64,000 nucleotides of DNA. Source: Pseudoflavonifractor sp. 60. GTDB taxonomy: Bacteria > Bacillota > Clostridia > Oscillospirales > Oscillospiraceae. The position numbers were made by a program, and so were the translations under genes. Position 1 is the first letter of the stretch, and every line of letters starts with the position of its first letter. Under the pieces are notes generated by a model, which saw only the letters and a program-made list of their open reading frames with translations, was not told the origin of the DNA and ran no database searches. The stretch is taken from the NCBI RefSeq assembly GCF_009911645.1, contig NZ_QWKI01000036.1, forward strand, positions 1 through 64,000, given 5' to 3'. Below, piece after piece: positions 1 to 64,000 of this stretch.

Positions 1-55
1 CCAAAATTTTAAGTAGAAGCAGTGCCTCAAATCAATCCTCACCGTACCGTGGGGC
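1..55. repeat. fragment of dispersed repeat
   Basis: About 45 bases here resemble an internal part of the MITE-like element at 29933-30208: both read as an AGAAGCAGTGCC/CGAAGCAGTGCC block followed by a CAATC-C-CACCG block. It is probably the end of a second copy whose rest lies outside the window. No gene is visible. Confidence 0.4.
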
Positions 56-60
56 CGGGG

Positions 61-279
61 TCATCGCCGTTCTCTTACGTCTGACCGGCCAACCAGATAA
101 TCTAAGCTAACATCAAAGAAGTCAGCAATCGCAATCAGCCCTTTGAACTCAGGATACCGAGTCGCATACTCGTAAGCCTGATAGGAATTTATCGCCAAAC
201 CCAACTGATCTGCCATTTCGCGCTGTTTCAATCCGCACTCGATGCGCAGTTCTTTGATTCGTTCACAAAATTGTGCCAT
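61..279 (-). CDS. small XRE-family HTH regulator (copy 1)
   Basis: A 72-residue protein that is almost only a helix-turn-helix domain: recognition region around residues 17-36 (LKQREMADQLGLAINSYQAY), then [17 protein letters not shown], the usual end of a phage-type XRE repressor. It is about 80% identical by eye to the protein at 412-630, so the two are a recent tandem duplication. A TTGACA box lies just upstream at 298-303. Family knowledge says such proteins bind operators next to their own promoter; here it faces the remnant of a divergent partner gene, so its original target has been lost. The target is inferred. Confidence 0.85.
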   Translation of the reverse strand: MAQFCERIKELRIECGLKQREMADQLGLAINSYQAYEYATRYPEFKGLIAIADFFDVSLDYLVGRSDVRERR

Positions 280-337
280 GATTTTACCTCCGGGGCCTTG
301 ACAATCACTTTAAGAGAATAAACAAGGTGCCTAAAAA

Positions 338-397
338 ATGCAAGACTGACTTACCGAATTTCTGTGGCGCAATCCCGATTCGCAGAGCTCCTTTTGA
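338..397 (+). pseudogene. remnant of the XRE partner gene
   Basis: From the ATG at 338 the DNA closely follows the first 45 bases of the gene at 709, including the shared block CTTCTGTGGCGCAATCCCGA (TTTCTG here), but codon 4 is TGA and similarity stops near 385. It is therefore a 5' stump of a duplicated partner gene, divergent from the XRE gene at 61-279 exactly as the intact gene at 709 is divergent from 412-630. It cannot make a useful protein. Confidence 0.65.
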
Positions 398-411
398 AAG
401 GGGCCGAGGGA

Positions 412-630
412 TTATCGCCGTTCTCTCACATCGGAGCGCCCGACTAAATAGTCAATACTCACATCGAAAAAATCAGCAATCGCAATCAGCCCGTGAAATT
501 CAGGGTATCTGTTTGCATACTCATAGCACTGATAAGAACTCAAAGCAAGACCAAGTTTCTCTGCCATTTCACGCTGCTTCAAGCCGTGCTCTTTGCGCAG
601 CACTTTAAGACGATCACAAAATTTTGCCAT
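412..630 (-). CDS. small XRE-family HTH regulator (copy 2)
   Basis: A 72-residue single-domain HTH protein, paralogue of 61-279: HTH near residues 17-36, terminal [19 protein letters not shown]. It is divergent from the gene at 709 and the 78-base gap contains a consensus promoter and ACATGC half-sites, so it probably represses that gene and itself. The HTH assignment rests on motif spacing; the operator assignment is inference. Confidence 0.87.
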   Translation of the reverse strand: MAKFCDRLKVLRKEHGLKQREMAEKLGLALSSYQCYEYANRYPEFHGLIAIADFFDVSIDYLVGRSDVRERR

Positions 631-646
631 ACTTCCTCCAAAGGAC

Positions 647-675
647 TTGACACATGCTTAAAGCAAATTTATAAT
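647..675 (+). promoter_or_regulatory. consensus sigma-A promoter
   Basis: TTGACA at 647-652 and TATAAT at 670-675 are separated by exactly 17 bases, a perfect vegetative promoter reading into the gene at 709. Confidence 0.85.
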
Positions 676-692
676 ACATGCAAAAAGCATGT
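652..692. promoter_or_regulatory. candidate XRE operator (ACATGC half-sites)
   Basis: ACATGC occurs at 652-657, overlapping the -35 box, and again at 676-681 facing its inverted copy GCATGT at 687-692 across five A residues. Three half-sites bracket a perfect promoter between a repressor gene and its divergent neighbour, the usual geometry of a self-regulating XRE switch. The palindrome is seen directly; its ligand is inferred. Confidence 0.6.
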
Positions 693-708
693 AAAAGGAG
701 TAACCAAA

Positions 709-972
709 ATGAAAGACTTACTTACAAAGCTTCTGTGGCGCAATCCCGAAATCGACGAGGCTGCCAGCCGGCTCAAAAAGGAACTGCCCGGTTTTTCGGA
801 AGCCGAACGGGAATTTGAAGCTCTGGCGGAAGAAATCCGGGCCATTGCCGGCTATGACCTGTACGACCGGTACGTCTCCCGGCTCATGCGGTACAGCGAC
901 TATGAGGTACGTGCCTACTACGCTTTGGGTCTGGGTCTGCGCGGGGAGATGGTTCAGGCGCTGGATTTATAG
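709..972 (+). CDS. small helical protein divergent from XRE gene
   Basis: An 87-residue acidic protein, predicted mostly helical (ELPGFSEAEREFEALAEEI, then a Tyr/Arg-rich stretch ending in a YALGLGLRG segment). The ATG at 709 is preferred to upstream starts because AAAGGAG ends 8 bases before it and the promoter at 647-675 lies just upstream. The family is not firmly recognised; length and composition resemble the small DUF6809-type proteins found beside XRE genes in Clostridia, but that is tentative. A truncated second copy lies at 338-397. The function is unknown. Confidence 0.7.
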   Translation: MKDLLTKLLWRNPEIDEAASRLKKELPGFSEAEREFEALAEEIRAIAGYDLYDRYVSRLMRYSDYEVRAYYALGLGLRGEMVQALDL

Positions 973-982
973 GCCGCGCCTC

Positions 983-1681
983 TCACTCCCCGAAGTAGTA
1001 GCCCATGCCCCGCTTGGTCTTGATGAAGGCGGGGGAAGCGGGGTCGTCCTCAATTTTCTCCCGCAGGCGCCGGATTGCCACATCCACCGCCCGCACATCG
1101 CCCACATAGCCCTCATAATTCCACACGTGCTCCATAAGGGCCTCCCGGGAGAAGACCTTGCCGGGGCGGGAGGCCAGGAAGCGGATCAGGTCATACTCCC
1201 GCTGAGTCAGGTCCAGGGGCACGCCGTCCTTGAAGATGGTGGCCCGCTCCTCGTCCACCGACATCCGCTCTCCCAGGGGCAGCTCCGCCACCGGCTCGGG
1301 CAGGGCGGCGTTCATGGAGACACGGCGGATGTTGGCCTTAACCCGGGCCAGCAGCTCCCGATTCTTGAAGGGCTTTGTGATATAGTCGTCCGCCCCCAGC
1401 TCCAGACCCTTGACCTTGTCGTCCTCCTCCTCCCGGGCGGTGAGCATGACAATGGGGACGGCGCTCCCGGTCGCCCGAATCTTCCTGCACACGTCAAAGC
1501 CGTTCATCCCCGGCAGCATCAGGTCCAGCAGCACCAGGTCGGGGTTCTGCTCCAGCGCCAGCTGCAGGCCGGTGGGACCGTCCAGCGCCTCCAGGGTGTC
1601 GTAGCCCTCCTTGGTCAGGTTGAAGGACAAAATGTCCACAATGCTCTGTTCGTCCTCCACGATCAAGATGGTCTTTCCCAT
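983..1681 (-). CDS. OmpR/PhoB-family response regulator, WalR-like
   Basis: A 232-residue two-domain regulator. The receiver (1-120) shows the acidic pair E9/D10, phospho-acceptor D53 in LLDLMLPG, T81 and K103 in ITKPF. The winged-helix output domain (about 135-232) ends in the classic VAIRRLREKIEDDP plus GMGYYF pattern. Sequence flavour is closest to WalR/PhoP. It starts 18 bases after the NUDIX gene, so the two are probably co-transcribed. No histidine kinase gene is adjacent, so its partner must be encoded elsewhere or it is an orphan regulator. Confidence 0.9.
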   Translation of the reverse strand: MGKTILIVEDEQSIVDILSFNLTKEGYDTLEALDGPTGLQLALEQNPDLVLLDLMLPGMNGFDVCRKIRATGSAVPIVMLTAREEEDDKVKGLELGADDYITKPFKNRELLARVKANIRRVSMNAALPEPVAELPLGERMSVDEERATIFKDGVPLDLTQREYDLIRFLASRPGKVFSREALMEHVWNYEGYVGDVRAVDVAIRRLREKIEDDPASPAFIKTKRGMGYYFGE

Positions 1682-1699
1682 TGAATGACCTCCTTTTTC

Positions 1700-2236
1700 T
1701 TACAGGCCCAGCAGGACCTTCGTTTTCAGCGCGGCGGTAACCGTCTTCCCATCGGTAATGGTCCCGTCCATCACCTGGCGTATCAGCTCCTCAAAGGGGA
1801 CGGCCAGCACGTCCAAAAATTCCCCCTCGTCCAGATGCTGCTTTTTTCGAGTCAGACCCCGGGCCAGGTACATATGGATCTTCTCGGTGCAGAAGCCGGG
1901 GGAGGACAGCATATAGCCCAGATAGGTCCACTCTGACGCCTCCAGACCGGTCTCCTCGCTCAGCTCCCGGACGGCGGCGGGACCGTGCTCCTCCCCGTAC
2001 TCCAGCTTGCCCGCCGGCAGTTCCAGAAGCAGCTGCTGGATGGGATAGCGGAACTGTTTTACCAGTGTCACGTTGGAGTCCTCGTCCAGGGCCAGCACAC
2101 ACACACCGCCGGGGTGATTCACCACTTCACGGCTGGCCAGACTGCCGTCGGGCAGCTCCGCCTGGTCCTTGGTCACCTTGATGATCTTGCCCTCAAAAAT
2201 TGTATCGCTGTGAACTCTGCGCTCTGCCAGATTCAT
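1700..2236 (-). CDS. nudF: NUDIX hydrolase, ADP-ribose pyrophosphatase type
   Basis: 178 residues with a perfect Nudix box (G-x5-E-x7-REUxEExGU) at residues 76-98, containing RELSEETGL, which binds the catalytic metal. An upstream LELPAGK segment and the overall length match ADP-ribose pyrophosphatases (NudF/YqkG), which split ADP-ribose to AMP and ribose-5-phosphate. GGAGG lies upstream of the ATG. It is first in an apparent operon with the response regulator. The exact substrate cannot be read from sequence. Confidence 0.88.
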   Translation of the reverse strand: MNLAERRVHSDTIFEGKIIKVTKDQAELPDGSLASREVVNHPGGVCVLALDEDSNVTLVKQFRYPIQQLLLELPAGKLEYGEEHGPAAVRELSEETGLEASEWTYLGYMLSSPGFCTEKIHMYLARGLTRKKQHLDEGEFLDVLAVPFEELIRQVMDGTITDGKTVTAALKTKVLLGL

Positions 2237-2275
2237 ATTTGTTCCTCCTTACAGGATGTTAACCCAATTATAGCT

Positions 2276-2304
2276 AGTATACCACAAACAGGGAAGTGGG
2301 TAAA
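2276..2304 (-). promoter_or_regulatory. promoter of NUDIX-regulator operon
   Basis: Read on the minus strand, TTTACC and TATACT are separated by 17 bases and lie about 40 bases upstream of the NUDIX start. Confidence 0.5.
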
Positions 2305-2316
2305 GATAAGATTTGG

Positions 2317-2344
2317 AAAAAAGCCCGCCTGATGGAAGGCGGGC
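2317..2344 (-). terminator. intrinsic terminator after exoA
   Basis: On the minus strand GCCCGCCT and AGGCGGGC pair across a 6-base loop and are followed by six T residues, directly after the exonuclease III stop. Confidence 0.85.
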
Positions 2345-2350
2345 AGTTTG

Positions 2351-3109
2351 TTAGATATCCAGTTCCAGCAAAACGGGGCAGTGGTCGCTCCCCTCCACCT
2401 CGGAGAGGATTTCCGCCCGCACAATTTTGTCCCGCAGCCGGTCGGAGACAATGAAGTAGTCAATGCGCCACCCCGCGTTCTTCTGCCGGGCATGGAAGCG
2501 GTAGGACCACCAGGAGTAGGCCCCCTCTCGGTCCGGGTACAGGAAGCGGAAGGTGTCGGTGAAGCCGGAGGAGAGCAGGGCAGTCATCTTCTCCCGCTCC
2601 TGGTCGGAGAAGCCGGCGTTGCCCCGGTTGGTCTTGGGATTCTTCAAATCAATCTCCTGGTGGGCCACGTTCAGGTCGCCGCAGTAGATCACCGGCTTGG
2701 TCCGGTCCAGGGACATGAGGTACTCCCGCAGGTCGTCCTCCCAGGCCATGCGGTAGTCAATCCGCTTCAGGCCGTCCTGGGCGTTGGGGGTGTAGCAGCA
2801 CACCAGGTAAAATGGCTCATACTCCAGGGTGATAAGCCGCCCCTCGTGGTCGTGCTGGTCCTTGTCCATACCATAGGCGGCGGCCAGGGGCTGGCGGGTC
2901 GTGAAAATCGCGGTGCCCGAGTAGCCCTTCTTCTCCGCTGAGTTCCAGTACTCCAGGACCCCCTCCCCCAGGGGGACGTCCGCCTGGCCCCGCTCCATCT
3001 TGGTCTCCTGGAGGCAGAGAAAATCCGGTTTTTTCTCCTGATAAAACTCCAAAAATCCCTTTTTCATACACGCCCGCAGACCGTTTACGTTCCAGGAAAG
3101 CAATACCAT
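2351..3109 (-). CDS. exoA: exodeoxyribonuclease III / AP endonuclease
   Basis: 252 residues of the EEP metal-dependent nuclease fold, which nicks abasic sites and trims 3' ends in base-excision repair. Key motifs are visible: N-terminal LLSWNVNGLRA, CLQETK with the metal-binding glutamate, YCGDLNVAH, and terminal GSDHCPV with the catalytic Asp-His. The open frame runs 58 codons further upstream, but the ATG at 3109 has GGAGGA before it and matches the family N-terminus. It stands alone, with its own terminator. Confidence 0.93.
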   Translation of the reverse strand: MVLLSWNVNGLRACMKKGFLEFYQEKKPDFLCLQETKMERGQADVPLGEGVLEYWNSAEKKGYSGTAIFTTRQPLAAAYGMDKDQHDHEGRLITLEYEPFYLVCCYTPNAQDGLKRIDYRMAWEDDLREYLMSLDRTKPVIYCGDLNVAHQEIDLKNPKTNRGNAGFSDQEREKMTALLSSGFTDTFRFLYPDREGAYSWWSYRFHARQKNAGWRIDYFIVSDRLRDKIVRAEILSEVEGSDHCPVLLELDI

Positions 3110-3265
3110 GTCAGTTCCTCCGCCCTCATTGGTTTCCCCTATTATACGACAGCCCGGAAGAAAGTGCAAGAAAAAAGCGGTTGTTTGCCTTGTAATTCCC
3201 CCACAGCGCCGGGGCGGAAACAGTCCAACTCCGCGCTGTCTCTGCCAATAAACCCTGCCAAATAT

Positions 3266-3453
3266 GAGGGGACGGTACATCAACGTACCGCCCCCTGGGT
3301 TTCCTTATTTCTTTTCAAACACGTCCTTGCCCATACCGCAACGGGGCAGCAACCAGCACCCCATCGGGGGGATGGTTACGGGAAAATCTCATTTTGATTT
3401 TTCAATGCTGGTTTTCTCGGCGGATTTCCAGACCGACATAAAATCACGGCGGA
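3266..3453. repeat. rubredoxin-3'-end repeat, copy A
   Basis: This 188-base block is about 90% identical to 5098-5284. Its first ~85 bases are a copy of the end of the rubredoxin gene with its terminator hairpin (6502-6586), still encoding [10 protein letters not shown] and a stop on the minus strand. The remaining ~100 bases are shared only with copy B and read on the minus strand as a short C-terminus ending KTSIEKSK. It separates the exoA promoter side from the first XRE module. Confidence 0.8.
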
Positions 3454-3491
3454 AATGGCCGAAAACGGCGGACGCGGCAAAATTAGAAAAC

Positions 3492-3527
3492 AAAAATCCG
3501 CAAGTGTCCTCCTGACCTTGCGGATTT
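3492..3527 (-). terminator. terminator of XRE gene
   Basis: AAATCCGCAAG and CTTGCGGATTT pair, with a T-run on the minus strand; the hairpin overlaps the stop codon of the XRE gene. Confidence 0.75.
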
Positions 3528-3855
3528 ATAAATCATATGGATTCAAACAATAGTCAACAAATTGTTCGATTATATCACGGCTCTTGCTGGATAATAGAGA
3601 TATTTTTTCGGATAGTGATGCACCGTTGTAACCCACATTTTTCCCTGTCAAAATGTAATCTGTGCTTATATTGAGAATTTGGCTCAAATTTATTAGATTA
3701 TCAATGCGAATGGCCTTATTTCCACGCTCCAAGTTTGAAATCATTTGTATTGATACATCCATCATGCTTGCAAGTTGGTCTTGAGTATATCCAAGTTGTT
3801 TTCGGCGTAGCTGGATTCTTTTTCCTATTTCTTGCAGATTTGCATTTTCCATCAT
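3526..3855 (-). CDS. XRE-family regulator of lipoprotein module
   Basis: 109 residues: HTH at about residues 9-63 (IQLRRKQLGYTQDQLASMMD, then SIQMISNLERGNKAIRIDNL), followed by a short C-terminal region ending in NPYDL. The ILNISTDYIL phrase is typical of SinR/ImmR-like repressors. It is divergent from the lipoprotein gene at 4022, with a consensus promoter and a palindrome between them, so autorepression and control of that gene are likely. The surrounding AT-rich DNA contrasts with the GC-rich housekeeping genes and suggests acquisition. Confidence 0.85.
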   Translation of the reverse strand: MMENANLQEIGKRIQLRRKQLGYTQDQLASMMDVSIQMISNLERGNKAIRIDNLINLSQILNISTDYILTGKNVGYNGASLSEKISLLSSKSRDIIEQFVDYCLNPYDL

Positions 3856-3922
3856 TTCACCTCTAAATTATCCTTCGGGCTAATTGTATACGCCTTTTGG
3901 CGAAATTATAAGCACCTACGGA

Positions 3923-3951
3923 TTGACTTTATAGGCCTTTAGATGTATAAT
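3923..3951 (+). promoter_or_regulatory. promoter of lipoprotein gene
   Basis: TTGACT and TATAAT are separated by exactly 17 bases, about 65 bases upstream of the lipoprotein start. Confidence 0.8.
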
Positions 3952-3960
3952 GTGCTTGTT

Positions 3961-3977
3961 TTCATAAATATTATGAA
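3961..3977. promoter_or_regulatory. palindrome at transcription start, candidate operator
   Basis: TTCATAA-ATA-TTATGAA is a perfect inverted repeat beginning 10 bases after the -10 box, well placed for binding by the divergent XRE protein. Confidence 0.5.
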
Positions 3978-4021
3978 GAAAGACACAGTAACAATTCACA
4001 TCATTTGGGAGGTACAATAGG

Positions 4022-5077
4022 ATGAAGAAACTTTTGGCACTCATGCTTGCGGCGGTTCTGGCCCTCTCTCTGGTGGCCTGTGGCGGCGGCGGTGGGAGTG
4101 GGGATACCAACACACCCAGCGGCGGAAATGGGGACACGACAAGCACAGACGCGCCCAGCGGTGGCGATACCAATACACCAGTCAGCACACCGAACAGTGA
4201 CGAGCAATCAAGCGACAATACGTCTAACGGTCAGGAAACAGCAGTTCCTAACAACGGAGAGTGGGACGAAATTCTTTGTTCTGGCGATGGCTATCACTTG
4301 GTCAAAAAAGAGGTCGATGCCTACGATGGCTACAAAATTACGCTCGGTGTGGTGGATGATAATGGTGAATGGGTTCAGGAGATGACTGATACTGGAACTT
4401 TTGTAAACAATGTGCGTTTTCGTGCTGAAGGTAGCAGCGAAACTTTGCGGGACAGTTCGTGTTATACATACCTTGGCGAAGGAGTTTTCCTTGCCTCGCC
4501 GGGGGTCTCTGTATTTACAAAGGATGAAGAGTATCGTGTAGGACCATGGGAAAATTTTATGTCGCAAAAGTCTCCTATCAGAAGTGAGTTGGCAGTGTGG
4601 GAATGTCTCCTTTGGAATGTTACAAATAATACCCAGAGACAGATTACTGCAAACAAAATATCTGTATTCCAAGATGGATATCTACTCTTCTGTAAAGAAG
4701 AAACCTCGCTTGGAGGCGGCAAACTCTATGCCATGAGTACGGAATGTGAAATTACAGAGTTGTCATGTCAATTTTTGCCCAATAAACCTGGGCATAATTT
4801 CCCTGTGTATTCAGAGGGATTATTCTTTGCGTGTTCGGAAGAAAGGTCTAATCCCGGCTTTTATGATATTGAAGGGAATTTAGTAATTGATTTACATGAA
4901 TACAGCATGCGCGGGATTTTTTATTCCTCTTCACAAGGGGTCAATGCTCCGTGTTTTGAAAACGGACAGGCAACCATCCTGTTCCAAAATAACGCCGGGA
5001 GCGTGTTCAAGGGCATTATTGACAAGACAGGGGCTTTTGTGAGTGAGCCAGAGAAAGTAGATGTTTCAACTTATTAA
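4022..5077 (+). CDS. secreted lipoprotein of unknown function
   Basis: 351 residues with a lipoprotein signal: KK, a hydrophobic stretch, and lipobox LSLVACGG with the lipidated Cys at residue 20. A low-complexity Gly/Thr/Ser/Asp linker (about 21-75) follows, and then a beta-rich domain of no family I recognise. GGAGG precedes the ATG. It is the cargo of an XRE-controlled module flanked by rubredoxin-end repeats. The product should be anchored on the outer face of the membrane. The role is unknown; surface recognition or immunity-type functions are only speculation. Confidence 0.82.
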   Translation: MKKLLALMLAAVLALSLVACGGGGGSGDTNTPSGGNGDTTSTDAPSGGDTNTPVSTPNSDEQSSDNTSNGQETAVPNNGEWDEILCSGDGYHLVKKEVDAYDGYKITLGVVDDNGEWVQEMTDTGTFVNNVRFRAEGSSETLRDSSCYTYLGEGVFLASPGVSVFTKDEEYRVGPWENFMSQKSPIRSELAVWECLLWNVTNNTQRQITANKISVFQDGYLLFCKEETSLGGGKLYAMSTECEITELSCQFLPNKPGHNFPVYSEGLFFACSEERSNPGFYDIEGNLVIDLHEYSMRGIFYSSSQGVNAPCFENGQATILFQNNAGSVFKGIIDKTGAFVSEPEKVDVSTY

Positions 5078-5097
5078 CATCTTGACAAAGAGAATAC

Positions 5098-5284
5098 GAG
5101 GGGCGGCACATCAACGTGCCGCCCCCTGGGTTTCCTTATTTCTTTTCAAACACGTCCTTGCCCATACCACAACGGGGCAGCAGCCAGCACCCCACCAGGG
5201 GGATGGTTTTGGGAAAATCTCATTTTGATTTTTCAATGCTGGTTTTCTCAGCGGATTTCCCGACCGACATAAAATCACGGCGGA
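5098..5284. repeat. rubredoxin-3'-end repeat, copy B
   Basis: A second 187-base copy, in direct orientation with copy A. It includes the hairpin GGGCGGCAC-ATCAAC-GTGCCGCCC that ends the rubredoxin transcript and the rubredoxin-like coding end on the minus strand. It lies right after the lipoprotein stop and before the second XRE module, so each module is bounded by one copy. Confidence 0.8.
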
Positions 5285-5327
5285 GGTTATATAGTCGAGC
5301 GGGCGGCGGTGGTATTTTCCTCATAGT

Positions 5328-5363
5328 AAAAAGCAAGCGCGGCTTTCAGTAACCGCGCTTGCT
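5328..5363 (-). terminator. terminator of second XRE gene
   Basis: AGCAAGCGCGG and CCGCGCTTGCT form an 11-bp stem followed by a T-run on the minus strand, overlapping the stop codon as in the first module. Confidence 0.8.
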
Positions 5364-5721
5364 ATTTTTGTTCAAAATATCTTGAAAAGTCATGTATCAC
5401 GTTAGATATTAGCGATAACTCTTTTACTTCATACTCATTTAGTGCTTTCATAATCTGTGCAATCTCTAAATCGCGTTCTGTGGCGGGAGGATTGCCGTTA
5501 ATGCTTTTCTTTTCGGCGGAGGCCCCCAACAAATAGTCAATAGACACATTGAGGGTAATGCCTAAATTGAAAAGTGTATTCAAAGCGGGGGCCTTGCGTC
5601 CAGCCTCTATTTCCCAAAGGTAGTTTCTGGATATTCCTATCTGCTCTGATAATGTTTCCAGCGTCAAGTTAAGTCGCTTTCGCTCTGCTTTAATTTTGCT
5701 GCCCATAAGCGATAAATCCAT
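5362..5721 (-). CDS. XRE-family regulator of PH-domain module
   Basis: 119 residues starting at the ATG at 5721, which has a GAGGGG ribosome site. The HTH occupies about residues 6-60 (LTLETLSEQIGISRNYLWEI); a helical tail with KALNEYEVKELSLI may mediate dimerisation. It is not closely similar to the XRE protein at 3526, so the two modules carry different regulators in the same arrangement. It is divergent from the membrane protein at 5928, with a consensus promoter between them. Confidence 0.85.
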   Translation of the reverse strand: MDLSLMGSKIKAERKRLNLTLETLSEQIGISRNYLWEIEAGRKAPALNTLFNLGITLNVSIDYLLGASAEKKSINGNPPATERDLEIAQIMKALNEYEVKELSLISNVIHDFSRYFEQK

Positions 5722-5811
5722 TGTGTTACCCCTCAAATGTCTTATTGATAGATTTTACAACACACAGCCAGAAATTAAACATGCTAATTGATAGAAAAAC
5801 AAAAATATATC

Positions 5812-5840
5812 TTGCAATTAGCCGTAAATCAGAGTATAAT
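5812..5840 (+). promoter_or_regulatory. promoter of PH-domain protein gene
   Basis: TTGCAA and TATAAT are separated by 17 bases in the XRE/cargo gap. Confidence 0.75.
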
Positions 5841-5927
5841 AATCTCACTGTGCGGCTGATGGCAAGACCATAACAAAGACACGGGGAAATGACCCACCAA
5901 GTGCGGGAGAAAGAAAGGAAAATTATT

Positions 5928-6437
5928 ATGGAAGAAAAAGTAATAGTAAAAAGCACCCACTCTGCCCTTTCAGGTACGTTGGTACGTTGTTTTGCGGTGC
6001 CAGTAGTGATTTTTATCCTTACCATTGTGTTTTATTATGCGGTTGCTCTGCCTCAAATACGGGAACATATGTACACTTTGAACATTAGCCTATCTCTTTT
6101 CCTTGTATCGACCCTCATTTTTGACGTTACCGCAACGACTTCAATTTGGATTTCAGTTGTCGTTTACATCGGTATTGCTGCTTTTATCTGGGGTATCATA
6201 GATTTCTTTAAGAACAAGGACAACGCTTTGACGGTGACGAATAAGCGCGTCTATGGTCGTAGCAGCTTTGGAAAGCAAGTTGATTTGCCGCTAAATTCAA
6301 TTAGTTCTGTCTCATCTTCGGGCAAAACGACACTTCATTTTTTAACGTCATCTGGAAAAGTTTCCTTTGGAAATGTGGAAAACAGTGGCGAAATATTTCA
6401 GATTGTTAGTAAAATGCTTGTTGAGCGGCAAGGATAA
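5928..6437 (+). CDS. two-helix membrane protein with PH-like domain
   Basis: 169 residues. Two hydrophobic segments (about 20-45 and 60-95) precede a cytosolic domain with the phrase LTVTNKRVYGRSSFGKQVDL and IFQIVSKML, typical of bacterial PH (bPH) domains. The ATG at 5928 is chosen over the upstream frame because AAAGGA lies just before it. Bacterial PH proteins are commonly membrane-associated and stress-linked; the role here is unknown. It is the cargo of the second XRE module. Confidence 0.75.
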   Translation: MEEKVIVKSTHSALSGTLVRCFAVPVVIFILTIVFYYAVALPQIREHMYTLNISLSLFLVSTLIFDVTATTSIWISVVVYIGIAAFIWGIIDFFKNKDNALTVTNKRVYGRSSFGKQVDLPLNSISSVSSSGKTTLHFLTSSGKVSFGNVENSGEIFQIVSKMLVERQG

Positions 6438-6500
6438 CACAATTATAGACAACTGGACGGAACCAATCCCGTACCGCTTCAATAGGTTATACTAAATAAT

Positions 6501-6532
6501 AGAGGGGCGGCACATCAACGTGCCGCCCCTCT
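6501..6532 (-). terminator. rubredoxin terminator (source of repeats A and B)
   Basis: A perfect 13-bp stem (GAGGGGCGGCAC arm) with a 6-base loop ATCAAC lies 9 bases after the rubredoxin stop on the minus strand. The same hairpin is copied in the repeats at 3266 and 5098. It could also end the convergent PH-protein transcript. Confidence 0.9.
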
Positions 6533-6540
6533 GGGTTTCC

Positions 6541-6696
6541 TTATTCCTTTTCAAACACGTCCTTGCCCATACCACAGACGGGGCAGACCCAGCTGTCCGG
6601 GACCTGGTCCCAGGGGGTACCGGGAGCGACGCCGTTATCGGGGTCACCCACCGCGGGGTCGTACTCATAGCCGCAGGGGCAAACATACTTGTCCAT
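6541..6696 (-). CDS. rd: rubredoxin with CxC first metal knuckle
   Basis: A 51-residue iron-binding electron carrier: [18 protein letters not shown] and [13 protein letters not shown] are textbook rubredoxin. The second knuckle is normal (CPVCG) but the first reads [10 protein letters not shown], Cys-x-Cys rather than Cys-x2-Cys, one residue shorter than usual. GGAGGAG lies before the ATG at 6696. It is the last gene of the PerR-rubrerythrin-rubredoxin cluster, where it should deliver electrons for peroxide reduction. Its 3' end is the sequence copied in the flanking repeats. Confidence 0.93.
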
Positions 6697-6727
6697 TTTA
6701 TGCTCCTCCTAAATTTGTTAAAATAAT

Positions 6728-6751
6728 CTTCCCGCCCGGAGGGGCGGGAAG
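6728..6751 (-). terminator. hairpin between rubrerythrin and rubredoxin
   Basis: CTTCCCGCCC and GGGCGGGAAG pair across 4 bases and are followed by ATTATTTT on the minus strand; probably a partial terminator that lowers rubredoxin relative to rubrerythrin. Confidence 0.65.
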
Positions 6752-6763
6752 GTGGAAAATTGC

Positions 6764-7306
6764 TCAGCCGAAGTAACGCTCCAACAGGCCCTTAAACGCC
6801 TTACCATGCCGGGCCTCGTCCCGGGCCATCTCGTGCACGGTGTCGTGGATGGCGTCCAGACCCAGCTCTTTGGCCTTCTTGGCGATGGCGACCTTGCCGG
6901 CGGTGGCGCCGTTCTCGGCCTCGACGCGCATCTCCAGGTTCTTCTTGGTGGAGTCGGTCAGCACCTCGCCCAGCAGCTCAGCGAACTTGGCGGCGTGCTC
7001 GGCCTCCTCATAGGCGGCCTTCTCCCAGTACAGGCCGATCTCGGGGTAGCCCTCCCGGTGAGCCACGCGGGCCATCGCCAGATACATACCCACCTCGGTG
7101 CACTCGCCCTGGAAGTTGGCGCGCAGGCCCTCCAAGATCTCGGGGTCAACGCCCTTGGCTACGCCGACAACGTGCTCAGCGGCCCAGGACATCTCGCCGC
7201 CCTGCTCCACGAACTTCTCGGGGCCGACGCCGCACTGGGGGCACTTGGCGGGAGCGCTCTCGCCCTCGTAGACATAGCCGCAGACGGAACAGACAAACTT
7301 CTTCAT
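6764..7306 (-). CDS. reverse rubrerythrin
   Basis: 180 residues with the rubredoxin-like Fe(SCys)4 domain at the N-terminus ([24 protein letters not shown]) followed by a ferritin-like di-iron four-helix domain ([30 protein letters not shown] supply Glu/His ligands). This order is the reverse of classical rubrerythrin and is known in Clostridia as an NADH-linked H2O2/O2 reductase. It overlaps the upstream regulator by 4 bases (ATGA), so it is translationally coupled to it. Confidence 0.95.
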
Positions 7307-7722
7307 AACTGTGTTTCCTCCTTAAAATTTTGTTGATGCAGACAACTGGGACATAGACCATAGAATGTGAGCTCGTGGCGTTCCACCGCAAGCCCGTATT
7401 GCATACTGACGGACCGGTCCAGCTCCTCTCCCAGCTGAAGGCCGGGCAGGTCCTGGACGCAGCCGCAGCAGCTGCAAACAAAGTGACTGTGGGGAGCGAC
7501 AATGGCGTCGAAGCGCTCCTGACCCTGAACGGTGCCAACGCTCCGGACTAGGCCCTGCTCCCGAAAAAAGGCCAGATTCCGGTACACCGTCCCCAGGCTC
7601 AGGTCTGGGTGCCGGGGCTTGAGCTGGCGGTACACCCACTCTGCGGAGGGGTGGCAGCTTGTCCCCCGGATGGCTTCCAGAATCGCCTCCCGTTTTTTGC
7701 TGTATCGCACGGCGCGCTGCAT
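7303..7722 (-). CDS. perR: Fur-family repressor, PerR type
   Basis: 139 residues: winged-helix N-terminus ([25 protein letters not shown]), then a dimerisation domain with regulatory His/Asp ligands ([13 protein letters not shown]) and two CxxC zinc pairs (CSCCG, CPSC). The peroxide-defence cargo supports a PerR role over iron regulation. It is first in the rubrerythrin/rubredoxin operon. The 8-5-8 palindrome 17 bases upstream of its start is a clear autoregulatory operator. Confidence 0.92.
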
Positions 7723-7738
7723 GGGTTCGCTCTCCTCT

Positions 7739-7759
7739 TAACAATACTAATTATTGTTA
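7739..7759. promoter_or_regulatory. PerR/Fur box
   Basis: Perfect inverted arms TAACAATA and TATTGTTA flank a 5-base centre just upstream of the Fur-family gene, matching the size and AT-rich character of Per boxes. Confidence 0.85.
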
Positions 7760-7804
7760 TGATTTATCCTACCACATTTTTCTAAATTTGTAAAGGGGGC
7801 ATTT

Positions 7805-8527
7805 TCAAATTTTTTTCTCCTGCCCACTCCGTTTTCTCCCCTCTTTCAGCCGGGAGAGCAGCATTTCCTCGATTTGATTGCCATATTTCATCCCCAGCAG
7901 GAAGAGGGCCAGCCCCGCCAGCCCGGCCGGGACCATGACCCACACCGGCAGTCCCAGACTTTCCCCACCCAGAGCGCTGGCAAACAGCAGCCCCCAGGGC
8001 CGGGCCAGCACCACGATCAGGGCAAAGCGGCGGAGGGAGAGGGAGGTGAGGCCGGCCAAGATGCACAGCATATCGTCCGGGAAGAAGGGGAAGAGGAAGG
8101 CCAGGGTCAGGAAGACGGGGGCCTTTGTATGCAGCACCTGCTGATATTTTTCCGACAGCCTCTGGCCCACAATCCGCTCCGCGAAGTCCCGCCCCAGGGC
8201 CCGGGACAGCGTGAAGGTGAGCAGCGAGCCCGACACCACCGCGCTGAAGGTGAGCAGAAAGGCCGGCAGGGTCCCGAAGAGCACGCCCCCCGCAGCGGCC
8301 ACCACGTTGCTGGGAATGGGAGCCAGTACCACGGCCAGGAACTGGAGCAGGAAAAAGATGAGATGAGAGTAGGGTGCGAAGCGGGATATATAGGCCCGCA
8401 GCTCCTCCAGGGAGGAGACCGCCTGAAAAAATCCGCTGAGGTACAAAAAACACCCGCCGCCCCCCAGCAGCCCCAGGGTGGCCAGGGACAGGATCCACTT
8501 CTTGTGCTTCGTAAAAAACACCCCCAT
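7805..8527 (-). CDS. TVP38/TMEM64 (DedA-like) membrane protein
   Basis: 240 residues with about six hydrophobic segments. The family signature region is seen in APIPSNVVAAAGGVLFGTLPA, a re-entrant loop, followed by the GRDFAERIVG and FLFPFFPDDM motifs of SNARE-associated/DedA-like proteins, which are thought to move phospholipids or undecaprenyl carriers across membranes. A basic C-terminal tail (RLKEGRKRSGQEKK) is cytosolic. It is a stand-alone gene on the minus strand; the substrate is unknown. Confidence 0.87.
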   Translation of the reverse strand: MGVFFTKHKKWILSLATLGLLGGGGCFLYLSGFFQAVSSLEELRAYISRFAPYSHLIFFLLQFLAVVLAPIPSNVVAAAGGVLFGTLPAFLLTFSAVVSGSLLTFTLSRALGRDFAERIVGQRLSEKYQQVLHTKAPVFLTLAFLFPFFPDDMLCILAGLTSLSLRRFALIVVLARPWGLLFASALGGESLGLPVWVMVPAGLAGLALFLLGMKYGNQIEEMLLSRLKEGRKRSGQEKKI

Positions 8528-8620
8528 GTTGACTCTGAGGGTATTCTAGCACGCTGCGGAGAAAATTACGACAAAATCCACCTTAAATTTTCGTGAAGAG
8601 ATTGTAAACAGAGTCTCCTC

Positions 8621-9487
8621 TCACACGGTCCGAATGGAGGAGATACTGCCGGCAATCTGCCTGGCTACGTCAGGATTGTTCATGGTGTACAGGTGGATGC
8701 CGTCCACGCCGCCGGCGATCAGGTCGGAAATCTGGTCGATGGCGTAGGCGATGCCGGCCTCCCGCAGGGCCTCGGGGTGGTCGCCGTAGCGGGCCAGAAT
8801 GCGGGTCAGCTTACTGGGCATACTGGCGCCGCACCCCGACACCATGCGCTGGATGGAGCTCTTGGACAGCACTGGCATGATCCCCGCCTCAATGGGCACA
8901 TTGATGCCGGCGATGCGGGCCCGCTCCAGAAAGCGGAAGAAGTCGTCGTTGTCGAAAAACAGCTGGCTCACCAGGTGCTGGGCCCCGGCGTCCACCTTTT
9001 CCTTCAGGTGGCGGATATCGCTGACCAGGTCGGGGCTCTCCGGGTGGCCCTCCGGGTAGCAGGCGGCGGACACCCCAAAGTCCCCCCGTTCCCGGATGTA
9101 GGCCACCAGCTCACTGGCGTATTTGAAGTCGGTCTTGGGGGGATAGTCCGGATTGATATCTCCCCGCAGGGCCAGAACATTTTCCACACCCTCCTCCTTC
9201 AGCTCGGTCAGCAGACGGTCCGCGTCCTCCCGTCCGGCCACTACGCAGGTCAGGTGGGCCATAGCGGGGATGTGGTACTGATTTTCAATCAGAGAGGCAA
9301 TCTCCCGGGTGCTCTGGTTGGCCTGGGACCCTCCCGCCCCAAAGGTGACGCTGATAAAGTCGGGGCGGATGTCCTTCAGACCGCCCAGGGTCTTGTAAAT
9401 GCTGTCCACCGGGGCGGTTTTTTTCGGGGGAAACACCTCGCAGGAGAAGACTGTTCTCCCCTGTTTAAATAATTCGCAGAGTTTCAT
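8621..9487 (-). CDS. metF: methylenetetrahydrofolate reductase
   Basis: 288 residues, flavin-dependent TIM barrel reducing 5,10-methylene-THF to 5-methyl-THF for methionine synthesis or the Wood-Ljungdahl methyl branch. Recognisable motifs are SCEVFPPK near the N-terminus, FISVTFGAGG, VLALRGD, HLVSQLFFDND and AGIMPVLS. The start at 9487 is chosen because the preceding 42 codons are low-quality and the family begins MKL. It is not adjacent to acetyl-CoA pathway genes, so a methionine role is likely. Confidence 0.93.
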   Translation of the reverse strand: MKLCELFKQGRTVFSCEVFPPKKTAPVDSIYKTLGGLKDIRPDFISVTFGAGGSQANQSTREIASLIENQYHIPAMAHLTCVVAGREDADRLLTELKEEGVENVLALRGDINPDYPPKTDFKYASELVAYIRERGDFGVSAACYPEGHPESPDLVSDIRHLKEKVDAGAQHLVSQLFFDNDDFFRFLERARIAGINVPIEAGIMPVLSKSSIQRMVSGCGASMPSKLTRILARYGDHPEALREAGIAYAIDQISDLIAGGVDGIHLYTMNNPDVARQIAGSISSIRTV

Positions 9488-9621
9488 GGTAATATACCTT
9501 CTTTCTGAGCAAAATACAGACAAGCTCACTGGGTATATTATATCACGTTTTTTCCCCGCCGCACAAAATTTTTCCAGGCCAAACAGCAGATATTTTCCTC
9601 TGCGCTCTGCCATTTTTTGTG

Positions 9622-9669
9622 AAAAAAAAACCGCAGCGGCCCCCTTGTATAAGCCGGCAAGCCGCTGCG
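9622..9669 (-). terminator. second terminator downstream of HMG-CoA lyase
   Basis: CGCAGCGGC and GCCGCTGCG pair around a 20-base loop; on the minus strand a run of nine T residues follows. Confidence 0.7.
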
Positions 9670-9680
9670 TGAACGCGGTG

Positions 9681-9712
9681 AAAAAAGCACCCCCGCTTTC
9701 CGGCGGGGGTGC
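9681..9712 (-). terminator. terminator after HMG-CoA lyase
   Basis: The GCACCCCCGC/GCGGGGGTGC stem is followed by six T residues on the minus strand, 9 bases beyond the stop codon. Confidence 0.85.
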
Positions 9713-9720
9713 AGTTGGGT

Positions 9721-10638
9721 TCAGGAGACAATCAGGTCCTTTGCGCGGCCGGCACGGAGGATGTAGCTGTCCAGGTCGTGGCCCAGCAAATCCCGCATGG
9801 TACGGGACAGCTCCATGACCTTCACAATGTCCACGCCGGTTTCAATGCCCATCTCGTCACACATGTTAATTACGTCCTCGGTGGAGATGTTGCCCGCCGC
9901 GTTGGGGACGAAGGGGCAGCCGCCCAAGCCGCCGAAGGAGCCGTCAAACTGAGTCATACCCGCCTCCATCGCGGCCAGGATGTTGGCAATGGCCAGCCCT
10001 CTGGTGTTGTGGAAGTGGAGCCACCAGCTGGCCTGGGGGTACTTCTCCCGGACCCTGGCGCACATCTCGTAGACCTGGTTGGGGACCCCCATGCCGGAGG
10101 TGTCGGACAGGGAGATCTCGTCAATCCCCACCTTCAAATAGGCCTCGATGATGGACTCGATATCGCTCAGGGGGATGCGGCCCTCCCAGGGGGAGGCGAA
10201 GGGCATGGAGATGGAGCCGGAGATGGCAATGCCGTTGGCCTGGGCCTCCTTCACGCAGTCGGCAAAGCCGGCCACACTCTGCTCCGGCGTCATGTTCAGG
10301 TTCTTCAGGTTGTGCTGGCGGCTGGCGGACACGTTCAGCTTCACCTTTTTGCAGCCGCAGTCCACGGCCCGCTTGACCCCCCGCAGATTGGGGATCAGGG
10401 CCCGCAGCTCCACCCCGGGGACCTCACCCAGGGCCTTGTACACCTCGTCGGTGTCCGCCATCTGGGGAACGGCCTTGGGGTGCATGAAGGAGCCCACCTC
10501 AATCACCTTGAAGCCGGCGTCAATCAGGCCCCGGAGCAGCTCCACCTTTTTCTCGGTGGGCAGCAGGGTCTTTTCGTTTTGCAGGCCGTCCCGCAGTCCG
10601 ACCTCGCACAGGGTTATGGCGCTGGGCAGATTGTTCAT
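9721..10638 (-). CDS. hydroxymethylglutaryl-CoA lyase family
   Basis: 305 residues of the DRE-TIM metallolyase family. RDGLQNE near residue 17 supplies metal and catalytic acids; LHFHNTRG and GGLGGCPFVPNAAGN match the metal-binding His pair and the G-GGCP catalytic-cysteine signature of HMG-CoA lyase, which cleaves HMG-CoA to acetyl-CoA and acetoacetate. Isopropylmalate/citramalate synthases share the fold but lack this cysteine loop. It stands alone with two stacked terminators, so there is no operon context; an alternative acyl-CoA substrate is possible. Confidence 0.88.
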   Translation of the reverse strand: MNNLPSAITLCEVGLRDGLQNEKTLLPTEKKVELLRGLIDAGFKVIEVGSFMHPKAVPQMADTDEVYKALGEVPGVELRALIPNLRGVKRAVDCGCKKVKLNVSASRQHNLKNLNMTPEQSVAGFADCVKEAQANGIAISGSISMPFASPWEGRIPLSDIESIIEAYLKVGIDEISLSDTSGMGVPNQVYEMCARVREKYPQASWWLHFHNTRGLAIANILAAMEAGMTQFDGSFGGLGGCPFVPNAAGNISTEDVINMCDEMGIETGVDIVKVMELSRTMRDLLGHDLDSYILRAGRAKDLIVS

Positions 10639-10779
10639 AACCGATACCTCCCTATTTTTCGCGGTACATCTCCGCTGATTCAGATAGTATCATTTTAACT
10701 GAATCCAGCCTGGGAATCCAATACATCTTTTGGATGAAGCGATAGAAAATGTAAATGAAAGTGGTTTTTAAATTTCCTA

Positions 10780-10808
10780 TTGACTTGGTGGGTAAATCGT
10801 GCTAGAAT
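10780..10808 (+). promoter_or_regulatory. promoter of metY operon
   Basis: TTGACT and TAGAAT are separated by 17 bases; initiation is expected near 10815, leaving a leader of almost 150 bases before metY. Confidence 0.8.
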
Positions 10809-10962
10809 ACAGCCAACTCAGTTGGTAGGAAATACCGCAAGTGAGGTGCCAGTTATGCGATACCATTGGGAAACCCTGGTAAGAGCCAACTTCCGCTTTG
10901 GCCGAATATGACATTTTTTCCTGGTCAAGCCCCAAAATACGGACAAAGAGAGGAAGTTTATT
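10809..10962 (+). promoter_or_regulatory. structured 5' leader of metY, unknown class
   Basis: The leader has several small hairpins: CCAAC-TCA-GTTGG, GGTA-GGAAA-TACC, ACCA..GGG-AAA-CCC-TGGT and GCCAA..TTGGC, and two GCCAAC segments could swap partners. It does not contain the SAM-I, T-box or cobalamin consensus blocks. A regulatory RNA upstream of a homocysteine-forming enzyme is plausible, but no known riboswitch class is recognised. Confidence 0.4.
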
Positions 10963-12246
10963 ATGTCAAACTATAAATTCGAGACCTTGCAGCTCCACGT
11001 GGGCCAGGAGAGCCCCGACCCCGCCACCGACGCCCGTGCGGTGCCCATCTACCAGACCACCAGCTATGTCTTCCGGGACTGCGCCCACGCCGCCGCCCGC
11101 TTCGGTCTGTCGGACGCCGGCAACATCTACGGACGGCTGACCAACTCAACCCAGGACGTGCTGGAGAAGCGTCTGGCCGCCCTGGAGGGGGGCGCGGCGG
11201 CGCTGGCCCTGGCTTCGGGCGCGGCGGCCATCACCTATACCATCCAGGCCCTGGCCCAGGCGGGGGACCATATCGTGGCCCAGAAGACCATCTACGGCGG
11301 CAGCTACAACCTGCTAGCCCACACCCTGCCCCAGTTCGGCGTGGAGACCACCTTTGTGGACGCCCACAATCTGGAGGAGCTCACCGCCGCCATTCAGCCC
11401 AACACCAAGGCCGTCTATCTGGAGACCTTGGGCAATCCCAACTCCGATATCCCCGACATCGACGCCATTGCTCAAATTGCCCACGCCCATGGCCTGCCCC
11501 TGGTCATTGACAACACCTTCGGGACCCCCTACCTCATCCGGCCCATCGAGCACGGGGCGGACATTGTGGTCCACTCGGCCACCAAGTTCATCGGCGGCCA
11601 CGGCACCACGCTGGGCGGCATCATTGTGGACTCGGGCAAGTTCGACTGGAAGGCCTCCGGCAAGTACGCCCCCATCGCCGCCCCCAATCCCAGCTACCAT
11701 GGTATCTCCTTCGTGGACGCCGTGGGCCCCGCCGCTTTCGTCACCTACATCCGGGCCATCCTCCTGCGGGACACGGGGGCCGCCATCTCCCCCTTCAACG
11801 CTTTCCTGCTCCTCCAGGGGGTTGAGACCCTCTCCCTGCGGCTGGAGCGCCACGCGGAGAACACCAAAAAGGTGGTGGACTTCCTGGCGAACCATCCCCT
11901 GGTGGAGAGGGTCAACCACCCCAGCCTGCCCGATCACCCGGACCACGCCCTCTATGAGAAGTACTTCCCCAACGGCGGCGCATCCATCTTCACCTTTGAG
12001 ATCAAGGGCGGCGTGAAGGAGGCCCACAAGTTCATTGACAGCCTGGAGATTTTCTCCCTGCTGGCCAACGTGGCCGACGTGAAATCACTGGTCATCCACC
12101 CCGCCACCACGACCCACTCCCAGCTGAGCCCCGAGGAGCTGGCGGACCAGGGCATCCGTCCCAACACCATCCGCCTGTCCATCGGCACTGAGCACATTGA
12201 CGACATCATCGCCGACCTGGAGAAGGGCTTTGCCGCGGTGAAGTAA
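10963..12246 (+). CDS. metY: O-acetylhomoserine sulfhydrylase
   Basis: 427 residues, PLP enzyme of the Cys/Met metabolism family, condensing O-acetyl-homoserine with sulfide to homocysteine. The PLP lysine is K208 in VHSATKFIGGHGTT; TYTIQALAQAGDHIV and VIDNTFGTPYL are family signatures, and the ~425-residue length fits MetY rather than the shorter MetB/MetC. It heads an operon with a cysteine desulfurase and an Fe-S scaffold, linking sulfide fixation and sulfur transfer. Confidence 0.94.
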   Translation: MSNYKFETLQLHVGQESPDPATDARAVPIYQTTSYVFRDCAHAAARFGLSDAGNIYGRLTNSTQDVLEKRLAALEGGAAALALASGAAAITYTIQALAQAGDHIVAQKTIYGGSYNLLAHTLPQFGVETTFVDAHNLEELTAAIQPNTKAVYLETLGNPNSDIPDIDAIAQIAHAHGLPLVIDNTFGTPYLIRPIEHGADIVVHSATKFIGGHGTTLGGIIVDSGKFDWKASGKYAPIAAPNPSYHGISFVDAVGPAAFVTYIRAILLRDTGAAISPFNAFLLLQGVETLSLRLERHAENTKKVVDFLANHPLVERVNHPSLPDHPDHALYEKYFPNGGASIFTFEIKGGVKEAHKFIDSLEIFSLLANVADVKSLVIHPATTTHSQLSPEELADQGIRPNTIRLSIGTEHIDDIIADLEKGFAAVK

Positions 12247-12298
12247 CACCCTTCCCGCCCCGTCTCCGGAGGCGGCAACTTGAGAAAAGGAAATCCCT

Positions 12299-13492
12299 AT
12301 GAGACAAATTTACCTTGACAACGCAGCCACCACTAAAATGAGTCCCGCCGCCATCCAGGCCCTGCTCCCCTGTCTGGACCAGGTGTACGGCAATCCCTCC
12401 AGTCTCCACTCCCCCGGCCAGCGGGCCAGCGAGGCGCTGTCCCACGCCCGGGAGCGCATAGCCCGGCAGTTCAACTGTACCCCCCGAGAGCTCACCTTCA
12501 CCTCCGGCGGCAGCGAGGCGGACAACCAGGCCATCCGCTCCGCCGCCCTGCTGGGGGCCAGGCAGGGGAAGCGGCACATCATCTCCACCGCCTTCGAGCA
12601 CCACGCCGTCCTCCACACCCTGGACAGGCTGGAGCGGGAGGGCTTTGCGGTGACCCTGCTGGACGTCCACGAAAACGGCCTGATTCAGCCGGAGCAGGTA
12701 GCCCAAGCCATCCGGGAGGACACCTGCCTGGTGACGGTGATGTACGCCAACAACGAGATTGGCACCATCCAGCCTGTGGCGGAGATTGGGGCCATCTGCC
12801 GGGAGCGGGGCGTGCTGTTCCACACCGACGCGGTCCAGGCGGCGGGCCATCTGCCCATTGACGTCCAGGGGCAGAACATCGACCTGCTGTCTCTGTCCGC
12901 CCACAAGTTCCACGGCCCCAAGGGGGTGGGGGCGCTGTACGTCCGGAAGGGCGTCCCCCTGACCAGCCTCATTGAGGGGGGCGCTCAGGAGCGGGGTAAG
13001 CGGGCCGGCACCGAGAACATCCCCGGCATCGTGGCAATGGCCGCCGCTCTGGATGAGGCCTGCGGCCGCATGGAGGAAAACGCCGCCAAGGTCTCCGCCC
13101 TGCGGGACCGGCTCATTGCGGGGCTGGCCAACATCCCCCACTCCATACTCAACGGCGACCCCACCCGCCGCCTGCCCGGCAATGTGAGTTTCTGCTTCGA
13201 GGGCATCGAGGGGGAATCCCTGCTCCTGCTGCTGGACGACAAAGGGGTATACGCCTCCTCCGGCTCCGCCTGCACCTCCGGCTCCCTGGACCCCAGCCAC
13301 GTGCTGCTGGCCATCGGGCGGCCCCACGAGATTGCCCACGGTTCCCTGCGGCTGACCCTGTCGGAGGAGACCAGCCAGGAGGATGTGGACTACACCGTGG
13401 AGGCGGTGACCCAGGTGGTGAGCTACCTGCGGAGTATGTCCCCGGTGTGGCGGGACCTGGAAACGGGAAAACAATCTTTTGTCATTCAGTGA
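12299..13492 (+). CDS. nifS: cysteine desulfurase, NifS/IscS family
   Basis: 397 residues. PLP-binding K203 lies in SLSAHKFHGPKG; the active-site cysteine sits in the SSGSACTSGS loop that carries persulfide; the N-terminus YLDNAATTKMS is typical. It removes sulfur from cysteine for Fe-S assembly. AAAAGGA precedes the ATG. The scaffold gene starts 10 bases after its stop, so the two work as a NifS-NifU pair. Confidence 0.94.
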   Translation: MRQIYLDNAATTKMSPAAIQALLPCLDQVYGNPSSLHSPGQRASEALSHARERIARQFNCTPRELTFTSGGSEADNQAIRSAALLGARQGKRHIISTAFEHHAVLHTLDRLEREGFAVTLLDVHENGLIQPEQVAQAIREDTCLVTVMYANNEIGTIQPVAEIGAICRERGVLFHTDAVQAAGHLPIDVQGQNIDLLSLSAHKFHGPKGVGALYVRKGVPLTSLIEGGAQERGKRAGTENIPGIVAMAAALDEACGRMEENAAKVSALRDRLIAGLANIPHSILNGDPTRRLPGNVSFCFEGIEGESLLLLLDDKGVYASSGSACTSGSLDPSHVLLAIGRPHEIAHGSLRLTLSEETSQEDVDYTVEAVTQVVSYLRSMSPVWRDLETGKQSFVIQ

Positions 13493-13501
13493 GGTAAAAT
13501 T

Positions 13502-13933
13502 ATGGCACTTTACAGCGAAACCGTAATGGACCACTTCCGCAATCCCCGCAACGTGGGCGTGATTGAGGACGCCGACGGCGTGGGCGAGGTGGGCAACGCC
13601 AAATGCGGGGATATTATGAAGATTTACCTGAAAATTGAGGGCGACATCATCACCGACGTGAAGTTTGAGACCTTCGGCTGCGGCAGCGCCATCGCCTCCA
13701 GCTCCATGGCGACCGAGATGATTAAGGGCAAGCCCATCTCCCAGGCCCTGGAGCTGACCAACCAGGCGGTGGCCCAGGCTCTGGACGGCCTGCCCGCCCA
13801 CAAGCTCCACTGCTCCGTGCTGGCGGAGGAGGCCATCAAGGCGGCCCTGAAGGACTACTACGACCGCAGCGGCATCCCCTACGACCCCGCCCAGTTCCCC
13901 GACTGCGGCAGCTGTGAGGGCTGCCACGTGTAG
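13502..13933 (+). CDS. nifU: Fe-S cluster scaffold, NifU N-terminal/IscU type
   Basis: 143 residues with the three scaffold cysteines C35 (NAKCGDIM), C60 (TFGCGSAIASSS) and C104 (KLHCSVLAEEA) and the conserved Asp after the first. A short C-terminal tail CGSCEGC adds extra cysteines seen in clostridial NifU-like proteins. It assembles transient Fe-S clusters with sulfur from the upstream desulfurase. Confidence 0.94.
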   Translation: MALYSETVMDHFRNPRNVGVIEDADGVGEVGNAKCGDIMKIYLKIEGDIITDVKFETFGCGSAIASSSMATEMIKGKPISQALELTNQAVAQALDGLPAHKLHCSVLAEEAIKAALKDYYDRSGIPYDPAQFPDCGSCEGCHV

Positions 13934-13960
13934 GCCCTCGCCGACAGGCCTTCCTTGATA

Positions 13961-13991
13961 AAAAATCCGCCCCAGGTAGGGCGGATTTTTT
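13961..13991. terminator. bidirectional terminator nifU / aspartokinase
   Basis: AATCCGCCC and GGGCGGATT pair, with an A-run on one side and a T-run on the other, between two convergent operons. Confidence 0.88.
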
Positions 13992-13993
13992 GT

Positions 13994-15214
13994 TTACGCA
14001 TTTCCAAATTCGCTGAAGAAGCGGTCGTGGATGGCCTGAACGGCGCGGTCGGCCTCCCGCTCATCCACCAGGACGGACACCTTGATCTCGCTGGTGGAGA
14101 TCATATTGATGTTGACCCCGGCGGAGTACAGGGCCTCGAACATCTTGCAGGCCACGCCGGCGTTGTTCACCATGCCCGCGCCCACAATGGACACCTTGGC
14201 CACCTGCTCATTCAGCTCCACCAGCTTGCAGCCGACGGTCTCCTTGTACTCCTCCATGACCTCCTTGGCCGCCTGGGCGTCTCCACGGGCCACGGTAAAG
14301 CTGATATCCTTGCTGCCGTCCCGGCCGATGGACTGCAAAATAATGTCCACGTTGATCCCCTTCTGGGCCAGCAGGGAGAAGATTTTAAAGGCGATTCCGG
14401 GCTGATCAGCCAGCCCCACCAGGGCAATGCGGGCCACGTTTTTGTCCTTGGCCACACCGCTGACATGGGTTTTTTCCATAGTCTTGACGACCTCCTTCAC
14501 TTTCGTACCGGGCTTTCCGCTGAAGCTGGACAGCACCTCCAGATTGACGTTGTACCGCTTGGCCATTTCCACCGAGCGGTTGTGGAGCACCTGGGCCCCC
14601 AGGCTGGCCAGCTCCAGCATCTCGTCAAAGGTGATCTCGTCGATCTTCCGCGCCCCTGTCACACTGCGGGGGTCGGCGGTATAGACCCCGTCCACGTCGG
14701 TGTAGATCTGGCACAGGTCGGCGTGGAGGGAGGCGGCCAAGGCCACGGCGGAGGTGTCGGAGCCCCCCCGGCCCAGGGTCGTAATGTCGTCGTACTTGTT
14801 GATGCCCTGGAAGCCGGCCACCAGCACGATCTTCTTCTTGTCCAGCTCCTTGCGGATGCGCTCCGTGCGGATTCGCTTGATCCGGGCGCCGGAGTAGGCC
14901 GAGTCGGTGAGCATTCCCGCCTGCCACCCGGTGAGGGAGATGGCCTGATAGCCCATGCGTTCAATGGCCATTGCGCACAGGGAGATGGAGATCTGCTCTC
15001 CGGTGGCCAAAAGCATATCCATTTCCCGTTTGGAGGCCCCGGGGTGGATCTCCCGGGCCTTTTCAATCAAATCATCGGTGGTGTCCCCCTGGGCGGACAG
15101 GACCACCACCACGCTGTGGCCCTTGCGGTAGGTCTCGGTGACGATGCGGGCCACGTTGCGGATCTTATCGGCGTCGGCCACCGAGCTTCCGCCGAATTTT
15201 TGTACAATGAGCAT
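13994..15214 (-). CDS. lysC: aspartate kinase
   Basis: 406 residues. An N-terminal kinase domain with KFGGSSVADADK (ATP/aspartate site) and GRGGSDTSAVALA is followed by two regulatory ACT domains (about 260-400). It phosphorylates aspartate at the head of the lysine/threonine/methionine pathway; the ACT pair gives feedback control. The start at 15214 is preferred as the family begins MLIVQKFGG. It is third in an operon with homoserine dehydrogenase and an ACT protein. Confidence 0.94.
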   Translation of the reverse strand: MLIVQKFGGSSVADADKIRNVARIVTETYRKGHSVVVVLSAQGDTTDDLIEKAREIHPGASKREMDMLLATGEQISISLCAMAIERMGYQAISLTGWQAGMLTDSAYSGARIKRIRTERIRKELDKKKIVLVAGFQGINKYDDITTLGRGGSDTSAVALAASLHADLCQIYTDVDGVYTADPRSVTGARKIDEITFDEMLELASLGAQVLHNRSVEMAKRYNVNLEVLSSFSGKPGTKVKEVVKTMEKTHVSGVAKDKNVARIALVGLADQPGIAFKIFSLLAQKGINVDIILQSIGRDGSKDISFTVARGDAQAAKEVMEEYKETVGCKLVELNEQVAKVSIVGAGMVNNAGVACKMFEALYSAGVNINMISTSEIKVSVLVDEREADRAVQAIHDRFFSEFGNA

Positions 15215-15299
15215 ATATGTTGTTCCCCCTAAAGGTTCAAGATAAGTGGTTGGGATCAGGGAAGCATACCTCCCCGCCATCCTATGCGGCCCACTGCGT

Positions 15300-16511
15300 T
15301 CAGGACAGGACCCGGATGCGGGAACCCACCTCCAGGCCGGCCAGCTTCTCCTTCACCTCCGGTTCCGTCATGGGGGCGGTGAGGAAAGCGCACTCCCCGG
15401 CGGGCGCTCCGCTGCGGGCCAGCAGCTGGACCTCGCCGCAGCTCTTCCGGGCCTGGTCGGCGGACATCTGGCCCCGGACATACCAGGGGGACATCAGATA
15501 GTCGGCGGAGACCACCAGGTCGGGACTGCCCGCCTCCCAGCCGTTGTGCCGGTCCTTCTTCAGGTCCTTGGCAATATCGATCACGTCGGCCACCACGGCG
15601 GAGGCGGTGGGCAGCTTGCCCGCCCCCCGGCCATAGAACATCACGTCGCCAATGGCGTTGCCGGTGACGGCAATGGCGTTAAACACATCCTCGACCCCGG
15701 ACAGGGGATTTCCGGCGGGCACCAGATGGGGGGCCACAAAGGCGCACACTCTGCCCTCCTCCTGGCGCAGACAGCGGCCCAGCAGCTTGATCTGATAGCC
15801 CACAGAGTCGGCATAGGCCACATCCTCCAGGGTCACGTTCCGGATGCCCTCGGTGGGCACCAGGGCGGGGTCCACCTGCCGCCCGAAGGCCAGGTCGGCC
15901 AGGATGCAGATCTTCCGGCAGGCGTCGTGGCCGTCCACGTCGGCGGTGGGGTCCTTCTCGGCGTAGCCGTTGGTCTGGGCCTCCTTCAGAGCCTGCTCAA
16001 AGGTGAGGCCCGCCCGGATCATTCGGGTCAGGATATAGTTGGTGGTGCCGTTGAGGATGCCGGTGATCTGCTCCAGCTCATTGGCGGCCAGGCAGGAGGT
16101 GAGGGGCCGCAGAATGGGGATGCCTCCCCCCACACTGGCCTCAAAGAGATAGCTGCACCCGTGCTCCCGGGCCAGCTGGAGCAGCTCGCAGCCGTGGGTG
16201 GCCACCAGCTCCTTGTTGGAGGTGACAACGCTCTTGCCCGCCTTCAGGGCCCGGGCCGTAAACTCCAGGGCGATCTTCGCGCCGCCGATGGTCTCCACCA
16301 CAATGTCCACCTCGGGGTCGCTCTCGATGACGGCGAAATCCTTCACAAAGCAGTCCTTGTAGGGGCTGTCCGGAAAGTCCCGCACATCCAGAATATACTT
16401 CAGCCGCACCAGGTCGCGGACCCGGTTGTCAATGAGGCCGCCGTTGGTGGTGAGCACCTCGGCCACGCCAGAGCCCACCGTTCCAAATCCCAAAATCGCT
16501 ACGTTAACCAT
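15300..16511 (-). CDS. hom: homoserine dehydrogenase
   Basis: 403 residues: Rossmann motif GFGTVGSG at residues 9-16, catalytic region with GTTNYILTRM and the YAEKDPTADVDGHDA signature, then a C-terminal ACT-like region from about residue 320. It makes homoserine from aspartate semialdehyde with NAD(P)H. The start at 16511 has AGGAGA; an in-frame ATG lies 7 codons upstream without a better site. It lies between the ACT protein and aspartokinase genes. Confidence 0.94.
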   Translation of the reverse strand: MVNVAILGFGTVGSGVAEVLTTNGGLIDNRVRDLVRLKYILDVRDFPDSPYKDCFVKDFAVIESDPEVDIVVETIGGAKIALEFTARALKAGKSVVTSNKELVATHGCELLQLAREHGCSYLFEASVGGGIPILRPLTSCLAANELEQITGILNGTTNYILTRMIRAGLTFEQALKEAQTNGYAEKDPTADVDGHDACRKICILADLAFGRQVDPALVPTEGIRNVTLEDVAYADSVGYQIKLLGRCLRQEEGRVCAFVAPHLVPAGNPLSGVEDVFNAIAVTGNAIGDVMFYGRGAGKLPTASAVVADVIDIAKDLKKDRHNGWEAGSPDLVVSADYLMSPWYVRGQMSADQARKSCGEVQLLARSGAPAGECAFLTAPMTEPEVKEKLAGLEVGSRIRVLS

Positions 16512-16565
16512 TGGTTCTTCTCCTTCATTCATATAGTCAGGTCTGTTTCATCGGGCCCGGCGTCC

Positions 16566-17006
16566 CTAGCCCGCCAGGATCTCACACTTGACGACCCCCG
16601 GCCCGGCGCTGAGATGGGACAGCACCTCCTCCAGGGAGGCCTGGAGGGCGGAGGTTTCCGCCGTCATGGTAACCACCGCACAGCCGTTCACCGGGATATT
16701 CTGGTTGATGGTGAGGATATTGACCCCGGTGCCCGCCAGCACATTCAGCGCCCCGGACAGGACGCCCGGCTCATCCTTCAGCAGCACCTGAAAGGTGACA
16801 ATGCGACCGTGGAGCATATCGTTAAAGGGCCGCACCGCGTCCTTGTACTTGTAAAAAGCACTGCGGCTGATATTCACCGCCTGGGCCGCCCCATTGACGG
16901 TCTTCTCCTCCCCCGTCTCCAGCAGGCGCTTGGCCTCGGCCACCTTCCGAAAGATCTCCGGCATGGCCCGGGCGTCCACAATAAAATATTTCGCAGGACC
17001 GCTCAT
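16566..17006 (-). CDS. PheB-like ACT-domain protein
   Basis: 146 residues: N-terminal helix-turn-helix-like part (GAAQAVNISRSAFYKYKD, about 40-57) followed by an ACT domain (LLKDEPGVLSGALNVLAGTG onward). This is the architecture of the UPF0735/PheB group, thought to sense amino acids. GGAGG precedes the ATG at 17006. As first gene of the hom-lysC operon it is well placed to act as a threonine- or methionine-responsive regulator; that role is inferred. Confidence 0.88.
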   Translation of the reverse strand: MSGPAKYFIVDARAMPEIFRKVAEAKRLLETGEEKTVNGAAQAVNISRSAFYKYKDAVRPFNDMLHGRIVTFQVLLKDEPGVLSGALNVLAGTGVNILTINQNIPVNGCAVVTMTAETSALQASLEEVLSHLSAGPGVVKCEILAG

Positions 17007-17073
17007 AGCTTCCTCCCGTCTGCGCTGGAATGTTGTCCGCGCCGCGTGGTCATTTGTTTTTGCGCTGTCGTTC

Positions 17074-17102
17074 ATTTTAGCACACAAAGGGCTGAGCCGC
17101 AA
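17074..17102 (-). promoter_or_regulatory. promoter of ACT-hom-lysC operon
   Basis: On the minus strand TTGCGG and TAAAAT are separated by 17 bases, about 70 bases upstream of the ACT gene. Confidence 0.6.
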
Positions 17103-17241
17103 CCCGAAAATGGCTGTGGGGTTCGTGGAACTTTTTCTCGATAAAGCGGCAGAGATTCGTCATATTTCACACTTCACAAGGATACCGCCGCAGACCGGCG
17201 GGCCTGCGGCGGTATGAAAAGGGCTTTGATCTGCTGGAACT

Positions 17242-20010
17242 CTATCCCACCATGCTGTTATTCGGGTCCAGAGGGAAGATGGGCACGTCCGGCTGGTCCT
17301 CCGGCGTGGGATTCTGGACGGGGCCGGGGTCAGTGGTGCCGGGATTGCTGGGCTCCCCCCAGTTGTTCCAGGGACCGTTGGGGTCGGTGGGATTCGTTGG
17401 GTTGGTGGGATTTGTGGGATTCGTAGGATTGGTGGGGTCGGTCAACTCCGGCGGGTCCGGCTCGGTGACGGGGGGCTCGGTGTGGACGGTACACTGGCCG
17501 TAGGCGCTGGCCGTCTCATAGCGCCACAGGCCGTCGTCCGCCGAGGCATTGCCCACCTGCTCCCGCTGGTAGTTGGGGTAGCACACCTGCTGCTGCCGGT
17601 CCTCCGGGCAGTAGGGGCCCGCCTGGTGGTACAGGCTCGAGGGGCTGCCGTCGGCCTTGAGGACAGGGCAGTCCAGGCAGACCGTCACAGTGCTCTCCGC
17701 CGTGTGGACGGTACACGGCTTGTTCTCGGGGTAGTCCTCTGGGAAGACAGATCCGCTGGCCGTCCGGTTGCCCCGGGGGTCCAGCTTGCACCACTCGTTG
17801 GCCAGCAGACCGCTGTCCCGGCAGTAGTTGATGGTGCGCATGGACTCGGGACAGGGGTAATCCTTGTCAGGCAGGTCCTCGTGGAGCTTGGTCATCACCT
17901 GCTTCCACAGGGCCAGAGCGGGGTTGTTCTTGGCCACGATCTTTACGTTGCGCTCATAGCCCGTCCAGACGGCGGCGGTGTAGTAGGGGGTGTAGCCCAC
18001 AAACCAGCGGTCAAAGTTCTCGCTGGTGGTGCCCGTCTTGCCGGCGGCGTGCTGGCCCTTGATGCCCCCCTGGCTGGCGCCGGTGCCTCCGTCGGCAAAC
18101 ACGCCCTGGAGCATGGTGTTCATATAGTAGGCGGTGGTGGCCTTGATGGCGGGCTCCGAGACGGTGTTGTTCTCCAGCAGGGTCACCTCCTGGCCGTTGA
18201 CCAGCTGGGTCACCCTTGTGAAGGTGCGGGACCGCTTGTACATCCCGCCGTTGGGGAAGGTGGCAAAGGCCTCGGCCATATCCCGGACGTTGACCCCGTT
18301 GGTCAGGCCGCCCATGGCCATGGGGGCCACGTCGATGTCGGTCTTCCATTCCCCGTAGACCATCCGGCCCGGCTCCAGTTCAATGTGGTAGCGCTCCTCT
18401 ACAAACTTGAAGCTCTCCTCCGGATTGATATAGTCGGACATGATGCGCACCGCCGCCGTATTCAGCGACCGCTTCAGCGCCTCAAACGCGGGGACCAGGC
18501 CCCGGTAGTGGGTTTTGCCCGAGTTCTTGGGCCAGGCGCTGCCGGTGCGGGTGTCGTAGGGGTAGTCGTCCAGTACGGTATAGGGGTTGATCCTGCCGAA
18601 CTCCAGAGCGGGAGAGTAGACCGACAGGGGCTTGAAGGAGGAACCGGGCTGGCGGTGGCCGGCGTTGGCGTAGTTGCTGCCCCGATTTACTGTCTTGTCC
18701 CCGAACTGGCCCACAATGGCGGCCACATCTCCCGTCTCGTTGTTGATGACGCAGATGGCCGACTGCATCTGTTGGCCGTCCTTGGAGGTGTAATTTAAAT
18801 TGGCCCGGTCGGTGTAAATCTCCTCCGCAATGGCCTGGGCCTCGGGGTCGTAGCAGGTGTAAATGCGCAGTCCGCCGCTCTGCATGATCTGGTCGGTGCG
18901 CTCGTCGGACCAGCCGAAGTTGTCCTGGAGGGCCTGGCGCACGTCGGAGATGACGGTCTCCTCATACCAGGTGTAGATCTGGTCAGAGTTTCCCTCGCCC
19001 TGGGCCCGGACAAAGTTCAGCTCCTGGGTCACGGCCTGGTCATACTCCGCCCGGGTTATCATCCCCTGCTCCAGCATCTGCCAAAGAATGACCTCCTGGC
19101 GGTACTTGTTCCACTGCCGGGCGTCCCAGATCTCCTCCGTGTTCACGCCCTGGGAGCGGTTAAAGGAGTAGGGCCCGTATTTAGAGGGATTGTTGGTGAT
19201 GCCCACCAGGCTGGCGCACTCGGCCAGGGTGAGCTGGGACACCGGCTTGCCGAAGTACTCCAGGGCGGCGGCCCCCACCCCCTTGCAGCCGGAGCCCAGG
19301 GGGATGATGTTCAGGTAGCGCTCCAGGGTGTCCTCCTTGGAGTTGTTCTGGGTGAAGCGCAGGGCCCGAATGATCTCGGTGACCTTCCGCTTCACGGTGG
19401 TCTCGTTGTACTGGGTCTCGTTTTTAATCAGCTGCTGGGTAATGGTGGAGCCGCCGGACACCTCGCCGCCGGTAAACATACTCAGCACCGCCTTGGCAGT
19501 GCCCCGCCAGTCTACGCCGGGATGGGTCCAAAACCGCTTGTCCTCAATGGCCACGGCGGCGTTAATCAGGTTCAGGGGCATCTCCTCAAAGTCAACCCAC
19601 ACAGAGCTGGTCACGTTGAGCAGCGTTGTCATTTCCTTATATTGGCCGGTCTCCTTGTCCTCATAGTACATGACGCTGTTCTCGCCCAGGGGGAAGTCGT
19701 CCATGCTCAGGTCGGCCTGGGGGACGATGACCTCGTTGATATAGACCGCCGCAAAGCAGGCCATCAGCGCGCCGGTACACAGCCCAATGAGGATCAGCGT
19801 GCCCAGCACCTTAAAGAAAGCGCCGATGACCCGGCCCACGCCCCCACGTTTCTTCTTTTTGCGCCGCTTCCGGGGCGCGCCGCCGCCTCCACCGCTGCTG
19901 CCGCCGCTCTGCCGCTCCCGGCTGGGGGGCTGCCTGCGGGAGGGGTAGTCGCTGTCGTCATACAGCGAGTGCTTGTAATTATTGTAATTTCTGTAGTCTG
20001 ACACAATCAA
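17242..20010 (-). CDS. class A penicillin-binding protein (PBP1A)
   Basis: 922 residues. A basic Ser/Gly-rich cytosolic tail (1-60), one membrane helix (about 62-92), a GT51 glycosyltransferase domain with catalytic E156 in EDKRFWTHPGVDWRG and GGSTITQQL, and a transpeptidase domain with SxxK at S457-K460, the SLN motif near 520 and AAGKTGTT near 670. The last ~70 residues are a Pro/Asn/Thr-rich tail with four NPT repeats. It polymerises and cross-links peptidoglycan outside the membrane. The long disordered tail may reach the wall or bind partners. Confidence 0.94.
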   Translation of the reverse strand: MIVSDYRNYNNYKHSLYDDSDYPSRRQPPSRERQSGGSSGGGGGAPRKRRKKKKRGGVGRVIGAFFKVLGTLILIGLCTGALMACFAAVYINEVIVPQADLSMDDFPLGENSVMYYEDKETGQYKEMTTLLNVTSSVWVDFEEMPLNLINAAVAIEDKRFWTHPGVDWRGTAKAVLSMFTGGEVSGGSTITQQLIKNETQYNETTVKRKVTEIIRALRFTQNNSKEDTLERYLNIIPLGSGCKGVGAAALEYFGKPVSQLTLAECASLVGITNNPSKYGPYSFNRSQGVNTEEIWDARQWNKYRQEVILWQMLEQGMITRAEYDQAVTQELNFVRAQGEGNSDQIYTWYEETVISDVRQALQDNFGWSDERTDQIMQSGGLRIYTCYDPEAQAIAEEIYTDRANLNYTSKDGQQMQSAICVINNETGDVAAIVGQFGDKTVNRGSNYANAGHRQPGSSFKPLSVYSPALEFGRINPYTVLDDYPYDTRTGSAWPKNSGKTHYRGLVPAFEALKRSLNTAAVRIMSDYINPEESFKFVEERYHIELEPGRMVYGEWKTDIDVAPMAMGGLTNGVNVRDMAEAFATFPNGGMYKRSRTFTRVTQLVNGQEVTLLENNTVSEPAIKATTAYYMNTMLQGVFADGGTGASQGGIKGQHAAGKTGTTSENFDRWFVGYTPYYTAAVWTGYERNVKIVAKNNPALALWKQVMTKLHEDLPDKDYPCPESMRTINYCRDSGLLANEWCKLDPRGNRTASGSVFPEDYPENKPCTVHTAESTVTVCLDCPVLKADGSPSSLYHQAGPYCPEDRQQQVCYPNYQREQVGNASADDGLWRYETASAYGQCTVHTEPPVTEPDPPELTDPTNPTNPTNPTNPTNPTDPNGPWNNWGEPSNPGTTDPGPVQNPTPEDQPDVPIFPLDPNNSMVG

Positions 20011-20124
20011 TACCTCCAGCCGGCCGGGGGTTCTCCGCCCGCCCCGGCTTCCCTGGACGCACCTGGGGTCCGTCCGGATTTTTGCTTTCGTTCTATGGGG
20101 CCAGCAATAAACCTGATACTACGT

Positions 20125-20152
20125 ATTATACCAGATTTTCCATGTTTGTCCA
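20125..20152 (-). promoter_or_regulatory. promoter of PBP gene
   Basis: On the minus strand TGGACA and TATAAT are separated by 16 bases, about 115 bases upstream of the PBP start. Confidence 0.6.
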
Positions 20153-20212
20153 CCCACAAACATCCCAAAGGTATATTCTTCAAAGTTTCTTAAAATTTAC
20201 CTGTCCTGCCTC

Positions 20213-20241
20213 TTGCATTTTTCCTCGGTCCGGGGTACAAT
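20213..20241 (+). promoter_or_regulatory. promoter of DUF1292 gene
   Basis: TTGCAT and TACAAT are separated by 17 bases, 30 bases upstream of the start codon. Confidence 0.75.
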
Positions 20242-20271
20242 AAGAGCAACAAAGAACAGGAGGGCGCTCCC

Positions 20272-20592
20272 ATGGAAGAAAATTTCGGCCCCGATTTCAT
20301 CACCGTTACCGACGAGGACGGCAACGACTTTGAGCTGGAGCTGGTGGACACCCTGGAGCATGAGGGCGTTACCTACTACGCCATGTTCCCCGCCGTGGAG
20401 GAGGACGAATCCGGTCAGCCTAAGGACGTGGACGCCGACGACGAGGAGTATGGCCTGGTGATTATGAAGGCCATCGTGGAAAACGGCGAGGAACTGCTGT
20501 CCACCCTGGACTCCGACGAGGAGCTGGACACGGTGTACGAGTTGTTTATGGAGCGCTTCTTCCAGGACGACGAGGAGGAAGCGGACAGTTAG
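20272..20592 (+). CDS. DUF1292 (YrzB-like) acidic protein
   Basis: 106 residues, extremely acidic, with the DUF1292 pattern FITVTDEDGNDFELELVDTL then YYAMFPA and VIMKAIVENGEELLSTLDSD. In Firmicutes such proteins usually sit near yrzL/yqgF and have no known activity. Here it is monocistronic, with AGGAGG before the ATG, and is followed by the probable 6S RNA. Confidence 0.88.
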   Translation: MEENFGPDFITVTDEDGNDFELELVDTLEHEGVTYYAMFPAVEEDESGQPKDVDADDEEYGLVIMKAIVENGEELLSTLDSDEELDTVYELFMERFFQDDEEEADS

Positions 20593-20599
20593 GCGGAAC

Positions 20600-20797
20600 C
20601 CTTCCTGCTCGGTGCGTGATGGGCCCTTTTAAACCCACATTTCTAAAACGGGACGCCCACCTCACGGCGCGGCTTGCAGGCCTCCCGGCCCCCTTATGAG
20701 GTCAGCTGGACGTTGGAAGCAGAAAAACGCTGTGGAGGCGACCCACCTGCCATTACGTGCAGGTTTTAATCGGGTCCACACGGCCAGAGCGGGGTTA
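20600..20797 (+). ncRNA. ssrS: probable 6S RNA
   Basis: About 200 bases with no plausible gene. The ends can pair (CCTGCTC with GAGCGGG, then a GTGCGTG/CACACGG-type helix). The 3' half has GAGGCGACCCACCT, a GCAGG hairpin and TTTTAATCGGGTCC, a layout resembling the closing arm of 6S RNAs; the centre would be the open bubble that mimics a promoter. 6S RNA binds the vegetative RNA polymerase. Boundaries are approximate and the assignment rests on remembered motifs and foldability only. Confidence 0.55.
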
Positions 20798-20820
20798 TAA
20801 AAAATTTTTCCTTGCACTTT

Positions 20821-20850
20821 GGCCGCGGCAGTATGCCGCGGTCTTTTTTA
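20821..20850 (+). terminator. terminator after probable 6S RNA
   Basis: CCGCGGCA-GTA-TGCCGCGG is a perfect 8-bp stem followed by six T residues within 3 bases. Confidence 0.88.
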
Positions 20851-20910
20851 GCCCCCTTTGCCGCCCCTCCGGGGGAATTATAAATAAAGTGTAAAAGTCC
20901 CCCCTCCCTC

Positions 20911-20939
20911 TTGCAATCGGCGGCGGCATTTAGTATAAT
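20911..20939 (+). promoter_or_regulatory. promoter of PrsA-like gene
   Basis: TTGCAA and TATAAT are separated by 17 bases. Transcription should begin near 20947, which argues against the ATG at 20949 as the start codon. Confidence 0.8.
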
Positions 20940-21020
20940 AGGTCGGAAATGCCCGCCAGACTCCCCTTTCCCACGGACATTTGCGATTTTACTTTGAAGA
21001 ATGAGAGGACTGAACCAACT

Positions 21021-22526
21021 GTGAGTGCATCCGAAAAAAAGGCCCAGCGCAATGAGCAGCGCCGTCAGGAGGAGCAGAAGGACCGCCGTTCTGTGGCCGT
21101 TTACTCCGTCATCGCCGCCGCTGTGGTCATTGCCGCCGTTGTTCTGATGATCCTGAACAGCGGACTCCTTCAGCGCAGCCTTACCGCCGTGACCATCAAC
21201 GGCTTCAACTACACCGTCCCCGAGCTGCAATACTACTACAGCACCCAGTATAACAACCTGGCCAGCAGCTACGCTTTCGACTCCAGCACCTCCGTGAAGA
21301 AGCAGACCTACGACCAGGAGACCGGCCAGAGCTGGCACGACCACATTATGGAGCTGGCTATTGAGGATCTGACCACCGATACCACCCTGGCCGCCAGGGC
21401 CGAGAGCGAGGGCTATACCCTCTCCCAGGAGGCCCAGGACAGCTTGGACTCAAACCTGGAGCAGCTGAACACCATGTGGGTTGGCTACGGCGCCACCAGC
21501 CGGGACGCTTTCATCCGGGCCCAGTTCGGCGCCTATATGACCTATGACAAGCTGGTCTCCCTATTCCATCGGGAAGTGCTGGCCAGCGACTACGCCAGCG
21601 CCCAGCTGGACGCCATTGACCACCCCGACTCCGACTGCGAGGCCTACTACCGGGAGAACGCCGACAACATGGACACCATTGTCTACTCCCAGCTGGCCTT
21701 CCGCGCCTATGTCCCCACGCAGGACGAGGAGGGCAACCCCATTGAGATGACCGACGAGGAGAAGACCGCCGCCCTGGAGGAGTCCAAGGCTGAGCAGAAG
21801 GCTCTGGCCCAGGAGGTAGAGGCCAAGCTGCGGGCCGGAGCCGAGCCGGAGGACCTGGCCGAGGAGTACGCCGACCAGCTGTACAGCTCCGTCGCCTCCC
21901 GCCGGGCCAGCGGCAGCAACGTGGTCAACTCCATCTACGCCGACTGGCTGCTGGACTCCAGCCGCCGCTCCGGAGACATCACCATCACCGAGCAGGAGAC
22001 AGTGGACTCCTACTTCTATTATGTGGCCCGCTTTGAGGAGCGCCTCCGGGATGAGGAGAACACCAACTCTGTCCGCCACATCCTGATCCGGGCCACCGGC
22101 GACGTGGCCACCAGCACCCCCACCCAGACCCAGTATGATGTGGCCGAGGAGAAGGCGCAGGAGCTGCTGGACCAGTGGCGCGCCGGCGAGGCCACCGAGG
22201 ACTCCTTCGCCCAGCTGGCCACCGACAACACTGAAGACACGGGTTCCCGGCTCTCCGGCGGCCTGATTTCGGGCATCAACTCCAGCTCTAACTATGTGGA
22301 GCCCTTCCGGGACTGGGCCATTGATCCCTCCCGCCGCCCGGGCGACACCGAATTGGTGAAGAGCGAGTATGGCTGGCACGTGATGTACTATGTCTCCACC
22401 GACGACCCCGCCTGGAAGCTCACCGCTCTCTCCGCCCTGCGCAGTCAGGACCGGGAGCAGCTGGAGACGGACGTTGTCCAGGGCTGGAGCGCCTCCCAGG
22501 GTATAGGCGCCGGCTTTGTGGGCTAA
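21021..22526 (+). CDS. membrane-anchored PrsA/SurA-like foldase
   Basis: 501 residues from the GTG at 21021 (GAGAGGA upstream). A highly charged cytosolic head (KKAQRNEQRRQEEQKDRR), one membrane helix (about 24-45), and a long extracytoplasmic region with SurA-N-like helices, then a parvulin-type domain beginning at SVRHILIRATGD (near residue 355) and ending YGWHVMYYV. Unlike PrsA it is a membrane-anchored protein, not a lipoprotein. It probably assists folding of exported proteins, including the PBP encoded nearby; that link is inferred. Confidence 0.85.
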   Translation: MSASEKKAQRNEQRRQEEQKDRRSVAVYSVIAAAVVIAAVVLMILNSGLLQRSLTAVTINGFNYTVPELQYYYSTQYNNLASSYAFDSSTSVKKQTYDQETGQSWHDHIMELAIEDLTTDTTLAARAESEGYTLSQEAQDSLDSNLEQLNTMWVGYGATSRDAFIRAQFGAYMTYDKLVSLFHREVLASDYASAQLDAIDHPDSDCEAYYRENADNMDTIVYSQLAFRAYVPTQDEEGNPIEMTDEEKTAALEESKAEQKALAQEVEAKLRAGAEPEDLAEEYADQLYSSVASRRASGSNVVNSIYADWLLDSSRRSGDITITEQETVDSYFYYVARFEERLRDEENTNSVRHILIRATGDVATSTPTQTQYDVAEEKAQELLDQWRAGEATEDSFAQLATDNTEDTGSRLSGGLISGINSSSNYVEPFRDWAIDPSRRPGDTELVKSEYGWHVMYYVSTDDPAWKLTALSALRSQDREQLETDVVQGWSASQGIGAGFVG

Positions 22527-22537
22527 ATCCCAATATC

Positions 22538-22573
22538 AAATCCCGACTTCTGATTCAGAAGTCGGGATTTTTG
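22538..22573 (+). terminator. terminator after foldase gene
   Basis: AATCCCGACTTCTG pairs with CAGAAGTCGGGATT and five T residues follow. Confidence 0.9.
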
Positions 22574-22645
22574 CTGCACAAAGGGTTGGGCAACCCCCTT
22601 TGCCCAAGGGAACAAGTCCCGCGGTGCGAGGCGGGACACGCGTGT

Positions 22646-23134
22646 CTAGCCTTTGACCTCCGGAACTGCGGCCAGGTACCGGAGCTTGGCCAGGGCGGTC
22701 TGGCGGTGCTTGGTGATATTTCGGTGGGAGCACCCCAGCTCCGCTGCGATCTCCTTGGCGGGGACGCCGTAGACCACATTTTCAAATAGGACCCGGCTTT
22801 GGATGGGGGTGAGACGCCGCAGCGCCGTGCTGACGGAGCGGTCCCCCGCCAGCTGGTACAGGTCCTCGGGCCGCCGGGAAAAAATATGTTCCTCAAAGTC
22901 CTCCCGCCGGCTCAGCCGCAGCAGCACCGCCGCCCGGCAGCCCTCTCCATCTCCCAGGTCCCGGTCCGCAATGGTGATGTCCAGCTGGGCCCGGTGCTCC
23001 AGCTCCCGCCGCTCGTTGTTGGCGTCGAAGTCGTCCAGAGCCTGGAGCACTGCGGTCCAGTTGCCCTCCCCGGCCAGGGCCTGGATTTTCTGCTCCAGCT
23101 TCTCCTCCCGAATGTCTGCATATGTCTTTCTCAA
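22646..23134 (-). CDS. sigma-70 region-4-like regulator
   Basis: 162 residues. The C-terminal third is a sigma region 4 HTH: LTPIQSRVLFENVVYG then PAKEIAAELGCSHRNITKHR. The N-terminal part is acidic and helical without a clear region 2. Such short sigma-like proteins accompany excisionase/integrase genes in Tn916-type and other clostridial elements. It is divergent from the excisionase gene, with a palindrome at 23175-23191 between them, suggesting control of excision. Confidence 0.8.
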   Translation of the reverse strand: MRKTYADIREEKLEQKIQALAGEGNWTAVLQALDDFDANNERRELEHRAQLDITIADRDLGDGEGCRAAVLLRLSRREDFEEHIFSRRPEDLYQLAGDRSVSTALRRLTPIQSRVLFENVVYGVPAKEIAAELGCSHRNITKHRQTALAKLRYLAAVPEVKG

Positions 23135-23174
23135 AAAAATTCTTCCTTTGCAGTTCCGTTTTTGCCCTTCTCGC

Positions 23175-23191
23175 CGCCTATATATTAGGCG
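23175..23191. promoter_or_regulatory. palindrome between sigma-like and xis genes
   Basis: CGCCTA-TATAT-TAGGCG is a perfect inverted repeat in the 114-base divergent gap; candidate operator for either flanking DNA-binding protein. Confidence 0.5.
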
Positions 23192-23248
23192 ATATCTTTT
23201 TTCCTATTATAGTCAAAAGGACTGCCAAACAGAGAGGAGAATCCATCA

Positions 23249-23476
23249 ATGGACAAAAAAGAGAAAGAAGCCCTGCGATATGGGACCATGTTCCTCCACT
23301 ATCCCGACGCCCTGACCCCCCGCCAGGTACAGGAGATGCTGGGGGTTGGCCAGCGCATGACCTACAGCCTTCTGCGGGAGGGGAAGATCCAGAGCGTCCG
23401 GATGGGGCGGCTGTACCGGGTCCCCAAGTCGGCAGTGATCGACTATCTGTACAGTGGGGAGCGGGATTCCAGGTGA
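23249..23476 (+). CDS. xis: excisionase-like HTH protein
   Basis: 75 residues with a MerR/Xis-type winged helix: LTPRQVQEMLGVGQRMTYSL, then GKIQSVRMGRLYRVPKSAVI. Proteins of this type bend attachment-site DNA and direct the adjacent integrase towards excision. It lies 28 bases before the integrase gene, on the same strand. Confidence 0.85.
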   Translation: MDKKEKEALRYGTMFLHYPDALTPRQVQEMLGVGQRMTYSLLREGKIQSVRMGRLYRVPKSAVIDYLYSGERDSR

Positions 23477-23504
23477 GGCCGCAGGGGCCGAAAGGAGGAT
23501 TTTT

Positions 23505-24641
23505 ATGAAGTACCAAGAGACCGCGTTCCGGGAGCGCTCCGGGCTGTGCAACGCGGACGGAAAGGGCAGGCAAAAGGCCGTCTCCCTGAGCGTTCCGCGG
23601 AAGAGGGGACGGCGCAGGCTCCAGCTGCGTCTGGAGGAGCAGAAGCGGGGCCGCCCGGAGCAGAAGGCGGAGGAGCTCCCGCTGTTTGCTGATTACCTGT
23701 GGGACTGGCTGAAAATTGTGGCCCCCACCATTGAGCGCACCACCTACCACAGCTATGAAAACATCATCTCCGCCCGGCTGGACCCCTTTTTCCGAAGCCG
23801 CCAGCTCCGGCTGGACCAGGTGGAGCCCTGCCACATCCGGGAGCTCCACGAGTCCATCTTTCAGGACGGCTGCAACGCCAACACCGTCATCCACTACCAC
23901 GCCGTGGTGCGCAAGGCACTGCAATACGCCGTGAAGAACGAGATGCTGGCGGAGAATGTGGCGGACAAGGTGGACCGGCCCAAAAAGGGAAAATATTTGG
24001 CGGGCTTTTACACCAAGGAGGAGCTGGCCGCCCTCTTTGAGGCTACCAGGGAGGACTCCATGTCGGTGGTCATCCAGCTGGCCGCCTACTACGGCCTGCG
24101 GCGCAGCGAGGTACTGGGCATCCGCTGGAGCGCGGTGGACTTTGCTCGGGGGACCGTGACGATCAACCACAAGGTGACGGAGAGCTCTGAGAATGGAAAG
24201 TACCAGATGTACACAGAGGACAAGCTGAAAAACAAGTCCAGCTTCCGAACCCTACCCCTGATCCCCGCCATGCGGGAGCTGCTGCTGGAACAGAAGGGCA
24301 GGCAGGCCCGCTATCAGGAGCTGTTCCGCTCCGCCTACTGCATGGACTATCTGGACTACGTGTGCGTCAACGAGATGGGCCGTCTCTTCCGCCCCAACTA
24401 TGTCACCGACCACTTCAAGCTGCTGCTCCGCCGGCACAACCTGCGGATCATCCGCTTCCACGACCTGCGCCACAGCTGCGCCTCTCTGCTCCTCAGCCAA
24501 GGCATCCCCATGAAGCAGATCCAGGACTGGCTGGGCCACTCCACCTTCGCCACCACCGCCGATATCTACTCCCACCTGGATTTCAACTCCAAGCAGGCCT
24601 CGGCGGACGCCATTGCGGCGGCGTTAATGGAAACCCAATAG
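23505..24641 (+). CDS. int: tyrosine integrase
   Basis: 378 residues starting at the ATG at 23505 with a strong AAAGGAGG. The N-terminal core-binding domain (about 60-150: FADYLWDWLKIVAPTIERTT) and catalytic domain are complete: first Arg in YGLRRSEVLGIRW, HDLRHSCAS (HxxR), GHSTFATT and nucleophile Tyr in ADIYSHLDF. It is a Tn916/phage-type site-specific recombinase. No conjugation genes follow; its terminator abuts a convergent operon, so the element is either very small or has lost its cargo. Confidence 0.93.
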   Translation: MKYQETAFRERSGLCNADGKGRQKAVSLSVPRKRGRRRLQLRLEEQKRGRPEQKAEELPLFADYLWDWLKIVAPTIERTTYHSYENIISARLDPFFRSRQLRLDQVEPCHIRELHESIFQDGCNANTVIHYHAVVRKALQYAVKNEMLAENVADKVDRPKKGKYLAGFYTKEELAALFEATREDSMSVVIQLAAYYGLRRSEVLGIRWSAVDFARGTVTINHKVTESSENGKYQMYTEDKLKNKSSFRTLPLIPAMRELLLEQKGRQARYQELFRSAYCMDYLDYVCVNEMGRLFRPNYVTDHFKLLLRRHNLRIIRFHDLRHSCASLLLSQGIPMKQIQDWLGHSTFATTADIYSHLDFNSKQASADAIAAALMETQ

Positions 24642-24645
24642 AGAG

Positions 24646-24677
24646 AAAACACCCTGTCCATTTGGGCAGGGTGTTTT
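24646..24677. terminator. bidirectional terminator int / Hsp70-like
   Basis: A 14-bp stem (AAAACACCCTG arm) with a 4-base loop is flanked by A and T runs and separates convergent genes. Confidence 0.9.
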
Positions 24678-24685
24678 GGGTGGCG

Positions 24686-27600
24686 CTAGTTCTCCAGGGT
24701 TATGGCCTTGGGGGGACACTCATAGCGCTCCTGGGCGGCGTCCTCCAGGCTCTTAGCCACCACATACTCCAGTTGACTGGGGCCTGTGGGCCGGAGGAGG
24801 ATCCACCAGTCCTCGTTGACGGCGGAGGCCGGGATGCGCACGCCGCCCCGCTTTTTAGCCTTGGAGACGGGCAGGCGGCCCGGCTGCTGGGCGGTGGGGT
24901 CGGTGGAGAAGTAGAATTCGAATTGGGCCGCGTCCGCCTCCAGATACTCGACCCACTGGCCGTAGGGGGTATCCCGGGTGAGGCAGGGTGCAAAAAAGCC
25001 GTCGTCATTGTAGCCCACGGAGAAGGTAAACTTGATCTCCTGGTCCTGGGCCACCTCGTTTTCCACCTTGATGGGGGAGCCCTCCCGGCACAGGATCAGG
25101 CCGAAGGCGACCCCCGTCTTGCCGGTGGGGCGCTCGTCCACCTCCTCGTCCTCGGAGAAGGTGCAGCCCCGCTCCCGCATGATCGCCTGGGCCTCCGGGG
25201 TTCCCAGAGGGGGATACAGCTGGAAGAAGTCCAAATCCTCATGGTCATACTCCCCCCGCTCCTGGTAGCACTGGCCAATGCTTTCGGCAAAGGCGGCCAG
25301 CTTCTCATCAAATACCTGCCGCAGCAGCTCCGACTTGCCCGCGTTGCCCGCCAGGAAGATGTGGATGCGGTTGGCGGGATGGCTCTTGTACAGCTCCGGC
25401 TTAAAGGCCCGGCTCAGGGCGTGGATGAATTTATCGACCCCCTCGGCAAGACGCCCTCTCAAAATGGCCTCCAGCCGCTGCGGGTCCAACTGAATTTGGG
25501 TCCCAAGGGCCCAGCTGCCGTCCTGCTTCACCAGGTCCAGCTTAATGGCCCCGCTGGCGTACTCCGACTCCCAGCCCTCGGGCCGCTCCCACAGGGGGCG
25601 CAGGGCCTCCTTCATCTGGCGCATATTGGTGTGGGCCTCCTGAGAGTTGGCCAGAAGTCCCACGCTGCCCTTGAAAGGCTCGCACTGAGGGGGACGGGAG
25701 AAGGTGATCCCTGCCTGGCGCAGCTGGCTCTGGTTGTCCCGGAAGACCTGGTAGGACAGCAGCTCCAGCAGATTTTCCCCTCCCAGATACCGGTCGCCGC
25801 CGTCGCCAAAGTGGCTGATGATATAGTTGTACTTCCGCCGCCTCCCATTGCCTCTGGGGGCTCTCCGCCACACGCCGAAGTCGAAGTCCGCCGTGCCGCC
25901 GCCGAAGTCGAAGATGGCGTAGTAGACATTTTCCCCCTCCTCCGGCTGGAACTGGTACTCCTGGAGGGCGCACACCGCATAGGCCGCTGGCTCTCCCGCC
26001 CCCTGGCGCACGGAGAACTGCTCCTGACACTCCGGGTCGTCCAGCACCGCCTGGGGCAGGGATTTGGCCAGGCCCCGGCGAAAGCTGTCCAAAATCCGTT
26101 TCCGCACCTCCTCCGGGTAGGTGACCGGGAAGGACAGGAGATATTCCAGATAGATCTGGCTGGTGTGCATATTGTTGATGTACAGGCCGATGTAGTAGGC
26201 GTACAGCTCAATGGGGTCAAACTCCCCCTCGGAGATGCTCAGATAGGGGGGCAGGGTGAGCTCCGTGGTCCCCGTCCGGTCCCGGACCCGCAGGTTCTGG
26301 TTCTGGTTCCCCGCCCACTGCTTCAGCTCACCGAAGAAGGAGAAGTATTTGCTGCTGTCCTTGTTGTCCTTCCACATATCGTTGGCAGTGTGGGATACGG
26401 TCAGGTCGCTCCAGGAGGTGGCGGGCCGTCCCTCCCGGCTGCGGTAGGCCCGGAGGAAGCTGTCCAGGTCGACAAATTCCATGACGGTGGGATTTTCATA
26501 GTCGCTGTCCCGGGCCTCCTGGTCGTAGAGCCCCTTGCCGATGCGCACCAGATGGGTGTAGTCGCTGTCGTCCTGCCGGGCCACCACCGTGCTTTTGGTG
26601 CCGAAGTCAATGGCGATCACGCCCCCGGGCCGAACGTCCAGACGGGGGTCCCGGGCGTACACCGGCGCGGGGATGGACATCATTACCATCTCGTCCATAG
26701 GCGGGGCCCACAGCTCCCAGGAGCCCCGGTTGGGGTCCTCCAGCTGCATGGGGTCGTAGGGGGTTATATTCGCCCGCTGGGTGTCGCAGCGGAGGACCTC
26801 CTCCCGCGCCTCCTCCAGCAGCTGCGGTGAGCCTGCGGTGAAGCTGGCGCCGCCGATGTGGAGGGTTTCTCCCGATTCCAGCGCCTGGAACAGCTGGGGA
26901 GTGGGCAAGATGGTGAACTCCTCCCGCGCCGCCACATCGTCCCACTCCGAGGTGATTTGGATGAACTGCCGCTGGTACAGCTCGGTCAGCTCCTGCCACT
27001 GAAGGGTCCCGACGGCCAGCACAGGGGTCCAGCGGCGCTCCAGGAGGAAGTCCAGCAGACAGAAGTCCTCGGGAAAACCGGCCACATAGACGTCCGCCAC
27101 CGTGCAGCTGGTTCCACCAAAATTTCTGATCTGTCCTTGGCTTATATGATAATACTGGCTGCTGGCCCCAGTGGGAAACACGCTGAACTCTTTGCTGTGA
27201 ATTGTATCATAGAGGGAGACGCCGCTGATTGTGCCAGAGTTGACCCCCCAACCGCCCCAGGGTTCCCCTTGAAAGATAATCTTTGCTTCATCCTTGGTAC
27301 ACAGACGCCAGCCGCGGATGCCGGCCTCCTGTAGCTCCCCCAGAGCCCGGAGGCTGCCCCGATTGGTCATCTGCTGATATCCCTCCTGGCTGTAGTTGTA
27401 GTTCCAGACATAGTAGGCGTTGTTGGTGGTCAATTCAATTTTGGAGTAGTCCTCCACAAACAGGCGCAGGTCCTCCGCCGGGCAGATACGCAGGGGGAGC
27501 TCCGCAATTTGGATGTTCTGGTGCCCGTCCACATATGCCCCCTTGAACAACTCCCAGACGTAGTTCTCCAAAAGCTTCAGCTCCCGGGTCACCTGCTTCT

Positions 27601-27742
27601 GGGTCATCTGCTTCCAGTTTACCGGGAACACGTCCAGCCGCCGCACCCCGCTCTGGGGGCCGGCGCTCCAGTTGAAGTCCCGCTGAAACTCCCAGGACTC
27701 CCCGCCGGGCTCCTGGGGGGTGTTTTTTGCCGTCTCATCCAT
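24686..27742 (-). CDS. large Hsp70-like ATPase, unknown system
   Basis: 1018 residues from the ATG at 27742, chosen because GAGGAGG lies 8 bases upstream; the frame opens 20 codons earlier without a ribosome site. Residues 1-370 match nothing I recognise. The actin/Hsp70 nucleotide-binding fold then appears with phosphate-1 IAIDFGTKSTVVA (about 376), phosphate-2 YAIFDFGGGTADFDFG (about 608) and adenosine motif IHIFLAGNAGKSEL (about 792). No canonical DnaK substrate-binding domain is evident; the last ~130 residues are a beta-rich tail. It is the third gene of an operon with a patatin-like lipase and a coiled-coil protein. The SrfB family is a possible analogue. Confidence 0.85.
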   Translation of the reverse strand: MDETAKNTPQEPGGESWEFQRDFNWSAGPQSGVRRLDVFPVNWKQMTQKQVTRELKLLENYVWELFKGAYVDGHQNIQIAELPLRICPAEDLRLFVEDYSKIELTTNNAYYVWNYNYSQEGYQQMTNRGSLRALGELQEAGIRGWRLCTKDEAKIIFQGEPWGGWGVNSGTISGVSLYDTIHSKEFSVFPTGASSQYYHISQGQIRNFGGTSCTVADVYVAGFPEDFCLLDFLLERRWTPVLAVGTLQWQELTELYQRQFIQITSEWDDVAAREEFTILPTPQLFQALESGETLHIGGASFTAGSPQLLEEAREEVLRCDTQRANITPYDPMQLEDPNRGSWELWAPPMDEMVMMSIPAPVYARDPRLDVRPGGVIAIDFGTKSTVVARQDDSDYTHLVRIGKGLYDQEARDSDYENPTVMEFVDLDSFLRAYRSREGRPATSWSDLTVSHTANDMWKDNKDSSKYFSFFGELKQWAGNQNQNLRVRDRTGTTELTLPPYLSISEGEFDPIELYAYYIGLYINNMHTSQIYLEYLLSFPVTYPEEVRKRILDSFRRGLAKSLPQAVLDDPECQEQFSVRQGAGEPAAYAVCALQEYQFQPEEGENVYYAIFDFGGGTADFDFGVWRRAPRGNGRRRKYNYIISHFGDGGDRYLGGENLLELLSYQVFRDNQSQLRQAGITFSRPPQCEPFKGSVGLLANSQEAHTNMRQMKEALRPLWERPEGWESEYASGAIKLDLVKQDGSWALGTQIQLDPQRLEAILRGRLAEGVDKFIHALSRAFKPELYKSHPANRIHIFLAGNAGKSELLRQVFDEKLAAFAESIGQCYQERGEYDHEDLDFFQLYPPLGTPEAQAIMRERGCTFSEDEEVDERPTGKTGVAFGLILCREGSPIKVENEVAQDQEIKFTFSVGYNDDGFFAPCLTRDTPYGQWVEYLEADAAQFEFYFSTDPTAQQPGRLPVSKAKKRGGVRIPASAVNEDWWILLRPTGPSQLEYVVAKSLEDAAQERYECPPKAITLEN

Positions 27743-27808
27743 ATCAACTGCCTCCTCTTTTATTGGCTTCCGCCCCGCAGCAGGGGCCAGTTTTTCTAAC
27801 ATTTTTCG

Positions 27809-28705
27809 CTAAAACCGCACCAGACACTTGCGCTCGGCGGTATTCCGGTTCAGATTCCAGATGCCGGGCAGAAGGACCTGGGCCACATCCCCCTGGAAGC
27901 GGCTGCAATCCCCCGACCTCAGGTGCCGCAGGTCGTCAAAGGGCCTTCCCACCTCCTGGGTCATCAGCTGGTAGACCGGGCTGGCCCAGACGGAGTTGTA
28001 CCGGTCCAGGAAGAAGGACAGGATATCCAGTATCACTGCCTGGTGCTCCGGGGAAAGGCTGCCGGTTTGAAGTTTCAGCGCGTCCCAGAGGTGGAGGATA
28101 TTGTCGATCTGACAGCCGTTGGCCCAGAAGCCCATCACGTTGTCCGCCGGTAGGAGGGGGGCGAGGGTCTTCAACAGCGTCCCGGGCAGGGCGCGGTAGG
28201 CGTCAAAGTGCTCCAGCAGCGGGCGCAGGGGGGTTAAGCGGGCCGTCTGCTGTTTCAGCTCCTCCTCCATACGTTGGGATTTGGCCAGGGCCTCCTGCTG
28301 CTGGACGGATATGGCTTTACACTGCTGCTCTGCCTCCTGGAGCTTTGCGGAGAGACCGGTACACCGCTGGTTGGCCAGTGTGAGCTGATTCTCCCACTCC
28401 GCGCCCTGGCGGCGGGCCTCCCTCAGCTGGCGTTCCCGTTCCTCCGCCTGGGAGGTCAGCTGTTTGTTCCGCCTCTGCTCCTCCCGGAGGCGGACCTCCA
28501 GAGCGTCCCGCTCCTCCACCGCCAGGTCAATGCGCTCCCGCAGCTTGGCATTGAGCTCCTCCAGCTCCCGCAGCTGCTCCGGACGGGCCGCCGGGGCTGT
28601 GCCCGCCATATGGTCATCCTCCGCTGCAATCTGCCGGATCAGAGCCCGTACCTCCGGGGTCTCCAGAGCCTGGCGCAGCAGGTCGTTAAACTGTTCCCAT
28701 TCCAT
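27809..28705 (-). CDS. coiled-coil protein, possible exchange factor
   Basis: 298 residues. From about 40 to 165 the sequence is an almost continuous charged coiled coil (ELEELNAKLRERIDLAVEER and onward); a globular C-terminal domain follows (LRPLLEHFDAYRALPGTLLK to the end, with a Trp/Leu-rich core). A long coiled coil plus small domain beside an Hsp70-like gene recalls GrpE, but no GrpE signature is seen. GGAGG precedes the ATG; it starts 12 bases after the lipase and ends 66 bases before the Hsp70-like start. Confidence 0.8.
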   Translation of the reverse strand: MEWEQFNDLLRQALETPEVRALIRQIAAEDDHMAGTAPAARPEQLRELEELNAKLRERIDLAVEERDALEVRLREEQRRNKQLTSQAEERERQLREARRQGAEWENQLTLANQRCTGLSAKLQEAEQQCKAISVQQQEALAKSQRMEEELKQQTARLTPLRPLLEHFDAYRALPGTLLKTLAPLLPADNVMGFWANGCQIDNILHLWDALKLQTGSLSPEHQAVILDILSFFLDRYNSVWASPVYQLMTQEVGRPFDDLRHLRSGDCSRFQGDVAQVLLPGIWNLNRNTAERKCLVRF

Positions 28706-28717
28706 AAAATACCTCCC

Positions 28718-29836
28718 TTATCCTCTGGCCAGGGCCAGCAGACTGTCTTTAAGGGCCAGCGTATCCAGTTCCCCCGCCTTCTTCCGGTGCAGAGTCGCCT
28801 TATAGCTCAGGTCCAGCATGGCCTGCACGCCGCTGCCCACCTGGGGGCCGGGGATAATTTGCACCGCCCAGGCGCCAGGACACTGGGCCAGCTTGTGTTG
28901 GGTCTCCTCCACATGGCTACGCCCCAGATGGACGATGATAAACTTCCGGTAGCCGCACCGGTACAGGGGCAGGAAGGGGACATTATCCTTCAGTCCGCCG
29001 TCGTAGTACTCGGCGCCCCGCAGCTTCACCGGCTGATACACCACGGGCAGGGCGGAGGAGGCCAGCACCGCCTGGACCATCTCCGCAGGGGAGAGGATGC
29101 CCCAGGGGATGTAGCGCTCCTTCATGTCCTTGGTCCGCATGGTCATCAGCTTGAGCAGGGGCTCGGCCACAACGCTGGTGGTGTACATATGGTACCGCCG
29201 CCTGATCTGATCCCCATAGCCGCCGCCCACCGCCTGGGAGGCCGCCCGCTTCAGCGCGGCCTGGGAGAGAAAGCGGTCGTCCAAAATCAGCTCCCCCAGG
29301 CCGGGGACCTTCTTGACGTTGACCTTGCGGATGCGTGCCTGAATCTCCTGCCGCTTGTTGGTGCGGCTCAGCTCCAGCCAGAGATTTTTTGCGTAGTTAA
29401 AGTCGCCCCGGGCGAAGAGCAGGGCGTTCACCGCGCCGATGGAGGTGCCGGAGATGCCGCCGATCTCCCCCGACAGCCCCAGCTGGTCCAGGGCAGACCA
29501 CACCCCGATTTGATAGGCCCCCTTTGCGCCCCCTCCGGCTAGCACCAGGGCCAGCTTGTCCTTGGGCCGCCCGTCATTGCCGGTGATTTGGCCGATGAAC
29601 TGTTTCATGGCCTGGAAGAGGTCCGGCTCCCGGGCATATACCGCCAGCCGGTGCATGGTGTTGGCAAGCCGGACCGTGTCCCCCAGGCCCTCGACCCGCC
29701 ATTCCCCCACCCGCATACAGCAGGTCCACCCCGCGTCCTGGGGGAGAGGGCGGAGCGCGTCAGGGGGAAGACTGCGGAAAAAATCCTCGCAGAGCCTGCC
29801 GGAGTAGTATTGTCCCAAGCCAGTCCAGTCCATCAC
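28718..29836 (-). CDS. patatin-like phospholipase
   Basis: 372 residues from GTG at 29836 (GAGGAGA upstream; an ATG one codon later is equally possible). After a ~90-residue N-terminal extension, the patatin fold has the oxyanion loop GGGAKGAYQ (101-109), nucleophile Ser in GTSIGA (130-135) and the catalytic Asp in YYDGGLKDN. All catalytic elements are present, so it should hydrolyse acyl ester bonds of membrane lipids. It is first gene of the operon with the coiled-coil and Hsp70-like proteins, which could hold it inactive or deliver it. In defence systems patatins act as membrane-damaging effectors; that role here is inference. Confidence 0.9.
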   Translation of the reverse strand: MMDWTGLGQYYSGRLCEDFFRSLPPDALRPLPQDAGWTCCMRVGEWRVEGLGDTVRLANTMHRLAVYAREPDLFQAMKQFIGQITGNDGRPKDKLALVLAGGGAKGAYQIGVWSALDQLGLSGEIGGISGTSIGAVNALLFARGDFNYAKNLWLELSRTNKRQEIQARIRKVNVKKVPGLGELILDDRFLSQAALKRAASQAVGGGYGDQIRRRYHMYTTSVVAEPLLKLMTMRTKDMKERYIPWGILSPAEMVQAVLASSALPVVYQPVKLRGAEYYDGGLKDNVPFLPLYRCGYRKFIIVHLGRSHVEETQHKLAQCPGAWAVQIIPGPQVGSGVQAMLDLSYKATLHRKKAGELDTLALKDSLLALARG

Positions 29837-29932
29837 GACATATTCATCTCCTCAGTCCCGCAGCCGGGAAAATCGTAGTAACTTCCATTATACCACCAAT
29901 AATTTTGTCGAACAAGGGGGAAGCAAAAGGAA

Positions 29933-30208
29933 CTTCAATTCGTAAAGTAGAGAAAAATTGTAGAGCGGGCCGGAGTAGTTCCATCTTGTGATGCCGCAGG
30001 AGCGCATAAGCGGCGAAGCCGCTTGCCCCCTTTGGCAAAGGGGGCCCCTGAGCGAAGCGAAGGCGGGGGATTGTCTTAGGAAAACTGCTTCTATTTCGGA
30101 TTTCAAGTCGAAGCAGTGCCAACAGGTCAATCCCCACCGGCTTCGCCGGGCCATAAAACAGCAGACTAAGGTCGTCCCATCCTACAAAAGATACTTTACG
30201 AATTAAAG
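29933..30208. mobile_element. MITE-like element with terminal inverted repeats
   Basis: CTTCAATTCGTAAAGTA at 29933-29949 and TACTTTACGAATTAAAG at 30192-30208 are inverted repeats with one mismatch in 17. The 276-base interior has no gene but several G/C palindromes (CCCCCTTTGGCAAAGGGGG, ACCGGCTTCGCCGGG) and a block shared with the start of the window. This fits a non-autonomous miniature element or REP-like repeat. No clear target duplication is visible. Confidence 0.6.
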
Positions 30209-30247
30209 GGGAGGAATCCGCGCAGGTGGATGCCCCAGCGGCAGGAC

Positions 30248-30279
30248 AAAAAAATCCCAGAGGACTTGTGCCTCTGGGA
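30248..30279 (-). terminator. terminator of chromate transporter operon
   Basis: TCCCAGAGG and CCTCTGGGA pair across a short loop, with seven T residues on the minus strand, just downstream of the second transporter gene. Confidence 0.88.
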
Positions 30280-30294
30280 GCGGTTTTCCGGGGT

Positions 30295-30882
30295 TCAGAG
30301 TTGAAATACGATCCCCACCACGGCGGCGATGGCAATAAACACGATGGGGTGCAGCTTTTTCAGCTGCTTGGACTGCATACACAGGAACACGGCCACGGCC
30401 AGGAGCAGGGCGGGCCAGTGGACGGCAAAGGTGTGCTCCTCCGTCCCCCCGATGCTCACCAGCACCGACAGGGCCACCGACAGCCCGGCGGAGGCAATCA
30501 GCGCGGTGGAGGCGGGCCGCAGTCCCTGGAAGACGGCGTCCACCGTTTTGGACTGGCGAAACTTCTGTAGAAATCCAGCGATTATCATAATGATAATGAT
30601 GGAGGGGGTTATCAGCCCCAGGGTGGCCAGCGTAGCGCCCAGAACACCGCCCATGGAGCCGCCCGCCAGACTGCCCGTCTGGAAGCCCACATAGGTGGCC
30701 ATATTGACCCCCATGGGGCCGGGGGTAGACTCGGACACAGCGATCATGGTAGTCAGGTCCACGGCGGTGAACCAGCCGGTGCGGGCCCCCATGTCCTGGA
30801 GGAAGGGGATGGTAGCCAGTCCGCCGCCCACGGCGAAGAGTCCCACCTTGGCAAACTCAAAATACAGCCGCAGAAAGATCAT
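30295..30882 (-). CDS. chrA: chromate transporter, half-size subunit B
   Basis: 195 residues, about six hydrophobic segments, with FAKVGLFAVGGGLATIPFLQ and STPGPMGVNMATYVG, the signature loops of the CHR family. It is a half-length (single-domain) member; such proteins work as heteropairs and export or exchange chromate/sulfate-like oxyanions. It overlaps the upstream half by 4 bases, so the two are translationally coupled. Confidence 0.9.
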   Translation of the reverse strand: MIFLRLYFEFAKVGLFAVGGGLATIPFLQDMGARTGWFTAVDLTTMIAVSESTPGPMGVNMATYVGFQTGSLAGGSMGGVLGATLATLGLITPSIIIIMIIAGFLQKFRQSKTVDAVFQGLRPASTALIASAGLSVALSVLVSIGGTEEHTFAVHWPALLLAVAVFLCMQSKQLKKLHPIVFIAIAAVVGIVFQL

Positions 30883-31475
30883 TTCCCCTCACCGCCTTTC
30901 CCGTTCCTGTAGAGCGCAAAGCCCATTATGCCAGCCAGTACGATCAGAACGGCGGGGGAGGTGAGCAAATCCAGCATGGCGCCCGGGGTCCCGGGGCCGA
31001 AATTGACTATGTTCCCCGCCGCTGCCAGGGCCAGCACACACAGGAAGATGGTGATGGCGGCTCCGTTTTTCAGCGTGGACTTGCCCAGCTTCAGCACACT
31101 GGCGGCAATCAGGGCCACCACGGCGGCGTTGATGCCGGCCAGGGCGTGCCGCACTGCCGGGATATCGGCAAAGTTGGACAGAAATGCGGCAATGGCAGTG
31201 ATAATAATCAGAGAGGGGAACACCAGGCCCAGGGTTGCCAGTACGCCGCCGGGGATCCCCTTGTATTTGTACCCGATGAAGGTGGCGGTATTGACAGCGA
31301 TAATGCCGGGGGTACACTGGCCCACGGCAAAGTAGTCGGTGAGCTCCTCGTCGGTGGCCCAGCCCTTTTTCTCTACCACCTCCCGCTGGAGGATGGGCAG
31401 CATGGCGTAGCCCCCGCCGAAGGTGCATACCCCCACCTTGGCAAAGGTGAGGAAAAGGTCAGCGTAGATGCTCAC
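30879..31475 (-). CDS. chrA: chromate transporter, half-size subunit A
   Basis: 198 residues, CHR-family half with FAKVGVCTFGGGYAMLPILQ and GQCTPGIIAVNTATFIGYK. It pairs with the following gene as a two-component CHR transporter. Its start overlaps the stop of a small gene (31472-31789) by 4 bases, giving a tightly packed operon. Confidence 0.9.
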   Translation of the reverse strand: MSIYADLFLTFAKVGVCTFGGGYAMLPILQREVVEKKGWATDEELTDYFAVGQCTPGIIAVNTATFIGYKYKGIPGGVLATLGLVFPSLIIITAIAAFLSNFADIPAVRHALAGINAAVVALIAASVLKLGKSTLKNGAAITIFLCVLALAAAGNIVNFGPGTPGAMLDLLTSPAVLIVLAGIMGFALYRNGKGGEGK

Positions 31476-31789
31476 GGCTCCAGACCCCCATTTTCCAGCT
31501 TGTTCTCCAGGTATTCCTTTACCGCCGCTACCTCCTGGTCCATCTGTTCCACAAGCTTCTCCTCCGGCTCGTCCAGCACTGCGGCGGTCAGCCGGAGCAG
31601 AGAGGCCAGGCCCAGCTGAAAGGGGAGCTGCGTGGCGTCCTGTATCTGCATCAGTACTTCAAAGGTGCGCTGTTCTGCCTCGGGCAGCTGCGGGATCCTG
31701 GATTTCAGTTCTTTTTTCCCCAGGGACTCCATTTTGGTAAGCATCCATCCGCTGCGGATGCCCGCCTCGAACATGAGATTCAAGTCCAT
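31472..31789 (-). CDS. hypothetical 105-residue helical protein
   Basis: Helical and acidic, with no recognised domain (KELKSRIPQLPEAEQRTFEV, then a C-terminal helix EEKLVEQMDQEVAAVKEYLE). It lies between ychF and the chromate transporter genes, starting 14 bases after the ychF stop and overlapping the transporter start by 4 bases. The coupling supports a real gene. Function unknown. Confidence 0.75.
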   Translation of the reverse strand: MDLNLMFEAGIRSGWMLTKMESLGKKELKSRIPQLPEAEQRTFEVLMQIQDATQLPFQLGLASLLRLTAAVLDEPEEKLVEQMDQEVAAVKEYLENKLENGGLEP

Positions 31790-31803
31790 GTGCGCTTCCC
31801 TCC

Positions 31804-32892
31804 TTACACATTAAAGCGGAACAGGATGATATCCCCGTCCTGGACCACATACTCCTTGCCCTCGGAGCGGATCAGACCCTTCTCCCGGGCGGCAGCCATG
31901 GTTCCGCAGTCTATCAGGTCCTGGTAGGAGATGACCTCAGCCCGGATGAAGCCCCGCTCAAAGTCGGAGTGGATCTTTCCCGCAGCCTGAGGGGCCTTGG
32001 TGCCCCGGATAATGGTCCAGGCCCGGCACTCGTCCTCGCCGGAGGTGAGGTAGGAGATCAGGCCCAGCAGAGTGTAGCTGGCCTTTACCAGCCGGTCCAG
32101 GCCGGACTCCGCAATCCCCAGGTCGTCCAGGAACATCAGCTTTTCCTCCCCGTCCAGCTGGGCGATCTCCGCCTCCAGCTTGGCGCACACGGGGATGACC
32201 TGAGCCCCCTGTTCCCGGGCCCGGACCTCCACCTGCTTGTAGTAGGGGACCCCCTCCGGATTGGTAAAGCCGTCCTCATCCAAGTTGGCGGCGTAAATCA
32301 CCGGCTTGAGGGACAGCAGCTCACAGTCGGGATACTCGGCGGCAATGTCCACCTCGGTATAGCTGCGGGCGGATTTGCCGTCGTTGAGCCAGGAGCGCAG
32401 CCCCTCGAAGTCCGCCGCCTCCTGGAGGAATTTCTTGTCTCCCTTGGCCGCCTTCCTGGCCTTGTCAATGCGCCGGTCCACCATCTCCAGGTCGGCCATG
32501 ACCAGCTCCAGGTCAATGGTGTCCATGTCCCGCACCGGGTCGGTGGTCCCCTCCACGTGGATCACGTTATCGTCGTCAAAGCAGCGCACCACGTGGACAA
32601 TGGCGTCGGTGGCCCGGATATTGCCCAGAAACTTGTTGCCCAGGCCCTCCCCTCGGCTGGCCCCCTTGACCAGACCGGCGATGTCCACAAACTCAATCAC
32701 CGCCGGGGTTGTCTTCTTGGGGTGGTACATCTCGGACAGTTTGTCCAGACGGGAGTCGGGCACCGCCACCATGCCCACGTTGGGGTCGATGGTGCAGAAG
32801 GGATAGTTGGCGCTCTCCGCTCCGGCGTTGGTAATGGCGTTGAACAGGGTGCTCTTGCCCACATTTGGCAAACCCACGATTCCTAATTTCAT
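31804..32892 (-). CDS. ychF: redox-regulated ATPase YchF (Obg family)
   Basis: 362 residues: G1 GLPNVGKSTLFNAIT (residues 5-19), G3 DIAGLVKGAS, the YchF-specific NANLDE-like segment (YAANLDEDG) and a C-terminal TGS domain (about 278-362) ending YVVQDGDIILFRFNV. It is an ATP-preferring translation-associated P-loop protein, universal in bacteria. Confidence 0.96.
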   Translation of the reverse strand: MKLGIVGLPNVGKSTLFNAITNAGAESANYPFCTIDPNVGMVAVPDSRLDKLSEMYHPKKTTPAVIEFVDIAGLVKGASRGEGLGNKFLGNIRATDAIVHVVRCFDDDNVIHVEGTTDPVRDMDTIDLELVMADLEMVDRRIDKARKAAKGDKKFLQEAADFEGLRSWLNDGKSARSYTEVDIAAEYPDCELLSLKPVIYAANLDEDGFTNPEGVPYYKQVEVRAREQGAQVIPVCAKLEAEIAQLDGEEKLMFLDDLGIAESGLDRLVKASYTLLGLISYLTSGEDECRAWTIIRGTKAPQAAGKIHSDFERGFIRAEVISYQDLIDCGTMAAAREKGLIRSEGKEYVVQDGDIILFRFNV

Positions 32893-33010
32893 ATTGCTTT
32901 ACATCTCCTTAGAAAGTCCTGATTTATCAATGGTTTCCAGGTTTTGCTCCTTTAGAGCTTCAACATTACTGTACCATTTCTTCACCATTTTGCCATTGAC
33001 TTATGTGCAG

Positions 33011-33730
33011 TTACATTCTGCTGGCCTCAAATTGCCGTACACCGGCAGTCAGTGAGTCATCTGTCACATGCACACATTTATCCATGGTGGTCTGGATACT
33101 GGCGTGACCCAGTAGCTTCTGAAGTACCTTTCCTGTTCTTCAACCGTGAGATACTTGATATCGCTGGGAACGCATACCGGCTTGGTGTATCTAACCCCCG
33201 TCCATAGGATGTTTAGGGATCATACCATTCATCACAGCAGAACGAAACATAGTACCCATTGCGATATGGGTTTGTCGGATAGTTGAGCCTGCGTAATCGG
33301 CATCCATTCCAATCAGAATTTTCTTGCAGTGCATGGGTCACACATCCCGCAGAAGCATTTTGCCAATTACCGACTGAACATTGTTTACATACCTTTCACA
33401 GTAGTTTCGGCAAGTATTAGGGGCCAAATCACCTATAATGTTCTCAATCCAAAATTCAAACCATGCGTCTACCGTCATATCAGGCGACGCAAAGCTTTCT
33501 TCGTTCGGCTCAGCACTCTGTCCTCCCTGCCTGTCGAGAACTCGTGCTTCCTCCAGCCAGTTTCTGGCTTCTGGAAGCTTTCGGAAACATTTGTCATGCC
33601 TTTTCCCTGCTTTGTCAACAAATCGTGCTAAGTATAACCCATCCTTTCTCTGGCAAATTCCTTTACACATTTTTTGCCTTTTAAGTTCTTTCCCATGAAT
33701 CGGCTCCTTTCTCGCAAGGAAAGAGAGCAC
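33011..33730 (-). pseudogene. decayed Tn916-type integrase
   Basis: On the minus strand residues 1-130 are intact (ICQRKDGLYLARFVDKAGKR, then TVDAWFEFWIENIIGDLAPN), the arm and core-binding domains of an ICE integrase. The frame then meets TGA after MLLRDV, resumes as a recognisable HIAMGTMFRSAVMNGMIPKH stretch, meets another stop, and jumps from an EEQER segment directly to KLLGHASIQTTMDKCVHVTD, so most of the catalytic domain is deleted. The reading stops at 33011. It cannot recombine DNA. Confidence 0.8.
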
Positions 33731-33801
33731 ACTACTACACCATGAGTATAGCAGATACCGCTCTCTTTCTCAAGCGTTATTTTGCCGCTCTTTTTATTAG
33801 G

Positions 33802-34008
33802 TCATATTATGAGTTTCTGTCCAATATAATCCTCAAATTCCTTGCGCTTTACCAACTTTTTTGAACCGACAAAAAGGACGAACGGACAGTTAGGCATACG
33901 CAGCATACTGTCTATTTTGTTAATTCCGATATTGCTGTATTCCGCAGCTTCCCTAATAGTTAAGGTCATTTTCAAATGAATTGGCGCTTTGTCAATGCTC
34001 TGTTCCAA
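33802..34008 (-). CDS. xis: Tn916-type excisionase
   Basis: 68 residues: LTIREAAEYSNIGINKIDSM is the Xis/AlpA-type HTH; FVLFVGSKKLVKRKEFEDYI is the wing and tail typical of Tn916 Xis. It lies directly upstream of the decayed integrase on the same strand, the standard xis-int order. With its integrase dead it is probably a relic. Confidence 0.85.
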   Translation of the reverse strand: MEQSIDKAPIHLKMTLTIREAAEYSNIGINKIDSMLRMPNCPFVLFVGSKKLVKRKEFEDYIGQKLII

Positions 34009-34461
34009 TTTAATGCCCCCCTCATTATAGCATTGAATCTATACAGCAATTTTGTACGGGAAAGCCACCGTCAGATCTCGTTTTCTATCCATATATCTAT
34101 CTGACTCCGGCGATGGCACTTCCCGCACACTATGTTATATTTTATTGTGCCGTATTCTCAGGCGGCAAGACCGCCCTACTGCTCACCCCCGGCACGGGAG
34201 TATGCAAGCCCGCCGACGGCAGACCGGCGGCGCGATACCGACAGATGGCGGCGGCAGTTGGCGAGGCTGCCCAAACCATTCCCACAGTATCCCCCTTTGA
34301 CCCTGCGATACGCAGGGGCCACCCGCTGCTGCCCGCTGGTCCCTTTTCACATCCGCTATCCGCTGTGGCGCAAGACTTTTCACCCGTTCTTTTTGGGTGT
34401 CACCTGATAGGGCCGGGAAGGTTAAAGGGAAAAAACAAGGGAAAACAAAAGGGCAAAAGAG
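34009..34461. other. gene-poor stretch
   Basis: No convincing gene. It contains short overlapping frames without ribosome sites and a Pro/Arg-rich open frame (34132-34407, plus) of the sort often seen at mobile-element edges. The end has an A/G-rich stretch (34423-34460) that could hold an attachment site of the satellite to the right. Confidence 0.5.
34423..34434. other. candidate attachment site (left)
   Basis: TAAAGGGAAAAA is repeated at 42908-42919, overlapping the stop of the satellite integrase. Twelve matching A/G-rich bases are weak evidence, but the two copies enclose exactly the phage-like gene set. Confidence 0.3.
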
Positions 34462-34503
34462 AACGCCCATAAGCCCCTTTCAAGGGAGGCTTGTGGGCGT
34501 TTG
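34462..34503 (-). terminator. terminator of satellite operon
   Basis: AACGCCCATAAGCC and GGCTTGTGGGCGTT form a 14-bp stem downstream of the zinc-ribbon gene on the minus strand. Confidence 0.65.
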
Positions 34504-34531
34504 TCTGATCCCAAATCACAGCCCCGGCTTT

Positions 34532-34738
34532 CTATTGGCTGGAGCGGGATAGGCGTCTCATGCGCACCATGCCCACAAAGCTCTCCTCCGTGCTGAAGCG
34601 GACCCCACAGACGGAACAGCAACGTATCCGGCGTATGGTCCCGTCCGACTGTTCTCTGGAATCATAGACCCGGCTGTCCTCCCCACACACCGGGCACATC
34701 CGGGCCGCACGGTATATCTTCAGGTCCTTGTTGGCCAT
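34532..34738 (-). CDS. small NrdR-like zinc-ribbon protein
   Basis: 68 residues with two CxxC pairs, [20 protein letters not shown] and [15 protein letters not shown], closely matching the zinc ribbon of NrdR (CPxCG..DSR..RR..C..CG.RF.T.E) but lacking the ATP-cone domain. Such stand-alone ribbons occur in phages. A DNA- or RNA-binding role is likely; the target is unknown. Confidence 0.78.
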
Positions 34739-34752
34739 AGACGCACACCCCG

Positions 34753-34965
34753 CTATTTGTGGTCACGCCCTAATAGATAATCCGTAGATACATCGAAGAA
34801 ATCAGCGATGGCCTCCAGTTTGCTTATGGTTGGCTCTTGCTCACCTTTCTCATACAACAGGATTCTGTTTTTGCCCATGCCACACAGCTCACTCAGAGCG
34901 TGCGCACTCAGCTGCTTTTGTTTCCGCAAATTCTGGAGACGTTTTGGAAATATCTGGTTGCTCAT
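34753..34965 (-). CDS. small XRE-family regulator
   Basis: 70 residues, a lone HTH domain ([20 protein letters not shown], then [18 protein letters not shown]). It is encoded just before the zinc-ribbon gene, on the same strand. The end of the sequence resembles the small XRE proteins at 61-630, suggesting a common family of mobile regulators. Confidence 0.83.
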
Positions 34966-35060
34966 AAAACATGCCCTTTCAGGATGTCTGAAATGTCGGA
35001 TAAGCTGACATTGTCATGCGTGCGCGTTACGGTGTCCGGAAACCCGCTTTTTCTGCTCTC

Positions 35061-35127
35061 ACAAATCTTACCATAGCTGTCTTTTTAGGGTCTCGCAAAT
35101 CTTGCCATAGCTGTCTTTTTAGGGTCT
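35061..35127. repeat. 34-base tandem repeat, two copies
   Basis: A unit ending CCATAGCTGTCTTTTTAGGG is present twice with period 34, with only two or three differences, followed by a partial third start (GCGAAATCT). It lies between the capsid gene and the XRE gene. Role unknown. Confidence 0.75.
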
Positions 35128-35184
35128 GCGAAATCTGCGGATAGTGAAGGGCGCACAGGCTCCTGCCCACGCGCCCCCCTTGGG

Positions 35185-36060
35185 TCAGCCCTTGCCCCCG
35201 TCTTCACCGCTGGGCGGCGTGACGACAGGCAGAGCCTGGTAATAGATAGCCTTCACCTTGTTGTCCAAGACAAAAGCGTCATAGACGATACGGCCCTCCA
35301 CCAGACTGCCGGAAATGCCGGGGGGATTGGCGTGGATGGTGTAGTCCTCCAGCTTCACGGGTGCGACGGTGGCGCAGGGGTGGGCCACCATAAAGCCGAA
35401 GCCGACGGGCAGGCGGTTGGCGGGGATCTTCTGCACAGTCATGCCGTCCAGGACGCCAATCACGCCCCGCAGGCGCAGCTCATTGCCCACGTCGGTCTCC
35501 ATGGTGATGTCCTTGCACTTCTTCATCAGCGCATAGGTGGCGGGGGTGACTACCAGCACACGGCCAGTCTCGGGGACCTCAGCGTCGTCCAGAGCCTGGG
35601 AGGCGGCCAGCACCTCGGTATAGATGTTCTCAGCGGTCAGCGCCTTGGCGTCGGGCTTGTGACCGGCCTTGCTGCACATCACGCCATAGGTGTAGGTGTC
35701 CACCTCGGGGATTACCACCTCCCGGTTCTGCCGGGCCAGAGCAGACGCCGCCGCCAGCTGCTGGGCGGTCTCGTCGGTGTCCAGCTTGTCAATGGCGAAG
35801 GTGAAGGAGCGGTCCTTCTTCAAGGTGAACTCCTCGGTGGTGGCGTCCAGGGCGGCCACCGCGCCGTAGCGGCTCCAGTTGCCCTCAGCAGGGCCGCTGC
35901 GGCCATAGTCGTTCATGCCGCTGGTGGTGATCTTGTACACCTTTACGGTGTGGGCGCCGGTCCAGTCGAAGTCCTGGTTGGTCAGCAGGCTTTTCTTGGA
36001 CTCGGTGGAAAACTGCTCGTCGGTATAGGGCTGGAATTTGGTTGCCAGTTCAATGGCCAT
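35185..36060 (-). CDS. phage major capsid protein
   Basis: 291 residues. Strong phage-capsid features: LLTNQDFDWTGAHTVKVYKI, SGMNDYGRSG, the internal TTEEFTLKKDRSFTFAIDKL, ARQNREVVIPEVDTYTYGVM, TGRVLVVTPATYALMKKC and ATVAPVKLEDYTIHANPPG. This is the HK97-fold coat group of siphophages that comes with a DUF4355 scaffold. The scaffold gene is directly upstream. No portal, terminase or tail gene is present nearby, so it belongs to a satellite or a stripped prophage. Confidence 0.9.
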   Translation of the reverse strand: MAIELATKFQPYTDEQFSTESKKSLLTNQDFDWTGAHTVKVYKITTSGMNDYGRSGPAEGNWSRYGAVAALDATTEEFTLKKDRSFTFAIDKLDTDETAQQLAAASALARQNREVVIPEVDTYTYGVMCSKAGHKPDAKALTAENIYTEVLAASQALDDAEVPETGRVLVVTPATYALMKKCKDITMETDVGNELRLRGVIGVLDGMTVQKIPANRLPVGFGFMVAHPCATVAPVKLEDYTIHANPPGISGSLVEGRIVYDAFVLDNKVKAIYYQALPVVTPPSGEDGGKG

Positions 36061-36074
36061 TCATAATCATCCTT

Positions 36075-36563
36075 TCAGCTTTTCGGCTTGAAGGCTGCTG
36101 CAAAGGGGTCCCCGTAAACGCTGCCCGTGCCGGTCCCAAACGCATAGGGGGGCGGGACCTCATCCGCCCGGGCTATGGCCGGGAACTTCTCCACAGCCAC
36201 GCCCACGGCGACTTTGAATTTCTCCACGTCGGAGCAGTCCAACACCTCCAGCAGGGCGGCGGGGAGTTTCTTGCTGTCCAGGTAGTCCCGACAGTCCAGC
36301 CGGGCCTCGCGGGCCTTCAAGGCCTTCTCACGCTCGTCCTCCGGGCTGGGCGCTGCCCTGTCAGCCCGATCACGGGCCAACCGCTCGGAGACGATCCGGT
36401 TTACATCGTCCTGTGTGAAGAGCTTTCCGCCCTCCCCCTTTGCGCCGGGGTCGGCTGTGGCGGCCTCCAGGTCCCGGGCGTGCTCCGTCATGATGGCGTC
36501 AATCACCGCCGCCGGCAGGGGCTGGCCGTTCACCTGGAAGTTCTTCAAAAATTCCTTGTTCAT
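36075..36563 (-). CDS. phage scaffolding protein (DUF4355)
   Basis: 162 residues: central charged helix LFTQDDVNRIVSERLARDRA with a following KALKAREARLDCRDYLDSKK, the DUF4355 scaffold signature. It would guide assembly of the capsid protein encoded 14 bases downstream. GGAGGTAATT precedes the ATG. Its leader carries a terminator/anti-terminator pair (36597-36690). Confidence 0.88.
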   Translation of the reverse strand: MNKEFLKNFQVNGQPLPAAVIDAIMTEHARDLEAATADPGAKGEGGKLFTQDDVNRIVSERLARDRADRAAPSPEDEREKALKAREARLDCRDYLDSKKLPAALLEVLDCSDVEKFKVAVGVAVEKFPAIARADEVPPPYAFGTGTGSVYGDPFAAAFKPKS

Positions 36564-36596
36564 AATTACCTCCGTTTTACGCCCTGAGTGGGGCTA

Positions 36597-36648
36597 AAAT
36601 AAAAACAGGCGCAGGAAACGATCATCAAATCGTTTTCCCACGCCTGTT
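36597..36648 (-). terminator. leader terminator (attenuator) before scaffold gene
   Basis: AACAGGCG pairs with CGCCTGTT and an inner GGAAACGAT/ATCGTTTTCC helix extends it; on the minus strand TTTTTATTTT follows. It lies upstream of the scaffold-capsid genes in the leader rather than after a gene, so it must be read through for capsid expression. Confidence 0.75.
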
Positions 36649-36690
36649 ATACAGACATTACCCAAAAGGGCGGTACTCAACCCTGCGCCT
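36607..36690 (-). promoter_or_regulatory. anti-terminator pairing in capsid leader
   Basis: CCTGCGCCT at 36682-36690 can pair over 9 bases with AGGCGCAGG at 36607-36615, which is one arm of the terminator. The two foldings exclude each other, the hallmark of an attenuator or riboswitch-like control. Confidence 0.55.
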
Positions 36691-36728
36691 ATTCTCTGGG
36701 TATATTTTACCACAGGGGTGATTATTGG

Positions 36729-36911
36729 TCAAGACTTTTCCGCTGTGCCGCAAGGCTTTTCTGGATTCTTGGTGGTCAGATAGACGCACAATTTCGGGGC
36801 TTGTGCGGTACTTTTCCGCACCCTTGCGCCGGGGTGATTTCGGAGGAGGGCCGCCAGATCAGCGGCCGCCGCCTCCTTTTCCTCGGGCTGGTATGTACAT
36901 TTCCACTTCAC
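36729..36911 (-). CDS. hypothetical 60-residue satellite protein
   Basis: A small basic protein (AAADLAALLRNHPGARVRKS, then LCVYLTTKNPEKPCG). Its start overlaps the preceding gene by 4 bases (ATGA), which supports translation. No domain is recognised. It could be a small regulator of the satellite. Confidence 0.6.
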   Translation of the reverse strand: MKWKCTYQPEEKEAAAADLAALLRNHPGARVRKSTAQAPKLCVYLTTKNPEKPCGTAEKS

Positions 36912-37120
36912 GCTGTAACTCTCTTTCCGCTGGGAAGCTTAATGGCACCTGTTCCAATTCCCCACAGGTATTCGATCCAGCATTGAGCGCAATCCCCAGT
37001 GCAGTCCTCCGACACCATACACAGATAGTGCTTGCGGTCCGGAGGGCACTGGTCTGCCAGAATCATGTGGGCGCATTTCAGAAACGCAGCTTCCTTTTCA
37101 GTAAGCATCATTGCTGGCAT
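36908..37120 (-). CDS. hypothetical cysteine-rich satellite protein
   Basis: 70 residues from the ATG at 37120, which has AAGGAGG in place; a longer frame to 37153 lacks one. Contains six cysteines, with CMVSEDCTGDCAQCWIEYLW suggesting a metal-binding or disulfide knot. It is translationally coupled to the next gene. Function unknown. Confidence 0.68.
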   Translation of the reverse strand: MPAMMLTEKEAAFLKCAHMILADQCPPDRKHYLCMVSEDCTGDCAQCWIEYLWGIGTGAIKLPSGKRVTA

Positions 37121-37182
37121 TTGACAAATCCTCCTTGACTTCCTTTCCTCCACCCCATAGAATAAGGGTGGGCCTTGTGTAG

Positions 37183-37347
37183 TTAGTTGCTCCGCTGGGT
37201 CCCCTTGCCCCCGTCAGCTTTCGCAGAGCTGGCGGGGAGCTCTTTTTTCAAATCCCCAGACGATTGGGATTTTGAGGGTCCGCAATCGCAGACCTCCCGG
37301 GGGTCCAGGTGCGCCCCGCAGTGGGGGCAGACGCGGTAGTAGCTCAC
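37183..37347 (-). CDS. small zinc-ribbon protein
   Basis: 54 residues from a GTG at 37347 that overlaps the stop of the preceding frame (GTGA). The N-terminus YRVCPHCGAHLDP with CDCG makes a zinc ribbon; the rest is a charged disordered tail. It is too short for usual gene callers. The coupling and the cysteine pattern make it believable. Confidence 0.6.
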   Translation of the reverse strand: MSYYRVCPHCGAHLDPREVCDCGPSKSQSSGDLKKELPASSAKADGGKGTQRSN

Positions 37348-37529
37348 GAGTTCTCACCCCCCTCTGGGGTATACAGCATCCCGACATTGCCACCGCCCAG
37401 GTAGATAATACGTGCTCCCAGCTCCTGAGCCGTGGTCAGGATACAGCCGCCCTCGGGCTGATCCACGTAGCGGTCTGGGCAGTCACGCTCACAGGGCTAC
37501 CCATCCAGGGGACATATCAGTTGGTCCAT
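37344..37529 (-). pseudogene. small phage gene interrupted by in-frame TAG
   Basis: Starting at 37529 the minus strand reads MDQLICPLDG, then TAG (37497-37499), then continues in the same frame as PCERDCPDRYVDQPEGGCIL and a GARIIYLGGGNVGMLYTPEG tail to a TGA. A single base change (CAG or CGG to TAG) explains it. The intact downstream frame and conserved cysteines argue for recent inactivation or for amber readthrough. Confidence 0.6.
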
Positions 37530-37648
37530 AATCATTTTCTCCTTTCGTCAATTTAGGCCCACATGCGCAAACCGTTGTGGCACAGCGTGTGGTCAGGTGT
37601 GGTCAGGGTTTTCCACGGGCCTTAAAATAATTCCTCGCGTAGAAGGGA

Positions 37649-40048
37649 CTATGAAATGGCTGACCACGGCTGACCACACCGCCATTTCATTCCTCGGATG
37701 AACCAAAAACGGTTTGCCTCTCGTCCAGTCCCATTGGGCCGCTTGCGTTTGATAATCGTGTGGGCTTCCATACGCTGCTTCCAGGCAGTCATAGCCTCGG
37801 CGCACTGGCCGTTACGGACACACCAGTTTTGATAGGCCTGATAGGCCTCCTCGGTCCTGATCTCCCCCATAGGGTCAGGCTCCATCATCTCGGCCACGAA
37901 GCGGGCAATCTTGTCACTGTCCCTCTGATAGTCCGCCGTAGCGGCCTGCACTGCCGGGGGCGGTTCCAGTCCGGTCTCCTGCATCATCCACAGCCCTTCC
38001 AGACACCAGTTCAAAAGGCCGCTGAGGTTGGCCGCCTTGCGCAGCTTCCGCTTTAGTCCCTTGTCCTGTTCCGCCTCGGTGAAGTGCCGTTCAAAGGGGA
38101 TCACCTTCACCCGGCCAGAATCGAAGATAGTGGGGTCTGTGACCTTGGGGCGGTGGTTGGTATTGATAAACAACTTGAACTGCGGGGTAAACTCGAAGCT
38201 GTTTTCATTGAGAAACCGGGCTATAATGGTGTCCCGGCCCGTCAGGGTTTTGACCAGAGCGGCGGACAAGATCATCTGCTTTCCTGGCTCGGAGATATTC
38301 ACCACCCGCGCTCCGGCCAACCGTGCGATATCCTCAGTGGGTGCGCTGCTGTTGGCCTTGTCCTTCTGGGCGATAGTCTCAGGCCGTGCCGCTTTCCCAT
38401 AGCCGCCCTGGAGGGCCATATAGGTCTCCATGATGGTCCCCTTGCCGTTGCGGGTAGTGGGGCCGTACAGCATGAAGAAGCATTCCTCCGACGTGTCCCC
38501 GGTCAGGCCATAGCCCAGCGCCTTTTGGAGATAAGCAATCTTCTCAGCGTTGTCCTGCATCGCGTCTGCCACGGTCTTTTCCCACAGGGGGGATTTTGCG
38601 GCGGGGTCATAGTTGGCCCCAGCAATCAGCGTCAGCATATCCGCCGGGGAATGGGGATGGAATTGCCGGGTGCGCAGGTTCAGTGTCCCATTCAGACAGT
38701 TGAACAGAAAAGGGTCTTTGTCGAAGTCCGTCAGCTTGACGGGGTAGACGCTGGCGGCGTCTTTCAGCACAGTTTCCCGGTTATACCGTTTCTGCCAGCG
38801 CTCCACAAACTCCCGGTAATCGTCCCGCAGCGCCCCATCAGGGAGGCCCAGCGCGTACAGTACCAGCGAATCCGCAAGGCGCTTGCACAGCTCCATAGTG
38901 CGCAGATTGCCGGGGTCCGGTTCCCACACCTTCCCACTGTAGACAAACCACTTTTTGCGCTCCGGGACATACCGCGCCACATCCTTGTACCAGTCTGCGA
39001 ACAGATTGCCATTGCCGATATCGTTCCAGCCATAGCGGTCGTTTTTCTCCGGGTGTAGGTCTGCCAGCTTCAGCCCACCGGCGGCGGTAGGGACGGTGAT
39101 TCGGTCCGCCTTGCGCTGAAAATGAGCTCGGGGGTCATAGCCCTGTCGGGCGGTGGCTATGGCGTTCTGGATGGTGATAGCTCCGTAGGTGCTGCCACTT
39201 TGGGGGCGGTCCCACTTCTTAGGGCGGAACAGGCCGGATTGTCGAAAGAGCTTGTCCAGCCTGGCGGCGTCCTTGTTGGTCCAAAATGCCAGGGCGTTGC
39301 ACAGGGCTATATCAGCCTCGGAGTGGGACTTATAGCCGCTGGTATCCCCAGCCCACAGGGCAGAGAATTGAGCGCCATTCCTGGCCCGCTGGGCCCGCTG
39401 GATCAGTGCCAGGTCATCCAGGTCCACCGCGCCGCTGCCGCCGATCTCCGCGCCCCAGTCCAGCGGAGCAGGAGGAGGTGTGGGCCTCTGAGCCTGGGGT
39501 CGGACCATGTACTTCTCCAGCACCGCCCGCAGCTGCTCCCCACGCTCCTCCAGGTCCAGCCCGGGGGTGAGGGCGTTCCCGGTAATGGTGACATACTTCT
39601 GTGTCGCGCCGGCTATGTAGACCTCCAGGCCGGCCTTCTGGTTGTTGATGTAGTACCGGGCCTTGTCGTACTGGAAACTACTCGGCACGGTGAACAGGAT
39701 ACGCAGGCCGTGGCCGCTGGGGGAAAACTCCGTGTATGCCTGCATGGTCTCCATGATGTCCAGGGCCATTGGGGACAGCTCCCCGGCCTCGCTGACGCAG
39801 TGGTCAATGTCGATAGCGCCCAGGCTGCCGAAGACGCCCACACCGATACCGTCATACCGGCCCCGCTCCAGCGCCTCCAGAGCCACGGACAGCGGGGTAA
39901 AGGTGGTGGGATTGGTGCTCTGGGCCTTGCCCCCAGTCCGGGGGTTATAGGGGACCTTTGTCTTTTTACCGCCCCTCTCCTCATACCGCCAGCAGCAGAA
40001 CATAGCCTGTTCCCGCAGCTGGGCGGGGAGATTGCCGGTATCGCTCAC
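37649..40048 (-). CDS. phage D5/P4-type primase-helicase
   Basis: 799 residues. The N-terminal ~180 residues form an AEP-like primase/NTP-binding domain (GVFGSLGAIDIDHCVSEAGE with the acidic pair; SPSGHGLRILF). The C-terminal half is a superfamily 3 helicase with Walker A GPTTRNGKGT near residue 530 and LFINTNHRPKVTDPTIFDSG downstream. It would initiate and unwind replication of the element. It overlaps the upstream gene by 4 bases. Primase-helicases of this kind are standard in satellites and small prophages. Confidence 0.92.
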   Translation of the reverse strand: MSDTGNLPAQLREQAMFCCWRYEERGGKKTKVPYNPRTGGKAQSTNPTTFTPLSVALEALERGRYDGIGVGVFGSLGAIDIDHCVSEAGELSPMALDIMETMQAYTEFSPSGHGLRILFTVPSSFQYDKARYYINNQKAGLEVYIAGATQKYVTITGNALTPGLDLEERGEQLRAVLEKYMVRPQAQRPTPPPAPLDWGAEIGGSGAVDLDDLALIQRAQRARNGAQFSALWAGDTSGYKSHSEADIALCNALAFWTNKDAARLDKLFRQSGLFRPKKWDRPQSGSTYGAITIQNAIATARQGYDPRAHFQRKADRITVPTAAGGLKLADLHPEKNDRYGWNDIGNGNLFADWYKDVARYVPERKKWFVYSGKVWEPDPGNLRTMELCKRLADSLVLYALGLPDGALRDDYREFVERWQKRYNRETVLKDAASVYPVKLTDFDKDPFLFNCLNGTLNLRTRQFHPHSPADMLTLIAGANYDPAAKSPLWEKTVADAMQDNAEKIAYLQKALGYGLTGDTSEECFFMLYGPTTRNGKGTIMETYMALQGGYGKAARPETIAQKDKANSSAPTEDIARLAGARVVNISEPGKQMILSAALVKTLTGRDTIIARFLNENSFEFTPQFKLFINTNHRPKVTDPTIFDSGRVKVIPFERHFTEAEQDKGLKRKLRKAANLSGLLNWCLEGLWMMQETGLEPPPAVQAATADYQRDSDKIARFVAEMMEPDPMGEIRTEEAYQAYQNWCVRNGQCAEAMTAWKQRMEAHTIIKRKRPNGTGREANRFWFIRGMKWRCGQPWSAIS

Positions 40049-40353
40049 TCAGCCCCGCCTCCATACAGATAGTTCCACTTGGCCTTAGCGTCCTGGTGCT
40101 CCTGGTACTGCTTCACCAGCTCCTCCAGGTTCAGGGTGATGGAGTGCCTGACCGGGGTGCCGATCTTCACGACGGTGTAGCTCTGGCGCTCGCACAGCCG
40201 CCCGACCAGCTCCGTGGAGCTCTGGCCCACCAGCTGGGAGGCCCGCAGTTGCTCCTTGGTCACGGGGACGGTGATGGCCTCCTCCTTGCCCGTCCGGTGG
40301 TTGTGGGCCAGCACAAGGAAGGACCTCACATAGATTACAATCGTGTTTCTCAC
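40045..40353 (-). CDS. hypothetical 102-residue satellite protein
   Basis: The GTG at 40353 is chosen as start because it overlaps the AlpA stop (GTGA) and has GGAGG 9 bases upstream; the open frame extends to 40386. No recognised domain (ITVPVTKEQLRASQLVGQSS, SITLNLEELVKQYQEHQ). It is translationally coupled on both sides, between the AlpA-like and primase genes, and so is probably a replication accessory. Confidence 0.72.
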   Translation of the reverse strand: MRNTIVIYVRSFLVLAHNHRTGKEEAITVPVTKEQLRASQLVGQSSTELVGRLCERQSYTVVKIGTPVRHSITLNLEELVKQYQEHQDAKAKWNYLYGGGAE

Positions 40354-40547
40354 AGCAGCATACCTCCGTTGTTTTTGTCCAGCCACGCTTGCAGCGCAGC
40401 ACGGTTAATGCGGACGTTCCGCCCCAGGCGGATAGCGGGGAAGTCCTCCCGGTGGGTCAGCTGGTACACCGTATCCCGGCCCAGCTGAAGCAGCTCCGCC
40501 GCCTGAGAGACGGTCAGCAGCATCGGGTTTTCCTTGATGTTCGGCAT
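40350..40547 (-). CDS. AlpA/excisionase-like HTH protein
   Basis: 65 residues: LTVSQAAELLQLGRDTVYQL, then DFPAIRLGRNVRINRAALQA, a MerR-like winged HTH of the AlpA/Xis group. It probably acts as excisionase or activator of the satellite. It is first in the long early operon (AlpA, small protein, primase) and starts 5 bases after the Cro-like gene. Confidence 0.85.
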   Translation of the reverse strand: MPNIKENPMLLTVSQAAELLQLGRDTVYQLTHREDFPAIRLGRNVRINRAALQAWLDKNNGGMLL

Positions 40548-40551
40548 GGTC

Positions 40552-40749
40552 TCAGCTCCTTTCGATGATGTCCGCGCCCAGGACAGCCGCCAGCTTTCGG
40601 GCCGTCTCCGCAGAACAGCTTTTCCCGGTCTTGACAGCGGAGATAGTCACCCGGCTCACCCCGGTCTTCTCCGCCAGCCGCTTCACACTCAGGTCCTCTC
40701 TGGCCAGCGCCGCAGCAAACGCCACTCGGTCTATTCGCATTTTGTTCAC
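40552..40749 (-). CDS. Cro-like XRE regulator
   Basis: 65-residue lone HTH (LSVKRLAEKTGVSRVTISAV, CSAETARKLAAVLGADI). It is divergent from the large repressor at 40885; together they make a classic CI/Cro-type switch. An AT-rich 135-base gap holds both promoters. Confidence 0.85.
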   Translation of the reverse strand: MNKMRIDRVAFAAALAREDLSVKRLAEKTGVSRVTISAVKTGKSCSAETARKLAAVLGADIIERS

Positions 40750-40884
40750 CTCCTTTTACTTTTGACTGCACGCTGATAGTATCACAGTCAAAAGCAAAAG
40801 TCAAGATTGTTTAACAGTCTTTTGTAAAATTTTTTGTTGCGTTTTTCATTTTGCCGTGGTATGCTATTTATGGAGGTGTATAGA

Positions 40885-41499
40885 GTGACTACTGGACAGC
40901 GCATAAAGGAGGTACGGAAAGCGGCCGGAATGACACAAAAGGAGCTAGCCGGAAAACTTGGCTTAGCCTATCAAACTCTCGCTCAGTGGGAAAATGATCT
41001 ACGCAAACCGAAAATTGAGACGCTGGAACGGATATCTATTGTTCTTAGGGTACCAGTTAAGCAAATTTTGGATGAACCGTCTTGGTTACACGAAAATCTT
41101 CGGTTTTATCGGGATATTGATGGCGTATCACGTAATAAGTTATCGGCAGAAACTGGCATTCCTGTTTCTATAATTAAGACCTATGAAGATCCTTGCAGTA
41201 GCCGATTTATTACTGAAGAATATTTGCAGAAAATAGCGGATTATTTTCAAGTACCGCACGAACGAGTGCTTGGGTATTCGGCCACTTATGAGGATATGGT
41301 GAAGCGATTCTCGGAAGACAAAGCACCCTCGACAACCACTTCTGTCACCACACTCCCTGAGGATGTGCAGCGCGTGGCAAGCTCCATGGAGCAGATGAAT
41401 GAAGAGGGCCGGGGGAAGGTGGTGGACTACGCCGAAGACCTGGAGGCGTCAGGCCGATATAAAAAACGTGGTGCGGCTAGAATGGGCAAAGAGGCGTAA
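40885..41499 (+). CDS. double-HTH XRE repressor of the satellite
   Basis: 204 residues from a GTG at 40885 with GGAGG at 40872-40876; longer frames lack a ribosome site. Two HTH regions are visible: residues 1-60 (MTQKELAGKLGLAYQTLAQW) and about 72-130 (GVSRNKLSAETGIPVSIIKT), then a linker and a helical end. It is probably the master repressor controlling the early operon; no LexA-like autoprotease motif is seen, so induction may depend on another protein. Confidence 0.85.
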   Translation: MTTGQRIKEVRKAAGMTQKELAGKLGLAYQTLAQWENDLRKPKIETLERISIVLRVPVKQILDEPSWLHENLRFYRDIDGVSRNKLSAETGIPVSIIKTYEDPCSSRFITEEYLQKIADYFQVPHERVLGYSATYEDMVKRFSEDKAPSTTTSVTTLPEDVQRVASSMEQMNEEGRGKVVDYAEDLEASGRYKKRGAARMGKEA

Positions 41500-41743
41500 C
41501 CAGGAGCGCCCCCAGCGGCGTTTTCCTGTTCCAGAGGGCAAATAGAAGCGCCCGGAATCCAATTCCGCTCATGGTGTCCAAGTTGGACACTGTAGCAGAG
41601 CAAAAAAAGAACCGCGCAAGTGCGGCTAACACTTACGCGGTCAATGTGCACAAATACCAGGACAGTCAATCAAGGCACCAGTGCGCCTATTATTATAGCT
41701 CAGGCGTGCCGTGGTGTCAAGAATACAGGAGGTAATTAACTCT

Positions 41744-42910
41744 ATGGCACGGAAAAACGCAAAGGGCAGCGGGACGATCCGGAAAAAGACAGTCACCCGC
41801 AACGGCAAGCAGTACGAATACTGGGAGGCAAGAGTCACCACGGGGCGGGACCCTGGCACCGGCAAGCAGCTCCAGCGCTCTTTCACAGGCAAGTCGCCGA
41901 AGGAGGTCCGGGAGAAGATGCAGGTGGCGGCGGTGGAGGTCAACCAGGGCACCTACACGGCTCCGCAGCGGCTCACCGTAGGGCAGTGGCTGGACGTGTG
42001 GGCGTCTGACTACCTGGGCAGTGTAAAGCCCGCCACAGCTTCAATTTACCGGGGCAACATCAAGAACCACATTAAGCCCGCGCTGGGGGCTGTCCGCCTC
42101 GATCAGCTCCACCCCCACACTGTCCAGGGATTTGTCAACGGCTTAGAGCTGTCCCCGGCCTCTGTCCAGCTGGCCTATAAGGTGCTCCACATGGCGCTGG
42201 GGAAGGCTGTGGAGCTGGGATACATTCCCCGAAACCCGTCGGAACGGTGTGAGCTCCCCCGGCTGGATCAGAAAGAGATACACCCGCTCGACGATCAACA
42301 GGTAACCGCGCTGCTGGCCGCCGCCAAAGGGAGCGATCTGGAGCACCTTATCACCGTGGCCCTGTTTACCGGCCTCCGCCTGTCTGAGCTGCTGGGCCTC
42401 ACCTGGAGCGCTGTGGACTTCCAGCGGGGCACCATCCACGTCAATAAGCAGCTGGCCAGACTGGAGCACAGAGCGGCGGGGTTGTTCATCTCACCGAAAA
42501 GCGGGAAAGCCCGCACGATCACCGCCGCCCCGTCCGCTCTGGCCGCGCTGAAACGTCAACAGGCCAGGCAAGCGGAAATGCGGCTCCGGGCAGGGCCTGT
42601 GTGGGATAATCCGCACAGACTGGTTTTTACCTCCGCGCTGGGCGGACCGCTGGAGCACTGGACGGCAGAAAGCGGATTCAAGCGCCTTACTGGCCTCGCC
42701 GGTCTGGGGGGTGTGCGCTTCCATGACACCCGCCACACATACGCCGTCAACGCAATCAGGGCCGGGGACAACATCAAGGCCATTCAGGGCAATCTTGGCC
42801 ATGCTACTGCGGCCTTTACTCTGGACCGTTACGTCCACTTCACCGAACAGCTCCAGCGGGACAGCGCGGACCGGATGGAGGGCTTCATAAAGGGCGTTCT
42901 GAATTTATAA
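41744..42910 (+). CDS. int: satellite tyrosine integrase
   Basis: 388 residues from the ATG at 41744 with CAGGAGG. Arm-type AP2-like N-terminus (GSGTIRKKTVTRNGKQYEYW), core-binding domain (LTVGQWLDVWASDYLGSVKP) and a complete catalytic set: LFTGLRLSELLGLTW, HDTRHTYAV, GNLGHATAAF and nucleophile Tyr in DRYVHF. It integrates the 34.4-42.9 kb element. Confidence 0.93.
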   Translation: MARKNAKGSGTIRKKTVTRNGKQYEYWEARVTTGRDPGTGKQLQRSFTGKSPKEVREKMQVAAVEVNQGTYTAPQRLTVGQWLDVWASDYLGSVKPATASIYRGNIKNHIKPALGAVRLDQLHPHTVQGFVNGLELSPASVQLAYKVLHMALGKAVELGYIPRNPSERCELPRLDQKEIHPLDDQQVTALLAAAKGSDLEHLITVALFTGLRLSELLGLTWSAVDFQRGTIHVNKQLARLEHRAAGLFISPKSGKARTITAAPSALAALKRQQARQAEMRLRAGPVWDNPHRLVFTSALGGPLEHWTAESGFKRLTGLAGLGGVRFHDTRHTYAVNAIRAGDNIKAIQGNLGHATAAFTLDRYVHFTEQLQRDSADRMEGFIKGVLNL

Positions 42911-42919
42911 AGGGAAAAA
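42908..42919. other. candidate attachment site (right)
   Basis: The second copy of TAAAGGGAAAAA, overlapping the integrase stop codon, a common attP position. See the left copy at 34423. Confidence 0.3.
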
Positions 42920-43243
42920 GAAAGAGAAAACGGCATAAGAAAACCGCCGTACCCCTTGCAAATACTGGGGTTAGGCGGGCTATATCCCGTATCCCTGCGG
43001 TACAGGATGATGCGATTGCTCCGCCGCGCTTCAGGTGCTGCCCGCGCCGGTCAATGGCCCTGGGGTCCTTTGATATGATCGTTTTAACGGAACGGGGATA
43101 AGGGTTCACCTCCTCCCCTGCAATCCCCGTTCCGCAGGCAGTCTATGCGTCCAAAGCCATGCCGCAGCAAAGTCTCACTTGCATACTGACTATGAGCGGG
43201 AGCCTGTCCCACTGTTTATCAAGGTACAAGGAGGATAGAGCTG
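42920..43243. other. gene-free flank of the satellite
   Basis: No gene is supported. A large stem-loop stands out: GGAACGGGGAT at 43090 pairs with ATCCCCGTTCC ending near 43134 around a 23-base loop. It may belong to an RNA or to the element end. Confidence 0.5.
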
Positions 43244-43510
43244 TCAGAGGGCGAATTGGAGCAGGATGCTGTTGAGGATGATGCGGTCTTCTCCGTCTAG
43301 CTGATCCCTCAGCCTTTGGAGGAGCGCAGCCTGCTTAGGAGCAAGCGCCTTGCGGTAGAGATAGTATTCGTCCGCAACCTTAACCCCGCCACCGTGGCGG
43401 CCCCGCACTGTCTCAATGGGATATGAGCAGGTAAGAATCTCCAGGTCACGGCGGATCGTCGAATTAAAAATATTTTTGTCAAGAACTATGTAAAATTGCT
43501 TTCTTATCAC
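43244..43510 (-). pseudogene. HTH (DeoR/HTH_11-type) regulator, 5'-truncated
   Basis: 88 codons. TIRRDLEILTCSYPIETVRG followed by HGGGVKVADEYYLYRKALAP is the recognition helix and wing of a small HTH_11-type regulator common in clostridial elements, and LDGEDRIILNSILLQFAL is its usual end. The first HTH helices are missing: the start region (MIRKQFYIVLDKNIFN) does not fit the family. The gene seems cut at the junction near 43510. Confidence 0.65.
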
Positions 43511-43680
43511 AGTAAGACCTCCGAAAATCTGAATTTAATTAGACTCAGATCTTCGAGGTGGGGCCCGGGCGGAATGACTGGCCTTGGTGTGGACAATTTG
43601 AGGTGGGTTTTGAAAATTGTGACATTTCGACCCAACTCGACAAAATAAACCGCCAGCGACTTTCCCGGACGCGAAAAAAG

Positions 43681-44325
43681 ATGGCCCAGTTCCTTTCGGA
43701 ATATTGCGGCGAGTATGGGCAGGGCGCCTGCCGCTGTGCCAATCGGGTCAACTACGCGATACAGAATCTGATCTTTCGGATCGGAGAATTTGACGGCAGC
43801 GTCCTCAGCCACACACCCAGGGAGCTGACCTTCAAACTGGTGCGGGACACCAGATTCAGCCATGACAAGTCCCCTTACAACCCTGCGTTCCGGGCGTACA
43901 TCTCGGCCATGGGAAAGCTGCCCATCCCGGTGGGCTACTATGTCATGCTCAAACCGGGCGGACAGTCTTTCCTGGGCGGCGGCCTGTTCGCTGATATGTT
44001 CAAGGACGCCACCAGGATGGTGCGGGATTACATTTCGGAACACGGCGGCGAGTGGGAGACGATCCTCGCTGCCCCGGATTTTCAGGTGTACTTTACCGTA
44101 AACGGTACTGCCCTGAAAAATGTACCGGCTGGCTATGAAAAGGACCATCCACAGGCCAAATATCTGAAGTATAAGAGCTGGTATCTGGAATATCCAGTCC
44201 AAGACAACGAACTGTTGGATGGTGATCGGTTCCTATCTAAAGCAGCGGATGTCTTCCACCGGATGAAGCCGTTTAATGATTACTTGAACAAGGCGCTTAC
44301 GGGCTTCAAAATGCCGGAGAGATAG
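43681..44325 (+). CDS. DUF2461 protein, N-terminus altered
   Basis: At least 214 residues (the frame is open from 43558). The core FKLVRDTRFSHDKSPYNPAF, IPVGYYVMLKPGGQSFLGGG and RMVRDYISEHGGEW is typical DUF2461 (TIGR02453). The expected first ~40 residues are not recognisable, and no good ribosome site precedes 43681, so the gene may be 5'-truncated. It is divergent from the truncated HTH gene, and both cut ends face 43510-43680. Function of the family is unknown. Confidence 0.68.
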   Translation: MAQFLSEYCGEYGQGACRCANRVNYAIQNLIFRIGEFDGSVLSHTPRELTFKLVRDTRFSHDKSPYNPAFRAYISAMGKLPIPVGYYVMLKPGGQSFLGGGLFADMFKDATRMVRDYISEHGGEWETILAAPDFQVYFTVNGTALKNVPAGYEKDHPQAKYLKYKSWYLEYPVQDNELLDGDRFLSKAADVFHRMKPFNDYLNKALTGFKMPER

Positions 44326-44450
44326 TCTCAGAGGGCGAACCCGCAGGAATTACCGAGTAAACGTGAACGGACAAGGCTTGTTGAGCCTTGTCCGTTTGTT
44401 TTATGGAAGCGGGACAAACATTAAATTTTTAGAAAAAGAAGATAGCTGTA

Positions 44451-44479
44451 ACATTTCGCGGACATTTCTCTGCTATACT
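44451..44479 (+). promoter_or_regulatory. response-regulator box and -10 of the sensor operon
   Basis: ACATTT at 44451-44456 and 44462-44467 repeat with an 11-base step, then TATACT at 44474-44479. No -35 box is present; the repeat takes its place, as with OmpR/BceR-type activators. The same arrangement recurs at 46259-46287. Confidence 0.65.
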
Positions 44480-44507
44480 ACCCTCAGCACCCAAAGGAGG
44501 ACAAGCT

Positions 44508-45197
44508 ATGAAACGGATATTGATTGTCGAGGATGACACCCTTTTGAATAAGACGTTGGCCTATAACCTGATTTCCGACGGTTGGGAGGTCACACCGGCC
44601 CTGAACGCCAAAACCGCCGCCGCCCTGCTGGCCGGGGCGGAATATGATCTTATACTGCTGGACATCAATCTGCCGGACGGGAACGGCTACGACCTGTGCC
44701 AGCTTATTAAACCGGAGCACCCAGACACGGTGGTGATCTTCCTGACCGCCAACGACCAGGAGAGTGACCAACTCCGGGGCTATGAGGCGGGGGCTGTGGA
44801 CTACATCACCAAGCCCTTTTCTATCGGGGCCTTACAGCGGAAGATCCGCGCCATGTTCGCCATGCTGGAGCACCACAAGCCGGCAAGGGACATCTACGAT
44901 GACGGCAGGTTGTTCCTGGACTTCTCAGAACAGGCCGCCACCCTAAACGGAAAACCCATCACCCTTTCTCCTATGGAGTACAAGATGCTGTATCTGTTCT
45001 GCAAAAATCCCAGACAGGTCCTGACCCGCCAACGGCTTCTGGAACGGCTGTGGGACGTGGACGAGAAATTTGTGGACGAACATACCCTGACCACCTCCAT
45101 CAGCCGCGTCCGGGGCAAGATCGAGGCGGAGGGCGACACCTACATCAAGACCATTTATGGAATCGGGTATCAGTGGACGGGGGGTGAGCGGAAATGA
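44508..45197 (+). CDS. BceR-like response regulator
   Basis: 229 residues: receiver with LIVEDDTLL, phospho-Asp in LLDINLPDGNGYDL, FLTANDQ, YITKPF; winged-helix DNA-binding end with LSPMEYKMLYLFCKNPRQVL and TIYGIGYQW. It overlaps the kinase gene by 4 bases. With the kinase and ABC genes downstream this is the BceRS-BceAB arrangement, in which antimicrobial peptides induce their own resistance transporter. AAAGGAGG precedes the ATG. Confidence 0.92.
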   Translation: MKRILIVEDDTLLNKTLAYNLISDGWEVTPALNAKTAAALLAGAEYDLILLDINLPDGNGYDLCQLIKPEHPDTVVIFLTANDQESDQLRGYEAGAVDYITKPFSIGALQRKIRAMFAMLEHHKPARDIYDDGRLFLDFSEQAATLNGKPITLSPMEYKMLYLFCKNPRQVLTRQRLLERLWDVDEKFVDEHTLTTSISRVRGKIEAEGDTYIKTIYGIGYQWTGGERK

Positions 45198-46219
45198 GGC
45201 GCATTCCGGTCAAGACGATGTTCTTTCTGGTGGAGACCGGCGCGGCCCTCTCCATGCTGGTCCTCTCCTTCCTTCTCTCCGCCATGACCGGCCAGGGATG
45301 GGTGCTGGCCGCCGGCGTACTGCTGACGGCCTGCGCCCTGGTCTGGCTGTTCCTGCTGACGATGCTTTTTGCCAGGCGGCTGTCCCAGTTCACCAGCGAC
45401 CTGTGCCAAACGATGGACAGCATGATCAGCGGCGGCGAGGAACCCGCCCGGGCCGACGACAGCGAGACCATCTTTGCCCGGATTAGCTACCGTCTCTCCC
45501 GGCTGTACGGCGTCCTTCAGGAGAACCGACGCAAGGTGGACGAGGAGCGGCGGGAGCTGCAAACGCTGGTGTCGGACATCTCTCATCAGGTGAAAACGCC
45601 GGTGAGCAATTTGAAAATGGTGACGGACACCCTGCTGACAAAGCCCGTCACGGAGCAGGAACGTCAGGAGTTTTTACAGGGCATCCGCAGCCAGACGGAC
45701 AAGCTGGAATTTCTGGTGCAGTCCATGGGGAAAGCCTCCCGCCTGGAAACCGGGGCGATCACCCTGGAAAAGAAGGACGGTCCGCTGGTTGACACTCTGG
45801 CCCAGGCCATGAGCGGCATTGTCTACGGGGCGGAGAAAAAGGGAATTTCAGTGGAAGTGCGGTGCCCGGAGGACCTGCGGGTATCCCATGACGGCAAGTG
45901 GACGGCGGAGGCCCTGTTCAATCTGCTGGACAACGCGGTGAAGTACACCCCGACGGGCGGGAAAATCAGCGTGTCAGTGGAGCAGTGGGAGATGTACGTC
46001 AAGCTGGATGTGTCCGACACCGGCAGGGGCATCCTGGAGAGCCGTCAGGCCGCCATCTTCCGGCGCTTCTACCGGGAGGAGGAGGTCCACGATCAGCCGG
46101 GGGTGGGCATCGGCCTGTATCTGGCCCGTGAAATCATAAGCCAGCAGGGCGGCTATATCAAGGTGGCCTCGGAGGTTGGACGGGGGTCGACCTTCTCTGT
46201 GTTCCTACCCAAGCGGTGA
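45194..46219 (+). CDS. BceS-like intramembrane-sensing histidine kinase
   Basis: 341 residues. Two membrane helices (about 11-30 and 36-57) with almost no extracellular loop, then HAMP-less linker, phospho-acceptor His in SDISHQVKTPVSNL, N box LFNLLDNAVKYTPTGG, G boxes DTGRGI and GVGIGLYLAREI. The absence of a sensor loop marks the intramembrane-sensing class, which detects flux through the partner ABC permease rather than ligand directly. Confidence 0.92.
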   Translation: MRRIPVKTMFFLVETGAALSMLVLSFLLSAMTGQGWVLAAGVLLTACALVWLFLLTMLFARRLSQFTSDLCQTMDSMISGGEEPARADDSETIFARISYRLSRLYGVLQENRRKVDEERRELQTLVSDISHQVKTPVSNLKMVTDTLLTKPVTEQERQEFLQGIRSQTDKLEFLVQSMGKASRLETGAITLEKKDGPLVDTLAQAMSGIVYGAEKKGISVEVRCPEDLRVSHDGKWTAEALFNLLDNAVKYTPTGGKISVSVEQWEMYVKLDVSDTGRGILESRQAAIFRRFYREEEVHDQPGVGIGLYLAREIISQQGGYIKVASEVGRGSTFSVFLPKR

Positions 46220-46258
46220 ATCGTTCACAAAAAATTCACAAACAAGCCTCTGATTCGG

Positions 46259-46287
46259 ACATTTCTGAGACATTTGGGTTTTACCAT
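46259..46287 (+). promoter_or_regulatory. response-regulator box upstream of ABC operon
   Basis: ACATTT at 46259-46264 and 46270-46275 with the same 11-base step as at 44451, followed after the same 6-base gap by TACCAT as the -10. Identical geometry at two sites argues for shared control. Confidence 0.65.
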
Positions 46288-46318
46288 AGCTCCAGCATTT
46301 GAAAGGAGCGGATCAACC

Positions 46319-46984
46319 GTGAACGTATTACAGACCATTGACCTGAAAAAACAGTATGGCAGCGAACCCAACATCACCCGTGCCCTGGATGGCGTCAACC
46401 TCTCGGTGGAGCAGGGGGAGTTTGTGGCGGTGGTGGGAACTTCCGGCAGCGGGAAGTCAACCCTTCTCAATATGATGGGCGGGCTGGACACCCCCACCTC
46501 TGGCAGCGTAATCGTCCGTGGGGACGAGCTGGCAAAGAAGAATGACGAGGAGCTGACTATCTTCCGCCGCCGCAACATTGGCTTCATCTTCCAGAACTAC
46601 AATCTGGTGCCCATTCTCAACGTCTATGAGAACATCGTCCTGCCGGTGGAGCTGGACGGCGACACGGTGGATCAGAAATTCATGGACGAGATCGTGAGGA
46701 TGCTGGCCCTGGAGGATAAGCTGCAAAATATGCCAAACAACCTCTCCGGCGGGCAGCAGCAGCGGGTGGCCATCGCCCGGGCCCTGATTACCAAACCGGC
46801 CATCGTCCTGGCCGACGAGCCCACCGGCAATCTGGACAGCAAGACCAGCGCCGATGTGCTGGGCCTGCTCAAGCGCACCAGCACGCAGTTTAACCAGACC
46901 ATCGTGATGATTACCCACAACAACGAGATTGCCCAGCTGGCCGACCGCATCGTGCGGATCGAAGACGGCAAAATCGTAGACTGA
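46319..46984 (+). CDS. ABC transporter ATPase, MacB/BceA type
   Basis: 221 residues from GTG at 46319 (AAAGGAG 10 bases upstream). Walker [14 protein letters not shown] loop [10 protein letters not shown], signature [15 protein letters not shown], Walker [12 protein letters not shown], switch MITHN. It is the only ATPase in a cluster with four permeases, so it probably serves all of them. Confidence 0.95.
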
Positions 46985-46997
46985 GGAGGCGGCAGCG

Positions 46998-49382
46998 ATG
47001 ACTTGGCCTTTTGAAAATGATACCAGCGCGGTGGAGAAAAGGCTGGCACACCGCAGCATCAAAACCGACAAGCGCCGGAGTATTTTTGTCATCCTCACCA
47101 TCGCCCTGGCCGTCTGTCTCATGGGAACTCTCTGCTTTCTCTACTCCGCCCAGCAGCTGAAGACCCTGGACGGTATCCTGGGGCAGTATCAGGCCGGGTG
47201 CGGCGGGCTGACCCGGGAAGAAGTCACCCGGCTGGCGGATACCGGGAAATTTGAGAAATGGGGCTGTACTATTGAGGTGGGAACCGCCCGCCATGAGGAT
47301 GCTGTTCTGAATATCAGCTTTGTCAGCCTGGAGATGATCGACCTGATGGGCTACGGCAAGATTACCGGGGCATATCCCCAGGCGAAAAATGAGCTGTGCG
47401 TGGAACGCGCCTTTTTCCGCTACTTCAGTCTCTCGGAGGAGATCGGGCAGACCATTGTCCTGGACTTGGGCAATGGTGAAACGTCCTATACCGTCACAGG
47501 CATTCTGGAAACAGAGAACATCAGCCGTATCTTCACAGTTTGGATTTCGGAGTCCGCGGTGGAACCGGAGAGTCCCTATGAGCTCCGTTTCCGCTTTGCC
47601 GGCAGTCAGGGAATGGAACCGGCCCAGCTCCGGGCGGACATTGAGCGATTTTTTGCGGAAATGGGTATCCCGGAGGACCGGACCTTTTACAGCTCCAACT
47701 ACTTTGGCATGGTGGACCTCTACCTGGGGAACGGGATGGAGGTCTACGCTGCGGCGGTCCTGATTGCCGTTGTCTGTGCCATCGTGATTTACAATATCTT
47801 CTACATTTCTGTCATGGGAAAGCTGCGGGAATACGGCCGCCTGAAGGTGCTGGGGACCACGCCCAAGCAGCTCAAGCGGGTGGTGAAACGGGAGCGGCGC
47901 TTCCTGACCGCCGTTGCCATCCCTCTTGGGCTGGTCTGCGCCGTGGTAATCGCGCTGATTGCCGTGCCCGGCTACTGGTCCTGGGGTGACAATATCCGGT
48001 CCGGGGTGGTGGTTTCCCTCCTGACCTATGGGACCGTCCTGATTGCCACCAGAAAACCCATGGCAATGGCGGGGAAGGTCTCCGCTATTGAGGCAATCCG
48101 GACCACCGCGTATTCCCAGCAGCAGGGCCGCAGCGTCTCCAAACAGCTCCATCGCCGCCTGACTATGCCCCGCCTGGCTCTGATGAATTTCTCCCGAAAC
48201 CGGAAAAAGGCGGTTGTAACGGCCCTCTCCCTAAGCCTGACCGGGATTCTTCTTCTCTGCGTTTCTGCCTACGCAAACTCGGTGGATGTAAAGGAAATGG
48301 CCCAGTCTCAATTTGGAGACAGGAGCCAGTATCTTCTGCAATATGAGGATTACGCAGGCAGGGAATTTGTGGAGATGCAGAAGGAAAATCCTCTGGGGCG
48401 GGATCTGCGGGAGGAGCTGGCCGCCCTTCCCGGCGTGGATCATGTCACGGCCTACAGTTTGACCTGTGTGGAGATCCCCGCCATCAGCGCCATTCCGGGC
48501 AACCGGGAGCATGAGCCGTTTGTTGTCAGGGGCATTTCACAGGAGAATATGGCTGAGATGTACGCGGGCGGCGCGGTTCTGGATGGAACGGCGGACTACC
48601 GGCAGCTGCTGGACAGGGACGGCATCCTGGTCTGTCCAGCGGGCAGCGCGCTGAAAGAAATCTACCGGACCGGCTATCAGATTGGAGATACTGTCACCGT
48701 CTCCTGCTACAATGGACTGAGCAAGACCTATACCGTGATGGGGATTGTTCAGGATGTTCAAATCGGTAACTCGTCTCATTTCTTCATTCTGCCCGAAGAA
48801 GAACTATCTGTCCTCTATCCGGAGATTTCGGACTTTACCGGCTATGTAAACCTCCACACAGAACAGGACAGCGGCCAACTGCGGCGGGCGGTGTTCAGCA
48901 CCGTGTCTGACCAACGGGTGGCGGTCTCCGGCCTGGATGACCTGTCCGCCGAGCTGGAGCGTGGACTGCAAGAAGAGCTGGCCCGGGACTACGGCATTCT
49001 GGTTTTCATCTTTGTGTTTTCCCTGATTAACCTGGCCAATACGCTGATTACCAATTTGCTCACCCGCCAGCAGGAGTTCGGCGTGTTCCAGTCCGTGGGC
49101 ATGAGCGGCCGGCAGCTGTCCAACATGCTGTCCTATGAATGCCTGTACTATGTGGGGATTACCCTGCTAGTCACCTTGACGCTGGGGACGGTGTGCAGTC
49201 TGGCCGTGTGCCGGGTGTTCGACCAGATTGGTATGTTCGGAACGCTCACTTACCACTTCCCGGTGCTCCAGGTACTGCTGTTCGGGGCCGCGCTGCTTCT
49301 GGTGCAGGGGGTGTTCTCGGTCTGCGCGGTCCGCTATACCAGAAGGCTGTCTCTGGTGGAGCGGATCAAGGCGACGGACTGA
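46998..49382 (+). CDS. FtsX-type ABC permease 1
   Basis: 794 residues. N-terminal motif [14 protein letters not shown] helix (about 35-55), extracytoplasmic domain, TM triplet (about 250-360), a second anchor ([20 protein letters not shown]), a second large outer domain and a final TM triplet ending VERIKATD. This 8-TM two-halves layout is shared with BceB/YknZ-type transporters for peptide resistance. It is the first of four tandem paralogues sharing the N-terminal motif. Confidence 0.92.
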
Positions 49383-49397
49383 AGGAGGTATTTTGCT

Positions 49398-51797
49398 ATG
49401 ACATGGCCTTTTGAAAATGACACCAGCGCGGTAATCCGCAAGCTGTCAAATGCCCGTCTCAGGCATAACCATTTCAGGAACCGTCTGATTGGGGTTATTA
49501 TCTTTATGGCCGCTGCTATTATGGCCTTTGTGTCTTCTTACGCCTACAATGTTACAAGTGAATATGCGGCGTCCACTGCGTATCAGGGGATTTTTCAAAA
49601 TCTCTCCCAGGAAAACATCTCCCTGTTGACAGCAGATCCCCGCATTGAGAGCGTAGGCGTTTACCGTTCCGTCGGTATGACAGAGCGGGAAAACGGCGTC
49701 ACAATGGGCATCGTGTGTTCTGATGAAGCAACCATGCGGCTTTCCAATATTACGTTGATGGAAGGATGTATGCCGCAGGCGGCAAATGAACTGCTTATAG
49801 AAAAGGGGTATATAGACGCTCTGAAATTGAAAGCGGATATTGGCGATACCATATCCGTTTATTACCGCAACCAGGCAAGCCGTCAATTAGAAACAGCGGA
49901 TTTTCAAATCACGGGTTTTATCCAGACGGCCGCCGAAAGTGACAGAAACAGAGTTGCATATAACGCCATTGTTTCACAGAATTTTGTGCGGAAAAACTCC
50001 GCGCTTTCTGCCGGACCCGTAGCCGCCATGATTTCTGTTCGTGATACTGCAAAATATACAAATCAGGAATTGAAAGAACTGATCCGGACGATTGGCCTGG
50101 ATTGCGGAATCTCCACAGACAATATTCAGATCAACAATTTATATATCGACAGCAATAACATGTCAAAAGAGACCGTGCTGACGGTTCTGCTCGTTGGGCT
50201 GGTTCTGCTCGGCGTATGTTTCCTGGTCATCTATAATATATTCTTCATTTCAGTCATGAACAATGTCACATCCTTTGGGCAGCTGCGTACACTTGGCGCC
50301 ACGAAAAAGCAGATCAAGCGAATCATTTCAAAGGAAGGAAACTGTCTTGCGCTCCGATTCATTCCACTTGGGTGCATTGCAGGCGGGATGCTGTCCTTCC
50401 TGATAGACAGAACTGCATTTCAGTTGTTTCCTGACGCTGTGATCGTACTTTTGTCCGGCACCGCCGTCTTTATTTGTGTAAAGCTGTCCATTTTGAAGCC
50501 GGCTAAAATCGCAATGTCGGTTTCACCCATGGAAGCATCCCGTTACAGCAGCTATATCAAGGTAAAAAAGAGCGGGAAACGTCTGAAAAGGAACAGGAAA
50601 CCCCTCACGCCCTGTTCGCTTGCGGCTATGAATTTGCTTCGAGACAGGAAAAAGGGCATACTGACCTTCACCTCGCTCGTTTTAAGCGGGATGATGCTTG
50701 TGGGGATTTCCTCCCTGCTGTCCTCTCTTGATCCTGAGCAACGGGCAAAGCAGAGTTTTCCCTACGAGGGAGCCTATGTGGTAGAGCTGAACCGGGCGCT
50801 GGTCACACCCACGTTTTCCCTTACACGGCTGCAGGAGAACAATCTGCTGACAGATGAATTGAAACATGATATTTTGTCGATAGACGGCGTAAGCGGAGTC
50901 GTCTGCCAACAGGAACTCTGCGTCACGATTGACGGAATGGAAACGGCGATCCGGAGCATGAACGCAGAGGATTATGAGGCGCTGAAGGATCGGGTAATGG
51001 CTGGGGAACTGCCCTATCATGACCATACCGGAGAAAACTCACTTGTGGTCAATATGGGCAGCCCAGAATTAGAGTACCTGCAAAAAAGCTATGGGGTTGG
51101 TGATACTGTCACTTTTTCGCAGGCAGGAAACGATTTGCAAGGCAATTTTACCTATGTCGTATCCGCTATTGTCTTTGATAAAAACAGTGCGTCCAGCTTT
51201 ATTTTACCCGCAGAGGAAATGGAGCAGACAGTTCCCTATAATGCAAACAGTGCGTTCGTGATTCGGATGGAGCACAGCGGCTATTCTGAAATTGAGGACG
51301 AACTGCATTCATTGATTGCGTCAAGCGATCATTTGCGCCTGAAGACGCTAAAAGATATGACAATGCAATATAAAAGTGTTTTCAGTACGATTTCTCTTGC
51401 GGCATACGCGCTGTTGGCCGTTATTATCATGTTCAGCATCATCAATTTGGTCAATACCAGCATGACCAATATCATTTCCAGAAGGAAAGAGATGGGGCTG
51501 TTTCGCGCCATTGGCCTGGACAGCAGACAGCTTTACCGTATGATAGGCTTTGAAAACGGATTCCAGACCCTTGGCAGCTTTGCCGCTTCCATCGTTGGCG
51601 GTCTAATTATCGGAAAAGCAATCTGTTCTGCGGTAGGAAACGTGCCCGGATTCAGCTTTGTAGAGTACACGTTCCCCGCCGTATCTGTGGTCTTTTACTT
51701 CTTGCTGGTCTTTGCGCTGCAATTTGTCCTTACAAAATGGGCCGGCCTGTATTGCAGAAGAAACAGCGTAGTCGAGCAGCTTCGTGTGACAGAATAG
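49398..51797 (+). CDS. FtsX-type ABC permease 2
   Basis: 799 residues, same layout as permease 1: [20 protein letters not shown], a TM anchor, outer domain, TM triplet with NIFFISVMNNVTSFGQLRTL, second half and terminal VVEQLRVTE. Outside the N-terminal motif and the FGQLRTLGAT coupling-helix region the sequence is quite divergent from the other copies, and its DNA is more AT-rich. It starts 15 bases after permease 1, with GAAGGAGG. Confidence 0.92.
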   Translation: MTWPFENDTSAVIRKLSNARLRHNHFRNRLIGVIIFMAAAIMAFVSSYAYNVTSEYAASTAYQGIFQNLSQENISLLTADPRIESVGVYRSVGMTERENGVTMGIVCSDEATMRLSNITLMEGCMPQAANELLIEKGYIDALKLKADIGDTISVYYRNQASRQLETADFQITGFIQTAAESDRNRVAYNAIVSQNFVRKNSALSAGPVAAMISVRDTAKYTNQELKELIRTIGLDCGISTDNIQINNLYIDSNNMSKETVLTVLLVGLVLLGVCFLVIYNIFFISVMNNVTSFGQLRTLGATKKQIKRIISKEGNCLALRFIPLGCIAGGMLSFLIDRTAFQLFPDAVIVLLSGTAVFICVKLSILKPAKIAMSVSPMEASRYSSYIKVKKSGKRLKRNRKPLTPCSLAAMNLLRDRKKGILTFTSLVLSGMMLVGISSLLSSLDPEQRAKQSFPYEGAYVVELNRALVTPTFSLTRLQENNLLTDELKHDILSIDGVSGVVCQQELCVTIDGMETAIRSMNAEDYEALKDRVMAGELPYHDHTGENSLVVNMGSPELEYLQKSYGVGDTVTFSQAGNDLQGNFTYVVSAIVFDKNSASSFILPAEEMEQTVPYNANSAFVIRMEHSGYSEIEDELHSLIASSDHLRLKTLKDMTMQYKSVFSTISLAAYALLAVIIMFSIINLVNTSMTNIISRRKEMGLFRAIGLDSRQLYRMIGFENGFQTLGSFAASIVGGLIIGKAICSAVGNVPGFSFVEYTFPAVSVVFYFLLVFALQFVLTKWAGLYCRRNSVVEQLRVTE

Positions 51798-51809
51798 AGG
51801 TGGTAAACT

Positions 51810-54230
51810 ATGACATGGCCTTTTGAAAATGACACCAGCGCAGTAATCCAGAAACTCGCTTCTGCCAAATTGAAACATAATAAACTACAAAAAAGAGTCG
51901 CCGCCTTTGCTATCATGCTGGCCGCCGCGCTCATGTCCGCAGTGCTGCTGCTAACCTCCGGGATTGCGGCGGTCAATCGGGACGGCGGAAACAGAGTGAC
52001 CGGCTCTTACCACGCTCTGATTTCCGGTATCGGTCAAACTGAGTTTGAAAGACTCCAGGCAGACGGGCAGACGGTACTGACTGGCCTGACAGTCTCGTTG
52101 GGGAGCAGCAAAATCGGAGACAGCAGATTGAACCTCTCCTACTCCAACGCAGACGCCCTCGCCCTGAACGGCCTGACGGTATCCGATGGCCGTATGCCGG
52201 AGTCGGAGCAGGAAATACTCATTGAAAAAGAGTATCTGGACTATTGGAAGCTGGACGCTGGGATTGGAGACAGAATTTCCATCCTCATGCCCAATACCCA
52301 GGAAGAAAGGGAATTTACGCTTTCCGGCTATCTGAAAACAGCGGCCTCCGGGACTGGCCGATCTTTATATGCAGCGATTGTCTCGGAGCAGTATTTTGTC
52401 GCCCACGGCGGCTGGGACGGCTTCTCTCCAGCTGCTATGATCCGGGTGAACGCCGGCGGTGCCTCCTCCAAAGCTGAAATTGAAACGCTGGTCACGGAAG
52501 TGTTGGCCCGAGCAGGGATCACGAAAATTCCCTCCTTCAATGAGACATACATCAATCTGTCAAGGCCGTCTGTTCTCCTGATCGGGGCGGCAGCCGCCGG
52601 ATTGGCGGTCATCATTGCGGCCTGTATCCTGGTAATTTACAACATATTTTACATTGCCATCATCAACTCCATCCAGGAGTATGGGCAGCTGCGGACCCTC
52701 GGCATGACAGGCCGGCAAATCAAACGGCTGGTGCTCCGCGAGGGGCTTGCCCTGTCTGTGCGGTCTATCCCCGCCGGATTGGGAACGGGAACAGTCTTGT
52801 CCTGCCTGCTGATCCCCCAGGGGTTCCGGCCCGTCAGCCTGTTGTGGGTGTGGCCTATAGTGACGGTTTTGGTCTATCTCACGGTGCGGCTCTCCCTCCG
52901 AAAGCCCGCTCTGCTGGCGGCATCCATATCCCCCATTGCCGCCTCCCGTTATACAGGACAGCAGACCCGTAAAAATCGGCTGGCAAGGCGGCCCGAGAAA
53001 ATCTCGCCGGTCATGCTGGCGAAAAAGCACCTTGCCACCAACCGAAAAAAGAATGTGCTCACCGTCCTGTCTCTGGCTCTGACCGGCGTTCTGCTTATGG
53101 GGTTTTCCTCCGTTCTCTCCTCCATCAACGCCAGGGATATGTCCTTGTCCGGCTTCCCCCGTGGGCAGTTTATTCTCAACATTAGCGATGACCGGCTTCG
53201 GAACGCTCCGCTGGAGCAGATCCAGACCTCCAGCCCATTTACCGACAGCTTGAAAAATTCTCTGAACATGATATCCGGTCTGGAGGACATAACCGAATAT
53301 CACTATCTTCCGGCGGCGTTTCAGGCGGATGCAGTGGAATCTGAACTATCGGTGGTCGGTTTTGACCGGGATGATATGGATCTGATCCGCCCCTGCTTGA
53401 GCGGCCAAACCGATTTGGACTATGACAGCCTGGCAGAGCAGAGCCTGCTGATTGTCGGGCGTCCCGACTCCTTGGAGCGGGAGTATGGGATTCAGCCGGA
53501 GACTGGGCAGACGCTTACTCTAAAGATTTTTGACGGAACTTCCACAAATTACAGGGATTTCACGGTGGGAGCCGTTCTGGATCAGAGCAAAATTGGCAGC
53601 AGCGGAGATAAAATTGATTTGCTGATGCTGCCCATGGACGCGATGAAACAGCTGACCTCCGCCGACACCCTGTATCAACTTGCCGTCCGTATCTCCGACG
53701 GGATGGAGGCCCAGGCAGAAGCTGAGATCAACCGGATTCTTAATGCAGCCTCTGGTCTGGAGATGATGTCGCTGTCCGCCGCTATTGCGCAGAATGAAAA
53801 CTTTATCCAGGGGATGAAGCTGGTTCTGGCCGCAGCTGTGGCCTTTATCGGCTGCTTTGCGATTATGAATCTGATCCACACCATCCTCACTGGTGTTATC
53901 GTCCGGCAGAAAGAGCATACCCTGATGCGCTGTGTGGGGATGGGGCAAAATCAGCTCTGTTCCATGGTCCTCTGGGAAAGCTTGATGACTTCGGGAATTG
54001 GGCTGGTCTTCTCTATGCTGATTGGCGGCGGTGTGGGAGCTGCCCTGTGCTCCCGCTTGAAAAACGGGCTTATGACGTACCTGCATTATCGTTTCCCGGT
54101 TGGGATTGCCCTGGTTTATGGTGCGGTTGTGGTCTTGTCTGCGCTGACGGTAACCTGGGCGGCGCTGAAGCATCAAAACAAGCTGTCTCTGATAGAGCAG
54201 CTGCGGGTATCATCTGGAGGCGGAGCATGA
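51810..54230 (+). CDS. FtsX-type ABC permease 3
   Basis: 806 residues. N-terminal [20 protein letters not shown] is nearly identical to permease 2 at DNA level for about 40 bases, then divergence. The coupling segment IQEYGQLRTLGMTGRQIKRL and the final LIEQLRVSS repeat the family pattern. It starts 12 bases after permease 2 and its end overlaps permease 4 by 4 bases. Confidence 0.92.
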   Translation: MTWPFENDTSAVIQKLASAKLKHNKLQKRVAAFAIMLAAALMSAVLLLTSGIAAVNRDGGNRVTGSYHALISGIGQTEFERLQADGQTVLTGLTVSLGSSKIGDSRLNLSYSNADALALNGLTVSDGRMPESEQEILIEKEYLDYWKLDAGIGDRISILMPNTQEEREFTLSGYLKTAASGTGRSLYAAIVSEQYFVAHGGWDGFSPAAMIRVNAGGASSKAEIETLVTEVLARAGITKIPSFNETYINLSRPSVLLIGAAAAGLAVIIAACILVIYNIFYIAIINSIQEYGQLRTLGMTGRQIKRLVLREGLALSVRSIPAGLGTGTVLSCLLIPQGFRPVSLLWVWPIVTVLVYLTVRLSLRKPALLAASISPIAASRYTGQQTRKNRLARRPEKISPVMLAKKHLATNRKKNVLTVLSLALTGVLLMGFSSVLSSINARDMSLSGFPRGQFILNISDDRLRNAPLEQIQTSSPFTDSLKNSLNMISGLEDITEYHYLPAAFQADAVESELSVVGFDRDDMDLIRPCLSGQTDLDYDSLAEQSLLIVGRPDSLEREYGIQPETGQTLTLKIFDGTSTNYRDFTVGAVLDQSKIGSSGDKIDLLMLPMDAMKQLTSADTLYQLAVRISDGMEAQAEAEINRILNAASGLEMMSLSAAIAQNENFIQGMKLVLAAAVAFIGCFAIMNLIHTILTGVIVRQKEHTLMRCVGMGQNQLCSMVLWESLMTSGIGLVFSMLIGGGVGAALCSRLKNGLMTYLHYRFPVGIALVYGAVVVLSALTVTWAALKHQNKLSLIEQLRVSSGGGA

Positions 54231-56599
54231 CCTGGCCTTTTGAGAACGACACCGGCGCTATTGTGAAGAAGCTGGCAAAAAGGAGCCTCGCCAGTGAGAA
54301 GCGCCGGAACCTGATGGTTGTGATTGCTGTTGCTCTGGCGGCGTTCCTGATCTCTTTTGCAGCGATTCTATCCGTTTCTGTGACGCAGATCCAGCGTAAT
54401 CAGGTGGCCGACACCTATGAAGCAGTCTTCACCAGCGTTGACGCGTCCGACGTGGCAGCCCTAAAAGACCTGCCAGAGTTTGCCCGGGTGGGCGAATACT
54501 ATCTGCTTGGGCAGGAACATTCGGAGCAGGGATACAACGCCTCCTATGTGTACTGCGACAGCGACATGATGTATATTGCCCGCAGCCAAATGGAGCTAGT
54601 AAAGGGGGAACTTCCGGCACATGCGAATGAAGTCGCTGTCAGCGAATATTTTCTCTCCACTTATGGCCTGGGCGCCGGAATCGGTGAAACGGTTCGATTG
54701 GATACTGAGAGTTTTTATGGCGACTATGTTGTGACCGGCATTCTGTCTGCCATGGGAGAAAAGGAAGGAAACACCTGCGCCATTGCCGTTTCCAAAGCGG
54801 CCTTGACCCGGTGGGCCGGATTTACCCCTGCCGGGTATCGCGCCTATGTGCATTTCCAGAACGACAGGCAGTTGAGCCAGGAGGTCATGACCGCCTACTG
54901 CCGGGAGATTGCCGGGCGGTATGGCCTCCCCCCTGCGGGAATGAACAACAGCTACTTTACCTATTATTCCAAGTCCATCGACTTCTCTACGATTGGCGGC
55001 ATCGCAGCCCTTGTGATGATTGGCGGCTATGTGGTCATCCAGAGCATTTTCCGCATCTCCATTCAGGATAAGATTCAAAGCTATGGGCAGCTCCACACCA
55101 TCGGGGCAACACCAAAACAGATCCGGCGCATCGTGAAAAAGGAGAGCAGGCGGCTGGGCGGCATTGGAATCTTGCTTGGTGTGCTGCTGGGCGCCGGCGG
55201 AGGTTTTATCCTCTTCCCCAAAGGCTTCCACGGACTCTACTATGGGATAGCCGTACTTCTGACCAACCTGGTCTGCTGGTTCATGGTGACCATCTCCGTC
55301 CGTAGGCCGGTGAAGATTGCCGCCGGTATCTCACCGCTGGAGGCGGTGCGTTTTTCCGCCGGACAGGAGCGGATACGCAGCCGGAAGAAACACATCAGGC
55401 TCAATCCTGTGTCCATGGGCCTTGCGAACTTCCGGCGTGACCGCAAAAAATCCACCAGTATCGTGGTCTCTCTCAGCCTGGGAGGAATTTTGCTTCTGGT
55501 GGTATCCTCCATGGTTCTGACCCGGACGCCGGAGCAGGCCGCGAGGCTGTTTTTCCCGGATGGAGACTATAAAATCTACCTGTCCTCAGAGCAGCCGGAG
55601 GAAGAAATCATGGCCGCCGGCAATCCGCTGAACGACGAGCTGCGGCAGGAAATTCTTTCTGTGGACGGAGTGACGGATGTGCTGGTAACCCGCCTGTCCC
55701 TGCACGCAAGATTTGGGACCTCTACCAGTGCCGAGGCTGGTATGTGCGATATGCTGACGAATGCCAACCGCCTGGATGTGGAGGACGCGCTGGTATCCGG
55801 CACGATACCTGCGGACGCCCACAGCGTCCTTCTGGGCACGAACTATCAGAAGCGCCATCCTGAGATGGATGTCGGGGCCGCCATGGAACTATCTCTGGGC
55901 CAGGAGTCTGTGAGCGTCACCATATCTGGCCTGTTTGATCCGGCGAGGATGGCAAACGGACACGGCGCTCTCGCCATGGATTCGGCGGCGCTGTTCGCTC
56001 CAGAGGCGCTGTTCCGGGAACTCCATCCTGAGATCGAAGCCTTTGATTACTCCTGGAGCATTGTCAATGACCCACAGAAAGCGGAGCGAGTCGAAAGCGC
56101 CCTGGAAGAAATTATGTCCAGCCGCAGTAATCTGGGGCTGGACACCATTGGGGCCCATATCGAGTATGAAAAAATGCAGAACTCTATTATTTTTGGCGGT
56201 ATGCGGGCGATCTCCTGGCTGATTTTTCTGTTCGGCGTTGTCAATCTGATCAATACGACGCTCTCCAATCAGATGTCTCGAAAGCGGGAGAACAGCATCC
56301 TGCGCTCCATCGGCCTGACCAGGAAGCAGCTGTGCCGAATGAATATTTGTGAGGGGCTTTGCTACGCGGCCTTTGCTGCCCTGGCTGCCCTGCTGGTCGG
56401 GCTCCCGATGGCGGTCGTGGTGTGCCGGGAGGTCAGCCGGCAGTCCTTTGCTGGTGAGATCGTACCGTATCACTTCCCAAGCCTGGAAATGGGCCTCTTC
56501 CTTCTTGTCCTGTTTGGACTGGAATTTCTCCTGTCCGCTTGGACGGCCGGCAGGCAGAGGAAACAGTCTTTGATGGAGCAGATGCGGGCGGTGGAGTAG
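54227..56599 (+). CDS. FtsX-type ABC permease 4
   Basis: 790 residues from the ATG at 54227 (overlap ATGA with permease 3; GGAGG upstream). [20 protein letters not shown] then LASEKRRNLMVVIAVALAAF; coupling segment YGQLHTIGATPKQIRRIVKK; end SLMEQMRAVE. It is the most divergent copy in the motif DNA, suggesting the oldest split. Confidence 0.92.
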   Translation: MTWPFENDTGAIVKKLAKRSLASEKRRNLMVVIAVALAAFLISFAAILSVSVTQIQRNQVADTYEAVFTSVDASDVAALKDLPEFARVGEYYLLGQEHSEQGYNASYVYCDSDMMYIARSQMELVKGELPAHANEVAVSEYFLSTYGLGAGIGETVRLDTESFYGDYVVTGILSAMGEKEGNTCAIAVSKAALTRWAGFTPAGYRAYVHFQNDRQLSQEVMTAYCREIAGRYGLPPAGMNNSYFTYYSKSIDFSTIGGIAALVMIGGYVVIQSIFRISIQDKIQSYGQLHTIGATPKQIRRIVKKESRRLGGIGILLGVLLGAGGGFILFPKGFHGLYYGIAVLLTNLVCWFMVTISVRRPVKIAAGISPLEAVRFSAGQERIRSRKKHIRLNPVSMGLANFRRDRKKSTSIVVSLSLGGILLLVVSSMVLTRTPEQAARLFFPDGDYKIYLSSEQPEEEIMAAGNPLNDELRQEILSVDGVTDVLVTRLSLHARFGTSTSAEAGMCDMLTNANRLDVEDALVSGTIPADAHSVLLGTNYQKRHPEMDVGAAMELSLGQESVSVTISGLFDPARMANGHGALAMDSAALFAPEALFRELHPEIEAFDYSWSIVNDPQKAERVESALEEIMSSRSNLGLDTIGAHIEYEKMQNSIIFGGMRAISWLIFLFGVVNLINTTLSNQMSRKRENSILRSIGLTRKQLCRMNICEGLCYAAFAALAALLVGLPMAVVVCREVSRQSFAGEIVPYHFPSLEMGLFLLVLFGLEFLLSAWTAGRQRKQSLMEQMRAVE

Positions 56600-56652
56600 C
56601 GCTTGGCGCAAAACATTTCATAACATCCAGAGAGCATTTCATTACAAAAGCC

Positions 56653-56681
56653 TTGAAAGGGTACTTTTCCCTCGGTAGACT
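56653..56681 (+). promoter_or_regulatory. promoter of accessory genes
   Basis: TTGAAA and TAGACT are separated by 17 bases, about 50 bases upstream of the gene at 56733, so the accessory genes can be transcribed apart from the permeases. Confidence 0.55.
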
Positions 56682-56732
56682 GACAAAGAACAAATCATTT
56701 TGCCCTAAATTTATCCGAAGGGAGATGCAGTC

Positions 56733-57206
56733 ATGAACATTCAGATGATGGAAGGGCTTCTGGGCGCAAGTTCCAACATCAAGCTGTCTGGTACGCCCAT
56801 GAGCGTATACCGGCAGGCCAGCGCCGAGGGCGATACGGAAAAGATGAAGCGGGCGCTGGGCTACACCGGCGAATGCGCGGAGAAGGCCGTTAAGTACCAG
56901 GAAAAGCTGGACAAGGGCATGAAGGCTGAGGCGAAAGCCGAGCGTGAAAAGGCAAAGCTGGAGCAGGAAGCCGCCATCGAAAAGCGCCGGGAGGAGCGCA
57001 AGCGGGCGGAGGAAGGCGCAGAGCCGGACCATCTCCAGGGAACCGATGTGGTGCAGATCAGCGAGGCGGCGAAAGCGGCGCTGAAAAACAATAAGCCCGC
57101 CGAGGCGGCGGAACCCATTGACAGTGAGCCGGTCATCTATACGCCGGCCGGCGAGGTTTCCGCCGCTCCGGTGGAGTCGGAACCGACCGTTTCATTTACT
57201 GCGTAA
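56733..57206 (+). CDS. charged coiled-coil accessory protein
   Basis: 157 residues, cytosolic. N-terminal MNIQMMEGLLGASSNIKLSG, then a strongly charged helix (about 62-98: KAEAKAEREKAKLEQEAAIE), DVVQISEAAKAAL and a Pro/Glu-rich tail. No family recognised. It follows the permeases with its own promoter. AAGGGAGATG precedes the ATG. It might be an ABC accessory or regulator; this is guesswork from position. Confidence 0.75.
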   Translation: MNIQMMEGLLGASSNIKLSGTPMSVYRQASAEGDTEKMKRALGYTGECAEKAVKYQEKLDKGMKAEAKAEREKAKLEQEAAIEKRREERKRAEEGAEPDHLQGTDVVQISEAAKAALKNNKPAEAAEPIDSEPVIYTPAGEVSAAPVESEPTVSFTA

Positions 57207-57227
57207 AATTTCGAGGAGGAATCACTT

Positions 57228-57797
57228 ATGATGCCTATTTCTGGTGTGAACACCGGCGCAGTCCAGCCCTTGACAACAGCCGAGAAGGTGCTGGGAGCGT
57301 CCAAGGTTCAGAAATCCGAAGAAGAGTCCCAGGGCCGTCAGCTGAAGCCTGTGATGGATGAATACGTTCCAGAAGAGCCGCAGGAGCCGTCCGGGCGCTA
57401 TTGGATGGGCAAGGACGAGGACGGTCAGTCCAAGATTTATTTCGACGATCCTGAGCGGGCAGCGGGTGCGCCGAAACAGCCGGAGGGTGCCCCTGATGCC
57501 AAGAAGCCCGATGCGGACGCCCCCGAGGAGCCTGATCCGGCGGGCCGGGGCGCGAAGGGCCCGGAGAGGAAAAAGGATAAGGGCGAGACTTGGGAGTGCA
57601 ATACCGATCAGGTAGACCGCGAGATCGAAAAACTGAAAAAGAAGCAGCAGGAGCTGGAGCAGCAACTCAATACCGAGACCGACGAGGCCAAGATCAAGGA
57701 TCTGGAGCGCCAGTTGTCCCAGGTGGAGCAGGAGCTGAAGCAGAAAGATAGCGATACATACCGGCGGCAGCACGCTGTATATACACAGCTCTCTTAA
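57228..57797 (+). CDS. disordered/coiled-coil accessory protein
   Basis: 189 residues. N-terminal half Pro/Glu/Lys-rich and probably disordered; residues 128-180 form a coiled coil (DQVDREIEKLKKKQQELEQQ). Shares with its upstream neighbour a short N-terminal phrase of the LLGAS/VLGAS kind, so the two may interact or be distant relatives. GAGGAGG precedes the ATG at 57228. Function unknown. Confidence 0.75.
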   Translation: MMPISGVNTGAVQPLTTAEKVLGASKVQKSEEESQGRQLKPVMDEYVPEEPQEPSGRYWMGKDEDGQSKIYFDDPERAAGAPKQPEGAPDAKKPDADAPEEPDPAGRGAKGPERKKDKGETWECNTDQVDREIEKLKKKQQELEQQLNTETDEAKIKDLERQLSQVEQELKQKDSDTYRRQHAVYTQLS

Positions 57798-57803
57798 TTT
57801 CTG

Positions 57804-57835
57804 AAAAGCGGCGGTTTTCGGAAACCGCCGCTTTT
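57804..57835 (+). terminator. terminator of accessory gene pair
   Basis: AAAAGCGGCGGTTT and AAACCGCCGCTTTT pair tightly with a short loop, followed by CTTCG. Confidence 0.85.
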
Positions 57836-57871
57836 CTTCGCATTAACAACTAATTTAAGGAGATTTTGAGC

Positions 57872-58000
57872 ATGGAAGATTTGAAAATCCTATTGGCGTA
57901 TTTCAAAGAACACAGAAAAGGTATCATTGTGATTCTCATTGCAACTGTCATAGGAGCCGCATTGGGGGTGACCGCTTTTTATAACGGCTGGCTTGGCTGA
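57872..58000 (+). CDS. 42-residue single-helix membrane peptide
   Basis: MEDLKILLAYFKEHRKG followed by the hydrophobic IIVILIATVIGAALGVTAFY and NGWLG. One membrane span with a charged cytosolic head. AAGGAG lies 9 bases before the ATG. Small enough to be missed by gene callers. It may modulate the neighbouring sensors or transporters, as such peptides often do; no homologue is recognised. Confidence 0.6.
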   Translation: MEDLKILLAYFKEHRKGIIVILIATVIGAALGVTAFYNGWLG

Positions 58001-58009
58001 ACATTGACT

Positions 58010-58074
58010 GTAGGAAAAATTTAAGAAATTTCACAGAGAAAAAGAGGAAAAAGCAAAAAGAATCTTGATATAAT
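58010..58074 (+). promoter_or_regulatory. GTAGGAAAA-type repeats and -10 before sensor operon
   Basis: GTAGGAAAA at 58010, TTAAGAAAT at 58021 and further A-rich units (CAGAGAAAA at 58034, GAGGAAAAA at 58044) step by about 11 bases up to TATAAT at 58069. The same motif recurs at 61944 and 62607. Confidence 0.5.
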
Positions 58075-58108
58075 TGTTGTGAAATCTTAACCTGGAGGAA
58101 AAAGAGAA

Positions 58109-58513
58109 ATGAGCGCGAAAAAGTGGATCAATCTGGTGTCGGTGTATTCCATCATCTATACCGTGATAACGCTTCTGAACAGTGTATTGTATCTTTGCAG
58201 CGGCATTTATGAGGACCCCAGCGGCAACTGGCACGAATTGGACAGGGCCATCATACTTTTGATTGGTATTGTGGCGTTTGAGCTGTGTACCAGTCTGCCT
58301 ATTAAGCCGTTGATTTTGCGGTATGTGGCCGCATACATCCCGTCCCAGCTGCTGGCGTTCGCCTATGTCTGGTTTACCGGGCTGCGGGAGCCCCTGGCGA
58401 AAACAGCGTATCAAGATATTTGGATCAACTTTACGGGCCTGTTTATCGTGTTGAGTGCGGTCAACACCATAGCCAGCGTTTATAAGAAGAAAAGAAGTGC
58501 TAAGACAAAGTAA
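58109..58513 (+). CDS. four-helix membrane protein of VanRS-like operon
   Basis: 134 residues with four hydrophobic segments (about 10-30, 46-66, 70-90, 107-125) and a basic end YKKKRSAKTK. No clear family. GGAGG precedes the ATG. It is transcribed with the VanRS-like pair from the repeat-bearing promoter, so it may be a sensor accessory or an immunity-type membrane protein. Confidence 0.75.
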   Translation: MSAKKWINLVSVYSIIYTVITLLNSVLYLCSGIYEDPSGNWHELDRAIILLIGIVAFELCTSLPIKPLILRYVAAYIPSQLLAFAYVWFTGLREPLAKTAYQDIWINFTGLFIVLSAVNTIASVYKKKRSAKTK

Positions 58514-58565
58514 CAAATGGCTGCTCGCAATGCTTTACTCTGTACTGTGCTTTTGGGGGGATAAG

Positions 58566-59267
58566 ATGAGCTGTAACATTTTAGTGGTAGACGATGAAAA
58601 AGAGCTGGCCGACGTGCTGGAGCTGTACCTTGTGAGCGACGGCTACACGGTCCACAAGTGCTATACCGGCGCGGAGGCCCTGGACTGTATGGAACACACA
58701 GACCTGGATCTGGCGATCCTGGATGTGATGCTTCCCGACGCGGACGGCTTTCAGCTCTGCAAGAAGCTCCGGGAGAAGTCCTATTGCCCCATTATCATGC
58801 TCACGGCCAGGACAGCAGACGGGGACAAAATCATGGGCCTGACCATCGGGGCCGACGACTATATCACCAAGCCGTTCAACCCCCTGGAGGTCGTCGCCAG
58901 GGTCAAAACCCAACTGCGGCGGTACAGGCTCTACAACAGTCCCGCTCCAAAGTCGGAGAAAGAAATCCATGAATACGACATCCGGGGGCTGGTCATCAAC
59001 CGGGACAACCACAAGTGCTTCCTGTTCGGGAAGGAAGTGCAGCTGACTCCCCTTGAGTTCTCTGTCCTCTGGTATCTCTGTGAGCGGCAGGGTGTGGTCG
59101 TCCCCTCCGAGGAGCTTTTTGAGGCAGTATGGGGCGAGAAGTACCTGAAGAACAACAACACCGTCATGGCCCACATCGGGCGGCTGCGGGAAAAGCTGGA
59201 CGAGCCTGCCCGAAGCCCCAGATTCATTAAAACGGTATGGGGGGTTGGCTACACCATTGAAAAGTAA
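58566..59267 (+). CDS. vanR: VanR-like response regulator
   Basis: 233 residues starting at the ATG at 58566 with GGGGGGAT. Receiver with ILVVDDEKELADVLELYL, phospho-Asp in LAILDVMLPDADGF, MLTART, YITKPF; C-terminal winged helix with LTPLEFSVLWYLCERQGVVV and FIKTVWGVGYTIEK. Closest in style to VanR. The kinase gene overlaps its end. It is the candidate binder of the GTnnGAAAA arrays nearby. Subclass is inferred; no vanHAX genes are present in the window. Confidence 0.9.
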   Translation: MSCNILVVDDEKELADVLELYLVSDGYTVHKCYTGAEALDCMEHTDLDLAILDVMLPDADGFQLCKKLREKSYCPIIMLTARTADGDKIMGLTIGADDYITKPFNPLEVVARVKTQLRRYRLYNSPAPKSEKEIHEYDIRGLVINRDNHKCFLFGKEVQLTPLEFSVLWYLCERQGVVVPSEELFEAVWGEKYLKNNNTVMAHIGRLREKLDEPARSPRFIKTVWGVGYTIEK

Positions 59268-60369
59268 GAATAATTTTGGACAGTTCCGCGCGAAGATATT
59301 TCTCCGCACCATAGCCGTTCTGGCATCTGCCGCCGCTGTACTCTATCTCACTTATGCTGTCCTGTTACGGGGCCGCTTTGCCAACGGGATGGTAGCCCTG
59401 TTTCAAACCACCCTGGGTATGGACTATGATGCCGCCCTCCAGTTTTATGAGCGCACCTTTCGCAGTCACATGGACGCCATCATCCTGCTGTCCCTCCTGC
59501 TGGTGTTCGCCGGTCTGTTTTACTGTTATCTCCGCTGGTTGACCCGGTATTTTGAGAGTATCAGCAAGGGGATGGACGCTCTGCTCCAGGACGTGCCGGG
59601 AGAAATCTCCTTGCCCCCGGAGCTGCTTTCGATTGAGCGGAAAATGAACTTGGTGAAACACACCATTGACCGGCAGAAGAGCGACATGCTCCTGGCCGAG
59701 CAGAAAAATAACGATCTGGTGATGTATCTGGCTCACGACCTGAAAACGCCCCTGGCCTCCTCCATCAGCTACCTGAACCTGCTGCGGGATGAAAAACAGC
59801 TCTCCGAGGAGCTGCGGGAAAAGTATCTTTCCATCGCCCTCACTAAGTCGGAGCAACTGGAGGATCTGATTAACGAGTTCCTGGAAATCGCGCGGTACAG
59901 CCTGTCCACCATCACGCTGCAATACAGTGAAATCAATCTGACCCGCCTGCTGGAGCAGCTCGTGTATGAATTTCAGCCGGTATTGGATCAAAAGGGCCTG
60001 ACCTGCCGCCTCGCCGCCGGGGACGACATTTTGCTGAACTGTGACGCCGGCAAGATGCAGCGGGTCTTTGACAACCTTTTGCGGAATGCGGTAAACTACA
60101 GCTGCGACGGGACCGAAATTATCATTGAGGCTGAGCAAAGTGAGGACAGCGTAACGCTGGAATTTTCCAACCGCGGCGGGACGATCCCCAGAGAGAAGCT
60201 GGAACGAATTTTTGAGCAGTTTTACAGGTTGGACACGGGACGCAGCTCCAACGGGACCGGGCTGGGCCTGGCTATCGCCAAGCAGATCGTCACGCTCCAC
60301 AAGGGGACGATCACAGCGGAGAGCGGGGGCGGGGTGACGGTCTTTACGGTGGTGTTGCCTATTTCATAA
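59257..60369 (+). CDS. vanS: VanS-like sensor histidine kinase
   Basis: 370 residues from TTG at 59257 inside the end of the regulator (another TTG at 59245 is possible). Two TM helices (about 14-36 and 66-90) with a ~30-residue outer loop, HAMP-like linker, H box YLAHDLKTPLASSISYL, N box FDNLLRNAVNYSCDG, G boxes NRGGTIP and NGTGLGLAIAKQI. VanS-type kinases sense cell-wall-active glycopeptides or envelope stress. Confidence 0.9.
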   Translation: MKSKNNFGQFRAKIFLRTIAVLASAAAVLYLTYAVLLRGRFANGMVALFQTTLGMDYDAALQFYERTFRSHMDAIILLSLLLVFAGLFYCYLRWLTRYFESISKGMDALLQDVPGEISLPPELLSIERKMNLVKHTIDRQKSDMLLAEQKNNDLVMYLAHDLKTPLASSISYLNLLRDEKQLSEELREKYLSIALTKSEQLEDLINEFLEIARYSLSTITLQYSEINLTRLLEQLVYEFQPVLDQKGLTCRLAAGDDILLNCDAGKMQRVFDNLLRNAVNYSCDGTEIIIEAEQSEDSVTLEFSNRGGTIPREKLERIFEQFYRLDTGRSSNGTGLGLAIAKQIVTLHKGTITAESGGGVTVFTVVLPIS

Positions 60370-60388
60370 GATTGGAGAAAATACAAGT

Positions 60389-61144
60389 ATGGAATTCATC
60401 AAACTGACCCACGATAACATTGACTGGGAACACATCTGCTGCGCCATATCCAGCAACAAGGATGTGCAGGTCATGTCCAAAAAGGCATGGCTAAAGGAGC
60501 GGCTGGATGAGGGTCTTGTCTTCTTGAAGGGCAATGTCCGGGGGAAATGCTTTATTGAGTACATCCCTGCCGAGTATGCCTGGGCTCCCATTGAGGCGGA
60601 GGGATATATGGTGATCGACTGCCTGTGGGTGTCTGGGCAGTTCAAGGGGCATGGATACGCAAACCTCCTGCTGGATGCCTGTATCAAGGACAGCAAAACG
60701 AAGGGGAAAAAGGGGCTTGTGATCCTGTCCTCCAAAAAGAAGCTGGGCTTTCTCTCCGACCCCGGATACATGAGACACAAGGGGTTTGTGACGGCGGATA
60801 CAGCGGAGCCTTACTTCAAGCTGCTGTATCTGCCTTTTGTGGAGGGGGCGGAGCGGCCCCGCTTCCGGGATACCATGCGGGAGCATGGGGATATGCCCCA
60901 GGGATTTGTGCTCTATTACACAAACCAGTGCCCCTTTACGGCAAAGTATGTGCCAGTACTGGAGAACATGGCGAGGGAGCGGAACGCCGTGTTCCAGACT
61001 GTCCACATTCAGACCAGGGAGGACGCGCAAAGCGCCCCCTCGCCGTTTACCACCTTTTCTCTGTTCTATGACGGCCAGCTTGTGACCCACAAGATCCTGT
61101 CGGAGAAAAAATTTGACAAAATCCTGACAGAAAAGGGCTGGTAA
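60389..61144 (+). CDS. GNAT acetyltransferase with YoaP-like domain
   Basis: 251 residues. The N-terminal GNAT fold has the acetyl-CoA loop VSGQFKGHGYANLLLDACIK (about 81-100); a C-terminal thioredoxin-like YoaP domain contains YYTNQCPFTAKYVP. Substrate unknown. It begins 19 bases after the kinase and so probably belongs to the same operon. Confidence 0.88.
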   Translation: MEFIKLTHDNIDWEHICCAISSNKDVQVMSKKAWLKERLDEGLVFLKGNVRGKCFIEYIPAEYAWAPIEAEGYMVIDCLWVSGQFKGHGYANLLLDACIKDSKTKGKKGLVILSSKKKLGFLSDPGYMRHKGFVTADTAEPYFKLLYLPFVEGAERPRFRDTMREHGDMPQGFVLYYTNQCPFTAKYVPVLENMARERNAVFQTVHIQTREDAQSAPSPFTTFSLFYDGQLVTHKILSEKKFDKILTEKGW

Positions 61145-61302
61145 GCCGTCATGAAAAACAGCCGACTTTGAAAACAAAAATTTTTAGCAGTCTATAAAAC
61201 TTGACAGGTTGTGTCAGATTTGAAGGCGTATTCTTGTGTCAGAGGTAAGGAAAAATCTTGCCCGGAGGAAAAATAATCTGACAGATTTACAGGGAGGAAA
61301 TT

Positions 61303-61935
61303 ATGGCTTTTGATTTTAAAAAGGAATATAAAGAATTTTATATGCCAACGAATCGTCCTCAGATTGTAAATGTTCCGAAAGCGAATTATATTGCGGTAAG
61401 GGGAACAGGAAACCCAAATGAGGAAGGCGGCGCCTATCAGCAGGCGATCAGTATTTTATACGCCGTCGCATATACCATAAAAATGAGCCACAAGACAGAT
61501 CATAAAATAGAGGGATTCTTTGAATATGTTGTCCCTCCGCTGGAGGGCTTCTGGTGGCAAGACAATGTTGACGGCGTAGATTATGCGGACAAATCAGCCT
61601 TTCACTGGATTTCTGTCATCCGCTTGCCTGATTTCGTTTTGAAAGAAGATTTTGATTGGGCAGTTGAAACGGCGGCTAAAAAGAAAAAACTGGATTGTTC
61701 GCCGGCGGAGTTTTTGACCATTGATGAGGGGCTGTGTGTCCAAATCATGCACTTGGGTCCTTTTGATGATGAACCCGTTACAGTAGCTTTGATGGATGAG
61801 TATTTGGCTGAAAACGGATATGTGAATGATATTACGAATACAAGAATGCACCACGAAATTTATATGTCAGACGCAAGAAAGGTTGCCCCCGAAAAATGGA
61901 AGACTGTGATTAGACACCCGATTAAAAAAGCGTGA
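61303..61935 (+). CDS. GyrI-like small-molecule-binding protein
   Basis: 210 residues: MAFDFKKEYKEFYMPTNRPQ, VPKANYIAVRGTGNPNE, FDDEPVTVALMDEYLAENGY and a C-terminal HHEIYMSDARKVAPEKWKTV, the GyrI-like (SRPBCC/MerR effector-type) domain of stand-alone proteins. Such proteins bind hydrophobic drugs or hydrolyse cyclopropanoid compounds. It has its own leader with two TTGTGTCAGA repeats (61209, 61234). AGGGAGG precedes the ATG. Confidence 0.88.
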   Translation: MAFDFKKEYKEFYMPTNRPQIVNVPKANYIAVRGTGNPNEEGGAYQQAISILYAVAYTIKMSHKTDHKIEGFFEYVVPPLEGFWWQDNVDGVDYADKSAFHWISVIRLPDFVLKEDFDWAVETAAKKKKLDCSPAEFLTIDEGLCVQIMHLGPFDDEPVTVALMDEYLAENGYVNDITNTRMHHEIYMSDARKVAPEKWKTVIRHPIKKA

Positions 61936-61943
61936 TCTGAAGT

Positions 61944-62008
61944 GTAGGAAAATTGTTAGAAAATCCGTAGGAAAAACGCAGAACAAGCGCCGGTGGTTTT
62001 GTTATGAT
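61944..62008 (+). promoter_or_regulatory. GTnnGAAAA triple repeat and -10 before vanZ
   Basis: GTAGGAAAA (61944), GTTAGAAAA (61955), GTAGGAAAA (61967), steps of 11 and 12 bases; TATGAT at 62003 serves as the -10. Same units and spacing as 62607-62638. Confidence 0.6.
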
Positions 62009-62048
62009 AGAGCCAAAACCGCCGGTGCTTGTTGTTGGAGGAATATCT

Positions 62049-62621
62049 ATGTTTATGATTCGAGAAATCCTGGGCTATTGTATCATCAGCGCTATCTGCC
62101 TCTTGGGTATGGCCGTACTCTATGCGCCTATTTGCTTTTTGCTCCGAAAGCGCGTGCCGCCGGCAAAACAGCTTGCCTATTTCCTGTTTGGGGCCTGTGT
62201 CATTATCGTCCTGGCAGCGACGGTCGTGGTCGGCGCATCTAAAACAGCTGCGGCAGACCGCTCACTGAATCTCGTTCCCTTCAAGGTTTTTCAAGAGACC
62301 TGGGGGATGCCGGAGCCGAAGAAAATCGCCCAAACCGCCGCGAATATCGTGATGTTTGTCCCGCTGGGCTTTATGATGCCAGTCGCTTTCCAGAGAATGC
62401 GCGGCTTTGGGAAAACTGCTCTTTCCCTGGCGCTGTTCTCATTCGCCATTGAGTTTATGCAATATTTCACCGGCAGGTCGGCGGACATTGACGATCTCAT
62501 GCTCAATACTTTGGGCGGCATGTTGGGGTATCTGGTTTTCTTTGCGGTATCAAAGCCAATCTGGAAAAAGCCTCCGCGCAGGACAAACCGCCCCTATCAT
62601 CGGCCTGTGAGAAAATCGTAA
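62049..62621 (+). CDS. vanZ: VanZ-family membrane protein
   Basis: 190 residues from the ATG at 62049, chosen for its GGAGG; the frame opens 15 codons earlier. Four to five TM helices with VanZ signatures NIVMFVPLGFMMPV, FAIEFMQYFTGRSADIDDLM and LNTLGGMLGY. VanZ-like proteins lower binding of lipoglycopeptides such as teicoplanin. A repeat-type operator precedes it, linking it to the VanRS-like pair. Confidence 0.9.
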   Translation: MFMIREILGYCIISAICLLGMAVLYAPICFLLRKRVPPAKQLAYFLFGACVIIVLAATVVVGASKTAAADRSLNLVPFKVFQETWGMPEPKKIAQTAANIVMFVPLGFMMPVAFQRMRGFGKTALSLALFSFAIEFMQYFTGRSADIDDLMLNTLGGMLGYLVFFAVSKPIWKKPPRRTNRPYHRPVRKS

Positions 62622-62693
62622 GAAAGTCCGTATAAAAATAGTGGAATCCCGTGTGAGAGAACGTGAAAAAGGCGCTCCTGCCTTTGGTACAAT
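62607..62693 (+). promoter_or_regulatory. GTnnGAAAA array and -10 before ABC operon
   Basis: GTGAGAAAA (62607), GTAAGAAAG (62618), GTATAAAAA (62630), then weaker GTGGAATCC (62641), GTGAGAGAA (62653), GTGAAAAAG (62663), with steps near 11 bases, then TACAAT at 62688. The first units overlap the end of vanZ. Confidence 0.6.
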
Positions 62694-62749
62694 GACAGTG
62701 CCAAGGCGAGAGCGTCTTTATCTTTTATCAGCGGGAAAGGAGTTTCCAC

Positions 62750-63643
62750 ATGGAATTGCTGATCGACCATGTTTCCAAACGATTTAAGGACAAAAAGGCA
62801 GTCAGTGACATCAGCCTGGAGTTGACGCCGGGGGTCTGGGGTCTGCTGGGGGCCAACGGGGCAGGTAAGACCACCCTGATGCGGATGATTGCCGGGATCA
62901 TGCGGCCTACCTCCGGTCAGGTGGTGTATGACGGCGTATCCATTCAGACGCTGGGGGAGCGGTACCGGGATGTTTTCGGTTTTCTGCCCCAGGACTTCGG
63001 CTTCCACCAGGAGTTCACCGTCAAGGATTACCTGGCCTACGTGGCTGCCCTGAAAGGGCTTCCGGAGCGGCAGAGCTGGCGAAGGATACACGAGCTGCTG
63101 GAGCGTGTTTCCCTGTTGGATGTCTACAATAAGAAAATCGCCAAACTCTCCGGCGGAATGAGACGCCGGGTGGGGATCGCCCAGGCCCTGCTCAACGATC
63201 CGGAGGTACTGATCCTGGACGAACCCACCGGGGGCCTGGACCCCGGCGAACGGGTACGCTTCCGTAATCTGCTGTCGGAGTTCGCCCATGACCGGATTGT
63301 GCTGATCTCCACCCACATTGTCCCCGACGTGGAGTATATCGCCACCTGCCACGCCATCATCAAGGAAGGCAAGCTGCTGGCGACGGGGACAACGGAGGAA
63401 TTGACCAGGCTGGTGGAGGACAGGGTTTGGAGCTGCACCATCCCGGCAGACTTGGTACAGGAGTATGAGAGCAAGCTGCAAATCACCAATCTGCGAAACG
63501 AAACCGATGGCAGCGTCTCTATCCGTTATCTGTCAGACCGGCCCCGCAACAATGTTTCTACTGCCGCGGCACCTCGTCTGGAGGATCTATATTTGTGGAT
63601 GTTCCCGGAGAGCAGTGGAGAAAGTGACAGGAGGTATCAGTAA
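62750..63643 (+). CDS. ABC transporter ATPase
   Basis: 297 residues: Walker A GANGAGKTTLMRMIAG, Q loop FLPQDFGFHQEFTV, signature KLSGGMRRRVGIAQALL, Walker B LILDEPTGGLDPGE, switch ISTHIV, then a ~75-residue C-terminal extension typical of DrrA/BcrA-like ATPases. It pairs with the following permease gene. GAAAGGAG precedes the ATG. Confidence 0.95.
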   Translation: MELLIDHVSKRFKDKKAVSDISLELTPGVWGLLGANGAGKTTLMRMIAGIMRPTSGQVVYDGVSIQTLGERYRDVFGFLPQDFGFHQEFTVKDYLAYVAALKGLPERQSWRRIHELLERVSLLDVYNKKIAKLSGGMRRRVGIAQALLNDPEVLILDEPTGGLDPGERVRFRNLLSEFAHDRIVLISTHIVPDVEYIATCHAIIKEGKLLATGTTEELTRLVEDRVWSCTIPADLVQEYESKLQITNLRNETDGSVSIRYLSDRPRNNVSTAAAPRLEDLYLWMFPESSGESDRRYQ

Positions 63644-64000
63644 ATGAGGATCTTTCGACTGGAATTGAAACGGGTCTTGAAGTCAAGGCTTACTTGGATT
63701 TTGCTGGCTCTGGCGCTGCTGCTGTCTATTCTGCTGGCATATCTCCCGACCACTTACTGTTACAGCAACTATACAGACGAGTCTGGGAACGAGGTCAACC
63801 TGACCGGGCTGGCCTCCATCGCCTATGAGAAGGAGCGGCAGGCGGACGCCAGTGGCATCGTCACCCCGGAGCGGGTGCGGGAAGCCGTGGAGATCTATCA
63901 GGCGTGTCTTACATCTTATGGTGTCACGGAGTCCTACGATCTGCCGGAGGGCGTCTATGAGAAGGAAATTCTCCCCATTGCCCCGCTGCTCCACGGCGTC
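63644..64000 (+). CDS. ABC-2-type permease, partial (runs off window)
   Basis: The first 119 codons: MRIFRLELKRVLKSRLTWIL is the usual cytosolic start and first TM of an ABC-2 permease, followed by a predicted extracytoplasmic region (YCYSNYTDESGNEVNLTGLA). AGGAGG overlaps the end of the ATPase gene and the ATG follows its stop directly. The rest lies beyond the window. Confidence 0.85.
   Translation, partial: MRIFRLELKRVLKSRLTWILLALALLLSILLAYLPTTYCYSNYTDESGNEVNLTGLASIAYEKERQADASGIVTPERVREAVEIYQACLTSYGVTESYDLPEGVYEKEILPIAPLLHGV

Follow-up and report, generated by a model that had tools for sequence, protein, structure and literature searches.

An intact satellite of bacterial viruses, with shell genes on board, is integrated in the genome of Pseudoflavonifractor sp. 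60, within the window analyzed here (the whole stretch of 64,000 nucleotides, contig NZ_QWKI01000036.1, positions 1 to 64,000, forward strand). Judging from its genes, this satellite probably makes its own shell, from its own scaffold and major capsid protein (MCP), while borrowing the portal, terminase, and tail from a helper; its capsid is perhaps smaller than usual. Satellites of the same plan recur in many Clostridia, so this exploitation strategy looks like an established one and not like the debris of a broken element. Existing descriptions have satellites either take over an entire capsid or make nearly all of the head. The present family is intermediate, as it brings the shell and the scaffold, and would have to dock these onto a foreign portal and terminase.

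Boundaries and Gene Content of the Element

The element is a discrete integrated unit, with its own integrase and att sites (Table 1). The first-pass annotation had placed it at 34532-42910, which was roughly right; the att cores, of consensus CCCTGCG(A/G)TAC at both ends, and the empty sites extend the true ends to 34301-43003. An empty site is present in two genomes of the same genus as the host (G072:C3, locus L132, and G053:C9, locus L133). The joined flanks of the element align across the junction in these genomes with local scores of 390 and 379, versus 43 and 47 for element-internal sequence used as a control. The empty site was retrieved by searching with the left flank, a search via the DUF2461 flank having returned none. 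No phage gene was recognized at this integration site, which is uninterrupted in the two genomes. Another repeat, D5 (34423/42908), resembled an att site but was rejected, since the true ends lie further out; it probably represents a repeat of the arm type. The flanking genes of some family members, among the cluster representatives scanned, are guaA, rpsI, and tuf.

The integrase, CI/Cro-like switch, AlpA-like protein, and primase-helicase that had been read from the letters alone are all there, in open frames with Pfam or PHROG matches, although the AlpA family of Pfam itself only reaches E 0.11 on the 65-aa HTH_17-like protein. By its divergent CI/Cro-type switch, AlpA/Xis-like protein, and own primase-replicase, the element can be described, on gene content, as PICI-like. 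Its size agrees with this: the 8,692 bp unit does not hold a full virion gene set, and circular relatives measure 7.6-10.4 kb. The 113-aa protein has no PHROG match and no Pfam family above the cut-off. The downstream regulator is an Ogr/Delta-like zinc ribbon here and a sigma factor in many relatives; a literature search on satellites with a sigma factor gave no paper combining all the features sought.

Table 1. Features of the integrated satellite (positions in the window).
Feature	Position	Strand	Evidence or remark
Integrated satellite, from one att core to the other	34301..43003	.	unit 8,692 bp; empty sites in G072:C3 and G053:C9
att core copy CCCTGCGATAC, capsid-side end	34301..34311	+	
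Zinc-ribbon protein, 68 aa, NrdR/Ogr-Delta-like; candidate late regulator	34532..34738	-	PF22811 E 1.1e-9; PF04606 E 5.1e-6
HTH regulator, 70 aa	34753..34965	-	HTH_3 E 1.4e-12; homolog in L054
MCP, 291 aa, HK97-type by family	35185..36060	-	phrog_422 E 2.1e-64; PDB profile match 8e16 MCP E 1.2e-9
Capsid scaffold protein, 162 aa	36075..36563	-	phrog_1793 E 3.4e-5; phrog_172 E 8.9e-5; alignment of 16
Leader hairpin II, AGCCC..GGGCGTAAAA, just upstream of the scaffold ribosome-binding site	36575..36595	-	
Leader RNA hairpin I, followed by a U-tract; 5' arm GGCRYGGGAA	36597..36646	-	covariation
h60, small protein ahead of scaffold	36729..36911	-	family in 49/64 satellite loci vs 0/22 phage loci
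Small ORF, 81 aa	36908..37153	-	homologs in L004, L030
Small ORF, 54 aa	37183..37347	-	homologs in L001, L003, L044, L061
Primase-helicase, D5-type (D5_N, NrS-1 pol-like HBD), 799 aa	37649..40048	-	phrog_1829 E 2.7e-165
113-aa protein, function unknown	40045..40386	-	homologs in close relatives L004, L006, L054, L055, L061
AlpA/excisionase-like HTH_17 protein, 65 aa	40350..40547	-	PF12728 E 5.9e-16; phrog_66 E 1.2e-11
Cro-like HTH protein, 65 aa	40552..40749	-	HTH_3 E 6.3e-9
CI-like repressor, 209 aa	40870..41499	+	HTH_3 E 5.8e-20
Tyrosine integrase, 388 aa	41744..42910	+	PF00589 E 1.9e-24; phrog_1 E 8.2e-66
att core copy CCCTGCGGTAC, integrase-side end	42993..43003	+	

Capsid Genes and Leader RNA

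The MCP gene is complete, as first proposed: its product can be aligned with a phage MCP over the entire length and retains the N-arm. The predicted fold model of the MCP is poor (mean pLDDT 55). The neighboring gene does encode a scaffold, by its match to PHROG 1793; DUF4355, the Pfam family initially named for it, only reaches E 0.016, under the cut-off. Both genes are under purifying selection, with dN/dS values of 0.118-0.168 for the MCP (four pairs), and of 0.185 and 0.202 for the scaffold. The window element shares them with relative L054, but not the integrase and replication genes.

The absence of portal, terminase, and tail genes noted at first reading was borne out, both by protein family scans, in which none of the 18 window proteins covered matched such a family (Pfam/PHROG, the PHROG scan covering 10 of the 18), and by TerL and portal models, with no match on the element. 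Nor did the scanned window proteins match any head maturation protease, connector, TerS, or HNH family. A phrog_615-type adaptor lies downstream of the MCP in 7 of the 65 satellite loci.

Two features ahead of the scaffold gene appear to set the satellites apart. The small protein h60, with a predicted beta-alpha-beta-beta structure (mean pLDDT 71), is apparently satellite-specific, according to its distribution among loci. The covarying leader hairpin also looks satellite-specific. With leader model R1, hairpin I is the sole match in the host genome at E up to 0.001. An Rfam search of the leader gave no family above the gathering score.

Conservation in Relatives

The gene order is the same in relatives which, with the exact ends and empty sites, answers the call for a comparison of boundaries and gene set in favor of a conserved unit. 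The scaffold model matches 60 of the 65 satellite loci; the five MCP loci with no match are L010, L038 (cut by a contig end), L042, L046, and L047. The integrase-to-late-regulator distance is 7.8-9.6 kb in 28 loci; L040 and L046, with 13.6 kb and 5.1 kb respectively, are not included in this count. Among the circular virus contigs (n = 12), 11 have an integrase match and none has TerL or portal. The MCP is split in three broken copies (L043, L048, and L136).

The TerL and portal models match a single satellite locus out of 65, L040, which carries a connector, TerS, TerL, and portal, and is the only one with a strong phrog_2 TerL match adjoining the MCP. In a wider virus scan, TerL or portal was found with 6 of the 44 nearest MCP relatives. 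In the virus data, both are downstream of the MCP in L197, TerL is downstream and near the contig end in L199 and L200, and L201, a 24-kb contig, has TerL upstream and portal downstream.

In the narrower MCP tree, from which 22 of 86 rows were left out (long-branch, truncated, duplicate, or distant), 54 satellites form a clade separate from 10 phages, with 100/100 support; a quick tree of all 86 rows gave an SH-aLRT of 95, with long-branch warnings. The strict statement that all satellite MCPs constitute one phage-free clade fails in a wider tree, whose bootstrap had not settled: L201 falls within the core satellite clade, and L209 (TerL, portal) and L212 (portal) join satellite L210 near the base (90/75).

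Candidate Helpers

The check for helper prophages, suggested at first reading, yielded no assignable helper in the host genome, which showed neither a PF05135 connector nor a phrog_64 portal nor a PF05065 capsid. TerL (phrog_2) has only two matches there, on contigs C267 and C23. One of the two lies close to the end of its contig and the other is on a contig of 3.6 kb, and head genes beside them are not recoverable from these contigs. Relative L059 is inserted within the MCP gene of a prophage that has TerS, TerL, portal, and tail genes, and which constitutes a ready-made helper context. As the MCP of this prophage is only about 25-30% identical to the satellite type, portal compatibility is uncertain.

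Proposed Mechanism and Alternative Explanations

The satellite would be excised by its integrase and AlpA-like protein at the CCCTGCGRTAC core, circular relatives having been seen, and would be replicated by its own primase-helicase, as its family suggests. Scaffold and MCP, transcribed behind the structured leader RNA, would be expressed late in infection, probably timed by the downstream regulator. The shell would then build on the satellite scaffold around a helper portal, before being filled by the helper's terminase and fitted with its tails. The narrow genome size suggests a small capsid, possibly T=3 by a scaling that uses genome length only. A broader version is tentative and, taken whole, rather unlikely: a Clostridia-wide lineage would use its own MCP and scaffold to assemble a complete miniature T=3 shell around a portal that it steals; capsid synthesis would be gated by the satellite-only two-hairpin leader, acting as a regulated terminator or read-through switch, possibly with h60; and this MCP lineage would have acquired or lost a portal/terminase module more than once, which would connect MCP-only satellites with cfPICIs.

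The self-made shell has two competitors of some weight. In the first, satellite MCP and scaffold would co-assemble with the capsid protein of the helper and impose a smaller shell on it, in the manner of SaPIbov5 Ccm and phage phi12; we regard this as improbable but worth keeping in mind. A capsid protein homolog encoded by a satellite has a direct precedent (PMC8569155), and some carrier genomes also contain prophages whose MCP belongs to the same superfamily. These phage-type MCPs are distant, however, with 10 matches at 19-82 bits and one nearer at 216 bits (G039/L087), versus at least 430 for unbroken satellite copies, which makes mixed shells less likely. Moreover, the available part of PMC8569155 describes Ccm as having no long N-arm and forming no shells alone, and phi12 as having no separate scaffold, whereas the MCP is full length here and nearly all loci have a scaffold gene. 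Somewhat less probable still is a role in interference or as an accessory, where the capsid genes would cut helper yield (decoy shells, portal sink) or back up an interrupted helper gene, the satellite DNA riding in helper capsids. The position of L059 would suit this, as would Gram-negative PICIs, in which capsid genes are reported as not needed for transfer in the portion seen of PMC10111431, and EcCICFT073, whose packaged DNA has the length of phage DNA (PMC10111431, PMC6092414, both in part). Nevertheless, the narrow genome size, purifying selection on scaffold and MCP, and the few loci where an MCP stands with no scaffold match point away from it.

Decay of a full phage by random deletion, named by the first-pass annotation as the outcome that would refute its reading, is very unlikely. 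Phage-derived genes and the three broken MCP copies are what it would leave, but the element is a conserved unit in many lineages, and a random prophage remnant was rejected on the empty sites, MCP tree, dN/dS, gene plan in relatives, and circular forms. A domesticated host capsid, either an encapsulin-like compartment or a gene transfer agent, is less probable than any of these, to the point of being negligible. It would account for the weak similarity of the MCP to encapsulin profiles (Linocin_M18, E 0.0077; NF041155, E 1.4e-4), which is explained by the HK97 fold; the best family is a phage MCP, and the element is mobile, with its integrase, circular relatives, and empty sites, on which grounds this reading was rejected.

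Comparison with Known Satellites

Capsid genes in satellites are already known, from SaPIbov5 Ccm, Gram-negative PICIs, and cfPICIs. The latter are defined as satellites making their own capsid, with tails supplied by the helper (PMC10690885, in part). The window element resembles them by its integrase, regulators, primase, and own MCP, but differs by having no TerL and portal matches. The first-pass annotation's contrast, that cfPICIs keep more head genes, holds for 64 of the 65 loci, the exception being L040. As L040 and L197 carry portal and terminase in the same MCP lineage, they make the origin of cfPICIs testable. The family also makes testable which satellite-helper head contacts must match, and points to a little-described group of Clostridia satellites, for which cultured carriers exist, among them Acetatifactor muris DSM 23669 (L029), Parablautia intestinalis D8-82 (L034), and Acetobacterium fimetarium DSM 8238 (L040).

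SaPIbov5, a cos SaPI, is likewise a Gram-positive satellite, one of whose proteins is homologous to a phage capsid protein. In the part of PMC8569155 at hand, Ccm only fills pentamers of the helper shell and comes with no scaffold, in contrast to the full-length MCP and scaffold of the window element. Gram-negative PICIs with an MCP gene share the integrase-AlpA-primase-late zone order, and MCP is their commonest late gene (PMC10111431, in part). The helper-embedded PICI 11capE is inserted in a helper capsid gene and carries its own (same source), like L059, the sole relative seen embedded in this way; the window element is not helper-embedded. Those described in the same partial text are from enterobacteria with lambda-like helpers, whereas the present family, known from Clostridia and their relatives, has an MCP of a different family along with a scaffold and a leader RNA. 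The accessible part of PMC12946183 contains nothing on satellites with capsid genes.

The last likeness is with P2-P4 and SaPI1, which combine a satellite scaffold-type function with an Ogr/Delta-like or other late regulator. In P4, Delta is the late regulator; in SaPI1, CpmAB has the scaffold-type function. Sid has this function in the P2-P4 system (PMC10690885, in part). For the MCP, P4 and SaPI1 both depend on the helper, whereas the window element brings its own.

Gene content and boundaries of the element

The element is genuine and intact, and belongs to a widespread satellite lineage: it is a discrete mobile unit with circular relatives, whose conserved pair of scaffold and major capsid protein (MCP) genes is under selection and in which no portal or large terminase (TerL) was found. 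From its right end, the integrase and CI-like genes lie on the forward strand; the opposite strand then encodes Cro-like and AlpA-like proteins, a 113-aa protein, a 799-aa primase-helicase, small genes, the scaffold, the MCP, an HTH protein and a zinc-ribbon protein. The integrase, CI/Cro switch, AlpA-like protein, primase-helicase, scaffold and MCP named in the first-pass annotation are all present with open frames, and plausible ribosome-binding sites precede several genes, including scaffold and MCP. The absence of portal, terminase and tail genes, also claimed there, held among the scanned proteins of the element, none of which belongs to such a family.

Both flanks were searched against 60 relatives, a set that includes the window's own genome. 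In a genome of the same genus (G072, contig C3), pieces of both flanks adjoin. The joined flanks align across the junction in G072:C3 (score 390) and G053:C9 (379), against 43 and 47 for an element-internal control, and therefore indicate clean entry into a pre-existing site. The att core at both ends is CCCTGCG(A/G)TAC, and the unit measures 8,692 bp. Two empty sites show the ends to be precise; the span of 34532-42910 in the first-pass annotation gives way to a core-to-core one.

A conserved sequence serves as target site; G072 and G053 have it uninterrupted and G000:C277 has a partial copy. It matches no Rfam family and may be an uncharacterised RNA or repeat. The left flank holds a remnant of another mobile element. 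At the DUF2461 frame on the right, the corresponding stretch of relatives is longer by about 330 internal bases; the window gene may therefore carry a deletion or fusion.

Coordinates of the element and neighboring features in the window
Feature	Position	Strand	Remark
Element	34,301-43,003		single integrated unit
Zinc ribbon	34532-34738	-	Ogr/Delta- or NrdR-like
HTH protein	34753-34965	-	late regulator position
Leader	36575-36646	-	no Rfam family above gathering score
Leader hairpin II	36575-36595	-
Leader hairpin I	36597-36646	-
h60	36729-36911	-	small protein before scaffold
Target site	34146-34312; 43067-43225
Mobile-element remnant	33338-34008	-	Tn916-type excisionase (E 6.2e-33) adjoining truncated integrase N-terminal part
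DUF2461 frame	43558-44325	+
6S RNA gene	20599-20799	+

A conserved unit in genomes and virus data

Scanning a one-genome-per-species collection with the MCP returned 103 matching stretches, which were resolved into 53 loci. Where flanking DNA sufficed, these mostly hold int, cI, cro or AlpA-like, primase or AAA, scaffold and MCP genes in a common order and orientation; hosts, by record title, include Lachnospiraceae, Oscillospiraceae, Acetobacterium, Vallitalea, Erysipelotrichaceae and Anaerosphaera. This comparison of related elements had been proposed as a check, and the conserved unit it revealed is not the outcome expected of random deletion from a full prophage. A profile census was taken of 65 satellite loci (the window, three circular genomes, 50 genome-contig loci and 11 others), leaving out L051-L053, L062, L064 and L065 as fragments or distant. 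The MCP is found in 65/65, a conservation that is partly by choice, since it served as bait; the scaffold matches in 60/65, a tyrosine integrase in 45/65, a primase in 25/65 and an AAA model in 16/65, with contig ends cutting many loci. The integrase-to-late-regulator span is 7,835-9,637 bp in 28 integrated loci, with L040, which has extra head genes (13,567 bp), and the short L046 (5,065 bp) as outliers.

TerL or portal is matched in only one satellite locus of the 65, L040, which has both; the other 64 agree with the contrast, drawn beforehand, to capsid-forming satellites (cfPICIs) that keep more head genes. With the same models, phage loci gave TerL in 15/17 (12 of these 15 belong to the TerL training set, L091, L168 and L171 being independent of it) and portal in 14/17. 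Of 51 genomes or records, 39 contain the phrog_2 TerL; when positions are compared, it adjoins the satellite MCP in L040 only; weak matches lie about 10 kb from it in G012 (E 3e-4) and about 60 kb away in G018 (E 7.5e-4).

The MCP profile is matched at some level in 58 of 293 genomes from the class, and only four, including the window's genome, exceed 430 bits, the satellite range; the satellite is therefore widespread, yet infrequent per genome. Ten of the 60 relatives match the profile, with G000 and G064 in the satellite range and a broken copy in G057. In L013 (13075-16478) and L034 (12226-17000), a second, distinct integrase-bearing element (cI, AlpA-like, int, AAA) adjoins the satellite in tandem. 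A large serine recombinase replaces the tyrosine integrase upstream of cI in L042 (Pfam-checked) and in L019, L028 and L044 (by cluster).

Two IMG/VR scans yielded 12 and 79 loci, the second from the best 80 of 263 relatives. Terminal repeats of 28-127 bases or tandem copies mark twelve loci (L058, L061, L063, L184, L186, L191, L194, L196, L202, L205, L208, L215) as circular, with units of 7,611-10,429 bp. None of the 12 matches TerL or portal; an integrase is matched in all except L205 and h60 in all except L184. In L061, an 8,513-bp unit stands twice in tandem without any difference, a circular or concatemeric form. Among the 44 loci nearest the satellites (L054-L063, L183-L216), six have TerL or portal (L197, L199, L200, L201, L209, L212); among 35 more distant ones (L217-L251), h60 is absent throughout, and TerL or portal is present in 24.

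Relation to phages and selection

Identity to the closest phage MCPs (Streptococcus phage Javan268) is about 50%. In phages that have an MCP of this type, TerL and portal lie upstream if the locus extends that far; L174 and L175 showed neither. A tree built from 54 satellite and 10 phage MCPs unites the satellites in one clade (100/100). A wider tree of 71 rows has a core clade of 48 (100/97), made up of 41 plain satellites, four TerL-bearing loci (L040, L197, L199, L200), the unclear L203 and L204, and L201; below it, satellite L210 is joined by L209 and L212 (90/75). In this tree, whose bootstrap had not settled, the idea of a single satellite clade free of phages fails, with L201 in the core and L209 and L212 beside L210. 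L201 (IMG/VR 3300010167_001502), a 24-kb contig with TerL before and portal after an MCP inside the satellite clade, is either a phage or a large satellite.

The TerL-bearing loci occupy three separate places (L040 with L197, L199 with L200, and L201), and the packaging module was therefore gained or lost more than once. In L040 the genes run MCP-connector-TerS-TerL-portal-sigma, unlike those of the phages, and a gain is therefore suggested.

By the Nei-Gojobori method, dN/dS between the window and close relatives is 0.118, 0.158, 0.131 and 0.168 for the MCP and 0.202 and 0.185 for the scaffold; judged from these sequences, the capsid genes are retained for function. Single pairs gave 0.220 for the integrase, 0.533 for the 113-aa protein, 0.633 for h60 and 0.152 for the zinc ribbon (dS 1.64), the HTH gene being saturated. 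Decaying copies, with a split MCP, occur in L043, L048 and L136.

The h60 protein and the capsid operon leader

h60 (about 50-70 aa) was found in 49/64 satellite loci and 0/22 phage loci, and in 50/65 in the later census. A tblastn search of 50,697 phage records with its consensus gave nothing at E up to 1, and the members submitted to Pfam, PHROGs and NCBIfam belong to no family. It is apparently satellite-specific, and its rapid evolution would fit contact with a changing partner.

Between h60 and the scaffold lies a leader with a hairpin. Its 5' arm motif, GC[AG][TC]GGGAA, is present no more than 1 kb upstream of the MCP in 47/64 loci; elsewhere in these loci (968,220 bp) it occurs 43 times, and in phage loci (396,189 bp) 27 times. 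A motif-independent hairpin-plus-U-tract scan was positive in 34/51 leaders versus 12/101 control windows. Pairing in the 13-pair helix reaches 92.3% across 40 rows (slid versions 44-64%), with two-sided changes in six pairs and 51 cells (shuffled mean 16.4); the 5' arm is constant by choice, since rows were picked for its motif, and the 3' arm is free of that choice. At three 3'-arm positions, U stands opposite G in 11, 15 and 9 of the 40 rows, which fits coding-strand RNA better than a DNA palindrome.

In the 4.38-Mb host genome, the leader model R1 matches once at E up to 0.001, at the window leader, and it has no match at that threshold in the searched phage loci (best 0.0038, L092); its match in L093 is the leader of the L059 satellite. 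Reverse-strand matches on the same hairpins are weaker (window, 20.1 versus 48.7 bits). Of 21 searched satellite loci outside its training set, R1 recovers 5 with a cut-off of E 0.001 and 7 with one of 0.01, and thus misses many, some of them truncated. A second small hairpin, GG[AGC]CGT[TA]AA, precedes the ribosome-binding site, and in 23 loci a 5' arm matches it; its short motif occurs in 29/61 loci (background 0.011 per 800 nt), two of which, L035 and L099, have it at another place. The two-hairpin leader RNA is conserved and apparently satellite-specific. As a terminator-like hairpin directly precedes the gene pair with little promoter room, regulated read-through is suggested.

Proposed mechanism and comparison with known systems

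The satellite would build its own, small shell, and a helper phage would supply portal, terminase and tail. If phages with this MCP type have T=7 shells holding about 35-38 kb, then by scaling T=3 would hold about 10-11 kb and T=4 about 15-16 kb. On that assumption, the circular satellites (7.6-10.4 kb) would fit T=3. After the MCP, some of the 65 loci encode a sigma-70-like factor (23/65), a zinc-ribbon protein (9/65) or a PHROG 36-type regulator (6/65); the window has its HTH protein and zinc ribbon there. P4 Delta is a model for the late-transcription role of a satellite regulator, and by analogy these proteins would act in late transcription of satellite or helper.

Capsid-encoding satellites of Clostridia were not described in the listed titles and abstract openings of the open-access literature searched. 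Known systems include SaPIbov5 Ccm as a satellite capsid protein (PMC8569155), capsid genes of Gram-negative phage-inducible satellites (PICIs; PMC6092414, PMC10111431) and cfPICIs (defined in PMC10690885; also PMC11389934). Among capsid-encoding satellites, the window lineage is a new variant.

In L059 (G049:C1; L092, L093; 10001-10837 with flanks), the satellite interrupts a prophage MCP gene. Family matches identify TerL, minor head and scaffold genes in the prophage; similarity, order or length point to TerS, portal, connectors and a gene of tape-measure size. Both halves of the split gene carry ATGGACATT at the break, within a WIDPMDI motif, and by eye the frame is kept when read across the ATGGACATT core. 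Helper-embedded PICIs are known from 11capE, which is inserted in a lambda-type capsid gene and has its own capsid gene (PMC10111431); L059 resembles it in both respects, but its phage is of a different, non-lambda type.
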